Assembly: GCA_030950365.1 (NCBI GenBank)
Contig: JAUZRQ010000097.1
Coordinates: 1 to 60,114, forward strand
DNA length: 60,114 nt
Reading direction: 5' to 3'
From: Candidatus Zhuqueibacterota bacterium
GTDB taxonomy: Bacteria > Zhuqueibacterota > Zhuqueibacteria > Zhuqueibacterales > Geothermadaptataceae
The notes under the pieces are model-generated. The model had not been told where the DNA came from, made no database searches, and saw only the letters and a list, made by a program, of their open reading frames with translations. Both the position numbers and the translations under genes were made by a program. Shown piece by piece: positions 1-60,114 of this stretch. Every line of letters begins with the position of its first letter. Within the stretch, counting starts at the first letter, position 1.

Positions 1-1261
1 GTTCCAATGAAATATTGCGCGGCATCGATGAGGCCAGCGCGTACGCGACCGAATCGATTTCAAAACCGGCAAAATCCAGCAGCGCGACCGTTTCGCTGCG
101 GTTGTTCAGCGCCGGAAATGGCGCGGCGCTCCACACCGGACTGCCCTCCGGAATGGCGTACGCCAGCCGCACCGACGGATCGGCGGCGATCACGGCATAG
201 CCACCGGGCGGCACCGTTTCCCCCGCCGCGACAGCCACGACGGCGGTCCGGCCGCTGGCATCGCGGACGCGCCAGCCAGCCGGCGAAACGGCCAGCGGGC
301 CCGGGTTATACAGCTCGATCCACTCTGGCGCGCCGGGCTCCGGATTGAACATGATTTCATTGATCACCAGCGCCTGCTTCGGCCAGCCGATGGTCATGCT
401 CAGGGTATCGCGGTTGTTTTCCAGCCTTTCGTCATCCTGAAGCCACACCTCGGCCCGGAGTTCATGCATACCGGCCCGGGAAGGGGTCCATTCAAAGACC
501 ACGGTCAGGGATTCGCCGGGGGCCAGCGCCGGAAGGTGTCCCTGCCCGAGCCAATCCGAGTCGCCGGCAACGACCTGATAATTCAACGCATGCACCGTAA
601 GGATACCATTATTGTGAAGGATCACGGTCAGCGGCACCGGCTCGCCTATGCGCCGGCGCAGGCCGGTGAGCAAGGGATCGAAGGCGATGGCTGCATCCCA
701 TTGCAGCGGCGAAACCGAATTTTTGCGTCCCGGCGTTCCGTGCAGCACACGGCTATCGGCCCAGTTGGCGGGCGTATCGCCCCCATCGATGCGGATTTTT
801 TCATCGGAGTGTCCCGGCGCATTGCCGACGGTGTAAGTGTAGGCGGCCACCGTGTCGCCGGCGGCATCCATCAGCAGCACGGTTTCCGGCCGCGAATTGG
901 ACAGGCCACCAGAGCCAAACGTTTTGCTGTCGATGGTCAGCAGCAGCGCGTCGGCGGGGATCAGGTCATCGTAGGTGTTGGAGTCGGTCAAATAATCGGG
1001 ATCGAGAATGACGGCAAATTGGCCAGGATACAAATGCCAGACACTGTCCGGAAACACCAGCGGCTCCTGCAGCGCCTGATCGCCCACGCGCCAGCCGCGT
1101 AAATCCACTGTATCGGACTCGCTGGCATTGTAAACCTCGATGAATTCATCGGTGTTTTCCGGGCCAATGGGATTGAACATCACCTCGGTGAATCGTATCT
1201 GGGCAGCAGTAGTGTGGAACCAGCCCAGTAGCAAAATCGCAGTCAGCCAGTGCGTTCGCAT
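1..1261 (-). CDS. Secreted lamin-tail-domain (LTD) protein, 3' end beyond window
   Basis: This open frame runs from an ATG at 1261, preceded by an AGGGGG ribosome site, off the left edge of the window; about 420 codons are visible. The N-terminus is a signal peptide (MRTHWLTAILLLGW, then a cut near TAAQ). Residues of roughly 20-150 read RFTEVMFNPIGPENTDEFIE and continue with VYNASESDTVDLRGW, a classic lamin-tail fold. A second copy begins near residue 305 (INEIMFNPEPGAPEWIELYN), and between them is a CARDB-like Ig domain with a VILHNNG stretch. Bacterial LTD proteins are exported, often cell-surface or secreted, and sometimes carry nuclease or C-terminal sorting domains; such a domain would lie outside the window. 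The function is not predictable from the visible part. Confidence 0.85.
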   Translation of the reverse strand, partial: MRTHWLTAILLLGWFHTTAAQIRFTEVMFNPIGPENTDEFIEVYNASESDTVDLRGWRVGDQALQEPLVFPDSVWHLYPGQFAVILDPDYLTDSNTYDDLIPADALLLTIDSKTFGSGGLSNSRPETVLLMDAAGDTVAAYTYTVGNAPGHSDEKIRIDGGDTPANWADSRVLHGTPGRKNSVSPLQWDAAIAFDPLLTGLRRRIGEPVPLTVILHNNGILTVHALNYQVVAGDSDWLGQGHLPALAPGESLTVVFEWTPSRAGMHELRAEVWLQDDERLENNRDTLSMTIGWPKQALVINEIMFNPEPGAPEWIELYNPGPLAVSPAGWRVRDASGRTAVVAVAAGETVPPGGYAVIAADPSVRLAYAIPEGSPVWSAAPFPALNNRSETVALLDFAGFEIDSVAYALASSMPRNISLE

Positions 1262-1428
1262 GCTTTCCCCCTGGCTGCTAAGAATTCACAATTCTGGATG
1301 CTGCAAGCGCGGTGGGAAGCGCTGTTTTATGTTTATGGATAAAAACCGCGGTGGCAACTCCCGGAATTTTTGCAGCAAATCCACACAAAATAACCCGTTG
1401 TGAGATTCCGGCATTTCAGCGGCTCACC

Positions 1429-1459
1429 ACTCTGGCAGGGCTTCCGTCCCTGCCAGAGT
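1429..1459. repeat. CTGGCAGGG intergenic hairpin (family A, copy 1)
   Basis: A perfect 12-bp inverted repeat (ACTCTGGCAGGG, 7-nt loop, CCCTGCCAGAGT) lies in the gap between the acylase and LTD genes. No T-run follows on either strand, so it is not a canonical intrinsic terminator. The same CTGGCAGG core recurs in gaps near 15.98, 16.07, 22.91 and 23.03 kb. Confidence 0.85.
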
Positions 1460-1506
1460 CAGGAATGCCGCACTCTTTGCAGCCCAATACAGTTCCATTC
1501 CATCTT

Positions 1507-3915
<2,409 letters not shown>

Positions 3916-4181
3916 GCTCCCTCCGAAATTGATTTACCTGATCGCTCGCGGTTTATTTTCATTTCGGGTTTGCGTTTTGGGTGATGCAGGTACTCACAGA
4001 AACGGAACGCCTGCGGTATTGCTGAGAAGGCTATCTGGCGTACAAAGAAACCCATGCGGTAAGGATACAATCATGGGGAGAAAAAAGCAAGCAAAGACAT
4101 CGCAACGGATGGAAAGGGAGATGCGCTTTTCTTCCATGCGCTTAAACCGGCTGAAAAATTTCAGCTCCTTTCTCTTTTGGC

Positions 4182-4207
4182 AAAAAAAAGACGACCTGCG
4201 GGTCGCC
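4182..4207 (-). terminator. Rho-independent terminator downstream of the CxxCH lipoprotein gene
   Basis: Read on the minus strand, GGCGACC-CGCA-GGTCGTC forms a stem followed by an eight-T run. It lies 35 bp after the stop codon of the gene ending at 4242. Confidence 0.85.
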
Positions 4208-4241
4208 TTTATCATCTTTAAAATGCGCAAAACGAATGGGC

Positions 4242-4802
4242 TCACTGCTTCTTTTTTTTCTGCCGGCGTTTTTCTTTGCTGCTCTGCGAAGCCGTGGTGT
4301 CACGGCGTCCGCTCCGCTTTTGCGAATCACCGATGCCGGCCGCTTGCGAGCTGCTGTCGCTGCTCTGTCCGCCGGCTCGTTTTGCGGTACTCGGCGCGCC
4401 TGCCGCCCCGGCCGAACCGGACACGGCGCTCTGTCCCGCCGGTGCATCGCCACGGCGACCGCGTCGGCCGAATTGTCGCGGACGTGGTAGGGTGGTGTCT
4501 CGCTGAGTGATGGCCCCGCCGTAATAATATGGCTCGGCCCACCAGGGCGTGTCGTAATAGAACAGCCACGCCCGGCTTCGGCCCTCATAATAGGCCCCGT
4601 AAGGCAGCGTCGGGTTGTAATATTCATGCGGCCGGTCATGGCATTGCAGACAGTCGTCGCTGGGCATCACCTCGGTGGCATGCCCTTCCGAATACAACGC
4701 CGACTGTTCGTTTTGAACTCGAGGATGCTTTAGTAGGGTATAGCAACCAGCCAGCGCCAACAGGCCAGTTGCAAAGAAGGCCATCCTCAGTATTTGATTC
4801 AT
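4242..4802 (-). CDS. Aromatic-rich lipoprotein with one CxxCH motif
   Basis: This is a 186-residue protein of unknown function. A signal peptide ends in lipobox LAGC (Cys19), so it is probably a lipoprotein. DDCLQCHDRPHEYYNP at about 49-64 contains a single CxxCH, the c-type heme attachment signature, which could bind one heme if exported. An aromatic stretch (WLFYYDTPWWAEPYYYGG) follows, then FGRRGRRGD and a basic, low-complexity tail ending in a run of Lys, Arg and Gln. AGAGGA lies upstream of the ATG. Its plan (GCYT at the lipobox, PWW...YYYGG, FGRRG-rich tail) matches the larger lipoprotein at 10569-11663, and I regard the two as paralogues. Heme binding is inference. Confidence 0.8.
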   Translation of the reverse strand: MNQILRMAFFATGLLALAGCYTLLKHPRVQNEQSALYSEGHATEVMPSDDCLQCHDRPHEYYNPTLPYGAYYEGRSRAWLFYYDTPWWAEPYYYGGAITQRDTTLPRPRQFGRRGRRGDAPAGQSAVSGSAGAAGAPSTAKRAGGQSSDSSSQAAGIGDSQKRSGRRDTTASQSSKEKRRQKKKKQ

Positions 4803-4813
4803 AAAATATCCTC

Positions 4814-5557
4814 TTAGAAAAATTCAAAATAGGTCAATTTGACGGCACGTCGAAAACGTTCATATTTATTTCGTAACAGGTCAATCAGGTACACTTCGAA
4901 ATATACCACATTTTTGATGTTGTAGCGCAAACCAAGATTCAAATAGCCCTTGCCCGAGCCGAGCGAATTGTCCGCATTGTCATTGAGGGCAAAATCGTAT
5001 TCGCCCAGCACCGAAAGTTCCGGTGTGATGCCCAGATCGGCGCCGGTGAACAGATTGATGCTGCGATCGCCATCCGCGGTTTCCAGCGAATAGTTGGTGC
5101 CGACATGAAAACTCAGCCGGGTCATCACATCGTAATTCTTGCTGGCAACGATGAAAAATCCAGTGGATTTACGCTCGAAGCGCCCGGCTTCGTCGTTGTA
5201 CGCACCGTGGCCCTGTGAATCGAACCCGACCGCCAACGCGGGCATGGTGAACGTCTCGGTGAGCAGCCGGTAGCGAAAATTGGCGCCGGCAAACGGTTGC
5301 CAGACAATGTCGCCCTCGCCAATGATATTAATGCCACCGAACGACACGCCAAACATGAGACGGTCGTTCATGCCAACATCGATGCTGGTGAGGGCTCCGC
5401 CTTGAGGAAATACCCGCATAGTCACATCAAATGAGGCTCGCGGTAAGGAATAGGCAATGGGATAATCAATAATATAGCGTGGCAACACATTCACACCCTG
5501 GGCCAACAACGCGGATGGGACCAGCCCGATCAACAACGTAAGCCAAAATTTTTTCAT
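4814..5557 (-). CDS. Outer-membrane beta-barrel protein, hypothetical
   Basis: The product is 247 residues. The ATG at 5557 (MKKFWLTLLIGL...) has a GAGGAAG ribosome site; a TTG 12 bases upstream is the alternative. The signal peptide ends near LLAQG. The remainder is alternating hydrophobic/polar strands with many Gly and Tyr (for example FGVSFGGINIIGEGDIVW), and it ends ...VKLTYFEFF with a terminal Phe, typical of barrels recognised by BamA. It lies 11 bp upstream of the CxxCH lipoprotein gene, so the pair is probably co-transcribed. No specific transporter family is recognisable. Confidence 0.8.
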   Translation of the reverse strand: MKKFWLTLLIGLVPSALLAQGVNVLPRYIIDYPIAYSLPRASFDVTMRVFPQGGALTSIDVGMNDRLMFGVSFGGINIIGEGDIVWQPFAGANFRYRLLTETFTMPALAVGFDSQGHGAYNDEAGRFERKSTGFFIVASKNYDVMTRLSFHVGTNYSLETADGDRSINLFTGADLGITPELSVLGEYDFALNDNADNSLGSGKGYLNLGLRYNIKNVVYFEVYLIDLLRNKYERFRRAVKLTYFEFF

Positions 5558-5753
5558 CGGCTTCCTCAAATGCTTCTTTCATCCTGTTTTTTGCAAATTT
5601 AAGACGAATCTCAGCTAATGTCAAGAAAAAACAATTCGTTACAAAATGGTGATGACAATGATTCAGCATGTGCCGCTATTTATCATTCCGGCCGGGGCGT
5701 TCCGGCTGGGAACATCAACGCAACCATTGCCAGAAATCAAGCCATGAAAACGG

Positions 5754-5780
5754 TCGCAGAGACGCCGGGCGCGTAGAAAA
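5754..5780. repeat. TCGCAGAG-CGCCGGG dispersed repeat (family D)
   Basis: TCGCAGAGACGCCGGGCGCGTAGAA here matches the element at 51156-51181 at about 20 of 23 aligned bases. Related CTCTGCG-type units occur near 40.3 kb and at 58.1-58.2 kb. It is intergenic. Confidence 0.6.
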
Positions 5781-5787
5781 CGATGGC

Positions 5788-6585
5788 TCACATCAAACCT
5801 CGGTAGGCGCCGCCATCCACCGGGATGGTGGTACCGGTGATGTAGCTGGCGCGCTCAGAACACAGAAAAGCGATCAGCGCCGCCAGTTCCGCCGGCTCGC
5901 CCATGCGCTTCATGGGGATGTTGCCGATCACCTGTTTTTCGGCCTCCCCGAAGGCGATCCCCTGACGTTTGGCCCGTTCGGTGAGCAGTTCCTCCACGCG
6001 TTCGGTGCGCGTCCATCCGGGACACACATTATTGATGGTGATCCCATAAGGCGCCAGGTCATCGGCCAATGTTTTTGCCATGCCCACCAATCCCGGCCGG
6101 AACGTGTTGGAGAGCAGCAGGCCCGGGATGGGCTGTTTGACTGAGATGCTCAAGATATTCACGATCCGGCCCCACTCCTGCTCTTTCATGTGTGGCAGAA
6201 CGTGCCGGATCATGCGCACGGTGCTCATCATGGTCAGCCGGTAAGCGCGCTCCCACGGCTCTTCATCGTCGTCAAAATCGGCAAAGTTGCCGGGAGGCGG
6301 GCCGCCGGCATTGGTAACCAGAATGTCCACCGTGCCGAATTTATCCACGGTTTTCTGCACCAAATTGCGGATATCGGGCTCATGCATGACATCGGCGACG
6401 ATGGGCAGCACCACAGCGTTGGTTTCGTTGGTAATTTTCTCCGCCGCCTGCTCGATGTGGCTGGCCTTGCGGCTGCAGATCACCACATTGGCGCCTTCGC
6501 GGGCCAGCTCCAGCGCCGCGGCAAAGCCCAGCCCGCGGCTTGAGGCCGCCACAATTGCCGTCCGACCCAGGATACCCAGTTCCAT
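5788..6585 (-). CDS. SDR-family oxidoreductase with degenerate catalytic tetrad
   Basis: This 265-residue Rossmann protein resembles 3-oxoacyl-ACP reductases. The cofactor loop is AASSRGLG (13-20) instead of TGxxxGxG. NAGG is present at 92-95, and the C-terminus [15 protein letters not shown] is normal. At the active site the expected YxxxK aligns with Ser159 and Arg163 (LSNTFRPG), after Ser146/148. A BKR-like SDR subgroup lacking both perfect motifs is known (cd05344 from memory), so this is a divergent lineage, not decay. GGAGG precedes the start. The reaction is unknown, because proton transfer by Tyr is not available. Confidence 0.9.
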
Positions 6586-6626
6586 GCTCCGATTCCTCCT
6601 CTCCCATTGTAAACGCTATTTCCCAG

Positions 6627-7085
6627 CTATTTGATCTCCGGCCCTTTCAGCCAGTCATACCCGATCATCGGGTCATCATGGGGAATGCGGCCTTCTTCGG
6701 CGGGATCGTAGGTGCGACTGGTCACGTAGATGAGATGGGTCACGCCGCCAAGCACCTTGCAGCCATGAGCCACGCCGGCGGGGATCTTCACCACCTTGGC
6801 GGGATAGTTGTCGCCCATGAACACTTCCTGCAGCTCTCCCCGAGTGGGAGAATCTTCGCGCAGGTCGTACATGGCTAGCTTCAAATTGCCCGAAACCACG
6901 TACCACCAGTCGATTTGCGTTTTATGCACGTGCCAGGCCTTGGCCACGCCCGGATACATCATGGAATGGCTCAATTGCGCAAATCCCTCTTTGAAAAATG
7001 AATCCGTGACACGGATGATTTCGCGAAAGAACCCACGCTCATCGGGGTAGGTCATCAGCTCCTTGATCTCCACGCCGTGGATCAT
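6627..7085 (-). CDS. dTDP-4-dehydrorhamnose 3,5-epimerase-like cupin
   Basis: This 152-residue RmlC-type cupin starts at the ATG at 7085, which has AAAGGAG upstream; an in-frame start 48 bases further up lacks one. Motifs are YPDERGFFREI (13-23), KAWHVHKTQIDWWYVVSG (49-66) and VVKIPAGVAHGCKVLG (98-113). RmlC enzymes epimerise C3 and C5 of dTDP-4-keto-6-deoxyglucose. The WHVHK version seen here belongs to the broader sugar-nucleotide isomerase/epimerase family, so the exact sugar is uncertain. It sits 41 bp upstream of the SDR gene in the same orientation, suggesting a two-gene sugar or ketone-modifying unit. Confidence 0.85.
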   Translation of the reverse strand: MIHGVEIKELMTYPDERGFFREIIRVTDSFFKEGFAQLSHSMMYPGVAKAWHVHKTQIDWWYVVSGNLKLAMYDLREDSPTRGELQEVFMGDNYPAKVVKIPAGVAHGCKVLGGVTHLIYVTSRTYDPAEEGRIPHDDPMIGYDWLKGPEIK

Positions 7086-7604
7086 AGCCTGTTCTCCTTT
7101 CATCTGCCGTTGTCGATCCTGTCCTTTCTGCAACGATGCAATGGCTAAAAATAATGGCTAAAGATAAAGAATAGCATCCATTCATTCAACCCATTTTCCC
7201 CGATTGCAGTGAAAAATCGGTGGTCAACAGGAATCACGAATACGTAATGGAGCTATCGGAGCGTTTTCTGATTTCTAAATGGCCCCCATTCAATGCGGCG
7301 TGGTTGAAAGGGGATTAGTGCCACCAGAAGTCGCAATTGGCTGGGGCTGATACAAATGCCAGTCATGGGCATCGCGTAATTTAAGCAGGCAATTTTTGTT
7401 CGAAGATAGCCCTTTGAGCTGTGCCGTTAGATACACCAGGCCTGGCAGCCGTTGATGGGCGGGAAGCCGACCAGCTATCCCCTTGAAATTACGCATTCGG
7501 CTTGCGCTAATCCCGAAAGATGCCAGGGGTCTGGAAACGATTTGACAGACGGCTGTTTGCATTTTTATTGGAGACATACATTAGCTCACTGGAACCGGCG
7601 GATG
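7086..7604. other. Intergenic gap, no convincing gene
   Basis: About 520 bp separate the epimerase start from the hypothetical protein ending at 7605. A 95-codon frame on the minus strand (7290-7577) has no ribosome site and no recognisable family or membrane pattern, so I do not call it. No hairpin with a T-run is evident. The epimerase/SDR promoter presumably lies in the AT-rich stretch 7140-7200. Confidence 0.5.
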
Positions 7605-8630
7605 TCACAGCTGAAGCGAACGTGCGGCGACCACGGCGATGTAATACCAGTCGTCGAAGTTCGCCAGAATATCCACCAGCGCCTGCTCGGCATCCTCGCC
7701 AAACCAGCGCCGCACCTGCTCGCGCTGTCGCCGCGACATGAGGTTACCGTGCGTGTGCAGGTAAATCACGAATTGCACGAACGTATCGCTACTGCGGCGC
7801 GCCCGGAATCCGAACGCGGCCTGAATTTCATTCTGATAGCGCTTGAAATATTGGTGGAACGCCTCGGAGGCGATACGGTGAGCCGCGCGCAATCCTTCTT
7901 TGCGGTTTTTCCACAGGGTCGATGCTCGGATGGCATCCACCAGTTGCTGGCGCGGCCCGGATAGCCGTATGCCTTTTTCCGCGAATTTTTCCGCACGGTA
8001 CAGCACCAGCCCGGCAGCGCCGCTGGCGACGATGAAATCCGCCAGATCGGCATAATCGGCCTCGGCCATGCGTGGCCGCGGCGTGGGTGGTTCGGGCAGA
8101 CCCAGCCCGATGCCCGAATGCCGACGCTTCCAGTACAGCGTATCCAAGAGCTCGGTGCGGAATCGCAGGCCCGGGCCCGATGGTTCTTCAGCCGTCTGCG
8201 AGGGAGTCGCACCGGTCGCACCCGGCGCGGTGGTCACGTTGCTGTCGGACCGGCGAGGCTGCTTTACGGCAGGTTGGGGGGATTTGCCCTGCGGCTCCTC
8301 CACCACTTCTTCGAATTGATCGAAATTCAGGCGGAGATACTCGTCCACGGTCAAAAGCGTAATCCGGTAGCCGTCATCCAACTTGATCCATTCGATCTGA
8401 CTGATGAGCACGCGATCGCCAAAACGAAAGGCATCATCGGCCCCGAGCGCCTCAAAACGAACCTCCTCATCGGTGATTTCGAGAATCCGGCATGGGATTT
8501 CGGTGCCGTCCAGAAGAACCAGACTTTCTCGCACCGTGCCGTATTCACGCGTCAGCGCGCAATTGAAATGGATGATGGCCAGAACGATTAGCAGCATCGG
8601 CCATAATAGCCGTCGGGTCATTGGTCGCAT
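7605..8630 (-). CDS. Hypothetical lipoprotein-like envelope protein
   Basis: I do not recognise this 341-residue protein. It begins with a hydrophobic signal (LLWPMLLIVLAIIHFNC) whose Cys24 could be a lipid-attachment site, though FNC is a poor lipobox. Residues 30-105 look like a small beta domain (VLLDGTEIPCRILEITDEEVRF), of the type seen in proteins that sense or bind small ligands. A Pro/Ser/Thr-rich linker covers about 112-160. The C-terminal 160 residues are helical and rich in Arg and Ala (WKNRKEGLRAAHRIASEAFHQYFKRY). GGGAGGG lies 8-10 bases upstream of the ATG. Confidence 0.7.
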   Translation of the reverse strand: MRPMTRRLLWPMLLIVLAIIHFNCALTREYGTVRESLVLLDGTEIPCRILEITDEEVRFEALGADDAFRFGDRVLISQIEWIKLDDGYRITLLTVDEYLRLNFDQFEEVVEEPQGKSPQPAVKQPRRSDSNVTTAPGATGATPSQTAEEPSGPGLRFRTELLDTLYWKRRHSGIGLGLPEPPTPRPRMAEADYADLADFIVASGAAGLVLYRAEKFAEKGIRLSGPRQQLVDAIRASTLWKNRKEGLRAAHRIASEAFHQYFKRYQNEIQAAFGFRARRSSDTFVQFVIYLHTHGNLMSRRQREQVRRWFGEDAEQALVDILANFDDWYYIAVVAARSLQL

Positions 8631-8794
8631 CGATGGATTCCCTCCCCAAAAGAACTGAAATTCCGCGAATCATTCCCGGCTGTACCGACCGGGCGATTCA
8701 CTCCGGTGCCCATTCATTCCGTTTCGATCTCACCACACGCGACACCGGACGGTTGCAACAAACCATCATGGATGCACTTACACTGTCAAATTCA

Positions 8795-8832
8795 TAAAAA
8801 AGCAGGCCGGATGGATCGATACCCCGGCCTGC
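8795..8832 (-). terminator. Rho-independent terminator after the FadL-like gene
   Basis: On the minus strand a perfect 9-bp stem GCAGGCCGG/CCGGCCTGC with a 13-nt loop is followed by TTTTTT. It lies about 40 bp past the stop codon at 8870. Confidence 0.9.
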
Positions 8833-8869
8833 ACAGGGTCGTCTTTGCCTAAGATGCCTGTTTATTATA

Positions 8870-10171
8870 TTATAAACGGAAGGACAGCGTCGCAAATACT
8901 TTGCTTTGCGTGATGCTCTCAGAGATGCGAGTCACGTAGTTGTTGAGTCCGGAATTGACCTCTTCCCACTTGCCGAGGACATAGGCCACATCCAGCTTCA
9001 CCTGTTTGTCCAGCAGCAATCCGATACCAAGGCTGTAATAAATGCGGTCATCCCGATCGGTGGCCCATTTGAAGGGTAGCGGATCGCGGAAATAGCCGGC
9101 GCGGATTTGCGTGGCCGATCCGGGCAGCGTCAATTCCGCGCCGAAACGCAGCCGTTGCACCATCCGGTACCGCTCGACGATCTGGTCATTGGCCTCGGCC
9201 CGGGTCAATCCCTCGATGGGCGGTTCACTCTGATAGCGAATTTGCGTCCAGTCCACGAACTCGAGCTGGCCGGTAATCAGTAGCCCGGCCATGTTCACCG
9301 AACCGCCAACGGTAAATTTGAATGGAGAACGAATTTTGTATTCGAATTCGCCGTTATCTTCTGCGCGGTCCACCGAAAAATCATCAAACGTCGTTTCTTC
9401 GGTGGTGGCCCAGTTTTCATTCACGGTGAGGGTTACCGGCGTGGACATGGTCGCGGCCAGCCGCATATGAGTGTTGATGCGGTACAGGGCACCGAACGTG
9501 AAATTGACGCCGGTCACATCACTTTCAATCAAATCATCACGGCGGTACCGGTCGAACGTGTAAATATCGAGATTGTCTTCTTCTTTTTCGGTGAACTGGT
9601 AGGTATCTTTGCCGGTCCAGATATTGAGTCCCACACCGGCGGAGAGCCGCGGAGACAGGTCCACCGCGCCGGCAATGGTCCAGTTGTTCAGGCTACCCTC
9701 TTCGCGTTCGCGCCAGCCCTGCTGCACCGAATCTTCGGGCAGAGGATTGAACGTGCTAAACGCAAAATTGGCATCGTATTCTTTAATGCGATTGTAGCCG
9801 AAACTAAAGACCAGGCTACCCCGATAAGTGGGGACCGGATAGGCGAAGCCGATGGCTTTCAGACGAGTAATCGTGAACTGATCGTTGATCAACTGGCCGC
9901 TAAAGGAGGCATCGTTTTCACGCACCAGGTGCGTCATGCCACCGGAGACCTCGAACCGGCGAATGAGCGCCAGCGCGGCCGGATTCCAGTAGCTGGCGGC
10001 ATAATCGTCACCGGCTGCCACATAGGCGCCGCCCAATCCAATGGCGCGTGCGCCAATGCCAAATTCCGTACCGTTTTTAAAGATATCCTCCTGTGCCGGG
10101 CCACTGCCAGCCATGGCCAACATCAACAGGGCGATCAGTGGCAAGCGAAATAACATGGTCCGAAACATCAT
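8870..10171 (-). CDS. OmpP1/FadL-type outer-membrane channel protein
   Basis: The product is 433 residues from the ATG at 10171, preceded by GGAGAGG. After a signal peptide ending near SGPAQ comes FGIGARAIGLGGAYVAAGDD, then YAASYWNPAALA. This pattern is shared by FadL/OmpP1 hydrophobic-substrate channels and by PorV-like barrel proteins. Alternating strands continue to the end, which closes with FATLSFRL. Such proteins import fatty acids or aromatic compounds across the outer membrane; PorV relatives act in type IX secretion, but no other T9SS genes are visible here. The gene is followed by a strong terminator and appears monocistronic. Confidence 0.85.
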   Translation of the reverse strand: MMFRTMLFRLPLIALLMLAMAGSGPAQEDIFKNGTEFGIGARAIGLGGAYVAAGDDYAASYWNPAALALIRRFEVSGGMTHLVRENDASFSGQLINDQFTITRLKAIGFAYPVPTYRGSLVFSFGYNRIKEYDANFAFSTFNPLPEDSVQQGWREREEGSLNNWTIAGAVDLSPRLSAGVGLNIWTGKDTYQFTEKEEDNLDIYTFDRYRRDDLIESDVTGVNFTFGALYRINTHMRLAATMSTPVTLTVNENWATTEETTFDDFSVDRAEDNGEFEYKIRSPFKFTVGGSVNMAGLLITGQLEFVDWTQIRYQSEPPIEGLTRAEANDQIVERYRMVQRLRFGAELTLPGSATQIRAGYFRDPLPFKWATDRDDRIYYSLGIGLLLDKQVKLDVAYVLGKWEEVNSGLNNYVTRISESITQSKVFATLSFRL

Positions 10172-10320
10172 TTTCCTCTCCACCTGGTTCGGATGAAGTC
10201 AAGATGCAGCGTATCTTATTATTTTGGCACGAGTATTATTTATTGCGCTTATATTTGTAAGTAGATCAAAAAAAGTTTATCTCAACTATTTGAAAAGAAT
10301 AGCAAATGTTGCATTCACCC

Positions 10321-10418
10321 GTCATCGCGAGCGGCCGTCGTGCAGCCGCGTGGCGATCTCCATGTTTACTCCAAGGGCATTGCGTCGTTTCCGTCGGCTG
10401 GCGGATCCTCGCAATGAC
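10321..10418. repeat. GTCATYGCGAG inverted-repeat element, long form (family C)
   Basis: This 98-bp element has ends GTCATCGCGAGCGG and GGATCCTCGCAATGAC and an inner part containing TGGCGATCTCC. The style matches the GTCATTGCGAG...CTCGCAATGAC palindromic elements common between genes in many unrelated bacteria. The right 23 bases are identical to those of the short copy at 51395-51436. It lies in the 397-bp gap 10172-10568, in which I see nothing else. Confidence 0.8.
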
Positions 10419-10568
10419 AAGTTAACTGCAGCATTTGGCTTAACACCGGGCTAAGTACACAAGCAACTTAGGTATTTTCAACCATTACATCCCAAAATGA
10501 ATTGTTTGATTCGCACGCGCAGCAGCTTTCGCTTTTTTAAACTACCCTCCAGTTAGCGCGGCTTAATC

Positions 10569-11663
10569 CTATTTCCGTTTCCTCCGCGAGCTGCTGCCGG
10601 ATGACTTGCTGCCGGAGGATTTGCTGCCGCTCGAGGACGAACCGCTGGACACCGTCGCTGCGGGCTTGCTGGTTTGCGAACGCGACGGGCGGTAATGGCG
10701 AGTGCGGCGCGTGGTCGATTTGCTGGTCGAATGCGAACGGGCACGGCTAACAGTAGCCCGTGATGTGCGCGTGCTTTTGGTTCTGCGCAACACACGGCGG
10801 GTTTTGGTAGCCTTGCTGGATTTGGAAATGGTCGTCGTACGAGTACTACGAACGAAGCGAGATTCGTCCTTCTTTTTACGGCGGACCACTTTGGTGCGAC
10901 GGGTGGTATTTTCAGTGCGTGTGGTTTTGGCCCGGACCGTTTCCCGGCGAGTAATTTCACTCGGCGATTTGCGCGTACGGCGTCCCTTGGCAGCCGCATC
11001 GCTTATGCCACTCGTGCGGCTTCGGCCGACAGTCGTCCCCCGGCCAGCCACCGCACCTTTGGCCAGGTCAGGGGCATCGTTCACCGCGGTCCGCCGTCCC
11101 TGTCCGCGCCGGCCAAAGGGCCGCTTCTTCATTTCCTTGACGACCGTAGGCGGGTAATAATAGCCACCATACCACCATGGATTGCCATAATATCCGCCCC
11201 AATAGGAGCCGAAGTACACGCCGCTATAGTAATAACGCGAACGGTACCAGCCCCATGGCGTGCCGCACCAGGCAAACGGATCCGGGCACGGGAAGACAAA
11301 ACCAAAACCGACGTAAAGCCCCGAATACCATGGCCGGTAATAATGACGCACATGCCAGAAAGGATCCAGGAACGGGTCATAAAACGGATCGTACCAGAAC
11401 GCATCCCAGAAGATGGGATCCCAGCCATAATAGCGATAATAAACCGGGTAACCACCATAGATGTAGATGTTGGTGACATCCACATCTTCGTCTTCTTCTT
11501 CGTAAATCACTTCGGGCTCGTCCGGAGCGCGCTCTTCTTCCACGACGACCACGCGCTCCTCATCCTGCACGGGCGGCGCAAGCTGTGTATAACAGCCGGT
11601 GATAAACAGCATCAGGGCGGCCAAAATGCCCACGATCGTCAAACTCGTTCGCCCTTTCATCAT
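10569..11663 (-). CDS. Tyr/Trp-rich lipoprotein with Arg/Ser/Thr-rich tail
   Basis: The product is 364 residues from the ATG at 11663, which has GGGAG five bases upstream. A signal peptide ends in lipobox ITGC (Cys23), continuing CYTQLAPP. Residues 30-60 are acidic. Residues 60-150 are extraordinarily rich in Tyr, Trp, Gly and Pro (for example WYGGYYYPP). From about 155 the protein is basic and repetitive (FGRRGQGRR, then RRTKVVRRKKK, then SSGSKSSGSKSSG). No catalytic motif is visible. The product probably sits on the outer membrane or cell surface, where aromatic and cationic regions could bind other polymers; this is inference. It shares its plan with the lipoprotein at 4242-4802. Confidence 0.8.
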   Translation of the reverse strand: MMKGRTSLTIVGILAALMLFITGCYTQLAPPVQDEERVVVVEEERAPDEPEVIYEEEDEDVDVTNIYIYGGYPVYYRYYGWDPIFWDAFWYDPFYDPFLDPFWHVRHYYRPWYSGLYVGFGFVFPCPDPFAWCGTPWGWYRSRYYYSGVYFGSYWGGYYGNPWWYGGYYYPPTVVKEMKKRPFGRRGQGRRTAVNDAPDLAKGAVAGRGTTVGRSRTSGISDAAAKGRRTRKSPSEITRRETVRAKTTRTENTTRRTKVVRRKKKDESRFVRSTRTTTISKSSKATKTRRVLRRTKSTRTSRATVSRARSHSTSKSTTRRTRHYRPSRSQTSKPAATVSSGSSSSGSKSSGSKSSGSSSRRKRK

Positions 11664-12628
11664 GTCAACTCCCGGGGAATGTTTCAAATCTTTTGTTTTG
11701 CCTATATCATTATAAAACCCAATGGGCAAATGGTTCCTGACTTCCTCAACTGCAAAGCATGTGCCAGCCGCGTTTCGGGCCTGAATCCAGCCATCCCTAT
11801 TAAAATCGGAATGCATCCAATTTTATAAATACCGTATTTCCAATACGTTGCTGAAAACTTAACATATTTGCAATCCCCCGGCAAGTTCTTTTTTCGCAAA
11901 ACGCGAGAAAAAGTTGCTAACAAAGTTAGCAGATTAGGCATGGGTATATGCATCCGGAAGCCGGGGCTGCCTCCCCTCCTGTATTAAAACGTCATCAACC
12001 CACCGATCCAATACCGTTTCCGACGGTGTTTGCCAGATTTGGCGATGATGAAACGATATTTCATACAGAGCCACCAAGAAAAGGCATGGCTGGAAACCAT
12101 ACCGACTATGTGGCTATTTATCCTTCCGGTTTTCATCGGCGCCCAGAAGGGATCGCAGAAATGCCAGCATCTCATCTCCGTATTGTTCCCTGGCAGGATG
12201 AAGTGAAATTCGAAATGGCGGGCGAGGCTAAATACCGTGGGTGAGAAATAACTTCAAAAAAATCGCAATTATTCAGCGAATGGCGAAAAACTCATAAAGT
12301 AGAAAAGCGAACCTCTCGCGGTGACGTTGAGGTCGCTGAAGTTTAATTTTATGAATTTCGGAATAGCAAATTTATCATTTCAAGATTTTAAGGAGATCAT
12401 CCGCGTTCAATCCGTGTGCATCCATGGCTTCCCCAAAAATCAGTGCGAATCTGTAAAATCTGTGGTTCTTAGTGTCGATATGCAAATTCATTAGCAATGC
12501 GTTTCATTGCTATTCAAAATGGCAGTGCTCAATTTATGCTGAATAGTTACAAAAAATCAGTGCCAATTAGTGAAATCAGTGGTTTGCATAAAGTGGGACG
12601 GCGATACTGAGATCACCCTGGGAACAGG
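11664..12628. other. Long intergenic region with repeats, no supported gene
   Basis: About 965 bp lie between the TonB-type gene and the aromatic lipoprotein gene. A plus-strand frame at 11948-12244 (98 codons) and a minus frame at 11702-11953 have no ribosome site or recognisable features. Short protein-like fragments in other frames near 12100-12240 could be gene debris, but I cannot support one. The right half carries the ATCNGTG-type repeats listed separately. Confidence 0.5.
12434..12586. repeat. AATCNGTG periodic repeats, two units (family E)
   Basis: AAATCAGTGCGAATCTGTAA, continuing AATCTGTGGTT (12436-12467), and AAATCAGTGCCAATTAGTGA, continuing AATCAGTGGTT (12553-12583), are near copies about 117 bp apart. 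Each is built from 11-12-base ATCNGTG units. Similar words (ATCCGTGTGCATC) occur at 12400-12425, and relatives occur at 22961-22985 and 59855-59893. Confidence 0.65.
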
Positions 12629-13249
12629 CTATTTCGACAAGTCGAACCGGTAGGGCTGGACGAGCCAGTAGCTAGTGGGTTTGCCGCCTTTCATGGCCGG
12701 GATGAATCGGCTGGCCAGCGCTGCCTTGATGGCCGCCTGCGCACAGCGCTCGCTGCCGGTCTCGTTCTCGATCACGATCGCCTCGATCACTTTGCCCGTG
12801 GAGTCGATTTGCAATCCCAGTTTCACCTCGCCGCGAATCCCCTTTTTGCGATCTTCTTCTGGATACTCCGGAATCACCCAGGCAATGGGGCGCGGTGGGA
12901 TGATCGTTGGCGCGCCGACGCCGGCGTCCTGCATGCCGGCGCCACCCTGGTCGGCGCTATCAGCATAATATTTCCAATCGATTTCTTCGATGGTCTCATC
13001 TTCTGGCACCCACTCTTCGTCGGATGGAATGGGGATGGCCGGCTTGGGAGGCAGGGGACGTTTTTTGCCCTGCTGCGTCGGCGGGATTTCCTCGACCGTG
13101 ATGATCGGCACCTCTCCGGTCACTTCTTTGGGTCGAATCTGCACGTTTGCCGCCAGCCGCAGGCCGAGTGTGACCAGCAGCAAAGTGATCACAAATGACA
13201 GCTCGATGCGTTTTTGGTAATTCAGCCGATCTGGATTGTTTGTAAACAT
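12629..13249 (-). CDS. TonB-family energy transducer
   Basis: This 206-residue protein has the TonB layout: a short cytoplasmic N-terminus, one membrane helix (about 17-34, LSFVITLLLVTLGLRL), a Pro-rich periplasmic spacer (GKKRPLPPKPAIPIP) and a C-terminal TonB domain. The last reads IPEYPEEDRKKGIRGEVKLG, then SERCAQAAIKAALASRFIPA and YWLVQPYRF. TonB domains couple inner-membrane proton-motive force to outer-membrane receptors. No ExbB/ExbD or TonB-dependent receptor is in the window. ATG 13249 is chosen; a TTG nine bases upstream is possible, and neither has a clear ribosome site. It lies 67 bp after batE and may end the Bat operon. Confidence 0.85.
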   Translation of the reverse strand: MFTNNPDRLNYQKRIELSFVITLLLVTLGLRLAANVQIRPKEVTGEVPIITVEEIPPTQQGKKRPLPPKPAIPIPSDEEWVPEDETIEEIDWKYYADSADQGGAGMQDAGVGAPTIIPPRPIAWVIPEYPEEDRKKGIRGEVKLGLQIDSTGKVIEAIVIENETGSERCAQAAIKAALASRFIPAMKGGKPTSYWLVQPYRFDLSK

Positions 13250-13316
13250 GAGTACCAATCAAGTATGACGCCGGCCCGATGCGGGCGGCTGCGATGCCAC
13301 CGGGCCTGTACGATGA

Positions 13317-14075
13317 TTAAATCGTTTCCACCGCTTCTTTCGGTATCCAGCCAACCTTGCCATCCCGCAGCCTGATACGCAGCCAATCACCGGATTGTTT
13401 CTCAATACGCAATTTGGTTCCCTCGTGCAGCTCAAATACCTCGGTGGCATCCCGGGTAGGCGAGCTGGTTACGGTGACGGCTTTGGCCATAACGATGCCG
13501 TATTGTTCAGTACGCTGCTTGTACCACCGAAAGCTAAACAGGGCAAGAAACAGCACAAATGCCATGCCGGCCGACCAGAGCGCAAAGCGATACGCACGCA
13601 GGTTGTCGAGTTTCACCCAGAAATAGCGCAGCGCCAGCAGCACCATCACCAGCGCATACAGCCCCACGGTAATCCACATCAGGGTGCGGAACGATGGCCC
13701 CAACACCAGGCTCTCGATCCAGACCACAAACGCCTGTTTCGGCGGTTCCGGGATCCGATCGACGATTTTCAAGTTGGCATAGTCGAGATTAAACCGGATG
13801 TCCTCATTATCCGGATTGAGCCGCAGCGCCTTTTCGTAACAAAGAATGGCCCGGCCGATTTCATTGAGCCGGAAATAGGCATTGCCCAGATTGTAAAAAA
13901 GCTGCCAGTTGCCGCGGCCCGCCTGCACGATTTTTTCGTACGTTTCGGCAGCGGCCGCATAATCGCCATTGTCATAATACTGATTGCCCTGGTAGAACAG
14001 GGTTTCGTATTCATCGGCCTGCAACGGCTGCAGGCTCAGCAGCACCAGCAGAGCGCCTGTCAACCCGTTTCTCAT
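13317..14075 (-). CDS. batE: BatE-like TPR and SH3-domain protein
   Basis: The product is 252 residues. The ATG at 14075 overlaps the batD stop as ATGA, indicating coupled translation; this rules out the longer upstream start. A signal peptide (RNGLTGALLVLLSLQPLQA) is followed by tetratricopeptide repeats (YETLFYQGNQYYDNGDYAAA; FYNLGNAYFRLNEIGRAILC; YEKALRLNPDNEDI). Two membrane helices lie around 125-145 and 165-185. A bacterial SH3 domain ends in WLRIRLRDGKVGWIPKEAVETI. BatE proteins accompany BatA-D in Bacteroidetes and spirochaetes and have been linked to oxygen or stress tolerance. The exact function is unknown. Confidence 0.9.
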   Translation of the reverse strand: MRNGLTGALLVLLSLQPLQADEYETLFYQGNQYYDNGDYAAAAETYEKIVQAGRGNWQLFYNLGNAYFRLNEIGRAILCYEKALRLNPDNEDIRFNLDYANLKIVDRIPEPPKQAFVVWIESLVLGPSFRTLMWITVGLYALVMVLLALRYFWVKLDNLRAYRFALWSAGMAFVLFLALFSFRWYKQRTEQYGIVMAKAVTVTSSPTRDATEVFELHEGTKLRIEKQSGDWLRIRLRDGKVGWIPKEAVETI

Positions 14076-15925
14076 AGCGCCTTCTCCAATCGTGCCAGGA
14101 TCGTCTTTGCCTGCTCGTAGGTTTTGCGCATGGCCTCCTCCGGCGCATCGGGGCGCGCGAAGCGGTGAAAGTCGCAATCGGCCAACAGCGCGCGGTATTG
14201 CTCCACAATATCGCTCGCCACACCGCGCCGCTGCATGTGCTCAATCAGTTCATCGCTCACCAGCGCGGATTCCTCAAGGTTCAGCTTATTGCCCACAAAC
14301 GTGGTCAGCGCTTTGGCGGTTTCGGCATAAAATTTTGCCACATCACCAGCGTTCATCGCCTTTCTGGCTTCGTGCAGCAGTTTCTGCGCGATTTTTTGCG
14401 CCTTGCGGCTGCGGGCATAGGCCACGTTCGACGCCAGCCGATCCTGGTGCCGGCGGTACACAACGCCCACCAGCAGCAACAAGGCCGGCGCGATCAGCAT
14501 CGTCCAGAAGGCCGGCAAATGGTAAAACTGCCGGTTGAGGTCCACAAAACGGTCGGCGGTTTTGGCGATGTAGCGGATGTCCTGGCTCAACAGTCGCACC
14601 TCTTCCTTGCTCAGCCCGCTGCGTGAAAACGCCACCGGTTCCTTGCCGCGATCGATGGTGAGCCCGATGGCCGGGTGCCGTAATGTGACATATTTCTCCG
14701 CCTCGGGATCGAAATAGGAAAAATTCAGGTTCTGGATGGTGTACGTACCAGGGCGCCGCGGAATGAGCACATACTCGAACGTCTTGTAACCCCGGATGGC
14801 GTCATTGGCGCGCGTGACGTTCTCACTGATCTTCGGATCGTACACTTCGAATTCGTTCGGAAAGCGGATTTTCGGCGCCGCCAGAGTGCGGATGTTTCCC
14901 GTGCCCGAGAGGGTCAGTTTTAGCGTGATCGCCTCGTTGGTCTTGGCACGCTTGCGATCGACAATCACATCCATTTCGTACTGGCCCACGGCGCCGTTGA
15001 AATCCCGAGGGCGGCCTTCCTGCGGCAGCGGCAGCACCTCCACGGTGATGGAGTCGGTGGACATGGGATAGGAAATGATGCGGCCGAAAAACGGATCGTC
15101 GAAAAAGGCGTCAAAGAAATCTCGGGAGCGCCGGCGTTCGCGCACGCGCACGTTCGCCTCGATGCTCAACGGCGGGATGACCTTTTTGCCGATGCTGGTC
15201 GGGAACAGGGCAACCTTCTTAATGCTGGCCACCGAAAACAGCCGCCCGTTGAACGACTCCTGATACACCCGCGGCTGGTTCGGCACCGGAAACTCCTCGG
15301 CCCAGAAGTTGCCGTAATTGGGCTGGTTGGTGAACCGGTAATCGGTCACCTGCACGTTGGTGTAAATCTTGTAGTTGATGATGATGGGTTCGTTCAGGTA
15401 CACTCGGGTTTTGTTGACTTCGGCGCGCAGGAACAAATTGTCGGCCAGGCTACTGGAACCGGTGGACGACTGCGGCCGGCGCGGAGTGGCGGGACTACGC
15501 GGCCGGGTCGGCGGCGCCGCCGATTGGACAATTTCGATGCGGATCGGGGCGCTGCGGTAGGTTTTGCCTTTGTAGGTCACCGACACCGGCCCGATCTCGA
15601 ACGTGCCCACTTTTGCGGCGATGAAATAGTATGTGTACGATTTCGACACCTGCATGCGTCCGTTGATGAACTGAAAATTTTGCGAAGTGCTGGAGCCGCT
15701 GAAGGCCGCGAAGCTTTCCATGCTGGGCAGGTTCGGCTCGGAGGCGCTCATGGCCCCGGAGCCGGAAATCTCGACGGTGAGCTGGAATTGCTGGTTCAGA
15801 CCGATGTGCGTGCGGTCCACCGTCGCCGTGACGGTGATGTCCTGTGCCTGTAGCACGGCCGCGAGCATCAGCCACCACCAAACAGCAGTGGGAAAAAGGG
15901 CGTGTATTTTGGTTTTCATCCACAT
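14072..15925 (-). CDS. batD: BatD (oxygen-tolerance family) membrane protein
   Basis: The product is about 617 residues. A signal peptide ends at LQAQ, followed by ITVTATVDRTHIGLNQQFQL, a typical BatD opening. Several beta-sandwich domains follow (SYTYYFIAAKVGTFEIGPVS; VTYKGKTYRSAPIRIEIV). A membrane helix (FWTMLIAPALLLLVGVVYRR) leads into a helical cytoplasmic region with KALTTFVGNKLNLEE. BatD is thought to anchor the periplasmic side of the Bat complex with the von Willebrand proteins BatA/B. The start is uncertain: ATG 15925 or 15919, neither with a strong ribosome site. A 185-bp gap with two hairpins separates it from batC; it overlaps batE. Confidence 0.9.
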   Translation of the reverse strand: MWMKTKIHALFPTAVWWWLMLAAVLQAQDITVTATVDRTHIGLNQQFQLTVEISGSGAMSASEPNLPSMESFAAFSGSSTSQNFQFINGRMQVSKSYTYYFIAAKVGTFEIGPVSVTYKGKTYRSAPIRIEIVQSAAPPTRPRSPATPRRPQSSTGSSSLADNLFLRAEVNKTRVYLNEPIIINYKIYTNVQVTDYRFTNQPNYGNFWAEEFPVPNQPRVYQESFNGRLFSVASIKKVALFPTSIGKKVIPPLSIEANVRVRERRRSRDFFDAFFDDPFFGRIISYPMSTDSITVEVLPLPQEGRPRDFNGAVGQYEMDVIVDRKRAKTNEAITLKLTLSGTGNIRTLAAPKIRFPNEFEVYDPKISENVTRANDAIRGYKTFEYVLIPRRPGTYTIQNLNFSYFDPEAEKYVTLRHPAIGLTIDRGKEPVAFSRSGLSKEEVRLLSQDIRYIAKTADRFVDLNRQFYHLPAFWTMLIAPALLLLVGVVYRRHQDRLASNVAYARSRKAQKIAQKLLHEARKAMNAGDVAKFYAETAKALTTFVGNKLNLEESALVSDELIEHMQRRGVASDIVEQYRALLADCDFHRFARPDAPEEAMRKTYEQAKTILARLEKAL

Positions 15926-15974
15926 GGTTTGCAAGGGTCATTCTTGAATTCGTTTTTTCATTCGCACCCACCCC

Positions 15975-16101
15975 GGCAGGGCTAATGGCCCCTGCCAGGG
16001 TTTAAAAACCTCGCGCTTCAGACGGGTATCTGGAGTTTTCTCATGATGTCCGGCTTGATGCATGGCCTAACGCTGGCAGGGAATGGCAACACTGCCAGCG
16101 T
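15975..16101. repeat. Two CTGGCAGG hairpins between batC and batD (family A, copies 2-3)
   Basis: Copy 2 pairs GGCAGGG (15975-15981) with CCCTGCC (15990-15996), and flanking bases extend it imperfectly. Copy 3 pairs ACGCTGGCAG (16070-16079) perfectly with CTGCCAGCGT (16092-16101). The pair fills the only sizeable gap inside the bat operon, where it could affect mRNA stability or processing. No T-run follows, so termination is not expected. Confidence 0.8.
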
Positions 16102-16110
16102 GGCGTAATT

Positions 16111-16896
16111 CTACCAATCCTTCGCCGAGCGGCGGCGACCTTTGACCTTCATTTTGCGTGCCTTTTGCAGGTCCTTTTCCTGGTTCTGCAGCGCATTCAA
16201 AATCCGCTCGGCCTCTTCTTTGGAAATCTCCTCGGGATTCGCCTGCTGTTGCTGCTGCTGTTCGTCCTCGTTTTGCGGATTCGGTTGTTGCTGCAACTCC
16301 TGCTGCTCTTGTTGATTTTGCTGTTCGTCCTGATCCTGCTGTTCCTGGTTTTGCTGCTGATCCTGTTGCTGTTGGTTTTCGTCCTGCTGATTTTGTTGTT
16401 GTTGCTGCTGCTGTTGATTCTGCGGCTGTTGCTGCTGTTTCTTCGATTCCTGTTTTAACTTGGCGCGCACGTATTCCAGATTGTACTTGGCATCCTCATC
16501 ATCCGGATTGAGCTTCAGCGCCTCTTTGTAAGCCAGAATGCTTTCCGGCAGCTTGTTCAGCCGGTAAAGCGTGTTGCCCATGTTGTAATAGGCTTTGGCC
16601 TGCAGCCATGGATCATCGCTGTTTTTCAGCACCTCGTCGTAGAGTTTCAGCGCTTGTTCATATTTCTTTTTTTCGTACAGCGTATTGGCGATGTTGTAAT
16701 CGATGATCGGATCCGTGGGGCGGTCGAGCTTGGCGTCCTGGTAATAATTGTTCGCCTCGTCGAACTTGCCCTGTTCGAACAGCTCGTTGCCCTTCAGCAC
16801 CTTGCCACGCGCCTTGCCCTGCGCCAGGGCTACGGTGGTTCCGAAACCGAAAAGCATGCATCCAATCACGGTGATGGCCATTCCGATGCGCTTCAT
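16111..16896 (-). CDS. batC: BatC-like TPR protein with glutamine-rich domain
   Basis: The product is 261 residues. The ATG at 16896 overlaps the batB stop (TGATG) and has AGGGAGG upstream. A signal peptide (MAITVIGCMLFGFGTTVALAQ) is followed by three tetratricopeptide repeats at about 30-140 (YNIANTLYEKKKYEQALKLY; YNMGNTLYRLNKLPESILAY). From about 157 to 228 the sequence is mostly Gln, with some Asn, Glu and Asp. The end is helical and basic (ILNALQNQEKDLQKARKMKV). BatC proteins are periplasmic TPR scaffolds of the Bat complex, and Gln-rich segments are known in this family. Confidence 0.9.
   Translation of the reverse strand: MKRIGMAITVIGCMLFGFGTTVALAQGKARGKVLKGNELFEQGKFDEANNYYQDAKLDRPTDPIIDYNIANTLYEKKKYEQALKLYDEVLKNSDDPWLQAKAYYNMGNTLYRLNKLPESILAYKEALKLNPDDEDAKYNLEYVRAKLKQESKKQQQQPQNQQQQQQQQNQQDENQQQQDQQQNQEQQDQDEQQNQQEQQELQQQPNPQNEDEQQQQQQANPEEISKEEAERILNALQNQEKDLQKARKMKVKGRRRSAKDW
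16245..16441 (-). repeat. CAG/CAA low-complexity tract inside batC
   Basis: The coding strand is dominated by CAG and CAA codons, broken by GAC, GAA and AAT. The codon mix shows it is maintained as a polyglutamine protein segment and is not a pure microsatellite. Long leucine-rich frames on the opposite strand are artefacts of this tract. Confidence 0.9.
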
Positions 16897-17927
16897 CAGG
16901 CAAACCTCCCTCGCCATTCCTGCTGCACTTTGCGACGCTCTGGAATCAGCAATTCGAGGATGAGCAAAATCAGCCCGATGGCCACGAAATACTGGAACCG
17001 GTCTTCAAATTGCGTGTACTGCACCGAGCCCAGCTCTTTTTTCTCCATTTTCATGATTTCATCATAAATCCGGTCCAGCTCCTGCTCGCCACCGGTGGCG
17101 CGGTAGTATTTGCCGCCGGTTTGCAAGGCGATTTTTTCCAGGGTCAGCTCGTCCAATTTGCTGGTGACCACCTTGCCGCTGCGGTCCTTTTTGAAGCCGA
17201 TCTGCCGGCCATATTCGTCGTAAATCGGGATGGGCACGCCTTCGGGCGAACCGATACCCACTGTGTAAATCACCACGCCTTCGCGCTCGGCCTGATCGAT
17301 GAGCGGCTTTAGATCGCCGCCGTGGTGCTCGCCGTCGGTGATGAGGATGAGCACCTTGTACTTGCGCTCACGCGATTCGAAGCTCTTCAACGCCAGCGCA
17401 ATGGCGCGATCGATGGCCGTGCCCGGATCCGGGATGAGTCCTGGCTCGAGTGCATCCATGAACAGCCGCGCCGCGCCGTAATCCAGCGTGAGCGGGCAAT
17501 GCAGAAACGCATCGCCAGCGAAAGCGATGATGCCAATGCGGTCGCCGCGCAGTTTTTTCAGCAGCGAAGCCACCTCGTGCTTGGCCTTCTCCAGCCGCGA
17601 TGGCGGCACGTCTTTGGCGTTCATGGACAGCGATACGTCCACCGCCACCAGAATATCCACGCCTTCGCGCTTCACTTCTTCGATTTTGGTGCCGATTTGC
17701 GGCCGCGCCAATGCCACGATGAAAAACAGCAACGCCAGCACAATGAGCGCTGCCTTGAGCACCTGCCGGCCGCGGCTCAGCCCAACCGTAAGTTTCTGCA
17801 GCAACTCAGGATTGCCGAACCGCGCCAGTGCACGGACTTTCCAGCGAAATACCAGAACGTAAAACACGACCGCTGCGGGCACCAGCAGCAACAAATACAG
17901 AACCTGTGGATTGCCAAATCGGATCAT
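16896..17927 (-). CDS. batB: BatB: von Willebrand factor A membrane protein
   Basis: The product is 343 residues. N-terminal membrane helices at about 8-28 and 57-77 precede the conserved ALARPQIGTK. A VWA domain spans 90-290, with the metal-ion-dependent adhesion site DVSLS (96-100), an internal TDGEHHGGD and TVGIG. A third helix (YFVAIGLILLILELLIP) lies at the C-terminus. The metal site is intact, so it should bind a divalent cation and a partner protein. It starts 7 bp after batA and overlaps batC. Together with BatA it forms the paired VWA core that MoxR ATPases are believed to act on. Confidence 0.95.
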   Translation of the reverse strand: MIRFGNPQVLYLLLLVPAAVVFYVLVFRWKVRALARFGNPELLQKLTVGLSRGRQVLKAALIVLALLFFIVALARPQIGTKIEEVKREGVDILVAVDVSLSMNAKDVPPSRLEKAKHEVASLLKKLRGDRIGIIAFAGDAFLHCPLTLDYGAARLFMDALEPGLIPDPGTAIDRAIALALKSFESRERKYKVLILITDGEHHGGDLKPLIDQAEREGVVIYTVGIGSPEGVPIPIYDEYGRQIGFKKDRSGKVVTSKLDELTLEKIALQTGGKYYRATGGEQELDRIYDEIMKMEKKELGSVQYTQFEDRFQYFVAIGLILLILELLIPERRKVQQEWRGRFA

Positions 17928-17934
17928 CTTGTTT

Positions 17935-18927
17935 TCACGGCAATTTTCGGAATCGGGTGTTGGCCAGAACCATCTCTAATACCAGGGCGGCCAGCGCCAC
18001 CCACATCCAGTTCATGAACAGCTCGGTGTATCGCGTGTATTCCTTGACTTCGATTTTGGTCTTCTCCAGCCGGTCGATCTCTTCGAAGATTTTTTCCAGA
18101 CTTTCCTGATCGGTGGCGCGGAAATATTTCCCACCGGTGATGCTGGCCACCTGCTTCAGCATGTCCTCGTCGATATCCACCGGCATGCGCACGTAGCGTT
18201 TACCGAAAATTGGATCGTTGATGGGATACAGGGCCTGGCCGCGCGTGCCCACGCCGATGGTGTAAATGCGCACATCCATGGCTTTGGCCACTTTGGCGGC
18301 CGTCACTGGATCGATTTCGCCGCGGTTGTTGCGGCCATCGGTGAGCAAAATCACTACTTTGCTCTTGGCTTCGCTGTGACGCAGCCGGTTCACCGCATTG
18401 GCGATGGCCAGCCCGATGGCGGTGCCGTCCTCAATCAGCCCCACGCGAATGTCGTTTAAAAAATTGATCACGATGCCGTAATCCAGGGTGAGCGGGCATT
18501 GAGTGAAGCTTTTGCCGGCAAACACCACCATGCCGATGCGGTCGGTTTGGCGGCCTTTGATGAACTTCTCCGCCACCTGCTTGGCGGCTTCGAGCCGGTT
18601 CAGCGGCCGGAAATCTTCGGCCAGCATGCTGCTGGAAATGTCCAGTGTCAGAACAATGTCGATGCCTTCGGTGATGATTTCTTCTTCGGTATGGCCGGCT
18701 TGCGGTCGCGCCAGCGCCACGATGGCCAACGCCAACGCCAGCATCCGCAGCACGAACACGCTATGCCGCCACTTCTGGCTACGCGGCTGCTTCACCTTGA
18801 GAAACAGCCCGGTATTGGAATACCGCAGCGTGGCCGTACGACGCGTCTGCCGTTTCCAGTACCACACCCCCAGCACCGGCAAAAACACCAGCAAAATCAG
18901 AAATTGCGGATTGGCAAAATGAATCAT
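17935..18927 (-). CDS. batA: BatA: von Willebrand factor A membrane protein
   Basis: The product is 330 residues, paralogous to BatB. Order: helix at about 8-22, a short basic loop, helix near 58-72 ending ALARPQAGHTEEE, and a VWA domain with intact DISSS at 96-100, PLTLDYG and LLTDGRNNRGEIDP. A C-terminal helix lies in FMNWMWVALAALVLEMVL. The start ATG overlaps the preceding gene's stop (ATGA). Order in the operon is MoxR, DUF58, SurA-like, BatD-like, BatA, BatB, BatC, BatD, BatE, which is the textbook arrangement with extra members. Confidence 0.95.
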   Translation of the reverse strand: MIHFANPQFLILLVFLPVLGVWYWKRQTRRTATLRYSNTGLFLKVKQPRSQKWRHSVFVLRMLALALAIVALARPQAGHTEEEIITEGIDIVLTLDISSSMLAEDFRPLNRLEAAKQVAEKFIKGRQTDRIGMVVFAGKSFTQCPLTLDYGIVINFLNDIRVGLIEDGTAIGLAIANAVNRLRHSEAKSKVVILLTDGRNNRGEIDPVTAAKVAKAMDVRIYTIGVGTRGQALYPINDPIFGKRYVRMPVDIDEDMLKQVASITGGKYFRATDQESLEKIFEEIDRLEKTKIEVKEYTRYTELFMNWMWVALAALVLEMVLANTRFRKLP

Positions 18928-20003
18928 GATGTCTCGGTTTTGGTTCCGGTTTCCTCGGATACGCTTTTGGTCGCGTTTTCGGGGTTCGTCGCGTTGGCGT
19001 CCGCGGATTCCCCGGCGTCGCGGCCGTTTTCCGGCTGTGAAAACAGCTCCCGCGTGGCCTCAATGAACGCATACGATAGCCGCATGGCTTCGTCGGCCTC
19101 GTCATCGCCGGGAATGTATTTGGCAAATTTCACCAGATCGCACAAATTCAGTACTTTCTCCAGCGGCTCGAGCTGACCGCCGAGTCGGCCATCGTTGGAA
19201 AAATGCTGCACAATCTCGAACGTGGTCGATTCCAGCGCCGGCATGAAATAGCGGTTTTCCAGATACGCGCGCAAAATATCCGCCAGCCGGCTGAAATGCT
19301 CTTTCACCTGCCCCTGCGCCAGAAGCTGCTCGGCCTCGAGCGCTTTCAGGGCCTCCAGCGCGATTTCGTGCGCCGGCCGCGGCGGCTCAGGTTTGACGAA
19401 CGGCAAGGCGCCGCGCTTACGATAGCGCCAGTAGAACCATGCCCCGACGCCCAACGTGATGACCAGCAGCGCGATGCCGGCGTACATCAAAATCCGCCGC
19501 CAGTCGCGCGGCAGCACGCCCTGTGGCTTCAATCCACGGATGTCGCCTTCGAGACTCGGCTTCAGCGAAGCGACATAAATTTCAATGGGCTCGGTTTTGA
19601 GCAGGTAGCGCGCCGTATCCGGCGGCATGGCGTAGCGCACCTCGATCGGCGGGATCACGAAGGCGCCGGTATCAAAGGTAGAAATGGTGTATTCCATTTC
19701 CTCGATGATGCGCCCGTTCTCTTCCCGCGGTTCGGGCAGCGCGTAATCGCGAATCTCGAACGCGCCCAGATTGCTGCCCGGCGAAGGCCACTCCACCTTG
19801 ACCTGCGGCGCCCGGCTCACCCGGATGCGATAATGGATCAAATCGCCAATGGTAATCTGACTCCGATTAACGCTGGAGGTCACTTCCACCGGCGGCGCGG
19901 GCTTTTCCTGCGCTACCAGCGCGCCCAACATTAGCCAGCGGATGACGGCGATCAAAATGGCCATTTTCCATGGATGGTTCAATGCCCCTGCCGATCGATT
20001 CAT
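18924..20003 (-). CDS. BatD-like membrane anchor protein
   Basis: The product is 359 residues from ATG 20003; a GTG 12 bases upstream is an alternative start. A signal or membrane segment (KMAILIAVIRWLMLGALVAQ) precedes a BatD-type beta domain (VTSSVNRSQITIGDLIHYRI). A transmembrane helix at about 170-190 (ILMYAGIALLVITLGVGAWF) leads to a helical cytoplasmic domain with LRAYLENRYFMPALESTTFE and LNLCDLVKFAKYIPG. The C-terminus is a Glu/Thr/Ala-rich tail. The protein at 23064-23987 has the same plan and the same CD(L/V)VKF signature. These resemble DUF4381-type companions of DUF58/VWA proteins. It probably links MoxR/DUF58 to BatA. Confidence 0.8.
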   Translation of the reverse strand: MNRSAGALNHPWKMAILIAVIRWLMLGALVAQEKPAPPVEVTSSVNRSQITIGDLIHYRIRVSRAPQVKVEWPSPGSNLGAFEIRDYALPEPREENGRIIEEMEYTISTFDTGAFVIPPIEVRYAMPPDTARYLLKTEPIEIYVASLKPSLEGDIRGLKPQGVLPRDWRRILMYAGIALLVITLGVGAWFYWRYRKRGALPFVKPEPPRPAHEIALEALKALEAEQLLAQGQVKEHFSRLADILRAYLENRYFMPALESTTFEIVQHFSNDGRLGGQLEPLEKVLNLCDLVKFAKYIPGDDEADEAMRLSYAFIEATRELFSQPENGRDAGESADANATNPENATKSVSEETGTKTETS

Positions 20004-20018
20004 GCCGTTCCGCACCTG

Positions 20019-20957
20019 TTACTGGATTTTGTCTTCAAAAATCTGCACCCCTTCGGCTCGCATCAGCCGATCGATCAACCGCTGGTAGGCGCTCTGCTGT
20101 TTCTCGCGAAGGTAATCCTTGAGCACCTGCTGCCGCACCTCTTCGAACTTGAGCTGCCGGCCGGGCTGGTCGCCCTCGCCCTTTTCGCGGTATTTTTCCT
20201 TGTTCGCGCGGTAATACATCACCAGGTCTTCCTCTTCCACCTGCAGGTTTTGCGATAGCTCTTCCTGCAGCAGTTTTTCCACCATGGCGCGTTTCTTGGC
20301 CTGAAACGCCGCTTCCAGCACCTCGGGGTCGCGATCGAGGCCACGGCGCCGGGCAGTATCGTACAGCAATTCCGTGGCGATATATTGCCGCAAAAACTCG
20401 ATCTTCTGCGATTTGTCTTTGATCTGCTCCAGCATGAATGGCGGCAGTTGCTTCATTTCATATTCGAGATCGCCGGTCGTGATTTCGCGGTTGCCAATTT
20501 TGGCAATCACCTCGCCCGGGCGTTTTTTCTGCACTTTGGATGGATCGAGAAACGTGGCCTCGGCCAGGGCCTGCTGGGCGTCGGCGCTGCGCTGCAACCG
20601 CTCCAGGCTCTCTATGATGCGCTTTTCGGCTTCGTCCATCACCGCGCTGTTGGGATACAGTTCCTTGATGCGGATGTAATAGGCAAGCGCATTCTCGTAG
20701 TCTTTCAGCCGTTCAAAATAAATATTGGCGATGGTGTAGCTGACATTGGCCTGTTCTTCTTCGGAGAGCTCGTAATTGTTCAGATAGCGTTCGTATTCCC
20801 GGATGCTCTGCTCGAACAGCTCGCGGTTGTACAGGGCATTGGCCAGGTCGCGCACCTTCTGCGCGGGCAATCGGCTACCGGATTTCTGGCAGCCACCAAG
20901 GCCGGCGGCGATCATCAACCCGAACGCCGCCAACCCGATGAATAAAAATCGTTTCAT
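20019..20957 (-). CDS. Lipoprotein with TPR and SurA-type N-terminal chaperone domain
   Basis: The product is 312 residues. GAGGA precedes ATG 20957. A lipobox ends LGGC (about Cys23). Residues 35-150 form TPR-like helices (ELFEQSIREYERYLNNY; YYIRIKELYPNSAVMDEAEK). From about 150 comes a SurA/PpiC-like N-terminal module (EVIAKIGNREITTGDLEYEM, then LRQYIATELLYDTARRRGLD). No parvulin isomerase domain follows, so catalysis is not expected; a periplasmic chaperone or holdase role is more likely. Lying inside the Bat operon, it may hold BatD/BatC clients. This is inference. Confidence 0.8.
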   Translation of the reverse strand: MKRFLFIGLAAFGLMIAAGLGGCQKSGSRLPAQKVRDLANALYNRELFEQSIREYERYLNNYELSEEEQANVSYTIANIYFERLKDYENALAYYIRIKELYPNSAVMDEAEKRIIESLERLQRSADAQQALAEATFLDPSKVQKKRPGEVIAKIGNREITTGDLEYEMKQLPPFMLEQIKDKSQKIEFLRQYIATELLYDTARRRGLDRDPEVLEAAFQAKKRAMVEKLLQEELSQNLQVEEEDLVMYYRANKEKYREKGEGDQPGRQLKFEEVRQQVLKDYLREKQQSAYQRLIDRLMRAEGVQIFEDKIQ

Positions 20958-21001
20958 TGCTTGTGTCCTCATCGCTTCAATTGGATTTCAGCTATTTTGC
21001 A

Positions 21002-21876
21002 TCAGCGGAACCGTTTGGCGCGCATGCGAAAAAAGCGAATCAGCGGCTCGGCATACGGCCGGTCGGTCTGAATGTCGATCCTATCAATGTTTATACGCTG
21101 TAGGATTTTCTCGCGTTCGCTGCGCATGTGGTGCGCCGCCTCGCTGAACGACGAACGGAATTCGCCATCCGATGTATCGATCAGCACCACTTCGCCGGTT
21201 TCCGCATCTTCCAGTTCAATAAAGCCCACGTCCGGCAGCTCCACCTCACGCGGATCGGTGATGGTGACGGCGATCAAATCATGCTTGCGCGCGGCGATCT
21301 TCAGGGCCTGTTCGTAATTTTCGGCGAGAAAATCCGAAATGAGAAACGTAACCGCCCGCCTGGTGATCACCCGGCTCATGTATTCCAGCGCCAGGGCGAG
21401 GTCCGTGCGTGTGCTCTCTGGCTTGTGATACAGAATCTCGCGGATCACCCGCAGCACGTGCTTTTTGCCTTTCTTCGGCGGCACAAATTTTTCGATTTTG
21501 TCGGTAAAAATAATCAGCCCGACTTTATCGTTGTTCTTTATGGCCGAAAATGCCAGCAGCGCGCAAATCTCCGCCGCGATCTCGCCTTTCATCTGTTGCT
21601 GCGTACCGAACTCCGCCGAGCGGCTAGCATCCACCAGCAGTATCACGGTGAGCTCGCGCTCCTCATCGAACACTTTAACATACGGATGCCCGAGCCGCGC
21701 AGTCACATTCCAGTCGATGTTCCGGATATCATCGCCGAACTGGTACTCGCGCACCTCGGCGAATTCCATGCCACGGCCTTTGAACACCGAATGGTACTCG
21801 CCGGAGAACACATCGTTGACCAGCCCGCGCGTGGTGATTTCAATCCGCTTGACCTTTTTGAGGATTTCCTTGGGGA

Positions 21877-21880
<4 letters not shown>
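21002..21880 (-). CDS. DUF58 domain protein, MoxR partner
   Basis: The product is 292 residues without membrane segments. It contains the DUF58 core VFKGRGMEFAEVREYQFGDD, continuing IRNIDWNVTAR (33-63), followed by a degenerate VWA fold (TVILLVDASRSAEFG with DASRS as metal-site relative, and TFLISDF). DUF58 genes almost always sit next to moxR; here start and stop overlap (ATGA). The pair is thought to act in assembly or metal insertion of membrane-associated VWA complexes. Only the family assignment is certain. Confidence 0.93.
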
Positions 21881-22866
<986 letters not shown>

Positions 22867-22911
22867 GCGTCCTCCGTCGTAGCAATCGCATTTTTGGTAT
22901 TTAAACTTGGT

Positions 22912-23056
22912 CCTGGCAGGAATTCCATGTGGCCAGGGGGATGAAATACGCCAAATATGAAATTTGTGTCATCTGCGTTTATTCGGAATCTTTTCCAGCT
23001 ATCATGCCATATCCCGGCTTAATCAACGCTGGCAGGAATTGGAAGCTTGCCAGCGT
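22912..23056. repeat. CTGGCAGG hairpins upstream of moxR (family A, copies 4-5) with ATCTGCG words
   Basis: ACGCTGGCA (23026-23034) pairs perfectly with TGCCAGCGT (23048-23056). A weaker copy pairs CCTGGC (22912-22917) with GCCAGG (22932-22937). Between them AATTTGTGTCATCTGCGTTT (22961-22980) belongs to the ATCNGTG-type repeat family. The whole 197-bp gap between moxR and the upstream BatD-like gene is thus repeat-derived. Confidence 0.75.
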
Positions 23057-23063
23057 AGAAGCA

Positions 23064-23987
23064 TTAACGTTCCGCCTGCTCCCATGCCAGCTTTTTCTGT
23101 TTGATCAAATCTTCTGTCAGCGTATAAATGCGCGCGAACTGGTTCGGCTCGGCCGAGGCGCCGGAAAATTTGACCACATCACAAGCCTGCAACACTTCCT
23201 GCACCTGCATCACCACCTCCACGGGCGTGCCCGCAGTTTTCAAAATTTTCACCAGCTCTTCAGTGCTGCCCATGCCCGAGTCCAGCTTCAGCGTGCGCTG
23301 CACATACTGGCGCAGGAGTCTCGCCAATTTGGCGTATTCCTCGAGCAGGTTCTGCGACTGCAATTGAATCTCTGCGCCCAGCCGCTCCAGGAATTCTTCT
23401 TCCAGAGTTTTCTCGGCCTCGACCTGCTGAAGGTCGGCCGCCTTTCGGCGCGCCCGCTCGCGCCAGCGCCACACACCACCGGCCAGCAACAGAATCACGG
23501 CCACACTCATCAAGGCAATCAGCCCGGCGTGGTTTTCTCCCGGCTCCGGCACGGCATCCACCACCTTGAGCTGCAATCGCGGCGTTTGCAAGCTGTGCTC
23601 GTTACCGTCGGCGTCTTTGTAGGTCAGGCGGATTTCATCGATGTAGGCCATGCCCAGGCCTTCGGGCTGCAGGGTAAACTCGTAGCGCCGCGTGGTCAAC
23701 ACCTGCTCGCCGAGGGACTCCACCCGGTTGGCCGAAGCCGTGCCGATGATTTTGAGGTTGCTCACCTGCGGCGGCTCCAGTGGATAAAATTGCACGGCAT
23801 CCGGCGACCCCTGCCACTGTGCTTCCACCACCAGCACAGCCTGACGGTTGAGCGGTACCTCGTCCTGCTTCAAAGTTGCCCGCAGGGTCACTTCCACACT
23901 CGCCTGTGGCGTTGCGGCCATCACCGATGCGGGAAGTCCCCAAAATAGAACCAACCCCAAGAAACGCAACAGCCCGCGGTCCTTCAT
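23064..23987 (-). CDS. Second BatD-like membrane anchor protein
   Basis: The product is 307 residues. ATG 23987 has GGAG eight bases upstream. The signal peptide ends ASVMAA. A beta domain (SVEVTLRATLKQDEVPLNRQ) runs to about 155. One membrane helix lies at about 160-178 (LIALMSVAVILLLAGGVW). A charged coiled region (LQQVEAEKTLEEEFLERLGA) follows, then a helical cytoplasmic domain with LARLLRQYVQRTLKLDSGMG and LQACDVVKFSGASAEPNQFA. It mirrors the protein at 18924-20003 domain for domain. Its position just upstream of moxR suggests that it works with MoxR/DUF58. Confidence 0.78.
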   Translation of the reverse strand: MKDRGLLRFLGLVLFWGLPASVMAATPQASVEVTLRATLKQDEVPLNRQAVLVVEAQWQGSPDAVQFYPLEPPQVSNLKIIGTASANRVESLGEQVLTTRRYEFTLQPEGLGMAYIDEIRLTYKDADGNEHSLQTPRLQLKVVDAVPEPGENHAGLIALMSVAVILLLAGGVWRWRERARRKAADLQQVEAEKTLEEEFLERLGAEIQLQSQNLLEEYAKLARLLRQYVQRTLKLDSGMGSTEELVKILKTAGTPVEVVMQVQEVLQACDVVKFSGASAEPNQFARIYTLTEDLIKQKKLAWEQAER

Positions 23988-24198
23988 GTTTCCATCTCCA
24001 AACAGACGCTCGCCTCCGGCACGCGCAATCCCGCATACCGAATACATTAGACGCTCCAAACGAGCGCAAAGTTCTCATCGAAATGAATCGGCCCGTGGAA
24101 AGAAATACCAGCGATTGGGTGAAAGGAGGCTGCCGGCCATCCCGGCGACGCGCATCCACCGGTCTGCCGTCGCAACGGCCGCATCCAGAGGCCAGATA

Positions 24199-24726
24199 TT
24201 ACTTCTTCGCCGAGCCCCTGGGGGTGTCCTTCGAGTTGTCGTCCGAGCGCATGAACAGATCAATCTCGTTGATATCCTGCCCCAGATGCTCGAGCTCCCA
24301 CTTCACGGAACTGGCCAGCTCATGCTGCGGATATTTTTCAAGAAATTTCTTGTATTCCACTTCGGCCATATCGTAGTCTTTAAGCTCATTCGCATAAATA
24401 TAGCCAATCATAAACTGCGCCTGGGCCACATAGCGGCTGTCCGGATATTTTTTGATGATGTCACGATAGGTGTCGATCGCGCGGGTGAAGTTCTTTTCCG
24501 AGGAAGCGTACAGGGTGGCCAGCTTATTCATCATTTCAGCGACTTTGGGACTCTCCGGAAATCGAGAAACAAATTCCTCGAGGACTTTAACAGCCTGAGA
24601 AAATTCCTCTTTTTCCACCAGTTGGCTAATTTCGCTCAAAAGCTCACTTTCGGTCTTCTTCTTGCCACAGCCAAACATCAGACCCAGCATGAGTAGTATG
24701 GCTAAGGGGGCGACAAGTCGTTTCAT
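24199..24726 (-). CDS. TPR lipoprotein, BamD/YbgF-like
   Basis: The product is 175 residues from ATG 24726, preceded by GGAGGAAGG. The lipobox is LMFGC (Cys20). The mature protein consists of TPR units (EFSQAVKVLEEFVSRFPESP; RAIDTYRDIIKKYPDSRYVA; MAEVEYKKFLEKYPQHELAS). This repeat style, with FP or YP at the helix ends, is that of BamD and tol-pal-system YbgF proteins, but it is shorter than BamD (about 240). It is probably an outer-membrane-anchored scaffold. It may head the Bat transcription unit, although 211 bp separate it from the next gene. Confidence 0.8.
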   Translation of the reverse strand: MKRLVAPLAILLMLGLMFGCGKKKTESELLSEISQLVEKEEFSQAVKVLEEFVSRFPESPKVAEMMNKLATLYASSEKNFTRAIDTYRDIIKKYPDSRYVAQAQFMIGYIYANELKDYDMAEVEYKKFLEKYPQHELASSVKWELEHLGQDINEIDLFMRSDDNSKDTPRGSAKK

Positions 24727-25090
24727 CAGGCCTTCCTCCACTGTTTCGACCTTGCTGAGTAAATTTATCAAAGAATCGTTTCATTCAATCCATCATGACT
24801 TGCGGCGAGCTAACCGCAAACCACCCCTTTGTTCCGGCTTGGCGCTCAACCTACTTTGGTCATCCGAACCCACCTGCCACGACGGCTGCCACGGTATCAA
24901 AAACAGTGCCGCGGCCGTCCACAACGCCCTGATTCACCAAAAGCCATTATTGTTCTTGCACCTTCGATCACCGGCTTCAGGTGGCCGCCGCAATGCCGGA
25001 ATACCAACACATCGATCAATTCTTGCAGTCTATTTGAACAGGTACAAAAAATAAGGCCTATCAATCTAAAAATCAAGAAGTTTACAAACA
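24727..25090. other. Intergenic region upstream of the TPR lipoprotein, no gene seen
   Basis: This 364-bp stretch lies between the TPR lipoprotein start and the dnaK terminator. No open frame here has a ribosome site or a recognisable product. The promoter for the lipoprotein/Bat block should lie in its left part. Confidence 0.4.
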
Positions 25091-25120
25091 ACAAGGGCAA
25101 GGTTTTGGCCTTGCCCTTGT
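25091..25120 (-). terminator. Hairpin terminator after dnaK
   Basis: A perfect 12-bp stem ACAAGGGCAAGG/CCTTGCCCTTGT with a 6-nt loop lies about 33 bp past the dnaK stop. The T-run after it on the minus strand is weak (TGTTTGT), so efficiency is uncertain. Confidence 0.75.
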
Positions 25121-25152
25121 GTTTGTTTGCCGAATTGTTAACTTGATTGCGA

Positions 25153-27066
25153 TTAATTTTTGTTCTTGTCTTTGTCGTCATCCACCACTTCGAACTCGGC
25201 TTCCTGCACGTTTTCGCCGCCGGCCTGCTGCCCCGCGTCCGCGGTAGTTCCGGCTTGCTCACCGGGCTGAGCCTGCTGATATATCTTGCTGGACACTTCG
25301 TTCCAGATGCGGCTCAGCTCTTCCGAAGCCGAGTTGATCTGGTCCACGTTTTCAGACTTCATGGCCTCGCGCAACCGACTGACGGCCGATTCCAGCTTAC
25401 TCTTGCTATCGGCATCCAGCTTATCGCCAAGTTCTTTGATATTCTTTTCGGTCTGATAGGCGAGTTGATCGGCGCGGTTGAGGGCTTCCGCCCGCTCTCG
25501 CTTTTTCTTGTCTTCTGCCGCGAACTTTTTCGCTTCTTCTTGCATCCGCTCGATCTCTTCTTTGGTCAACCCGGTGGTCGCTTCGATGCGGATGCTCTGC
25601 TCTTTACCAGTCGCCTTGTCTTTGGCCGATACGTGCAGAATGCCGTTGGCGTCGATATCGAACGTGACCTCGATCTGTGGCACTCCTCGCGGTGCAGGCG
25701 GAATACCATCCAGGATGAACCGACCCAGGGTGCGGTTATCGGAAGCCATTTCGCGCTCACCCTGGAGCACGTGGATTTCCACACTGGTCTGGTTATCTGC
25801 AGCCGTGCTGAAGATTTCCGATTTCTTGGTGGGAATCGTGGTATTTCGCTCGATCAGTTTGGTGAACACGCCACCCAGCGTCTCGATACCCAGCGACAAC
25901 GGGGTCACGTCCAGCAACAGCACATCTTTCACATCGCCGCCGAGCACGCCGCCCTGAATGGCCGCACCGACGGCCACCACCTCATCCGGATTAACGCCCC
26001 TGTGTGGCTCACGCTTGAACAGGTCTTTGACGATCTGCTGCACTTTCGGAATGCGCGTACTACCGCCAACCAGCACCACTTCGTCGATATCGTTGTAGGT
26101 CAGACCGGCATCCTTGAGTGCCGCTTCGCAGGGCGGAATCAGCCGTTCGAACAGGTCGTCGCATAACTGTTCGAACTTCGCCCGCGTCAGGGTCATGCTC
26201 AGATGTTTCGGCCCGGCATCCGTCGCCGTAATGAACGGCAGGTTGATCTCCGTTTCCGTTACGGTAGAAAGCTCGCATTTGGCCTTTTCCGCGGCCTCTT
26301 TCAGCCGCTGCAGCGCCATCGGATCTTTAGACAGGTCCACGCCTTCCTGCTTCTTGAACTCATCCACCATCCAGTCGATGATGCGTTGATCCAAGTCATC
26401 ACCGCCCAGATGCGTATCGCCATTGGTCGCCTTCACTTCGAACACACCCTCACCGATTTCCAGGATCGAAATATCGAAGGTACCGCCACCAAAGTCGAAA
26501 ACGGCGATCTTCTCGTCTTTTTTCTTATCGAGGCCATACGCCAGCGAGGCCGCCGTCGGCTCGTTGATGATCCGGCGCACGTTCAGACCAGCGATCTCAC
26601 CGGCTTCCTTGGTCGCCTGCCGCTGGCTATCATTGAAATAGGCCGGCACAGTGATGACCGCATCGGTGACCTTTTCGCCCAGGTAATCTTCCGCCGTTTG
26701 TTTCATTTTCTGCAAAATCATGGCTGAAATTTCCTGCGGCGTGTAAGTTTTGCCTGCGATCTCCACCACCGCCAAATCGTTCTTGCCTCGGATCACTTTA
26801 TACGGTACTAGCTTGATTTCTTCGAGGACCTCATCGTAGCGCCGGCCCATAAAGCGTTTGATTGAGAAAATGGTATTTTCGGGATTGGTGATCGCCTGCC
26901 GTTTGGCAACCTGGCCCACTAATCGTTCGCCTTTTTTGGTAAAAGCCACAACTGAAGGCGTGGTGCGCGCTCCCTCGGCATTGGGGATTACAACCGGCTC
27001 TCCACCTTCCATCACGGCCACTACCGAGTTCGTCGTTCCGAGATCAATGCCGATAATTTTTCCCAT
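25153..27066 (-). CDS. dnaK: Chaperone DnaK (Hsp70)
   Basis: The product is 637 residues, full length for DnaK. The nucleotide-binding domain begins [20 protein letters not shown], with [40 protein letters not shown] and the third signature [17 protein letters not shown]. The interdomain linker [16 protein letters not shown] is intact, and the C-terminal tail ends [23 protein letters not shown] precedes the ATG. No CIRCE element is visible in the 256-bp upstream gap. The gene has its own terminator. Neither grpE nor hrcA is in the window; the J-protein partner may be the one at 29427. Confidence 0.99.
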
Positions 27067-27183
27067 CTTTGTTGCCTCCTGAATTAAATGTTTTATCGCG
27101 GTTCAAACATTTGATGTCGATTGTCAAAACGTCACTGACCGTAACGTCTATTGCTCAGCCCAGCTTCGAGCAACCATCATGCC

Positions 27184-27211
27184 AAAACAAAAAATCCACC
27201 CGTAAGGTGGT
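27184..27211 (-). terminator. Rho-independent terminator between the DksA-like gene and dnaK
   Basis: On the minus strand, ACCACC-TTACG-GGTGGAT forms a short stem followed by TTTTTTGTTTT. It separates the upstream htrA/dksA-like transcript from dnaK. Confidence 0.75.
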
Positions 27212-27322
27212 AATTTTATTGAGATTAAATAGATTTTTCTCCTGTTTACAGACGGTGCCAGCAACCCAAAAATCAGGCGATATTGCAGACTTTTGCCAAT
27301 ATGACAGCTTTGCCAGCACCAG

Positions 27323-27715
27323 CTATTCCGAGTGCCGGTAGCCCAGCCCTCCAGTATTCGCGGCATTGCGCCGCAGCTCGTATTTTTCCTGGCATTTCAC
27401 GCAGCGGATGGCCGTGGGCTTCACCTCCAAGCGCGCCTCAGGAATCTCCTGCCCACAGTCCACGCAAATGCCGTAGGTGCCGTCGATGATGCTTTTCAGC
27501 GCCTCGTTCACCTCGGTCATTTCTTCGATATCCTGGCTGATCAGACTCGACAGGTATTCCTTGTCGCGCTCGGTCCAGGCCGTTTCTTCAAATTCTGCAG
27601 CTTTGGAATCCGTGGCTCCCTTGTAATCTTCGGACAGCGAATTCAACCCACCCAAAATGCGCTCACGTTCTTCCAGAATCCTTTTGACGAAATATTCTTT
27701 TTTCTTTTCATCCAT
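27323..27715 (-). CDS. DksA/TraR-type C4 zinc-finger protein
   Basis: The product is 130 residues. A helical N-terminal half (EYFVKRILEERERILGGLNS) includes the TAWTERDKEYLSSLISQDIE region. The zinc finger is CVDCGQEIPEARLEVKPTAI with RCVKC (Cys84/87/105/108 approximately). DksA relatives insert a coiled coil into the RNA polymerase secondary channel and, with ppGpp, retune transcription. The coiled-coil tip here lacks the DxxDxA motif of E. coli DksA, so it may be the shorter YteA/TraR type. It lies 20 bp downstream of htrA. Confidence 0.88.
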   Translation of the reverse strand: MDEKKKEYFVKRILEERERILGGLNSLSEDYKGATDSKAAEFEETAWTERDKEYLSSLISQDIEEMTEVNEALKSIIDGTYGICVDCGQEIPEARLEVKPTAIRCVKCQEKYELRRNAANTGGLGYRHSE

Positions 27716-27735
27716 ACCTTTTTCCTTTTCCCTGG

Positions 27736-29253
27736 TTAGTTGTCCAGCTTCAAAGCCACAAAAAATCGATTTCCCGATCGACTCACATGCAACAGAATCA
27801 CATTCTTTTCCCGCGCCTGCATGATCTGATGCCAGAATTCCGTTTCGGAACGCACTTTATTTTTATTGACCGAAATAATGAGATCGCCAATATCCAGCCC
27901 TTCTTTAGCGGCATCGCTATCTTCATTAATTTTCATCACCACCACGCCCTCGTCTTCGGCGATATCAAAGCGCAAGGCCAGCTCGGGGGTGAGTGTTTTC
28001 ACTTCGAAGCCAAGATCGAAGGAACGCTCGCGAAGGCGTTCGCCGAGCGAAACGCGCTGCGGCCGCTCCCACAACTCCACCAGAAAATGTTTGACCTTGC
28101 CGCGACGCAGCACCTTGACCTGCACCACCTCGCCAGGCTTGTGGGTGGCTACCACATGCAGCAGATGGTTGGAATCCTTAATACGGACCCCGGCAAATTC
28201 CACAATCACATCGTTGATGCGGATGCCGGCGCTGCGTGCCGGGCCGTCGTCCAGATCCGAAACCAGGGCGCCTTCGGTTACGTCCAGTCGCAGCTCCCGA
28301 GCCTTGGTTTTGTCCAGCGGTTCGATCACCACGCCCAGCCAGCCGCGGCGTACCTTGCCATTTTCGATTAGCTCTCTGGCCACGTATTTGACCAGATTCA
28401 CCGGAATGGCAAAACCAATGCCGACATTGCCGCCGCTGAAGCCGTCGGAATAAATTGCCGTATTGATGCCGACCAGCTCGCCCCGCAAGTTGACCAGCGC
28501 GCCACCGCTGTTGCCCGGATTGATCGCCGCATCGGTCTGAATGAAGTCCTGATACACGATTTCGCCGAGGCCGACGTTGATCCGGCCCTTGCCGCTAACG
28601 ATGCCGGCGGTTACGGAATGCTGCAGCCAGATGGAAAATGGGCTGCCGATGGCCAGCACCCACTCGCCCACTTCCAGATCATCGGAATTGCCCAACGAGA
28701 TGGCCTGGAATTTCGCGCCGGTATCTTTGATTTTGATCACGGCCAGATCGGTCTCCGGGTCGGTGCCGACCACCTCGGCATCGAACCGGTCCTGATCGTT
28801 GAGCACGTAGATTTCATCGGCGCCCTTGACCACGTGATAATTGGTAACGATGTATCCTTTCTCACTGATGATCACGCCGGAGCCGAGTCCCTGCTGCCGA
28901 CGTCCGCGCGGCTCATCACTTTCGGGATCGCGGTCCCGCCTCCACCAGGGATGAAAAAAATCGGGCAACGAGAACCTGGAGGAACGCACCAGCTTCTGGC
29001 TGGTGATGCTGACCACAGTGGGAATTACTCGTTTGGCCACATCCACGAATGCCTTGCCCGAGCTCCACGAATCATTAGCGCCTCCAGGGGGCAGGATAGT
29101 TCGACCGCCCAGTATCACCGGCTCGGCGGCTTGTGTGCTGATGGGGTGTGTGGCGGGCGGTGTATGGAAATTGGATGCGATCATCAGGCCGAAAAACACC
29201 CCCAACATCAGGGCAAAACCCAGTGCAACCAGAACGGGTTTGCTGATATACAT
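27736..29253 (-). CDS. HtrA/Do-type periplasmic serine protease with two PDZ domains
   Basis: The product is 505 residues. GGAGGATATCTT precedes the ATG. An N-terminal hydrophobic segment (8-27) anchors or exports it. The trypsin-like domain has the full triad: His140 (IVTNYHVV), Asp169 (PETDLAVIKI) and Ser249 ([15 protein letters not shown]). PDZ1 follows from about 305 (RGWLGVVIEPLD) and PDZ2 from about 425 (EDEGVVVMKINEDSDAAKEG). This is the canonical DegP/DegQ architecture, which degrades or chaperones misfolded envelope proteins. It shares the region with a second HtrA and a DnaJ. It is distinct from the copy at 30560, whose Asp is replaced. Confidence 0.96.
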   Translation of the reverse strand: MYISKPVLVALGFALMLGVFFGLMIASNFHTPPATHPISTQAAEPVILGGRTILPPGGANDSWSSGKAFVDVAKRVIPTVVSITSQKLVRSSRFSLPDFFHPWWRRDRDPESDEPRGRRQQGLGSGVIISEKGYIVTNYHVVKGADEIYVLNDQDRFDAEVVGTDPETDLAVIKIKDTGAKFQAISLGNSDDLEVGEWVLAIGSPFSIWLQHSVTAGIVSGKGRINVGLGEIVYQDFIQTDAAINPGNSGGALVNLRGELVGINTAIYSDGFSGGNVGIGFAIPVNLVKYVARELIENGKVRRGWLGVVIEPLDKTKARELRLDVTEGALVSDLDDGPARSAGIRINDVIVEFAGVRIKDSNHLLHVVATHKPGEVVQVKVLRRGKVKHFLVELWERPQRVSLGERLRERSFDLGFEVKTLTPELALRFDIAEDEGVVVMKINEDSDAAKEGLDIGDLIISVNKNKVRSETEFWHQIMQAREKNVILLHVSRSGNRFFVALKLDN

Positions 29254-29426
29254 AAGATATCCTCCGTGGTGCTACATGGCGCTTTGCAGCAAAAAAGCGT
29301 TGGCATTGCCCGCCGATGTGCTAATTGATCAATATTTCCCGGGCCTGTTCAAACCGTTGGCCGCATTTTGCACCAAGTTCAACCACCAACGCTATTTTCC
29401 TGACAACAACGCATGAAACCCAATTG

Positions 29427-30395
29427 TCAAACGATTTTCACATACTGATCGCCAACCTCACCGTTGACGCTGACTCCCATCCCGGGAATCCGGAAGACGG
29501 TGCCTTTTTTGGTGCCCGGCGGAATTTTCAGCTCCACTCGTTTGCCGCTGACCGTCGCCACGCGAATTTTCACGCCCTTTTTCAATTTCTCGCTATCGAC
29601 CGGCACCTGGCAGTAAATGTCTTTACCCTTGCGCTCGAAAAATTTATGCGGCTTGACGCGCACGGTTACATACAAATCGCTGGGCTGCATGCCGAATCCC
29701 GTGCCTGCGCCCATGCCGCGCAGTTTCAACTTATGGCCGTCCTCGATACCCGCCGGAATTTTAACACGTATTTTTCTACGATGCCGAATGCGTCCAGTTC
29801 CATGACAGGCCGAACAAATCATGCCGCCGAGATGGCCCGTGCCATGGCAGCGCGAGCACGGATCGGTGGTGTGCAATTCCAGCATGCGTTCAGTGCCCCG
29901 AATGGCCTCCTCGAAAGAAATTTCGATTTCGGCCGCCGATTCGGGCTCCCGGCGAACCGTGCGCTGCCGCACCCGGCTGCCCGGACTACGATACCCGCGG
30001 ATGATGTCATCGAAACCAAAAATCTCGCGAAGAATTTCCGCGAACGAAAAACTGCCACCCGGCTCGGAGGTGAATGTAAATTCTTCAAATGGCCAGCCCG
30101 TCGTCCCGGCATGGCGGCGAAACTCGTTGGGATCGAACGAAAACCAGGTTCCGCTGCCCGCTTTGCCGTATTTGCGGAGCTGGTCGTACTTTTGCCGCTT
30201 CTCCGGGTTGCTCAAGACATCGTAGGCCTCGGAGATATCTTTGAATTTTTCCTCGGCTTCTTTGTTTCCCGGGTTCGCATCCGGATGATATTTCTTCGCC
30301 AGTTCGCGATAGGCCCGTTTGATCTCTTCCTGTGTGGCATTCTCGGATACGCCGAGGATATTATAAAAATCTTTGACTTCCATCTGCTCTGTCAT
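29427..30395 (-). CDS. DnaJ-like co-chaperone with a two-repeat zinc finger
   Basis: The product is 322 residues from ATG 30395 (ATG 30383 is possible; neither ribosome site is strong). The J domain (5-70) contains [18 protein letters not shown] with the HPD motif that stimulates DnaK. A glycine/aromatic-rich linker follows ([20 protein letters not shown]). The central region has only two CxxCxG motifs ([16 protein letters not shown]) where DnaJ has four. C-terminal beta domains follow ([40 protein letters not shown]). It is intermediate between DnaJ and CbpA. It lies between two htrA genes and 2.4 kb upstream of dnaK, all in one direction. Confidence 0.93.
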
Positions 30396-30559
30396 TCCAG
30401 CCGAAGCATGCGCGTTTGGGTTCGAAGTTGTTCTGTCAGATTGGCATACCGATGTCTTAAAGTTTCCAAATATAATAACAAAGCAAAAGTTATTCCAGAG
30501 ATTTTTAAAAAGTTGCAGATTTTTTGCGCGAGTGCGGCGGGCGAGGTCCGCAGGCTGGA

Positions 30560-32074
30560 TCACGGAATTTCCACAAAATAATGATAATTGCCGCTGGCGC
30601 GAAACACCCGAATGATCACCACATCGCCGGGCTTGTAGCGCCGCAGCGCCTCGCGAAATTGCCGCGGCCCATCGACCCGGATATCGTTGATGCGGGTAAT
30701 GATATCATCCACCTGGATGCCGGCCCGCTCCGCCGGACTGAACCGCGCCACCTGCTCCACCAACACGCCATCGGTGCTGGGATAGCCCAGCTCAATACTG
30801 TCGAATTCCGTCAGCGGCTTGAGCTTCATTCCAAGGTCGGTAAAATGCTTCTTTATGCGCCGGCTGCGCCGGCTGCGCCGTTGCTCGGTTTGACGCATCC
30901 CCAGAGTCACCCGCCGCTCGATGCGTTTGCCACTCCGCAACAACGCGAAATGCACCTCTTCTCCGGGCGTTTTGCGTGCGATGTACGCCTGCAATTCATT
31001 TGCGCGGTTCACGGCTTTTCCATCCACCTCGATAATGACGTCCATCATGCGGATATCGGCCTTGGAGGCGGGGCTGCCTTTGAATACGTCATCGACGAAT
31101 ATGCCGTGCGGCTTGCTCAGGCCCAACGCACGTGCCTGCAGCTCATCGATGTTCTGCATGGCAATGCCCAGATAGCCGCGCACCACTTCACCGTTGCGTA
31201 TCAAATCGGCGCTGATTTTCTTCACCAGATTGATGGGAATGGCAAAACCAAAGCCCATATCAAAGCCGGTTTCGGTGGCGATGGCCGTGTTGATGCCAAT
31301 GACCTCGCCGCGCAAATTGACCAGCGCGCCGCCGCTGTTGCCCGGATTGATCGCCGCATCGGTCTGGATGAATGTCTCGATGGCAAAATTATCGCGAATA
31401 ATGTCGATCCGGCGGCCCAGAGCACTGATGATGCCCAGCGTTACTGTGGAGCTTAGGTCCAGCGGATTACCGATGGCCAGCACCAGCTCACCCACCCGGC
31501 AGCTATCCGAATTTCCCAAACGTGCAAACGGCAAATTCTGTGCTTCGATTTTAATCACCGCTACTTCGCTCAGACGGTCTGCCCCGACAATGCGCGCCGA
31601 ATAGGAACGGTGATCGGCGAGCGTGACTTCGATTTCCTGTGCGTGATTGATGACGTGAAAGTTGGTGAGAATGTAGCCATCGGGCGAGATGATCACCCCC
31701 GAGCCGGTGCCTTCCTGCCGGTACTGGCGCGGCCGCCTGAATTTGAACCGCCCTTTGGTGGCGTCATCGCCATTCTCCTGCTGGAATGATATGGTGCCGA
31801 GCTCGTCCGCCGAAAAATATTTCAGGCAATGAATGCTCACAACCGCGGGGGTCACCTGCTCCGCAATGTGCGACAGCACGCGCGAAATCCGCTTCACGGT
31901 CTGCAAGTCAGAAGCCAAGTCGGGATAATCGCCCGGTTTGTTTGCGATTGCCTTTTTCTGACTTTCGCCGCGCAAAAGTCCCATCAGAGGCGGGTGGCCG
32001 GCCATCCATAGCCCGATGAGGCTTCCCACAAAGAGAAGCAAACCATTGACAATCCATCCGGGAAGGCGCTTCAT
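30560..32074 (-). CDS. HtrA-like protease paralogue, catalytic Asp replaced by Glu
   Basis: The product is 504 residues from ATG 32074 (AGGA upstream). Membrane anchor: about 8-26. The protease domain keeps His140 (ILTNFHVI) and Ser247 ([15 protein letters not shown]), but the third triad residue is Glu170 ([11 protein letters not shown]), where the paralogue has Asp in TDLAVIKI. Two PDZ domains follow ([40 protein letters not shown]), joined by a very basic loop [12 protein letters not shown]. It may have reduced proteolysis and act as a chaperone or sensor; this is inference. Confidence 0.93.
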
Positions 32075-32148
32075 AACAAGTCCTATCGTTGATTTGCACT
32101 CAATATAGCCAAATGCCCGGAACAGCGCAAGGCAGGATTGCCCCAATC

Positions 32149-32358
32149 TTAAAAAAATGAACGCAATTTGTCAAGAAATTGATCGGCTTTGCGCGGAAAA
32201 AGCAGCCACAGGCCGAGCCCGAAAACAAACAAACCGGGGATGATGGGAAGGATGAATCCGAGGAGGCCGATGAAAAGCAAACCGATTGCCAGCAAGCTTT
32301 TATTTTTGCGGAAGCGTCGAATTTCGTCGACCAAATCGGACGATTTGCGTCTGGACAT
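32149..32358 (-). CDS. Small membrane protein, 69 residues
   Basis: The sequence reads MSRRKSSDLVDEIRRFRKNK, followed by LLAIGLLFIGLLGFILPIIPGLFVFGLGLWLLFP in two closely spaced hydrophobic helices (about 22-38 and 39-54), then a basic tail KADQFLDKLRSFF. The family is unknown to me. Its start lies inside the end of the upstream gene (59-bp overlap), and its ribosome site is weak, so expression is plausible but not certain. Composition and hydrophobicity support coding. Confidence 0.6.
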   Translation of the reverse strand: MSRRKSSDLVDEIRRFRKNKSLLAIGLLFIGLLGFILPIIPGLFVFGLGLWLLFPRKADQFLDKLRSFF

Positions 32359-33103
32359 GACGTTTGATCCGGTCTATGTATCCCGCAGCCTGGCCACACC
32401 GGCGGGACGGCGCCTCTCCTGATTGTGTTTCAAGTAGATCGGCGAAACGCTGACGCCACTCGGCTATGCTGGCCTGCTGTTCTTGAATGGCGCTGTAGGC
32501 CGCTTTGGTCTGCTGCAGACGCTCCAACAAATAACCGGCCTGCCGCTGCAATCGACGCCGACGCTGCCGCGCGACTCGCTGCCGCCTGGTTGCCAGAATT
32601 TTTTCGTAATGGCCCAACACCCCAAGCGCTGCCGCGCCAGCCAGTCCGCCCAGCTCCAATGGCAAAGCGACATAGTGCGCGGCCAGCACCACGGCCATGC
32701 CGATCAGGCCGCCCAGCCACAGTATGCTCCACACCGCCGGCCCCCAGACATACAACCTGTCGGCCAGCCGTTGCGTGGTGCGCCGATACGTGTCCGCGAA
32801 TTCGCGTTCAATGGCCTGCACGCGGTCGCGCGCCTCCTGCGCCTCGCGCTCCAGTCCGGCCAGATGCGTGTCCAGCTTCATCAAGGCCAGATCCACCGCG
32901 GCCAGGGCCTGCAGGGGAGGATGGGGACCCCGCATGGCTTGCTGCAACAGAGGAAACGCTTCAGCAACGTGATTCTCCTGCAACAACAGCAGCGCCCTAC
33001 GCAAATAATGCCGGGCTGGCAGGAATCCGTGTTTTTCCGCTCGGTTGAGGGCAAACCGGGTGAGCAGAGGCGCCCCGAGGGCTGTGAGTGTGGACATCAC
33101 CAT
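32300..33103 (-). CDS. Hypothetical membrane protein with coiled-coil flanks
   Basis: The product is 267 residues from ATG 33103 (GGGGTGA upstream). The N-terminal third is helical with a repeat-like stretch (HYLRRALLLLQENHVAEAFP). Residues 83-115 are coiled coil (HLAGLEREAQEARDRVQAIE). Two membrane helices at about 125-165 read VWSILWLGGLIGMAVVLAAH and LGGLAGAAALGVLG. A second coiled coil very rich in Arg and Gln follows (RRQRVARQRRRRLQRQAGYL). I do not recognise a family. It probably forms a membrane scaffold. It belongs to a tight series with the three small genes upstream and the small membrane protein downstream. Confidence 0.7.
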   Translation of the reverse strand: MVMSTLTALGAPLLTRFALNRAEKHGFLPARHYLRRALLLLQENHVAEAFPLLQQAMRGPHPPLQALAAVDLALMKLDTHLAGLEREAQEARDRVQAIEREFADTYRRTTQRLADRLYVWGPAVWSILWLGGLIGMAVVLAAHYVALPLELGGLAGAAALGVLGHYEKILATRRQRVARQRRRRLQRQAGYLLERLQQTKAAYSAIQEQQASIAEWRQRFADLLETQSGEAPSRRCGQAAGYIDRIKRHVQTQIVRFGRRNSTLPQK

Positions 33104-33124
33104 GGCAGAATCACCCCGCTCGCA

Positions 33125-33427
33125 TCATCGGACGGCGAGGGCTTTCTCGAGATATTCCACCGCGCGGGGATATTTGGCGCGCACCTGTTCCCACTCTTCA
33201 TCGGTGAGGCGGGCCGGTTCCTTGCCGGTGGTTTCCTTGATGGTGTAGTACAGATTTTCGACCAGGTCGCGGTTGGCCATGGCCACACCCAGCGTGGCCC
33301 CGGCGATTTCCAGCACGCCGTTGATGAAATCTACGCCCAGCGCCGATTCCAATCCGCGCTCGGCAATGTATCCCGCGATCCCACCGACGATGCCACCCTG
33401 TAAACTTTGTTTCGCGCGATCAACCAC
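33125..33427 (-). CDS. Hypothetical 100-residue protein
   Basis: The sequence begins MVDRAKQSLQGGIVGGIAGY, with a glycine-rich amphipathic segment, then GVLEIAGATLGVAMANRDLV, and ends with an acidic/basic helical part (ARLTDEEWEQVRAKYPRAVE). There is no signal peptide or recognised family. The EEWEQVRAKYP segment resembles a short helical motif found in small phage-shock or stress proteins, but I would not assign a function. Its start overlaps the end of the upstream gene by 8 bp. Confidence 0.65.
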   Translation of the reverse strand: MVDRAKQSLQGGIVGGIAGYIAERGLESALGVDFINGVLEIAGATLGVAMANRDLVENLYYTIKETTGKEPARLTDEEWEQVRAKYPRAVEYLEKALAVR

Positions 33428-33644
33428 TGTTTACCTCCCTGCCGTGTTGTTTCTTCAAATCTTCGATCGCTTTGTGAATATAGGCATCTTTCTTTTTCAG
33501 TTTGCTTTCTAATTCCCGTACACGTCTTTTCAGCTCCCGCACGCGACGGTTGCCGCCGATGAACGGCAGAAGCCGATCGATCAAGACAAACAGAGCACCC
33601 GTGAACACGGCGCCCAGAATAAAACTAAACAGGTCGATTTCCAT
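33420..33644 (-). CDS. Small membrane-anchored coiled-coil protein
   Basis: The product is 74 residues. One transmembrane helix (FSFILGAVFTGALFVLIDRL, 6-25) is followed by a highly charged coiled coil (RRVRELKRRVRELESKLKKK). It starts one base after the stop of the STAS-HATPase gene and overlaps the following gene, so the three are translationally linked. It could be a membrane tether for the regulatory protein. This is suggested only by position. Confidence 0.7.
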   Translation of the reverse strand: MEIDLFSFILGAVFTGALFVLIDRLLPFIGGNRRVRELKRRVRELESKLKKKDAYIHKAIEDLKKQHGREVNSG

Positions 33645-33645
33645 G

Positions 33646-34809
33646 CTAATTGAGATATTTGATGAGGGTCAACTTGTTGCCGTCGATGGGGTCGGCAACG
33701 TAATCCACCACATCCATCGAGCGCCGGATAATGTGCAGGCCGAAACCGCCGGTCTGACGCCGCTCCACCGCCGCCTCCACGTCGTACTGTTTCGGTGGCG
33801 CCTTCTCAAAGCTCAAACCGTAATCCTGGATCACGATTTTGAACATGCTGCGATCGTAATTCACATACACATCGATCCAGTTGTCGGGTTTGGAATGATA
33901 CGCATGCTCGATGACGTTCAGTGCGGCCTCGTACACCGAAATTTTAATTTTAGCCACCTCTTTTTCATCGATACCGGCTTTTTCGGCATGCTCGACCACG
34001 AAATCACAAATCTTGTATAGATTTGAAGCCAGGCTTTCGGCTCTTAAATGATACTGATTCTTGCCGTTGAAAGTTTCATCGGAGGCTTGAACGGCCGGTT
34101 GTGTGGATGGTTCTTCTATTTTTATCGTGTCTTGCTGCGATGGAGCCCCAGCATCATCGTCATCATCGGTGATGATCGGGCTGGAGGACATTTTCACGAA
34201 CGGCTCATCTTCTTCGATGTTGTCCCACAGCGGCGGATCCACGATATCCACCTCGCCAAAGGCCGGTGTTTCTTCTTTTAGCGCTTTCTTTTCGGTGGCA
34301 GGTTTCGCCGCAGGTTCTGGAGTGGATTCGGCCGGTCGGGTTTTCTCAGTTTTCGTTTTGACAGTTTCTGGTTTGGCTTCTTCGGGCTCCTTTAGCGGTT
34401 CAATAGGCGGAGTCAGAATATCCTGCTGGTGAGTTTCTTCCTCGGGCACCGGCACGCCCAAAGCCGCCAATGCCGAGTTCTGATTTTCTTCCACGGAAAT
34501 GTACGAAAGTGGATTGAAGGTCAGAAAATTGTTACTGGCGCTATTCTGGATATGGATCAGTTTTACTTCACCGCCGGCCTGTCGCGCCTGATGCGTGGCG
34601 CTGATAAGAAACGCAATCAGCGAATTGGTCGGGAACGGTACGGCTTCCAAATCGAACAGCCACTTCTTATGGCCTTTTCTCAGAAGGATGGTGAAGAACT
34701 TTTCCAGCTTGAGCACAAGAGCCTGCGCATCCACATCCGGACGAATCTGGACACAAATGACCTCCTTATCAGGGCCCAGAATTTTGGTAGTAAAAGCCTC
34801 TTTAGCCAT
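33646..34809 (-). CDS. STAS domain fused to RsbW-like HATPase regulator
   Basis: The product is 387 residues. Residues 1-118 form a STAS-like domain (KKWLFDLEAVPFPTNSLIAF, then LISATHQARQAGGEVKLIHI). A low-complexity acidic, Pro/Lys-rich linker spans about 119-255. The C-terminus is a GHKL ATPase with N-box EAALNVIEHAY (Asn298), G1 box IQDYGLSF (Asp329) and G2 box TGGFGLHIIRR (353-363), as in anti-sigma kinases RsbW/SpoIIAB. In the usual partner-switch these two activities are separate proteins. No sigma factor or phosphatase gene lies nearby. The start ATG lacks a clear ribosome site. Confidence 0.85.
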   Translation of the reverse strand: MAKEAFTTKILGPDKEVICVQIRPDVDAQALVLKLEKFFTILLRKGHKKWLFDLEAVPFPTNSLIAFLISATHQARQAGGEVKLIHIQNSASNNFLTFNPLSYISVEENQNSALAALGVPVPEEETHQQDILTPPIEPLKEPEEAKPETVKTKTEKTRPAESTPEPAAKPATEKKALKEETPAFGEVDIVDPPLWDNIEEDEPFVKMSSSPIITDDDDDAGAPSQQDTIKIEEPSTQPAVQASDETFNGKNQYHLRAESLASNLYKICDFVVEHAEKAGIDEKEVAKIKISVYEAALNVIEHAYHSKPDNWIDVYVNYDRSMFKIVIQDYGLSFEKAPPKQYDVEAAVERRQTGGFGLHIIRRSMDVVDYVADPIDGNKLTLIKYLN

Positions 34810-35380
34810 GCGCCAACATCAATACGTTTGTATGACATCAAGTTTGCGGGGATAAATCACGATTTCATGAGGTTTTCGACCGGACTTCAAAAATACTTTA
34901 TACACTTTGGCCCTATTATGCCCTCACAGCTTTGGCCTTTATATAAATAGTACTGGTTTTTAGCGTGGTGTGAAGAATTTAAAAAATGGAATACCGCACT
35001 TTTTATCGGTTTGCCGAGTCTTGATATTCATTTTTTGTATTGACTTTCCGGTTGCTCGGGATGCCAAGCGAATTCGATTCCCGGCAGCTCTGGTTTCTAT
35101 GACACGAGCCGAGTATAAAATTCCGACTTTTTAGCGATTTCTTGTGAGGTGTGGTTATAATCCCAGAATGAGTAATCGATGTATCGGCTAAACCGTTACC
35201 CATAAACGGCCTAACATTTTGATTTAACAAAAAGTTATCAAATCTCTATCCAAGAGTCAAGCAGAAATCTACCCATAAAAGTAAAATTTTGTTTACAAAT
35301 TTCGCGTGTGAACCCTCGTTATCGCCAGCGCACTAACACAATCCCCTATATTTCTGACCTTGCGCTGGCCCTCCTTCAAG
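34810..35380. other. AT-rich intergenic region, promoter of the STAS-HATPase operon expected
   Basis: This 571-bp stretch contains no supported gene; a 75-codon minus frame (35003-35230) lacks any recognisable feature. Its left part is AT-rich (TATATAAATAGTACTGG near 34941), but I cannot fix a promoter with confidence. Confidence 0.4.
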
Positions 35381-35410
35381 AAAAAAAAAGCCCACTTCCG
35401 TGGGCTTTTT
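35381..35410 (-). terminator. Rho-independent terminator after the TPR gene, possibly bidirectional
   Basis: AAAGCCCAC-TTCC-GTGGGCTTT is flanked by A-runs and T-runs on both sides. Read on the minus strand it ends in a long T-run about 25 bp after the stop at 35433. Confidence 0.92.
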
Positions 35411-35432
35411 GAAATGGCAGGTCTTGTTCGTT

Positions 35433-36416
35433 TTATTCACTTTTACGAGCTTCGCGCTGCAATTGCTTGATCTCAAAATCGGCAGCTTCTTTGTAGCTGC
35501 TATTCCTGGCCGCACGCTGGAAATATGTAATGGCCGGCTGGAATTTGCCCAGCCCTTTGGCCGCCACACCGGCTTCCCACGCCAGATGCGCATCCCAATC
35601 ACGATTATTCAGCTGCAAGCCCCGGCGGGCTACATCCAGTGCTTTGGCATAATTCTGAGAGCGGTTATAGGTCGAAGCCAATAGGTACATCGTCGGAGCA
35701 TCTTTTGGCTTCAGCTCGGCAGCTTTCTCCAGGGCAGCTATAGCATTGCGCAATTGGCCCTGCTTGGAGTACAAATCACCGAGCATGTAGAAGGCCTTAA
35801 AATAGTTCGGTCGAATCTCCGTGGCCTTTTTCAGCGCCTCAATTGCCTGATTGGGTTTGTTCATTTTACGATAGACCACGGCCATCTGATAATAGCTCTT
35901 ATACGATTTCGGATCCGCTTCGATGGCCGCTTTGTAGTTATCGATGGCCTGTTGATAGCGGCCCAGCCGGGTCAGCAACGAGCCGAGGGCGAAATAAGCC
36001 GGGGCATATTTCGGATTATGGCGAATCGCTGCCCGGAAATCCTTGACAGCCAATTCCGGTTTGCGGCTTTTTTGATAGCACAATCCCCGCAGATACAGCG
36101 CTTTCACAAATGTGGAATCAATACTGAGGGCTTCATCGAGCTTTTTAATGGCGGCAGTGTAATTGCGGTAGCTATATTGCCGTTTCGCATCGTTGTATAA
36201 CGACTTCTTTTTATTCTCGATGCGTTTTTTTTCCAGCTCCGCTTTTTTGCGCTCATTTTCTCGGGCGATCCTCAGACTGTCTTCGCGCCACTTTTTATAC
36301 TTTTCTTCCCACTCCGATTTCGGTTCCTGAGCGTAAGCGCTATCTCCGATAAATGTGACAAAGAGCCCTCCTACAAAACACAAAGTCAGAGCATAGAGTA
36401 AAACTCGTTTCCGCAT
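35433..36416 (-). CDS. Exported tetratricopeptide-repeat protein
   Basis: The product is 327 residues. The signal peptide ends DSAYAQ (about residue 30). A charged coiled segment (WREDSLRIARENERKKAELE, rich in Lys) covers 38-75. About six consecutive TPRs follow from 76 to 310 (YTAAIKKLDEALSIDSTFVK; PELAVKDFRAAIRHNPKYAP; YQQAIDNYKAAIEADPKSYK; PNQAIEALKKATEIRPNYFK; LRNAIAALEKAAELKPKDAP). The spacing is the standard 34 residues. The product is presumably a periplasmic protein-interaction scaffold. It has its own terminator and lies just downstream of tRNA-Leu. Confidence 0.88.
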   Translation of the reverse strand: MRKRVLLYALTLCFVGGLFVTFIGDSAYAQEPKSEWEEKYKKWREDSLRIARENERKKAELEKKRIENKKKSLYNDAKRQYSYRNYTAAIKKLDEALSIDSTFVKALYLRGLCYQKSRKPELAVKDFRAAIRHNPKYAPAYFALGSLLTRLGRYQQAIDNYKAAIEADPKSYKSYYQMAVVYRKMNKPNQAIEALKKATEIRPNYFKAFYMLGDLYSKQGQLRNAIAALEKAAELKPKDAPTMYLLASTYNRSQNYAKALDVARRGLQLNNRDWDAHLAWEAGVAAKGLGKFQPAITYFQRAARNSSYKEAADFEIKQLQREARKSE

Positions 36417-36454
36417 TTTTACCTCCCTACGTTGGTCAAGAAAAAAAACTTTAG

Positions 36455-36538
36455 TGCGGAAGGGGGGACTCGAACCCCCACGCCCGAAAGGGCACTACCC
36501 CCTCAAGATAGCGTGTCTACCAATTCCACCACTTCCGC
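36455..36538 (-). tRNA. tRNA-Leu (anticodon GAG)
   Basis: The cloverleaf is clear on the minus strand. Acceptor GCGGAAG pairs with CTTCCGC. The D-arm contains TGGAATTGGTAGACA. Anticodon stem CTATC/GGTAG encloses loop TTGAGGG with anticodon GAG (positions 36502-36504). A long variable arm (GCCC-GAAA-GGGC) marks a class II tRNA, and the T-arm is GGGGGTTCGAGTCCCCC. The discriminator base is A. CCA is not encoded and must be added after transcription. It lies between secG and the TPR gene. Confidence 0.97.
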
Positions 36539-36553
36539 GGAAAACAGTTTTGC

Positions 36554-36937
36554 CTATTTTGAAGTGTCCTGGCTGGCAGCCTGTTCCTGACTACCGGTTA
36601 CGGCTGGCTGTGACGCTGTAGGTCGCAAGAGCGATTGCGGATCAAAGCTCTGTGTCGTTTCCGATTGCAGCTTCTTCGCCACAATGCTCTGACTACCCTC
36701 TCCGGTTCCTGAAGTATAAAATTTAGATAATGCAAAAGCGAAAAGCAAGAACAAAACCGCCAAAACTGTGGTCATTTTGCTCAGAAATGTGGCCGCGCCG
36801 CGTCCGCCGAACACAGCACCCATGTTACTGCCACCAAAAGTTCCGGCCAGCCCACCACCGCTGCTCGATTGCAATAAAATGGTGATCATCATCAATATGC
36901 AAACGAGCAGAAATAAGATCAAGATCAACGTGTACAT
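36554..36937 (-). CDS. secG: SecG preprotein translocase subunit
   Basis: The product is 127 residues. Two membrane helices (LILILFLLVCILMMITILL and SKMTTVLAVLFLLFAFALS) flank the SecG signature QSSSGGGLAGTFGGSNMGAV, then FGGRG. SecG assists SecYEG in preprotein export. The C-terminal 45 residues are Gln/Ser-rich and longer than in E. coli. It is 9 bp downstream of tpiA. The gapA-tpiA-secG order (here without pgk) is common in bacteria. Confidence 0.95.
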   Translation of the reverse strand: MYTLILILFLLVCILMMITILLQSSSGGGLAGTFGGSNMGAVFGGRGAATFLSKMTTVLAVLFLLFAFALSKFYTSGTGEGSQSIVAKKLQSETTQSFDPQSLLRPTASQPAVTGSQEQAASQDTSK

Positions 36938-36946
36938 TCGCTCCTC

Positions 36947-37717
36947 TCAGTGCTTGGACAGATGTTCTGCTGCTTCGATAATTTTAGCAAAGCTATCGGC
37001 CTTTAAACTGGCGCCGCCAACCAGAGCTCCATCCACATCCGGCTGACTCAGCAACGCTTCGACATTTTCGGGTTTCACGCTTCCTCCATATTGGATGCGC
37101 AGCTCATCCGCAATTGGCCGGCCGAATTTCTCCGCCAGGCTGCTACGAATGAACTGATGCGCTTCCTGAGCCTGTTCCGGCGTGGCGTTGCGGCCGGTGC
37201 CAATGGCCCACACCGGCTCATAAGCGATGATAATGTTCTGCATGGCCGACGCATCGATATCCTGCAGGCCGCCGTCGAGCTGGGTTTTCAGGACCGTAAA
37301 GGTCTGCCCGGCCTCACGCTGCTCCAGGGTCTCGCCGATGCAGAAAATCGGTTTCAACCGGAATTCTAGCGCTTTTTTAATTTTCCGGTTGATGGTCTCA
37401 TCGGTTTCATGAAAATACTGGCGCCGTTCCGAATGGCCGATAATCACATACGTGCATCCTGCATCCACCAGCATGGGGGCGGATATTTCACCCGTGTAGG
37501 CCCCTTCATTTTCCCAGAACAGGTTCTGCGCCCCCACCCGGATCGGAGTCTCCTTCAATACCGCCCGCACCGTCAATATCGCGAGATACGGCGGGCAGAC
37601 AACCATATCCACCTTTTCAATATTGACGGTTTTTACTTTCAATTCGTTCACCAACTGAAGCGCTTCAGCCGGTGTTTTGTGCATTTTCCAGTTGCCAGCA
37701 ATGATTTTTTTTCGCAT
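36947..37717 (-). CDS. tpiA: Triosephosphate isomerase
   Basis: The product is 256 residues, full length. The catalytic Lys11 lies in AGNWKMHK, the electrophilic His in IIGHSERRQYF, and the catalytic Glu in IAYEPVWAIGTG. Loop 6 continues as RNATPEQAQEAH, and the phosphate site is YGGSVKPENV. It interconverts dihydroxyacetone phosphate and glyceraldehyde 3-phosphate in glycolysis/gluconeogenesis. It lies 18 bp after gapA and 9 bp before secG, evidently one operon. Confidence 0.99.
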   Translation of the reverse strand: MRKKIIAGNWKMHKTPAEALQLVNELKVKTVNIEKVDMVVCPPYLAILTVRAVLKETPIRVGAQNLFWENEGAYTGEISAPMLVDAGCTYVIIGHSERRQYFHETDETINRKIKKALEFRLKPIFCIGETLEQREAGQTFTVLKTQLDGGLQDIDASAMQNIIIAYEPVWAIGTGRNATPEQAQEAHQFIRSSLAEKFGRPIADELRIQYGGSVKPENVEALLSQPDVDGALVGGASLKADSFAKIIEAAEHLSKH

Positions 37718-37735
37718 TGATCGCCCCGGTCGTGA

Positions 37736-39067
<1,332 letters not shown>

Positions 39068-40096
39068 TCAACCAAAAAATACAGAGGAAATTTCGTACAA
39101 CTCCGGGTCCACGGCTTTTACCCGGCCCACCACCTTTTCCAGCGGCACTTCATCGATATGCGTGCCTTTGAGAGCGGTCATCAGGCCGAAGCGTTTCTCG
39201 GCCAGCAAGTCGGCGGCGCGCACACCAAAGCGGGCTGCCAGCACGCGATCGTACGGTGTGGGCGTGCCGCCGCGTTGGATGTGTCCAAGCACCGCCACCC
39301 GCGTTTCCATGCCGGTGCGTTTCTCCAGCTCATCCGCAATGTACTCGCCGATGCCGCCCAGCACCCGATGTCCAAAGGCATCCTTGCGCTTGGCCTTGGC
39401 GATGGGCTCGCTGTGGCCCTTGGGTTTGGCGCCCTCTGCCACCACCACGATGCTGAATTTACGGCGCTTGTGCCGCTTGCTCAACAGCTCGCTCACATCA
39501 TCGATGCTGAACGGCACTTCGGGGATCAGGATGCAATCCGCGCCACCGGCGAGCCCGGCCATGGTGGCGATCCAGCCGGTATCCCGGCCCATGACCTCCA
39601 CCACCATGATGCGGTGATGCGAATCGGCGGTGGAATGCAGCCGGTCGATGGCTTCAGTGGCAATGTTGACGGCTGTATCAAAGCCCGGGGTCATATCGGT
39701 TTCGACGATATCGTTATCGATGGTAGTCGGGATGCACACCGATTGCACGCCATACTCTGCCAGCCGGTGCGCGACGCTCATGGCGTCTACATCGCCAATG
39801 ACCACTAGCGCGTCGAGCTCATACTTTTGCAGCGTGCCCTGAATCTTTTTCACATCGTCGGAATGTTCGAACGGATTATAGCGGGAGGTGCCGAGGATGG
39901 TCCCGCCTTTCGGCAAAATGCCCGAAACCGAATATAGGCTCAACGGCTCAATTTCACCGAACACCAAACCCGAAATCCCGTTTTTGATACCAACGACTTC
40001 AAAGTCATACTTGGAGATCAGTCTCCGCGTTGTGGCTCGAATGGCGGCGTTCAATCCTGGACAATCGCCGCCGCTGGTTAAAATGCCCACTCTCAT
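39068..40096 (-). CDS. pfkA: 6-phosphofructokinase-family enzyme with atypical phosphoryl-donor site
   Basis: The product is 342 residues. N-terminal RVGILTSGGDCPGLNAAIRA (2-21) and the catalytic TIDNDI (125-130, Asp127) are intact, as are MGRDTGWIA (169-177) and LGHIQRGGTPTPYDRVLA. The segment that normally reads GGDGS is IGDVDAMS (100-107), placing Asp at position 104, and the residue before TIDND is Thr124. ATP enzymes carry Gly at 104 and 124; PPi enzymes carry Asp104 and Lys124. The donor (ATP, PPi or polyphosphate) therefore cannot be assumed. The gene stands alone. Confidence 0.93.
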   Translation of the reverse strand: MRVGILTSGGDCPGLNAAIRATTRRLISKYDFEVVGIKNGISGLVFGEIEPLSLYSVSGILPKGGTILGTSRYNPFEHSDDVKKIQGTLQKYELDALVVIGDVDAMSVAHRLAEYGVQSVCIPTTIDNDIVETDMTPGFDTAVNIATEAIDRLHSTADSHHRIMVVEVMGRDTGWIATMAGLAGGADCILIPEVPFSIDDVSELLSKRHKRRKFSIVVVAEGAKPKGHSEPIAKAKRKDAFGHRVLGGIGEYIADELEKRTGMETRVAVLGHIQRGGTPTPYDRVLAARFGVRAADLLAEKRFGLMTALKGTHIDEVPLEKVVGRVKAVDPELYEISSVFFG

Positions 40097-40585
40097 AGCT
40101 TGTCTTCCTCTTTTCTGATGTACTCCTACTGTGGCCCGTTACAGGAAGTCTTGCGGCAAGAAATCAATTTTATAAAAACAACTGGCTTACGATATCTATT
40201 CTCGGATTTGGCGGCTCAAACTTCAATGATAAATAAATGCGCCTTAAATGTCAAGGCTGATTTTGAGGCAACAGGCGACGAGTTGATGCCATTATTATAT
40301 TCTCACAGAATCCGCCGGGGAGCGCAGAGACACGATGGCTACGAACGTTTTTAACCCTACGGTTTATTTTGTCAACTGTTCACCGTTGAAAGCTGGAGCG
40401 AAGCCTTGCCGCATGGGCTGAATCTATTCAAATGACCAAACCTAATAAGGGATAAACACTGAGAAAGATCTATTATTTTGAAACAGCAGATACCTAATTT
40501 TAGCCGGAAGGTACCATGCAAACACGCAAAATAGGACAGTCGCGAAGGCTAAAAGTTCAAGGCAAATTCCGGGCGGGCCGTGCCA
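40097..40585. other. Intergenic region with CGCAGAG-type repeat, no gene seen
   Basis: This 489-bp stretch holds a repeat-like segment at about 40301-40338 (CTCACAGAATCCGCCGGGGA, then GCGCAGAGACACGATGG) related to the family D units at 5754 and 51156. A plus-strand 84-codon frame at 40100-40354 lacks recognisable features and is not called. Confidence 0.45.
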
Positions 40586-41242
40586 TCAATCCCGGGCGCG
40601 GCAAACGGTAAGCGCCAGCACCTCCGATGGGCGAGCCGTTTGCAGCACTCGCACGCATTCGGCCAGGGTCGAGCCGGTGGTGAGCACATCATCGACCAGC
40701 ACCACTCTGCGGCCAGCCATGGCCCCAACAGCCGATGGCCGCAGTTCAAAGGCTCCCTGCACATTCTGCAAGCGCTCTTCCCGCGTGAGCGTGGCCTGCG
40801 TGCGCGTGTATCGCACCCGCCGCAATGCCTGAAGCGGCACCGCCGACGGCAACACAGTCCGCACGCCCTGCACCAGCTTCTCGCTCTGATTGAACCCCCG
40901 TTCGGCATATCGCCGGCGATGCAGCGGTACCGGCACCAGCATATCCGCACCCCGCAGCACGCCCTCTTGCAAAGCCGCCCCGGCCAGTTTCTGGCCCAAC
41001 CACGACCCGATGGAAAAATGCTGGTGGTATTTCAAATGGTGAATCACCGCCTGCAGGGTGTCATCGAAAAGCCATGCGGAAAAGACAGGCAGGTTACCGG
41101 CGGCGGTGGTGATGCGTGGGGAGCGCAACTCGAGGAGGTGGCGCGCACAATCGGCGCACAGCCACGGCATGGCCTCTTCATGATGGCGCTGGCACAGCAG
41201 ACACTGCGCCGGAAACACAATGGAAGCGAGCAGCCGGCCCAA
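40586..41242 (-). CDS. comF: ComF-family phosphoribosyltransferase-like protein
   Basis: The product is 218 residues. The N-terminal zinc-ribbon pairs are CLLC (14-17) and CADC (29-32). The core includes LVPVPLHRRRYAERGFNQSE and the PRPP-binding loop VVLVDDVLTTGSTLAECVRV. ComF proteins are needed for DNA uptake in competence and are thought to act with the ComFA helicase or with PriA. Type IV pilus genes lie immediately upstream, which fits a DNA-uptake role. It is 31 bp downstream of the barrel gene in the same direction. Confidence 0.94.
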   Translation of the reverse strand: MGRLLASIVFPAQCLLCQRHHEEAMPWLCADCARHLLELRSPRITTAAGNLPVFSAWLFDDTLQAVIHHLKYHQHFSIGSWLGQKLAGAALQEGVLRGADMLVPVPLHRRRYAERGFNQSEKLVQGVRTVLPSAVPLQALRRVRYTRTQATLTREERLQNVQGAFELRPSAVGAMAGRRVVLVDDVLTTGSTLAECVRVLQTARPSEVLALTVCRARD

Positions 41243-41273
41243 GCGACCGGCCGCCCGGGCTACCCCGATATCA

Positions 41274-42566
41274 TCATTTTTTCACAAACTGAAATGGATA
41301 CACAAAGGCAATTTGCGGCTCAAACCGCTTTTGCGTGGAATAGGTCTGCGATACCGGATCGTATTTGAACGTCCAGATGTAGTCGAGATACACGATCAAG
41401 AACGGGTACACTTTGTAGCCGATACCCAGCCGTGCCACCGAACGCTCGTCCAGCTTGAACGCATCCGCGAAGCCGTCGATGGCCGTGCGGCTGTAGGTCG
41501 CCCGCGCGCTGATGCTGGGCAGCGCATCCGGTACGGTGGCCTGCAGGTTCAGGATGCCGCTTTTGGGCACGTCATCCTGTTTTTCGAAGGTACCGAGAAT
41601 TTCCACGATATTGAGAATGCTGCCGTAGAGCAGTCCATACGTGCCGCGTGTGGCCTGAGTGAGCGTGGGCAGCATGTCGTATTTGCGCACAGGCTGTCCG
41701 CCAACGAGCTGAAAGCGTTCTTTTTCATAGAACGGATTGAAAAACGCCGGCACGAACTGCTCGCCCAGAAAGCGCCGCTCGAGCTGACCGACGAAATTAA
41801 AAATACCACCAATACCATGCAGGGACACTTCAATGCCCACGGCCTGCCCGCTGCCGAAACCGCGAAATTTTGCCCAGTCGGCATACAAAAGCGTGCGGAT
41901 CAGACCGGTGCGGATGAGCGGCAGCTCCACATCCAGGCCGAACACGGCCACGTCATCACTGGTGGAACGGTTCTGGTCCGGGTCCACGTCGATGACATAG
42001 GAGCCGCCGATGGCGAAATTGCGAATGATGGGAATGGTGAGGCCATGTAGCGGCCGGTAATAGCCCCGAAAGCCCAGAATCTCGGCGCGGCCGAAATTGC
42101 TGGTTACGGATTCAAAGCCAAAGGCGCCGAAATCGGCATCCAGTTCCAGGCCGATCTTGCGTTGATCATAGTTCAATTCGTTGCGGTAAAAATTCATGAT
42201 AAATCCATGGCCAATGCGCGCGGCATCCAGGGTCCCCACGCGGGTGTAAAACGGATCGCCCTTGTGGCCGTAGCGCACATAGCGGATGATGCGGAAATAA
42301 TCGTACGTTTCATCCCAGTCCTGCTTGCGCAGGTCGCCGGTGGAAATGTTGAACCGCAGCGGGATATCCAGCCCCACACCGATTTTGCCCACCGCGATTT
42401 CGGGCCGGAAATTGAAGACGAAATAGGAGGTATCGTCGATGACCGAAACGCCCAATCCTCCCATGAACATGCCCTGATTGGGAATACCGGGAATGAGGAA
42501 ACTCTGAGACAGGCTAACCAGAGGAAACAGCAGCAGTGCAACGATGCTCAGTCCAATTTTCTTCAT
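41274..42566 (-). CDS. Outer-membrane beta-barrel protein, hypothetical
   Basis: The product is 430 residues from ATG 42566 (GAGGA upstream); the longer frame adds 41 unlikely residues. A signal peptide (MKKIGLSIVALLLFPLVSLS) is followed by antiparallel-strand patterns throughout (YVRYGHKGDPFYTRVGTLDA; FGFESVTSNFGRAEILGFRG; IGGSYVIDVDPDQNRSTSDD). The end is RFEPQIAFVYPFQFVKK. No catalytic or transporter motif is recognisable. It sits between pilT and comF, so a role in surface structures or uptake is conceivable but unproven. Confidence 0.8.
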   Translation of the reverse strand: MKKIGLSIVALLLFPLVSLSQSFLIPGIPNQGMFMGGLGVSVIDDTSYFVFNFRPEIAVGKIGVGLDIPLRFNISTGDLRKQDWDETYDYFRIIRYVRYGHKGDPFYTRVGTLDAARIGHGFIMNFYRNELNYDQRKIGLELDADFGAFGFESVTSNFGRAEILGFRGYYRPLHGLTIPIIRNFAIGGSYVIDVDPDQNRSTSDDVAVFGLDVELPLIRTGLIRTLLYADWAKFRGFGSGQAVGIEVSLHGIGGIFNFVGQLERRFLGEQFVPAFFNPFYEKERFQLVGGQPVRKYDMLPTLTQATRGTYGLLYGSILNIVEILGTFEKQDDVPKSGILNLQATVPDALPSISARATYSRTAIDGFADAFKLDERSVARLGIGYKVYPFLIVYLDYIWTFKYDPVSQTYSTQKRFEPQIAFVYPFQFVKK

Positions 42567-42715
42567 CCTGAAATCCTCGCTATCCAAAGGTTCATCTGCC
42601 AGTTGGCCTAAAATATAGCCGGAAAATGGCAAAAGGGCAAGGGGAAAGTGGGGGACGCAGGCAGCGGTCCTGGATAATCCAAAAAGCATTCACATCATAG
42701 GCCCCACAGGGTTCT

Positions 42716-43783
42716 CTACCCCTCTCCCCCACCGCTGAGGACCACGCGCTTGTCGTGGGCGTGGGCTTCAGCGATTTCACGGGAAATGACGCCCTGTTTT
42801 AGCAGCCTTGCCAGCGCCATGTCGATGGTCTGCATGCCGTATTGCGCGCCGGTCTGGATGACGGAGTGGATTTGATGCGATTTCTCCTCGCGAATCAAGT
42901 TGCGGATGGCGTTGGTGGCAATCATGATCTCATGCACGGCTACCCGGCCGCGGCCATCGGCGCGGGGGAGCAGCCGCTGCGCCACGATGCCCATCACCGC
43001 ATTGGCGAACATGGCGCGCACCTGCCGCTGCTGCTCAGGCGGGAACACATCCACAATGCGGTTCACCGTTTCTGCCGCGTTCATGGTATGCAGGGTGGCA
43101 AACACCAGATGCCCGGTCTCCGCTGCGGTGAGCGCCAGCGAAATTGTTTCCAGATCACGCATTTCACCCACCAGAATTACATCCGGGTCCTCACGCAGGG
43201 CCGCCCGCAGGGCATTGGCAAACGATTGCGTGTGCTCGCCTAACTCGCGCTGGTTGATCAGACAGTTCTTCGGCGTGTGCACGTATTCGATGGGATCTTC
43301 AATGGTCAGAATATGGTCGCGGCGCTCGCGGTTGATCAAATCCAGCATGGCGGCCAGGGTGGTGGATTTTCCCGATCCGGTCGGGCCTGTCACCAGAACA
43401 ATACCCTTGTTCTGCCGCGCCAGGGTGTACAACCCCGGAGGGCACCCTAGCTCCTCAAGGCTGCGCACCCGGTCCGGGATCACCCGGAACGCAATAGCCA
43501 GACCGCGCAACTGGCAGTAAATGTTGGTTCGAAACCGCGCCACGCCGGCGATGGCATAGGCAAAATCCAGTTCTTGATACTGCGCAAAATGCTTTTTTTG
43601 CTTCTCGTTCAGAATCTGCGCGATCAGATGCTCCAAGGCTTCTCTTTTAACCGGCGCGGTGTCCAGCCGCCGTAGGGTGCCGTGAATGCGCAACATGGGC
43701 GCCAACCCCGCGGACAGATGGATGTCCGAGGCCTCCTTTTCCACCGCATAACTGAGCAACCGGTCCAATTCCTGTCGCGTCAT
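42716..43783 (-). CDS. pilT: Type IV pilus retraction ATPase PilT
   Basis: The product is 355 residues from ATG 43783 (AGGTAGGCGGA upstream). Motifs: ASDIHLSAGLAPMLRIHGTL at the N-terminus, Walker A GPTGSGKST (133-141), Asp box LTIEDPIEYVH, Walker B DPDVILVGEMRD, His box GHLVFATLHT, and the PilT-specific AIRNLIRE near 290. PilT hexamers depolymerise pilin and retract the pilus, driving twitching and DNA uptake. It follows pilQ by 11 bp. The extension ATPase PilB and the pilins are outside the window. Confidence 0.97.
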   Translation of the reverse strand: MTRQELDRLLSYAVEKEASDIHLSAGLAPMLRIHGTLRRLDTAPVKREALEHLIAQILNEKQKKHFAQYQELDFAYAIAGVARFRTNIYCQLRGLAIAFRVIPDRVRSLEELGCPPGLYTLARQNKGIVLVTGPTGSGKSTTLAAMLDLINRERRDHILTIEDPIEYVHTPKNCLINQRELGEHTQSFANALRAALREDPDVILVGEMRDLETISLALTAAETGHLVFATLHTMNAAETVNRIVDVFPPEQQRQVRAMFANAVMGIVAQRLLPRADGRGRVAVHEIMIATNAIRNLIREEKSHQIHSVIQTGAQYGMQTIDMALARLLKQGVISREIAEAHAHDKRVVLSGGGEG

Positions 43784-43794
43784 TCCGCCTACCT

Positions 43795-45519
43795 TTACTG
43801 CTGCACGATCTTGGGAGTGATGAATATCAATAGATCGGTCTGTTGCTTTTGCACCACCTGATTGCGGAACAGATGACCGAGCAGCGGGATGCTGCCGAGC
43901 AGCCACACCTTATCCACCCGCACCACGGTTTGTTCTTTAATCATTCCGCCAATAACGATGGTATCTCCATTGCGCACTTTAACTACGGTATCGACTTCCC
44001 GGCGCGAGGTGATCGGCGCGGTATTGCGATCTACCGTCACCTGGCCGGTAATCTCCTCGATGATCGGATTCACGTACATGGTGATGGTATTGGCATCCAC
44101 CACGTGCGGAATCACCCGCAGGGTGATATTGACATCTTTGTAGCTAAAGGTGACGATATCACCCTGCCCGCCGACGCCACGGGTGATTTGCGGAATCGGC
44201 ACGTTGGTGCCCACGGAAATATCCGACGGCTCGTTGTCCATGGCCAGGATGCGCGGATTGGACAGCAGCCGGCTGTTCATCCGGGTTTTGAGAAAGTTTA
44301 GCACGGCATTGAACTGCGATGTATTGAGGGTTCCGAACATGATGCCGCCGCCCTTTTCGAGATCGGTACGGGTGGAATAGCGATACACGGTGCCGCCTTC
44401 GAACACGATCTCGTTGAACAATTGCGCCGAAAGCGCTTTGGACCAGTCGATGCCGATGTTGGTGTCGTGTTGCGGGGCGGTTTCGATGAGCCGCGCCTCG
44501 ATCATGATTTGCGGCACCGGCACATCCAGCTCCCGCACCAGCGCATCGATGGCGCGCAAATTGGTCGGATAGTCGGTCACCAGGAGTACGCTGGAGCGCA
44601 ACCAGTATTTACGTTCACGCTGTGGCGCCTGCTTTTTATTGACATCGTAAATGTCATCCCGGTTATGAAAACTGGCTGTGAGGACGCTAATTTTACCATC
44701 GCGGGACTTAAGATCCTCGATCGCCTTTTTCAAGTTGTGCGCGTCGATGTATTTTAGCCGGTACACACGTGTTTCCATCTGCGCAATGTTGAAACCGCCT
44801 GGCATGGGGTTGACCAGCACCACGCCGTTTTCGATGCGGTAGGTGTAGCCATTGGCCCGCAGGATGCTTTCCAAGGCCTGTTCGATGGTGACATTTTTCA
44901 GCGTCACGGTGATTTTACCTTTTACCGAATCGCCGGCGACGATATTGAAACCGTTTTGCCGGGCCAGCATGCGTAACACATTGCCGATCTCGGCATCGCG
45001 AAAATCCACACTGATGCGCGTACCGTTGCCGAGCTTGCGTAGCAAGGCGTCATCGGGTTGGTATTTGATGGCTGCGCGTGTACTATAGCCGTTGGTTTTG
45101 AGTTCCGGCTCCTTTTCCTGAAATTGCAGCCAGATGAGCCCGCCGCTGCTGCGGATCTGATACGCTGTCTGGCCGCCCACGCGGAATTCCACGCGCACAC
45201 CGCCGAACCCCTCATTCCAGGGTTGCAGCCGCACCCGGTGTCGGATGCCAGGGTCAACAAGTAGGGCGGTGTTTTGTGGCATGCGCACGTTTTCCAGAAT
45301 GACCACCACCGCCGGCGGTTCGTCCTGAAAATAATGCGCGTAGCGCGCCTCACCGGTGCACAGGATTTCAAACCGCATGCCGGTGGGAGCTTCGCGCGCC
45401 TGGATCATCATCAGGCGCGGTGCCTGGGCAGCGGCTTGCGCCGGCAATAGCAATCCAGCCAGTAACAGCCAGTTACTGAATCGAGTTCGGAACGATCGGT
45501 ACATGCGTCCTATCTTCAT
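43795..45519 (-). CDS. pilQ: Type IV pilus secretin PilQ
   Basis: The product is 574 residues, with a signal peptide ending near AAAQA. An AMIN-like domain lies at about 35-130 (PPAVVVILENVRMPQNTALL). N-terminal secretin domains follow (ISVDFRDAEIGNVLRMLARQ; YRLKYIDAHNLKKAIEDLKS). The secretin gate domain contains VPQIMIEARLIET, then RLLSNPRILAMDNEPSDISV and IVIGGMIKEQ, ending LLIFITPKIVQQ. It forms the outer-membrane pore for the pilus. The frame begins inside pilP; ATG 45504 is an alternative start with AGGA close upstream. Confidence 0.97.
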   Translation of the reverse strand: MKIGRMYRSFRTRFSNWLLLAGLLLPAQAAAQAPRLMMIQAREAPTGMRFEILCTGEARYAHYFQDEPPAVVVILENVRMPQNTALLVDPGIRHRVRLQPWNEGFGGVRVEFRVGGQTAYQIRSSGGLIWLQFQEKEPELKTNGYSTRAAIKYQPDDALLRKLGNGTRISVDFRDAEIGNVLRMLARQNGFNIVAGDSVKGKITVTLKNVTIEQALESILRANGYTYRIENGVVLVNPMPGGFNIAQMETRVYRLKYIDAHNLKKAIEDLKSRDGKISVLTASFHNRDDIYDVNKKQAPQRERKYWLRSSVLLVTDYPTNLRAIDALVRELDVPVPQIMIEARLIETAPQHDTNIGIDWSKALSAQLFNEIVFEGGTVYRYSTRTDLEKGGGIMFGTLNTSQFNAVLNFLKTRMNSRLLSNPRILAMDNEPSDISVGTNVPIPQITRGVGGQGDIVTFSYKDVNITLRVIPHVVDANTITMYVNPIIEEITGQVTVDRNTAPITSRREVDTVVKVRNGDTIVIGGMIKEQTVVRVDKVWLLGSIPLLGHLFRNQVVQKQQTDLLIFITPKIVQQ

Positions 45520-45997
45520 TAAGGTTTTCTTCTGGCTCCAGATACAGGGTTAGCAGTTCCCCTTTGCGTCGTGCGATTACCCGATCCGAATACACCTGTA
45601 GCAGTTCGAAATCGCCGCTGCGTTCTCCCGGTCGCATAATGCGGTCACCGATCAGGACCCAGGCCTGTCTACCCTTCCAGGCAATGCCCTTGAGGCGCAG
45701 GTCCAGGGTATCGCGCAACGAATCGGCATAAAATGCGATGGCCCCGGCAAAGGGATTCCGTCCCCAGGTCTCGTACGTCACCAGCGGCTGCCAGTTCTGC
45801 AGGCGCTTTTCCAGCTCCTCATTGCTGATGACCTCACCGCGAATCACAGGCCGTTTGGCGGGTTTGGCGGTTATTTTCGGCGACGGTCGCTTTGCTTTGG
45901 CCGGAGGCTGCTTCTCTGAGCACACAAACTGATTGATCACAAAAAAAATGGCGCACGATACAGCGATGATGGTGAGAATTTTCTCGCGCTTTTGCAT
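45473..45997 (-). CDS. pilP: PilP-like pilus assembly protein
   Basis: The product is 174 residues. One N-terminal membrane segment (ILTIIAVSCAIFFVINQFVC) precedes a basic Pro/Lys-rich spacer (AKRPSPKITAKPAKRPVIRG). The globular part (LRLKGIAWKGRQAWVLIGDR; LLQVYSDRVIARRKGELLTL) resembles the PilP beta fold, which links the inner-membrane PilMNO complex to PilQ. The similarity is partly positional: it lies between pilO and pilQ. It overlaps pilQ by 47 bp and starts 6 bp after pilO. Confidence 0.85.
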   Translation of the reverse strand: MQKREKILTIIAVSCAIFFVINQFVCSEKQPPAKAKRPSPKITAKPAKRPVIRGEVISNEELEKRLQNWQPLVTYETWGRNPFAGAIAFYADSLRDTLDLRLKGIAWKGRQAWVLIGDRIMRPGERSGDFELLQVYSDRVIARRKGELLTLYLEPEENLNEDRTHVPIVPNSIQ

Positions 45998-46003
45998 ATT
46001 CGC

Positions 46004-46594
46004 CTACCCGATGGTCCTTTCGGATTTGGCCTTTTGCCGCAAAAAAAGATTGCCGCGCACGGTGACTTCGATCAGCGGATAGCTGGCGCGCGTCACCACC
46101 ATATCCACCTGCTCGACGGAAAATAGAAACGGCTGGCGATCGAGCTGTTCTATATATCGACCGAATTGAAAAAATTCGCCACTGAGCTGAATATCCACGG
46201 GCAGGATGAGCAGCGGCGATCCATCCGTCGCGGTCTCTTCCATAAGCTGCTCGTACATGGGATAGACCGCCGAGAAACGCAGCCGGTAGCGTTCACCAAG
46301 CTTCACCAGCCGGCGGAGAATGGCCGGCACTTCTTCACGAGGATACAACCGCCGCTCGAGAGTCGAAAGCTCCTTTTCCAGCCGGGTGACCTCTGTTTTC
46401 AGTTGTTCGATCTGCGAGGCTTGCACGGTGGCGGCCTGCACCTGTCTCATCACGGATTTGATTTGGCTCTGCAACGTATCCACGCGCACCTGCTGAGGAC
46501 GGATCCACCAGGCATACCACGCCGCGACGATGGAAAACAGCGTGCCGCCGAGGATCAGGATTTGCCGAAAGCCGGGTTTTTTATGCATGCTCAT
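46004..46594 (-). CDS. pilO: Type IV pilus assembly protein PilO
   Basis: The product is 196 residues. The N-terminal helix (QILILGGTLFSIVAAWYAWW) is followed by a coiled coil (ASQIEQLKTEVTRLEKELST) and a ferredoxin-like domain (LLILPVDIQLSGEFFQFGRY, then SVEQVDMVV, then EVTVRGNLFL). This is the standard PilO plan. PilO dimerises with PilN in the inner-membrane alignment complex. Here PilN is fused to PilM upstream, and 81 bp separate the genes. Confidence 0.93.
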   Translation of the reverse strand: MSMHKKPGFRQILILGGTLFSIVAAWYAWWIRPQQVRVDTLQSQIKSVMRQVQAATVQASQIEQLKTEVTRLEKELSTLERRLYPREEVPAILRRLVKLGERYRLRFSAVYPMYEQLMEETATDGSPLLILPVDIQLSGEFFQFGRYIEQLDRQPFLFSVEQVDMVVTRASYPLIEVTVRGNLFLRQKAKSERTIG

Positions 46595-46675
46595 GGCTCA
46601 TGGTTTGTTTGCAGCTACGTCTTATGCCTGAACATCAGGCCCTTCAGATGAGCCTGGTGTTTTTTTCCAGCTTTT

Positions 46676-48946
46676 TTAATAATAACAATTAATCACAAAC
46701 GCAATGGCGCCGTTGGCTTGCGTTTCCTGTCCCACCATTTCGATGGATTGAAAATAGCCCGAATTTTTGAGCTTCAGCAGAAACTCCGCCAGATTGGAGC
46801 CTTCCAGCGCATGCGCCGGGAAGGCTATGCCACGCAGCACGATTTTCTCCACCCCGCTCTTTTGCGATTCGCCGCTTTCATCCTCCCGCATCTCCAGCGG
46901 CGCAATGGTCAACGATGTTAGCGCAATGGAGCGGGGCACCAGATTAGAAATCGCACGCAGGTGATGCACCGCATTGGGGTTTACAAAAATCTTGGATTTA
47001 TACAGATTGAGCTTCTGCAGCAGTTGATCCTGCTGCGTCTTTAGCCGCATGAATTCCTGCCGCACCGGCTGCATTTTGACATAGCGCGTCTGCAGGTGGC
47101 TCAGTTCCGCCGTAATTTGTTGCATTTTCAGCGTCAAAAAGGCCGTGGACATGCCCAGCCCGAGCACCACCACCAGCGCCAGATACCGCAGCGCTTTTTT
47201 GATTTTGTGCAGCCGGTGCATGCCCTGCAATTCGACCGGCAGCAGATTCATGCCGCCGGATAAATCCAGCGCCAGGCCAACGGCCACGGTGAACCGCGGC
47301 GCGCAGGTGGCCAATTCTGCAAACGCCTCCCACTTTTTGATTCCTGCCATTTGAAATGGATTCAGCGGCTCCACCGATTCATTCAACATTTCGGCCAGCC
47401 AACGCTGCAAGTTTGGCACGCAAGCCCCCCCGCCACTTATGAAGATACGATCGATGCCATCGACCTTGAATTTTTCGCGGTAGTAGTCAATGGACCGTCG
47501 GATTTCGCTTACCAGCCGCTCCAGTACTGGCCGCAAGTTGATGCTCAGCTCCGACAGCTTGATGCCTTTGACGATGGTTTCCTCGGCCTCCCCTCGCGGA
47601 AGACCATACGTTTCCCACAAGGTCACGGCCTCATCAAGCGAAAGTTGCGGCAGGTCGAGGTCATAGAACATGGCATTGCTGATGGCCTCGATAAAATCCT
47701 TGCTGGATGTGGTGATTTCGCGGTGAAAATCGAGCACGCCCTGATTCACGAACACCAGATGCGATCGCCGCGCGCCGATTTCGATCACCAGCACGCGCTG
47801 GTTCTGCAACGTTTTGTCGCGGTGCACCACATTCCAAATGGCCACCGGCACGGCCGTGAGCTTGGCCGGTAGCACTCCCAGTCGCTGATAAAGTTGCAAA
47901 TGCTCGGCTACCAGTTGTGACGGTGCCACCACCGTACCGACTTTCAGTTTTTCTGATCGCCCCTCTTTCGCAATTGCCAGAAGCTCATAGCCCAGAGCCG
48001 CCGTTTCAATATCATACGGCAAGTCTTTGCGCACCGCCCATGGTACCGCTTCGGCAAGCTCCTTTTTGGAAATTTTAGGCAACATCAATTGCCGATAAAT
48101 CACTTCGAGACCGGTCAGGGCGGAGGTGATGTAATCATGCTGTCGAAATTTGTTATTAAGAACGGACAGAACCTGGGACTGCCGCTTTTCAAACCGCTCA
48201 GCTTCAGGCAGCTCTTCGGATATTGGGTTAAAACGGTGGTAGGAATAGCCAGTCAAGCTAAAACCCGCCGCCCCCTTGTGCAAGTTTACAGTCTTCAGGC
48301 TCTGTGTGCCGATGTCCACGCCGATAAACGCATGCCCCAGCATGGAGGTCCAAAATTTTTTCCAGGCCGGGGTATCGTCTTTGTTTTTCTGTGTATAATG
48401 AAATGGCTCGCTTACGGGGTGGTCACCGCTGGATGCTTCCTCCGTACCGTGTTGCGTAACCTCCGTCGATAAATTCTGCAGTGTTTCCGGGGCTGTCTTC
48501 AGTCTCTGATCGGCCAGCGTCTCCACCTCCCGCTCAGGCGCCGGCACGGCTATCTTGATGGGAGGGGCAACCGGCTCCGACGATTCGATCCCGAGGCGTG
48601 GTTCATCATAAGAGAGATGCTGTTTTTCTGCCGCAACCAAGGACTCGGTTAGTGACTCCGACTTGTCAGATAACACAAAATCATCCCAAATCCTGTTTAG
48701 GTCCAGGGCTACCGAATCAGCCTGTGGCAAAACGGTTTCTTCCGCGTCTGCGGCTAATGCCGCTGGCTGCGGATCGCCGGTTTCTTCTGCACCGTCTCGG
48801 TATAAATAGGCCTGGATATGCAGTAAATCGGGATAGTCGTGCATATCAAACGGTTGGCTCGGCGCCTTTTCAGAGGCACGGCGCCCTTCGCGCGCTTGTA
48901 GCAAAAAATCCAGGTCTTCTTTGAATTCTTCTAAAACGTTTTTCAT
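46676..48946 (-). CDS. PilM-PilN fusion pilus assembly protein
   Basis: The product is 756 residues from ATG 48946; a GTG nine bases upstream is possible. Residues 1-195 form a low-complexity, acidic extension. Residues 205-545 are PilM, an actin-like ATP-binding protein: FIGVDIGTQSLKTVNLHKG, VPWAVRKDLPYDIETAALGY, RIFISGGGACVPNLQRWLAE. At 566 the PilN start MNLLPVE appears directly, followed by a helix (ALRYLALVVVLGLGMSTAFL), a coiled coil, and the PilN domain with VHHLRAISNLVPRSIALTSL. In most bacteria these are two genes, and the PilN INLLP tail docks into PilM; here the interaction is covalent. Confidence 0.95.
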   Translation of the reverse strand: MKNVLEEFKEDLDFLLQAREGRRASEKAPSQPFDMHDYPDLLHIQAYLYRDGAEETGDPQPAALAADAEETVLPQADSVALDLNRIWDDFVLSDKSESLTESLVAAEKQHLSYDEPRLGIESSEPVAPPIKIAVPAPEREVETLADQRLKTAPETLQNLSTEVTQHGTEEASSGDHPVSEPFHYTQKNKDDTPAWKKFWTSMLGHAFIGVDIGTQSLKTVNLHKGAAGFSLTGYSYHRFNPISEELPEAERFEKRQSQVLSVLNNKFRQHDYITSALTGLEVIYRQLMLPKISKKELAEAVPWAVRKDLPYDIETAALGYELLAIAKEGRSEKLKVGTVVAPSQLVAEHLQLYQRLGVLPAKLTAVPVAIWNVVHRDKTLQNQRVLVIEIGARRSHLVFVNQGVLDFHREITTSSKDFIEAISNAMFYDLDLPQLSLDEAVTLWETYGLPRGEAEETIVKGIKLSELSINLRPVLERLVSEIRRSIDYYREKFKVDGIDRIFISGGGACVPNLQRWLAEMLNESVEPLNPFQMAGIKKWEAFAELATCAPRFTVAVGLALDLSGGMNLLPVELQGMHRLHKIKKALRYLALVVVLGLGMSTAFLTLKMQQITAELSHLQTRYVKMQPVRQEFMRLKTQQDQLLQKLNLYKSKIFVNPNAVHHLRAISNLVPRSIALTSLTIAPLEMREDESGESQKSGVEKIVLRGIAFPAHALEGSNLAEFLLKLKNSGYFQSIEMVGQETQANGAIAFVINCYY

Positions 48947-49091
48947 ATGGGACACAGTGGTTTTTCGCGGTTGCGGTCAACTACCCATTCGCCCCGTATG
49001 CTGGCGGTGCGATCTATCCCGCCCCTTTGTATCACCGCCGAAATTGCAGTGATAATCAGGAACTTAAAATAAACAGGGAGTTAAGGTCTAA

Positions 49092-49916
49092 TTACAATAT
49101 CGGCCGCAGGCGCAAGTCCTCAACCGATTTTATGGGGAGTTTCTCGCGCAGACGCAAAAATGCGGAAAATTCAATAGGTGGGTCAATACCAATTTCACGA
49201 AGGCCGGATTCCTGCAAAAATATATCTTCCGGTGTACCGTCCATATACACTTCACCTCGGTGCAAAACGAGAAGACGGGTGGCAAACAGCGCTTCCGGAG
49301 CAAAATGAGTGATGTGCATCACCATCGGAGGCCGTCCGCCGGCGCTTTCGCGCAGCCGGCGAATGTACTGCAAAAATTCGCTCTGATGGCGAAAATCCAG
49401 CAGCGCGGTGGGCTCGTCGAGGATCAGGTGGCGCGGCTGCATGACCATGACCGCGGCCAGGGCCAGCCGCTGCTTTTCGCCACCGGATAGCTGATGCGGG
49501 GCCCGGTTGCGCAAATGCAGAAGGTCGAAGGTCTGCAGAGCCTCGGCGACGCGCTCTTGCATTTCGTCGTAGGGCACGCCCAGGTTTTCCAGCCCAAACG
49601 CGATCTCGCGCTCCACCGTGGTGGATACGATCTGGTTATCGGGATTCTGGAATACCATGCCCACGCACCGGCGGATGTCGGGGATGTGCCGGCTGAAATC
49701 GGCAGTGATGCGAAACTCATCGATGTGCACGGTGCCGGCAGAAGGCAGGACGAGGCCGTTGCACAGTCGCGCCAGGGTACTTTTGCCGGAGCCGTTCGGC
49801 CCCATGACGGCCACATATTCGCCATCATCCAGGGTGAGATGGATGTGATTCAACGCCCGGATGCGTCCCCCCTGCACGGTCGCATAATCCACGGAAACAT
49901 CCTCGAACCGGATCAT
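49092..49916 (-). CDS. ECF/nickel-cobalt type ABC transporter ATPase (EcfA/LarO-like)
   Basis: The product is 274 residues. Walker A is GPNGSGKST (39-47), the Q-loop VGMVFQNPDNQI is typical of EcfA/CbiO, the signature is QLSGGEKQRLALAAVM, Walker B is LILDEPTALLDF, and the switch His lies in VMHITHF. It overlaps the larC stop by 4 bp (ATGA). In Lactobacillus plantarum the lar genes include a nickel ECF transporter with LarO as ATPase, so a nickel role is attractive. No S- or T-component gene lies beside it, and it would have to use subunits encoded elsewhere. Confidence 0.92.
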   Translation of the reverse strand: MIRFEDVSVDYATVQGGRIRALNHIHLTLDDGEYVAVMGPNGSGKSTLARLCNGLVLPSAGTVHIDEFRITADFSRHIPDIRRCVGMVFQNPDNQIVSTTVEREIAFGLENLGVPYDEMQERVAEALQTFDLLHLRNRAPHQLSGGEKQRLALAAVMVMQPRHLILDEPTALLDFRHQSEFLQYIRRLRESAGGRPPMVMHITHFAPEALFATRLLVLHRGEVYMDGTPEDIFLQESGLREIGIDPPIEFSAFLRLREKLPIKSVEDLRLRPIL

Positions 49917-51100
49917 GCGCCCGCATCCACCTTTCCGGTTTCGAGGTCGGCGCGGATGTAATCGTACACCTCTTTTAGCGGCAGGCCTTGCTCTTCGGCA
50001 ATTTCCCGGCAGCTTTCGTACTCGGGGACCCGCCGGATCCGACCATCAGGCAAGGTGATCTGCTTGCAACGCACGTTGCCAAACCGGGTTTCGGCCTCGA
50101 TGGTCTCACGGGGCAATTTCCGGCGTTCGGCAACATATCGCCGAACGCCGATGGTGCTGGTCTGGCTGAACAGGATGTCCAGCACGGCGGTGTCCTTTTC
50201 AGGCGGCGTGAGTACGGCAATCTGCGTTCCCGGGCGCCCTTTTTTCATGATCACCGGAGTGAGGTACACATCCAGCGCGCCCGCATCCAGCAGAGACTGC
50301 ATTATATAAGGATAGAATTCGGGATTCATGTCGTCGATATTGCATTCCAGCACGTGCACGATATCGGACCGCAAAATCGGCTCGGTGCGGCCGATTTGCA
50401 GCCGCAACACATTCGGGAAATCATCGAAATCGCGGCTGCCGGCGCCATAGCCCGTGGCTTCGGCGCGAAATACCGGCGCTTCGGCCGCGGCTTCGCCAAC
50501 AAACGCGCGCAGGACGGCCGCACCGGTGGGCGTCGTCAGCTCCGCTTCGACAGGACCGCGGCGTACCGGCAGCGACTCCAGCAAATAGGCCGTAGCAGGG
50601 GCCGGAACCGGATAGCGGCCATGACTCATGGTCACCATACCGCCGCCGACCGAGATCGGGCCGGTGAAGGCGGCTTTGAGGCCCATGGCGTGCCAGGCTA
50701 CCGCCGCGCCCACGATATCGATAATCGCATCCGCGGCGCCGACTTCGTGAAAATGCACCTTTTCCACCGGAACGCCGTGCACGCGCGCCTCGGCTTCGGC
50801 CAGTTGCCGGAAAATGGTTTTGCTCATGGCTTTGGCCGGCGCGGCGATATCCGCCCGGTCGATGATAGCCTCGATCTGCGGCAGGTGTCGGTGATGGTGC
50901 TCATGCGGACATTCGACCCTGACCCGCGTGGCCGAAAGGCCGCTCTTCACCACCCGCTCTCGAGCCAGGGCAACCTGCGGCAGCTCCAGACGCTGCGGTA
51001 ATTCAAGAATCAGCGTTTCATCCAGCCCGGCATCTAAAAACGCTCCGAGGATCATATCCCCACTGATGCCGGCAAAACAATCAAAGTAAGCGATTTTCAT
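49913..51100 (-). CDS. larC: Nickel-pincer cofactor biosynthesis protein LarC
   Basis: The product is 395 residues. The start MKIAYFDCFAGISGDMILGA is diagnostic, followed by CPHEHHHRHLPQIEAIIDRA, VEKVHFHEVGAADAIIDIVG, VPAPATAYLLESLPVRRGPV and LECNIDDMNPEFYPYIMQSL. LarC inserts nickel into the pyridinium dithiocarboxylate mononucleotide, completing the cofactor of lactate racemase and related LarA enzymes. In some species larC is split and joined by frameshifting; here it is one frame. LarA, LarB and LarE are not in the window. Confidence 0.97.
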   Translation of the reverse strand: MKIAYFDCFAGISGDMILGAFLDAGLDETLILELPQRLELPQVALARERVVKSGLSATRVRVECPHEHHHRHLPQIEAIIDRADIAAPAKAMSKTIFRQLAEAEARVHGVPVEKVHFHEVGAADAIIDIVGAAVAWHAMGLKAAFTGPISVGGGMVTMSHGRYPVPAPATAYLLESLPVRRGPVEAELTTPTGAAVLRAFVGEAAAEAPVFRAEATGYGAGSRDFDDFPNVLRLQIGRTEPILRSDIVHVLECNIDDMNPEFYPYIMQSLLDAGALDVYLTPVIMKKGRPGTQIAVLTPPEKDTAVLDILFSQTSTIGVRRYVAERRKLPRETIEAETRFGNVRCKQITLPDGRIRRVPEYESCREIAEEQGLPLKEVYDYIRADLETGKVDAGA

Positions 51101-51574
51101 AGGGACGTCGATATTTTCTCGATAATGATTCGATATACATGAGAAAGCAAGAACTCTCGCAGAGGCGCCGGGATCGTAGAACTGCTTTTAGAGACGTTGT
51201 AGCTATTCTGCTATACACCCATTTTTAGCATTCCGGCTTCCGGCGGTCAACTTCAGTTGACTGCCGGAATGGCCAATAGCTGCATAACCTGAATCGTTAC
51301 GATACTTACGCGATGGATTAAATGCGCATGACAACTGCAGTGAGAAATATTATGGCTATTCAATTCCATCTACAAAATAAATATAATAGGACCCGTCATC
51401 GCGAGCCTCCGCCGGCTGGCGGATCCTCGCAATGACGGATGAATATCCGGTTAGTTCTTTATAGCTGAACAGTTACAAATATGGACTCTTTCTTTATCCC
51501 TCCGGTTTTAGTAGAAGCCAGTCAATAGACTGAAAAGATAGCGTAGAACCGCTTTTACCTTTGAATAATTCGGG
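51101..51574. other. Intergenic region carrying three repeat types
   Basis: This 474-bp region separates larC from hepT. No gene is visible. It contains a family D unit (51156-51181, CTCGCAGAGGCGCCGGGATC...), a 12-bp palindrome with one mismatch (CCGGCGGTCAAC-TTCA-GTTGACTGCCGG, 51240-51267) and the short GTCATCGCGAG element (51395-51436). This concentration suggests an insertion-tolerant gap. Confidence 0.6.
51395..51436. repeat. GTCATYGCGAG inverted-repeat element, short form (family C)
   Basis: This 42-bp hairpin has ends GTCATCGCGAG and CTCGCAATGAC and an inner stem TCCGCC-GGCT-GGCGGA. Its last 23 bases are identical to the right end of the 98-bp element at 10321-10418, so it looks like an internally deleted form of the same element. 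Confidence 0.8.
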
Positions 51575-51988
51575 CTATGTCAATTTCATATAGGCAGCTA
51601 AATGTTGATTGAATTGGGCAAAATCCTGAATCGCACTATTGATGCGATTGTAAATAATTTCCAGATCCACCGTGGAGTAGCCATGTACCAGTAAATTTCG
51701 CTTTCCTGCTGCTTCGGCCAACCTTTTGGCTAAATCTTCAGGAAGAATATGAGGTTCCCCGGCTCGCAAAAAGGTCATCCGGTAAGTTGTTGGTGTGTCT
51801 TCTTTCATCAAGCTGAACACATGCAACAGAGCATCGTGCGCGGTGACCACCAGCAATTCCAATATACGTTCTACCGCAGAATGATGATGCTCAAGAAACT
51901 CCTGGTACGAAATGGATTCAAAGGCTTTCAAATCCTCAATCAGTGAGGCAAGCTGTTCCAATTTGTTTTTTACAATATGTGGAGGCAT
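51575..51988 (-). CDS. hepT: HepT-family (HEPN) toxin
   Basis: The product is 137 residues and all-helical. The HEPN active-site motif RxxxxHxY is seen as RNLLVHGY (Arg97, His102, Tyr104). HepT toxins are ribonucleases whose activity is blocked when the cognate MntA nucleotidyltransferase AMPylates the motif Tyr. It overlaps the upstream mntA-type gene by 53 bp, the normal organisation of this toxin-antitoxin family. All key residues are present, so it is probably functional. Confidence 0.9.
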   Translation of the reverse strand: MPPHIVKNKLEQLASLIEDLKAFESISYQEFLEHHHSAVERILELLVVTAHDALLHVFSLMKEDTPTTYRMTFLRAGEPHILPEDLAKRLAEAAGKRNLLVHGYSTVDLEIIYNRINSAIQDFAQFNQHLAAYMKLT

Positions 51989-52394
51989 GTAACAAATTCT
52001 TTATCCGCTCAGCCAGAACTTTGTCCCGGAAACGGCAAATGTATTCGGTGTCTTCGTACATGCGATAGGCTGCGATCTTTTGCTGGAAAAACAGGCTGGG
52101 TTCGGCTTCATACAAACACTGGCCGTACCGAAACACTTCGAACCGCAGCACCGGATCGGTCAGGCCGTCGATGATGACCAGATCGGCCTCCCGGCTTAGA
52201 AAATCCTCCAGGGCGCCGTACAGCTTCAAAATGAGCGGCCGCAGCTTCGTATGCCTCGAAAACACAGCGATGTCGATATCGCTCTGCGCTCGCGGCGTTC
52301 CCTTCGCCTGCGATCCGAACAGCACCACTAAATCAATGCCAAACGGCTGGCACCAGGATTCCCAGTCTTTCGATTTTAGTTCGCTTCTATTCAT
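51936..52394 (-). CDS. mntA: MntA-type nucleotidyltransferase antitoxin
   Basis: The product is 152 residues from ATG 52394. The minimal nucleotidyltransferase motif GSx10DxD is intact: Gly27-Ser28 in LFGSQAKGTPRAQSDIDIAV, with Asp39 and Asp41; the third acidic residue is probably in SREADLVIIDG. These proteins neutralise HepT by AMPylating its active-site tyrosine. Its C-terminal 53 bp overlap the start of hepT, ensuring antitoxin-first translation. Confidence 0.9.
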   Translation of the reverse strand: MNRSELKSKDWESWCQPFGIDLVVLFGSQAKGTPRAQSDIDIAVFSRHTKLRPLILKLYGALEDFLSREADLVIIDGLTDPVLRFEVFRYGQCLYEAEPSLFFQQKIAAYRMYEDTEYICRFRDKVLAERIKNLLHASTYCKKQIGTACLTD

Positions 52395-52631
52395 GTTCAA
52401 AATGCCAAGATTTAGCAGAATAATTACCTACCAATATAATCCCAGGATAGCATAAATGCAAGCAATTGAGAAGCCGTAGAGCAGGGAAGCCATTAGTGCT
52501 GGGGGAAAAAGTAATTTCAGACATCGCTTTCCTGATGCTCAAAAATAAAAATTTATCCCCTCGGAGTCGGGAACCTTCGGCGGACGGCCACGACTCCGCA
52601 AGCCCGGCTCTGAATGATTTCATCGGCCGGA

Positions 52632-53063
52632 TCAGGCCATTCGGCCACTCAACTCTTGCAAGGCCTCACCGATCCACCGAAAAATGTTGTCCAGACCGAT
52701 GCTGAGAAAATCCCTGCATGCATAAACCGCCAGGAACAGCACGATCAGCAACAACATGAGCCCCAACGGATTGCAGCAGAGTTTCTCAATCGCATTTTTC
52801 ACCAGCCACAGGGGAAACGCCAGGAAGTATGTGAGGAGCAGAAACAGCATCAGGCTCGGGCTTTTGCCATACGGCCCGGCCAGACAGGCGACAAGCAGCA
52901 GCGTTAAATGCAGGGTTATCATCCAATGCACCGCGACCGGCGCCAGCCCCATCACAATTCTGACCAACGCTATCGGGTCTTTCGCGATGGGTTCAACTCC
53001 CTTCACGGCGGATTCGATAACATGCAGTAAGACCTCATTGTGTTGGTTCCGTATTTGTTCCAT
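52632..53063 (-). CDS. Hypothetical multi-helix membrane protein
   Basis: The product is 143 residues with AGAGGTG upstream of the ATG. A soluble N-terminal helix (EVLLHVIESAVKGVEPIAKD) is followed by three hydrophobic segments (about 42-63, 70-86, 98-116). These read WMITLHLTLLLVACLAGPYG, LMLFLLLTYFLAFPLWLVKN and LGLMLLLIVLFLAVYACRDF. There is no recognised family. It is the last gene of the small operon starting with the zinc-ribbon gene at 53727. Confidence 0.7.
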   Translation of the reverse strand: MEQIRNQHNEVLLHVIESAVKGVEPIAKDPIALVRIVMGLAPVAVHWMITLHLTLLLVACLAGPYGKSPSLMLFLLLTYFLAFPLWLVKNAIEKLCCNPLGLMLLLIVLFLAVYACRDFLSIGLDNIFRWIGEALQELSGRMA

Positions 53064-53066
53064 TGA

Positions 53067-53206
53067 TTACACCTCTTTATTTGATACCCCCTCGGTTTTC
53101 CTGCATTCAAAGGTTGTACCCGCCCCCCCACTCTGCGCAGGTACGCCTTTGCTGACGCCGGTCGGCTGCTGGCGCGGCGATCGATCGTCTGAATCGCCTC
53201 GGACAT
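53067..53206 (-). pseudogene. Short ORF with strong ribosome site and suspected frameshift at a G7 run
   Basis: ATG 53206 has a near-perfect AGAGGAGG site, yet the uninterrupted frame runs on to 53003 and overlaps the next gene by 61 bp with an unlikely sequence. If the seven-G run (53123-53129) had one more G, the product would be 46 residues, ending GGAGTTFECRKTEGVSNKEV with a TAA three bases before the next ATG. That tail loosely resembles the end of the neighbouring TIGR04076 protein. It could be a sequencing or assembly slip, decay or slippage. The function is unknown. Confidence 0.4.
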
Positions 53207-53217
53207 GGTACCTCCTC

Positions 53218-53541
53218 TTACTTTCGAACCTCCGATTCGGAGGCGCTTTTTTGCTGATTCACACGACTGACTTCAAACACCACCGTGCCACCGCCGGTAA
53301 ACTCGAATGGATCCAGGCATTGGAAATATAACTTATCCCGCTGGTCCTTGCCAGCAGCGCCCCATCGACCGGGATCGGCGAAGCGGAATGCATTGTAATG
53401 CGGCATCAATGATGAGAGGGCGTGCATGCAAACCGGAATGTCGGAAACCAGGCGGTAGCCATCCTGCAGGACAAAATGATCACCCAATTTGTACACCGGA
53501 CAGGTGCCTTTAATGGCTTTGACGGTTATTTTGAGATCCAT
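53218..53541 (-). CDS. TIGR04076 family small protein
   Basis: The product is 107 residues; AAGGAGG precedes the ATG. It matches the TIGR04076 pattern as I know it: KITVKAIKGTCPVYKLGDHF near the N-terminus, then SDIPVCMHALSSLMPHYNAF, YFQCLDPFEFTGGGTVVFEV. Three conserved cysteines (in GTCP, PVCMH, FQCLD) suggest metal or redox chemistry, but the family has no established function. It lies 15 bp after the zinc-ribbon gene and 11 bp before the short ORF, apparently co-transcribed. Confidence 0.8.
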   Translation of the reverse strand: MDLKITVKAIKGTCPVYKLGDHFVLQDGYRLVSDIPVCMHALSSLMPHYNAFRFADPGRWGAAGKDQRDKLYFQCLDPFEFTGGGTVVFEVSRVNQQKSASESEVRK

Positions 53542-53556
53542 GCGGCCTCCTTCAGG

Positions 53557-53727
53557 TCAGGATTTCTTTGAGGTCTGAGCAAAGAAATCGCTCAACACCT
53601 GCTCTACATTTTTGCTTTGGCACATTTCGCACACCGGCTGGTAGCGATCATGCTCGGCAACGGTGAAATTTTTGGTAAACGTCCACGCCGCAATCTTTGC
53701 AGCGGTACTCGTACGTTGGCCTGGCAT
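53557..53727 (-). pseudogene. FmdB-like zinc-ribbon gene with two compensating frameshifts
   Basis: The open frame from ATG 53727 (GAGGAGG upstream) gives 56 residues: MPGQRTSTAAKIAAW, then FTKNFTVAEHDRYQPVCEMC and ending SDFFAQTSKKS. Only the second zinc knuckle CEMC is in frame. In another frame the region 53681-53723 reads ARPTYEYRCKDCGVD, the family's normal start. Adding one G after the ATG and removing one base near 53680-53684 restores a 56-residue zinc ribbon with CKDC and CEMC. It is either mutated or mis-assembled. Confidence 0.7.
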
Positions 53728-54557
53728 CCTCCTCAATTTGAGTCCGTGCAAATTTTTAACCATTCCTATCCCAATTTACGTTCGAGGCAGTATTCAGTTC
53801 CTTACCATGGCAGCAAAATCGGACCGCCATCGGACCCTTTCTACGCATCGCTGATTGCAACCATTCAGCCGTATCGGCAAACCTGGACTTCCGCCAGGTC
53901 GCTGCCGCACTTCTCGACATCCAGCAGCTACGAAATATTAAAAAATACTGAAATTTCGCTTTACCCACCAGGCCGCCGGAGGCCAAATCCGGCATAGCAG
54001 CGCACCCGCCATTCTGACTGCGGGAAAACGGAAGGACGACAACGTTCAATGCACTTGAAAAGCGAACCATTTGCTTCTAAAGGATTCTTGACTGAGTGGC
54101 CACCGAAAATTTAATGATATTGCATGGATTTCTTAACTTTAAGAAATTTTTGTATGAATTTCTTAATTTTGCGAAAGCAAGAAAAGGCCAACGTTTTTAT
54201 AAATTTATCTAATAGTTTGCAATTTCTTTAATTTTTTAAAATTATCGCACTTTTTGTACAAGCCCCGGATGGCATGGAGTTTGTTGGTTCAATTTCATAT
54301 GCGCCCTGTCTGATTTTCATTCTACACTATATCACGTGTATTCAATTCGATATCGACCTGCCCTTGGTATCATTGCGTTTGTTTTAAATACAGTCTCACC
54401 ATTCTCGGGAGCGGCTCTTATGACAGGGATCAAATGCCCTCAGCATACTTGCACAGGCTACTTTCAATCCAAACGTTCACGCTATCCCCCACACTGTGTC
54501 GATTAGGAAACAATAGGCCCTTATGAACCGTTGTGAAACTTTTTCGAGGGAGGTATC
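53728..54557. promoter_or_regulatory. AT-rich divergent regulatory region of the hydrogenase operon
   Basis: This 830-bp gap separates the minus-strand zinc-ribbon operon from plus-strand hyaA. The stretch 54105-54260 is strikingly AT-rich. A perfect 8-bp inverted repeat ATTTCTTA-ACTT-TAAGAAAT lies at 54128-54147. ATTTCTTAA recurs at 54158-54166 and ATTTCTTTAA at about 54222. TGGCATGGAGTTTGTT at 54270-54285 partly resembles a sigma-54 promoter but lacks the GC of the -12 box. Protein-like fragments at 53760-53960 have no start codon. No gene is called. Confidence 0.5.
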
Positions 54558-55679
54558 ATGGCAGAAACCCATCCGACCCTGTGGCAGCTTATGCAATCCA
54601 AAGGATATTCCCGCAGAGAATTCTTGCGATTCTGCGGATTTGCAGCTGCGATTGCCGGTATCAAAGGAACTGGCCTTGCCGCTGTCGTTGAGGCCTTCGA
54701 AAACAAACCCAGGCCTCCTGTCGTGTGGATGCATTTTCAGGAATGCACGTGCTGTAGCGAATCGTTCATTCGTTCGTCTCATCCCATCGTTGCGGATATT
54801 CTCTTTGATTACCTCTCGCTGGATTACACCGAGACGCTGCAAGCCGCAGCCGGCTTTCAGGCCGAAAAGTGTCTGGAAGACACGATCAAGAAGTATCCCG
54901 GCAAGTACATCCTGCTGGTTGAGGGCTCGGTGCCATTGAAAGATGACGGTGTTTATTGCATGATTGCCGGGCGCACGGCTTTGGATATTTTGCACGAAAC
55001 GGCCAAAGATGCGGCTGCCATCATCGCCTGGGGCAGTTGTGCCTCCAATGGCTGTATCCAGAGTGCCAGGCCCAATCCAACTCAGGCAACGCCCATTCAC
55101 AAGATCGTGAACCGGCCGGTCATCAACGTTCCGGGCTGCCCGCCCATCGGCGATGTCATGACCGCCGTAGTGACGCACATTCTGGTGTTTGGCAAGATGC
55201 CCGAGCTGGACAGCCAGGGCCGTCCGAAGGAATTCTACTCCCGCCGAGTGCACGACACCTGCTACCGCCGTCCGTATTATGACGCCGGCCTGTTTGTGGA
55301 AAGCTGGGATGATGAAAAAGCCCGCAAAGGCTATTGTCTGTACAAGATGGGCTGCCGCGGCCCGGTGACCTACAATGCCTGCTCGGTCACGCGATGGAAC
55401 GAAGGCACCAGCTATCCGATTCAGTCCGGTCACGGCTGCATCGGCTGCAGCGAAAACGGTTTCTGGGATAACGGCCCGTTCTATCGCCATCTGGCCGGTT
55501 TCCCTGGCTTTGGTATTGAAACCACGGCCGATACCATCGGAACGATCGTGGGAGTGGCTGCAGCGGCCGGTGTGGCGGCTCACGCCATCACCACCAATAT
55601 CCGCAAGCGCAAACTCATCAGCGAAAACATTCATGAGTCGGTCAATACCAAAGAAACCGGGGAAGGAGGTGAAAACTGA
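54558..55679 (+). CDS. hyaA: [NiFe]-hydrogenase small subunit, oxygen-tolerant type
   Basis: The product is 373 residues. The Tat signal is SRREFLRFCG (18-27), and the mature start is near AFENKPRPP. Proximal-cluster ligands are Cys63, 65 and 66 (ECTCCSESF), Cys161 and 166 (WGSCASNGC) and Cys194 (VPGCPP): all six positions of the [4Fe-3S] cluster of oxygen-tolerant membrane-bound hydrogenases such as E. coli Hyd-1. Distal (HDTCYRRPYYDAG, KGYCLYKMGC) and medial (NACSVTRWN, HGCIGC) sites follow. A C-terminal membrane helix covers about 325-347. GGAGG precedes the start. It overlaps hyaB (TGATG). Confidence 0.98.
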   Translation: MAETHPTLWQLMQSKGYSRREFLRFCGFAAAIAGIKGTGLAAVVEAFENKPRPPVVWMHFQECTCCSESFIRSSHPIVADILFDYLSLDYTETLQAAAGFQAEKCLEDTIKKYPGKYILLVEGSVPLKDDGVYCMIAGRTALDILHETAKDAAAIIAWGSCASNGCIQSARPNPTQATPIHKIVNRPVINVPGCPPIGDVMTAVVTHILVFGKMPELDSQGRPKEFYSRRVHDTCYRRPYYDAGLFVESWDDEKARKGYCLYKMGCRGPVTYNACSVTRWNEGTSYPIQSGHGCIGCSENGFWDNGPFYRHLAGFPGFGIETTADTIGTIVGVAAAAGVAAHAITTNIRKRKLISENIHESVNTKETGEGGEN

Positions 55680-57394
55680 TGGCTCGCATCGTCATAGATC
55701 CAATCACTCGCATTGAAGGCCATTTGCGTATCGAGGCCATTGTGGAAAACGGTGTCGTTAAGGAAGCATACAGCTCCGGCACCATGGTGCGCGGATTCGA
55801 AAAAATCCTCAAGGGCCGTGATCCCCGCGATGCATGGGCCTTTACCGAACGCGCCTGTGGCGTGTGTACCACCGTGCATGCGCTGGCCAGTGTGCGAACC
55901 GTCGAAGATGCCCTGGGCATTACGGTGCCGAAAAATGCCGAGCTCATTCGCAATTTGATGTTCTGCACGCAGTTGGTGCAGGACCATGTCATCCATTTCT
56001 ACCACCTGCACGCGCTCGACTGGGTGGATGTGGTGAGCGCCCTCAAGGCCGATCCCAAAGAGACGTCTCGCATCGCCAAATCCATTTCGACCTGGTCTCG
56101 CACATCGCCCAAATATTTCAAAGCCGTGCAGGATCGTGTCAAAGCCTTTGTGCAAAGCGGGCAGCTTGGCATCTTTGCCAACGGGTACTGGGGGCATCCG
56201 GCCTACAAATTGCCTCCCGAAGTGAACCTGCTGGCTGTGACGCACTATCTGGAAGCGCTGGAATGGCAGAAAGAAATCGTGAAAATTCATGCCATTTTCG
56301 GCGGCAAGAATCCGCATCCGAATTATCTGGTTGGCGGCGTTCCCTGCTCGATCAACCTCGAGGAAGTGAATGCCATCAACACCGAGCGGCTCAATCATGT
56401 GGGCAGCCTCATCAATGAGGCCATCGAGGTCGTGGAGAAGATGTACATCCCGGACCTGCTGGCCATTGCTAGCTTTTACAAGGACTGGGCCAGCTACGGC
56501 GGCGGACTGCAAAATTACCTAGCCTATGGCGATCTGCCCACACGCAGCTACAATGAGGTGGATTCCTTCAAATTTCCGCGCGGCGCCATCCTGGATCGCA
56601 ATCTGAATGAGGTACACGAAGTCAATGGGCGCGATTCCGAAGAAATTAAAGAATACGTGGCTCATTCCTGGTATGCCTATGCCGAAGGCGATGACGTCGC
56701 CAAACACCCGTGGGATGGCGAGACCGAGTTCAATTTCACCGGTCCGAAACCGCCGTTCGATTATCTGAACACCGACGGCAAATATTCCTGGATCAAGACG
56801 CCGCGGTGGAAGGACCAAGCCATGGAGGTCGGACCGCTGGCGCGCATGCTGGTGGCCTATGCTTCGGGCGTGGATGAGGTCAAAGAGGTGGTGAATGATA
56901 CGCTGAAACGGCTGAATGTGCCGGTGACGGCTCTGTTCTCCACCCTCGGCCGCACGGCCGCCCGCGGTCTGGAAACCCTGCTGGTGGTGCACTGGATGAA
57001 GGGCTTTTACGATGATCTGATCGCCAACATCAAATCCGGTGACATGCGCACCTTTAACAACGAAAAATGGCATCCGGACACCTGGCCGCAGGAAGCCGTG
57101 GGCGTGGGCATGACCGAGGCGCCGCGCGGTGCGCTGGCGCACTGGATCCGCATCAAAGACCGGGTGATCGACAACTACCAGCTCGTGGTGCCCAGCACCT
57201 GGAATGCCTCCCCGCGCGATGCCAAAGGGCAGCGGTCGTCGTATGAAGCCGCTCTCATCGGCACGCCGGTGGCTGATCTGGATCAGCCGATCGAAATTCT
57301 GCGCACGGTGCATTCGTTCGATCCGTGCATTGCCTGCGCGGTGCATCTGTACGATCCGGATGGCAATCACATTCATCAGATCACTTTTAATTAA
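55679..57394 (+). CDS. hyaB: [NiFe]-hydrogenase large subunit
   Basis: The product is 571 residues. It binds the NiFe(CN)2CO centre through Cys60 and Cys63 (ERACGVCTTVHALAS) and Cys550 and Cys553 (DPCIACAVH). The last 15 residues after His556 (LYDPDGNHIHQITFN) form the tail removed by the HyaD-type protease after nickel insertion. LVHFYHLHALDWVDV-like sequence (HVIHFYHLHALDWVDVVSAL) and PHPNYLVGG mark a group 1 uptake enzyme. GGAGGTG lies just upstream, inside hyaA. All catalytic ligands are present; one residue, Ala in RACGVC, differs from the common RICGVC. Confidence 0.98.
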   Translation: MARIVIDPITRIEGHLRIEAIVENGVVKEAYSSGTMVRGFEKILKGRDPRDAWAFTERACGVCTTVHALASVRTVEDALGITVPKNAELIRNLMFCTQLVQDHVIHFYHLHALDWVDVVSALKADPKETSRIAKSISTWSRTSPKYFKAVQDRVKAFVQSGQLGIFANGYWGHPAYKLPPEVNLLAVTHYLEALEWQKEIVKIHAIFGGKNPHPNYLVGGVPCSINLEEVNAINTERLNHVGSLINEAIEVVEKMYIPDLLAIASFYKDWASYGGGLQNYLAYGDLPTRSYNEVDSFKFPRGAILDRNLNEVHEVNGRDSEEIKEYVAHSWYAYAEGDDVAKHPWDGETEFNFTGPKPPFDYLNTDGKYSWIKTPRWKDQAMEVGPLARMLVAYASGVDEVKEVVNDTLKRLNVPVTALFSTLGRTAARGLETLLVVHWMKGFYDDLIANIKSGDMRTFNNEKWHPDTWPQEAVGVGMTEAPRGALAHWIRIKDRVIDNYQLVVPSTWNASPRDAKGQRSSYEAALIGTPVADLDQPIEILRTVHSFDPCIACAVHLYDPDGNHIHQITFN

Positions 57395-57405
57395 GGGAGG
57401 CGACC

Positions 57406-58095
57406 ATGGCTGATGCACATGCCGCCGCGTACCGGCGACTCTATGTATGGGAATTCCCCGTGCGCCTGTACCACTGGGTCAACGCCATCTGCGTCGTCCT
57501 CTTGATTGCGACCGGATTCATCATTGGCAGACCGATCCCCATCACGTATGCGAACGAGGCCTACCAGCAGTACTGGTTCGGCACCGTGCGGTTCATTCAC
57601 TTCGTGGCCGCCTTCGTGTTCTTTTTCAATTTTCTCGTCCGCATTTACTGGGGCTTCGTGGGCAATCGTTATGCTCGCTGGCGCAACTTCATTCCGGTGA
57701 CCCGGGCGCAGTGGCAGGAAATGGTGGAAGTTCTGAAGGTGGATATTTTGCAGACCGACATCAAGGAGCGCATTTCCATCGGCCATAATGCGCTGGCCGG
57801 TCTGATATACTTCCTGTCGTTTCTGGTGTTTCTGTTCCAGGCGTTCACCGGCTTCGCGCTGTATTCCAGCATGAGCTCATCGTTCTTGCCGCGGCTGTTC
57901 GCCTGGGTCGTGCCACTCATGGGCGGGGATTTTGCCGTTCGGCAATGGCACCACCTGTTCATGTGGTTTTTCGTAGTGTTCATCATCATTCACGTGTATC
58001 TGGTGTTTTACCACGATTACGTGGAGGGCCGGGGCACCACCTCGTCCATGGTGGGTGGCTGGAAATTCGAACGGGAGGACCGGCTCAATCCATAA
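57406..58095 (+). CDS. hyaC: Hydrogenase cytochrome b subunit
   Basis: The product is 229 residues. GGGAGGCGACC precedes the ATG. Four membrane helices (about 24-41, 61-82, 128-150, 180-201) carry the heme ligand candidates His23 (RLYHWVNA), His65 (RFIHFVAA), His182/183 (QWHHLFMW) and His196 (IIHVYLVFYHDY). It anchors the HyaAB dimer on the periplasmic face and passes electrons to quinone. The order hyaA-hyaB-hyaC is conserved for group 1 enzymes. It lies 11 bp after hyaB. Confidence 0.97.
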   Translation: MADAHAAAYRRLYVWEFPVRLYHWVNAICVVLLIATGFIIGRPIPITYANEAYQQYWFGTVRFIHFVAAFVFFFNFLVRIYWGFVGNRYARWRNFIPVTRAQWQEMVEVLKVDILQTDIKERISIGHNALAGLIYFLSFLVFLFQAFTGFALYSSMSSSFLPRLFAWVVPLMGGDFAVRQWHHLFMWFFVVFIIIHVYLVFYHDYVEGRGTTSSMVGGWKFEREDRLNP

Positions 58096-58110
58096 ACCAA
58101 AACCTTTCAT

Positions 58111-58231
58111 ACTCGCAGGAGCGCAGGACTCGCAGAGGAATTTTTGGCAAAAACAGGAGTCGTCAAAATCATATTCCCTTTAACTGAGTTGTGACTTCAA
58201 CATCTCTGCGGCCTCTGCGCTCTCTGCGAGA
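58111..58231. repeat. Inverted CTCTGCG/CGCAGAG repeat between hyaC and hyaD (family D)
   Basis: The left arm at 58111-58138 (CTCGCAGGAGCGCAGGACTC, then GCAGAGG) and the right arm at 58203-58231 (CTCTGCGGCCTCTGCGCTCT, then CTGCGAGA) are imperfect reverse complements of about 28-30 bases around a 64-base loop. The transcript of the hydrogenase operon could fold here. The right arm is open in frame with hyaD but is not part of it. Confidence 0.75.
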
Positions 58232-58253
58232 AAACATTTTAAATTTATGGAAG

Positions 58254-58751
58254 ATGCATACACAGGAAAATGGCAAAACCACAATTCTGATCCTCGGCAT
58301 CGGGAACATTTTGATGGGCGATGAAGGCGTTGGCTGCCAGGTGGTGCAGCATATTCAGTCCCGGCCATTGCCAGAAGGCATCGAATGTCTCGACGGTGGC
58401 ACGGGCGGCTTCCATCTGCTCGATGCCATGCAACAGGCCGATCACATTCTTCTTGTGGATGCCACCGTGGACGGCAGACCGCCCGGTTCCGTACTGAAAT
58501 TGCGGCCTCAATTTTCCAGCGATTATCCCCGTACGCTCACCGCCCATGATATCGGCCTCAAGGATATGCTGGATGCCTTCCACCTTCTGGGCCGCACGCC
58601 CCGGGTGACGCTATTTGCCGTATCCATCAAGCCGCTCGGGGAAATGTCCACCGAACTTTCCCCGGAAATCTCCTCTCAAATTTCGCACATTGCCGAGGCG
58701 GTATTGAAAGAAGCAAAAACGATCCTGGCGGAAAATCATCTTGAAAAGTAG
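58254..58751 (+). CDS. hyaD: Hydrogenase maturation endopeptidase (HyaD/HybD family)
   Basis: The product is 165 residues from ATG 58254. An in-frame ATG at 58191 would add 21 residues translated from the CTCTGCG repeat, so it is rejected. Nickel-sensing ligands match HybD: Glu24 (GIGNILMGDEGVG), Asp69 (HILLVDATVDG) and His98 (LTAHDIGLKD). The enzyme cleaves the C-terminal tail of HyaB once nickel is in place. The ribosome site is weak (GGAAG), which with the repeat upstream may lower expression relative to hyaABC. Confidence 0.93.
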   Translation: MHTQENGKTTILILGIGNILMGDEGVGCQVVQHIQSRPLPEGIECLDGGTGGFHLLDAMQQADHILLVDATVDGRPPGSVLKLRPQFSSDYPRTLTAHDIGLKDMLDAFHLLGRTPRVTLFAVSIKPLGEMSTELSPEISSQISHIAEAVLKEAKTILAENHLEK

Positions 58752-58809
58752 TCGAATTTTCGTAAATTGTCCTACGGATGCGAGGCAACGAACCCGAAAA
58801 TGGTGATCC

Positions 58810-59181
58810 ATGCATGAGCTATCCATTGCCCAATCGATCCTGAATACGGCTCTGCAAGAAATGGCGTCCCGACAGCTACCGCGGATATCGAAAATTGTGG
58901 TGCATGTCGGCGCTTTGAGTGGCGTCGTGCCTGAAGCGCTGCAATTCGGCTTTGATGCCCTCAAAAAACAAACACCGCTTGAGGGCACGGAACTGAGCAT
59001 CGAGATGATTCCGGTGCGCGGTCACTGCACGGATTGCGGCGCCGATTTCGAGGTTGAGAACTTCGCTTTTTCCTGCCCCCAATGCCAATCCGGGCACATT
59101 CAAATGACCCGCGGCGATGAACTAAACATCGCCTATCTCGAAGTGGAGGAAGAACCGTCTGCAAGCGGTGCGACTTCATAA
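58810..59181 (+). CDS. hypA: Hydrogenase nickel-insertion protein HypA
   Basis: The product is 123 residues. The N-terminal MHELSIAQSIL provides the nickel ligand His2 next to Glu3. The zinc site is Cys73/Cys76 (HCTDC) and Cys89/Cys92 (SCPQC). HypA passes nickel, together with HypB, to the hydrogenase large-subunit precursor. It is 58 bp downstream of hyaD and 17 bp upstream of hypB. The C-terminus has a short extra tail (EEEPSASGATS). Confidence 0.97.
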   Translation: MHELSIAQSILNTALQEMASRQLPRISKIVVHVGALSGVVPEALQFGFDALKKQTPLEGTELSIEMIPVRGHCTDCGADFEVENFAFSCPQCQSGHIQMTRGDELNIAYLEVEEEPSASGATS

Positions 59182-59198
59182 TTCCTTGAGGACAAGCC

Positions 59199-59855
59199 AT
59201 GGCAACGCAAGTCAAGATTGAAAAAAAGGTGCTTTCGGAAAACGACCGGCTGGCTGCGGATATTCGGCAGCAGTTACAGCAACACGGGGTGGTGGCGCTG
59301 AATTTCGTCAGCTCGCCCGGCTCCGGAAAGACCAGCCTGCTGGAGAAGACCCTGAGCGCACTGAAGGACGAATTGCGCATCGGCCTCATTGCCGGCGATG
59401 TGCAGACCGAAAACGACGCCAACCGGCTCAGGCTGGCCGGTGGACAGATGGTACAGCCGCTGGTCACCGGCGGCGCCTGCCACCTGGATGCGAAAATGAT
59501 CACGCGCGTCCTGCCAGAGTTCGATCTGAGCCGGCTGGATTTGCTGATCATCGAGAACGTCGGCAATCTGGTCTGTCCGTCGAGTTACGATCTGGGTGAG
59601 GCCATGAAGGTGGTGCTCATCAGCACCACCGAGGGCGACGACAAGCCGCTGAAATACCCGGGCATGTTCCGCCGCTCTTCGGTGATGGTCATCAACAAAA
59701 TCGACCTTTTGGGCACTTCGGATTTCGACCTCGAGCGCGTCAAGGCCAATGCCCGGCAAATCAACGCCGATTTGAAAATCTTTGAAGTCTCCTGCCGCAC
59801 GGGCGAGGGCCTGGACGCCTGGTACGACTGGCTGCGAGATCTGGTGCGGAGATAG
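59199..59855 (+). CDS. hypB: Hydrogenase nickel-incorporation GTPase HypB
   Basis: The product is 218 residues, a SIMIBI-class GTPase. P-loop: SSPGSGKTS (38-46). The metal-binding Cys94-His95 lies in GGACHLDAKM. Switch and base motifs are ENVGNLVCPSSYDLGE and INKIDLL. The N-terminus has no CxxCGC or His-rich nickel-storage segment, so it is the minimal form. It drives nickel transfer to HyaB with HypA. hypC, hypD, hypE and hypF are not in the window and may follow on the right. Confidence 0.97.
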   Translation: MATQVKIEKKVLSENDRLAADIRQQLQQHGVVALNFVSSPGSGKTSLLEKTLSALKDELRIGLIAGDVQTENDANRLRLAGGQMVQPLVTGGACHLDAKMITRVLPEFDLSRLDLLIIENVGNLVCPSSYDLGEAMKVVLISTTEGDDKPLKYPGMFRRSSVMVINKIDLLGTSDFDLERVKANARQINADLKIFEVSCRTGEGLDAWYDWLRDLVRR

Positions 59856-60114
59856 AACACGGATAAAACGGATGACGCAGATCCGCACGGATTGTTTGCA
59901 GCGATTAAAACTCCTCCGTCCCAAGTTGAACTTGGGACGGAAATAACAAAAGAAGCTTCGCTTCGCAATGCAACTGATCCCAGCAACCGCTCAAAAAGCA
60001 ACAGACCGAAGCAAAGCTTCTGCGAATACCTGCCGTCCCAAATCCAAGCTGGGACGGAGAGATGGAAGGAAATACCTTGGATTATCCCCATCCGTCCCAG
60101 GTTATACCTGGGAC
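59856..60114. repeat. Cluster of GTCCCA hairpins after hypB (family B)
   Basis: Three palindromes occur in 200 bp: TCCGTCCCAAGTT-G-AACTTGGGACGGA (59915-59941, perfect 13-bp arms), CCGTCCCA/TGGGACGG (60033-60057) and GTCCCAGGT-TAT-ACCTGGGAC (60094-60114, cut by the window edge). Between the first two lies another inverted pair, AGAAGCTTCGCTTCG (59951-59965) and CGAAGCAAAGCTTCT (60007-60021), with one mismatch. A family E repeat (GAACACGGATAAAACGGATG, then ACGCAGATCC) lies at 59855-59893. The first hairpin may end the hypB transcript, but no T-run follows. Confidence 0.8.

Follow-up and report, generated by a model that had tools for sequence, protein, structure and literature searches.

The window, a stretch of 60,114 nucleotides from contig JAUZRQ010000097.1 of a Candidatus Zhuqueibacterota bacterium (a Calditrichota/KSB1 genome), carries an operon in the order pilMN-O-P-Q-T, and all features of the window described here lie on its minus strand. 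The operon is headed by the gene pilMN (46676..48946), for which the list of open reading frames and the translation reveal a single, uninterrupted frame from the ATG at 48946 to the stop at 46676, encoding 756 amino acids. A GTG at 48955 would yield 759 amino acids, and the ATG is preferred in view of the relatives, including the nearest one (G001, loci L005 and L028), which begin at an ATG matching 48946. Along the encoded chain, an acidic extension of about 200 residues is followed by an actin-like PilM domain, a fixed short junction and a PilN part starting with NLLP. The PilM domain (47267..48322) was matched by Pfam PilM_2 (PF11104) over residues 212-563 (E 2.3e-23, 83.1 bits, cut-off 27), and the type IV pilus PilM model TIGR01175 scored 133.6 bits, just above its cut-off of 133. 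Directly past the last PilM helix, with few residues between, lies the peptide MNLLPVE (47251-47231), corresponding to the PilM-binding N-terminus of PilN, followed by a probable transmembrane helix (47129..47188), a hydrophobic stretch read by eye inside a predicted helix of residues 574-653, and by the periplasmic domain of PilN (46685..46966; PF05137, residues 664-757, E 3.3e-5, 24.3 bits, cut-off 22.8). Both halves score above the cut-offs of their models in one chain with an NLLP-like N-terminus to its PilN part, as expected for PilM, for PilN and for a fusion of the two.

The domain order singled out in the initial annotation recurs in an extended set of 22 proteins, that of the window included, from 22 genomes and six families, with NLLP or NLMP at the same place behind PilM in every member. 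The frame is open throughout in 21 of the 22, and in the nearest relative it is open across the junction equivalent to that of the window, where neither a stop nor a frameshift occurs. PilM_2 was detected at an E-value of 0.01 in all 15 members of alignment A1, and Pfam PilN at the same threshold in only 10 of the 15. A missed stop near 47230-47260, named in the initial annotation as the event that would split the gene, is unsupported in the assembled data, as is a frameshift at the junction, with 21 of 22 members open throughout and the sole stop located inside PilM. This stop is an in-frame TAA in the extended PilMN of genome G004 (L008/L031), away from the junction, and represents either an assembly error or a pseudogene. 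Production of a separate PilN by conserved internal reinitiation was likewise rejected: just 2/22 members have ATG as the codon at the junction, indicating that a separate PilN made from within the gene is not conserved, and a simple Shine-Dalgarno pattern matched no row.

A predicted structure obtained with AlphaFold2 from 12 sequences has a mean pLDDT of 70.7, with PilM mostly at 85-95 and PilN lower. When the PilM part of the model (residues 206-574 only) was used in a fold search, it aligned with the Thermus thermophilus PilM-PilN structure 2YCH (Z 33.8, rmsd 2.8, 321 aligned residues) and with chain B of 5EOU, the Pseudomonas aeruginosa PilM:PilN1-12 structure (Z 33.1, rmsd 3.1, 332 aligned). 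The latter alignment extends up to model residue 574, so that its last aligned residue lies past NLLP. In both structures the PilM fold is accompanied by a PilN peptide, as in the window protein. A single chain of the 5EOU entry bears both names, PilM and PilN, apparently owing to an engineered link, whereas the link in the window is natural. The natural pilMN fusion is real. The proposal that PilM and PilN form one protein is confirmed by the two Pfam domains in a single open frame and by the open frames of the relatives, and the further proposal that their contact has become covalent gains support from the domain order, the conserved NLLP and the match of the model to 2YCH and 5EOU.

Downstream of pilMN, the operon continues with pilO (46004..46594; PF04350, 46.5 bits, cut-off 22), a pilP/gspC-like gene (45473..45997) named from its position and its conservation in relatives, with a T2SSC score of 15.3 bits under the cut-off of 27, a secretin gene with AMIN and STN domains (43795..45519; Secretin, PF00263, 149.6 bits; AMIN, 24.2 bits) and the retraction ATPase gene pilT (42716..43906; TIGR01420, 491.7 bits, cut-off 319.1), for which the listed GTG is probably upstream of the real start. 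The PilO, secretin, AMIN and PilT components of a type IVa machine are thus all over their cut-offs. The secretin is named PilQ-type only, since PilQ (TIGR02515) is its best NCBIfam model at 240.7 bits, below the cut-off of 284.35, with GspD at 225.5 bits, below 351.35. In 18 of the 22 extended loci pilT follows downstream of pilMN, and the remaining four loci or contigs end before reaching that position. It is very improbable that the protein is instead GspL of a type II secretion system (T2SS) and no pilus protein; GspL shares the PilM-PilN fusion architecture, yet the T2SSL model (PF05134) scores 13.4 bits, short of its cut-off of 25.5, which led to rejection of this identity, pilT sits in the pilMN operon, and the same genome encodes a GspL-like fusion elsewhere, together with prepilin-like genes on contig C49. 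The interpretation favoured here, with reasonable though not high confidence, is that the window protein is an inner-membrane ring protein of the type IVa pilus, uniting PilM and PilN in one chain and bearing a tether with a docking peptide.

The fusion is not unusual, as GspL/PulL and published type IVa pilus fusions share the architecture and long PilM frames are found across the phylum. According to excerpts of the literature, GspL/PulL/EpsL likewise combine a PilM-like cytoplasmic and a PilN-like periplasmic domain in one chain; unlike these, the window protein is accompanied by pilT and a PilQ-like secretin, matches the PilM and PilN models rather than T2SSL, and carries a motif-bearing tether. 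Fused pilM-pilN has been described in the type IVa pili of Clostridioides difficile (PMC6916266), and in the Campylobacterota the two genes are fused in most type IV pilus clusters (PMC11870540, a preprint); the excerpts of these two sources do not mention an N-terminal extension, and it is by these descriptions only that both fusions are set apart from that of the window. The PilM-like Amuc_1101 family (NF045709, 608 positions) aligns with window residues 210-654, comprising PilM and the first part of PilN, and the match begins at profile position 7, indicating that no long extension precedes PilM in that family; the window protein scores 121 bits against this model, far under its cut-off of 650. 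While the fusion was already known, the novelty lies in the extension, with its conserved docking-like peptide on a predicted-disordered tether. No description of an extended PilM or of a CheY-docking PilM was found in the excerpts provided by one open-licence library.

Of 82 genomes of the phylum that were searched, 79 contain PilM_2, both in numerous long frames (530-995 amino acids) and in single-domain ones of about 320-370. The fused PilM-PilN genes examined are of three kinds. Type A fusions have the extended N-terminus and the operon pilMN-O-P-Q-T. Type B fusions, of which the window's genome has one on C49, are accompanied by prepilin-like genes in operons resembling those of a T2SS. 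Type C fusions are short and belong to operons with a gene for an Ig-repeat protein and pilQ; in loci that extended far enough, pilT, pilB, pilC-like or prepilin-like genes are present as well. The shorter or weaker PilM matches L022 and L024-L027 were left out of the 22 extended members, L022 being the same as L074 in the B group, and L062_2273 passed the length filter and was dropped as not PilMN, having no PilM match. The named relatives are metagenome-assembled genomes labelled candidate division KSB1, Calditrichaeota or Caldithrix, except for one record that bears the label Bacteroidetes and two given only as "bacterium". In a quick tree with long branches, the extended forms appear in two places and type A needs two changes, so that a single origin of the tail is not demonstrated. 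Several other arrangements were observed in this survey. In type C operons (L049-L051, L053-L055, L059, L069, L071, L075-L077), the interval between pilO and pilP/pilQ contains a large gene, lipoprotein-like and with Ig-like repeats recognised by eye. A 979-residue PilM-PilN fusion in a T2SS-like operon (L074, 4971-7910, genome G042) has an N-terminal part that by eye resembles an AAA+ ATPase, with a P-loop-like GPKDIGKTS and no Pfam AAA match at 0.001. The window's genome also encodes PilM_2 as a separate protein of about 322 amino acids (L058, G000:C77, 4946-5914), amid genes that by eye resemble the housekeeping genes dnaJ, grpE and coaD, and many genomes of the phylum have relatives of it measuring about 320-345 amino acids.

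The extension of the window protein (48338..48946) comprises about 203 residues, with 20% D/E and 9% K/R, in agreement with the acidic stretch of about 195 residues reported in the initial annotation, 202 residues preceding the PilM homology. Among the 22 type A proteins it ranges from 165 to 406 residues, with 18-28% D/E and 4-12% K/R, and most of it cannot be aligned between members, apart from a motif near the start. No Pfam domain was found in the extension. In the AlphaFold2 model, residues 28-196 and 198-206 have pLDDT values below 50, indicating predicted disorder, and an isolated helix is predicted at residues 2-30 with block means of only 55-72. When the window protein was compared with that of a congener, amino acid identity was 0.63 (dN 0.27) for residues 1-27 and 0.36 (dN 0.60) for residues 61-190, against 0.73 in PilM and 0.86 in PilN, and within the extension conservation peaks at the motif end. 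Synonymous divergence is close to saturation and, for each part of the gene, higher than non-synonymous divergence, which indicates that the entire reading frame is under protein-level constraint.

Within the predicted helix, the motif reads DLDFLL in the window protein (48899..48916) and can be written as D-[ILFV]-x-[FW]-[LIF]. It is present in 22/22 extended PilMNs, with a per-sequence shuffle chance of 0.005-0.052, a count made on related sequences, amounting to fewer than 22 independent events, with a pattern shaped on these same sequences and first noted in families f1, f4 and f7. Six sequences were fetched later: those of f16 and f17 fitted the first form of the motif (4/4), and those of f15 (2/2) required F to be allowed at position 2. 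In alignments A1 and A2 the aspartate is invariant and the F-L pair nearly so, in proteins sharing 26-40% overall identity with that of the window. The first copy is placed anywhere from residue 6 to residue 47, and some proteins contain two or three copies. The motif was found in none of 14 distinct type B and C fusion genes (15 rows, L020 and L072 being the same gene), four of which, all of type B, have long N-terminal additions of another sort. Taken alone, it occurs in 32 of 567 distinct gene-like open reading frames from 85 loci; followed by an acidic, hydrophobe-poor tail, it occurs in 22 of the 567, every one a PilMN. The suggestion in the initial annotation that the extension is unlike usual PilM and could recruit a partner is strengthened by this conserved peptide on a predicted-disordered tether, the partner itself being putative. 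It is likely that the D-phi-x-F-L peptide binds a partner.

The identity of such a partner may be approached through comparison with the flagellar switch protein FliM, whose disordered N-terminus, according to excerpts of two sources, carries the sequence LSQxEIDALL and binds CheY-P (PMC6700473, PMC9126983). As far as these excerpts describe it, FliM is likewise a ring protein displaying a short E/D-[IL]-D-x-L-L-like peptide on a disordered N-terminus. The peptides DLDFLL, DIDFLI and DLEFLL resemble the EIDALL of FliM, and 17 of the 22 extended PilMNs conform to a FliM-like pattern; unlike FliM, the window motif is without the LSQ part and has an aromatic residue in place of A, so that the match to the FliM motif is partial. 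The resemblance is one of design, not ancestry. Taking into account the likeness of DLDFLL to EIDALL and the stand-alone receivers in pilB loci, usually with a kinase, a stand-alone CheY-like receiver from the pilB locus is the leading candidate, put forward tentatively; the partner may also be PilB, PilT, a neighbouring PilM or another protein, which share the rest of the probability.

The pilB loci were examined in 19 of the 22 motif genomes (G004, G026 and G040 being left out), where a stand-alone receiver (CheY1) occurs near pilB in 17/19 and a histidine kinase in 16/19; two of the loci with misses are cut by contig ends, and G064 is without a kinase. The receivers retain their phospho-acceptor residues. 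The loci of f1, f4, f15, f16 and f17 also contain an HDOD gene, another receiver and another PilB-like gene, all lacking in f7, and since the second PilB and HDOD are absent beside pilB in that family they were rejected as universal partners. A receiver beside pilB was also discarded as a discriminating argument, considering that a different one of about 150 amino acids adjoins pilB in 7/7 motif-less type C loci. What differs is the kinase, present in 16/19 motif loci and 0/7 type C loci, a comparison that covers few lineages. In the window's genome, the regulatory pilB locus has the order HK-CheY1-HDOD-PilB-CheY2-PilB2 (L083, G000:C49, 7057-14032). The second PilB of family f1 keeps MshEN and has a degenerate ATPase domain (T2SSE 21.7 bits in the window's genome, below the cut-off), making it a possible pseudo-ATPase.

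The same loci bear on whether the motif could instead recruit or regulate a pilus motor (PilB, the paralogue PilB2 encoded in tandem with it, or PilT), adding a tether to the PilM-PilB contact already known. This is possible, though we do not consider it probable. PilM docks the assembly ATPase in other type IVa pili, and in Thermus, according to an excerpt of the study, PilMN stimulates the ATPase PilF, PilM or PilN alone being without effect (PMC6325625); moreover, a second PilB-like gene adjoins pilB in five of the families, and pilT shares the pilMN operon. However, family f7 has the motif with no second PilB beside pilB, and PilB and PilT are also found in the motif-less type C systems, so that they alone do not account for the tail. 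A role of the peptide as a latch, stabilising or regulating the ring by binding to PilM in its own or an adjacent subunit, is unlikely. Short peptides are bound by PilM and by the related FtsA, as the entry titles of 2YCH and 5EOU (the PilN N-terminus) and 4A2A (FtsA with an FtsZ peptide) indicate, but one PilM groove is already taken by PilN, and the confidence of the helix prediction is low.

The poor alignability of the extension and its variable length are what would be expected if it were a passive spacer or a fast-evolving, functionless tail, the motif then reflecting an effect on translation start or stability. Several observations make this quite improbable: the aspartate remains invariant and F-L near-invariant at the low overall identities of these proteins, the first copy stands at varying distances from the start, and the motif is absent from the other fusions, long N-terminal additions among them.

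Under the favoured interpretation of the protein as a pilus ring component with a docking-peptide tether, the fusion would anchor each PilM permanently to its own PilN stalk, and the covalent PilMN may fix the active, PilF-stimulating form known from Thermus. A flexible acidic tether would hang from each PilM with the short helical docking peptide near its tip, and the PilM ring would then display many peptides around the socket of the ATPase, keeping a cytoplasmic partner near. A more specific proposal, which the analogy with FliM suggests and which we regard as rather doubtful, is that the tail serves as a FliM-like antenna on the stator ring of the type IVa pilus, where phosphorylated CheY-like receivers would dock on the D-phi-x-F-L peptides displayed by the PilM ring, switching extension or retraction at the machine itself. 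These receivers would come from the HK-CheY1-HDOD-PilB-CheY2 locus and act like CheY-P at the flagellar switch. To our knowledge, it is poorly understood for most bacteria how signals reach the type IVa pilus motor, and the excerpts of literature available describe inputs that act via PilB cofactors or polar regulators. A docking peptide within the PilM-PilN ring protein, if confirmed, would constitute a direct point of signal input, short enough for testing with synthetic peptides, and the natural fusion, with its PilM:PilN ratio fixed at 1:1, offers a unit for structural study of the ring. Beyond the motif, the extension has another patch that is conserved within the genus (48797-48841, minus strand); it reads HDYPDLLHIQAYLYR in the window and HDFPDLLHIQSYLYR in the congener and is perhaps a second docking site.
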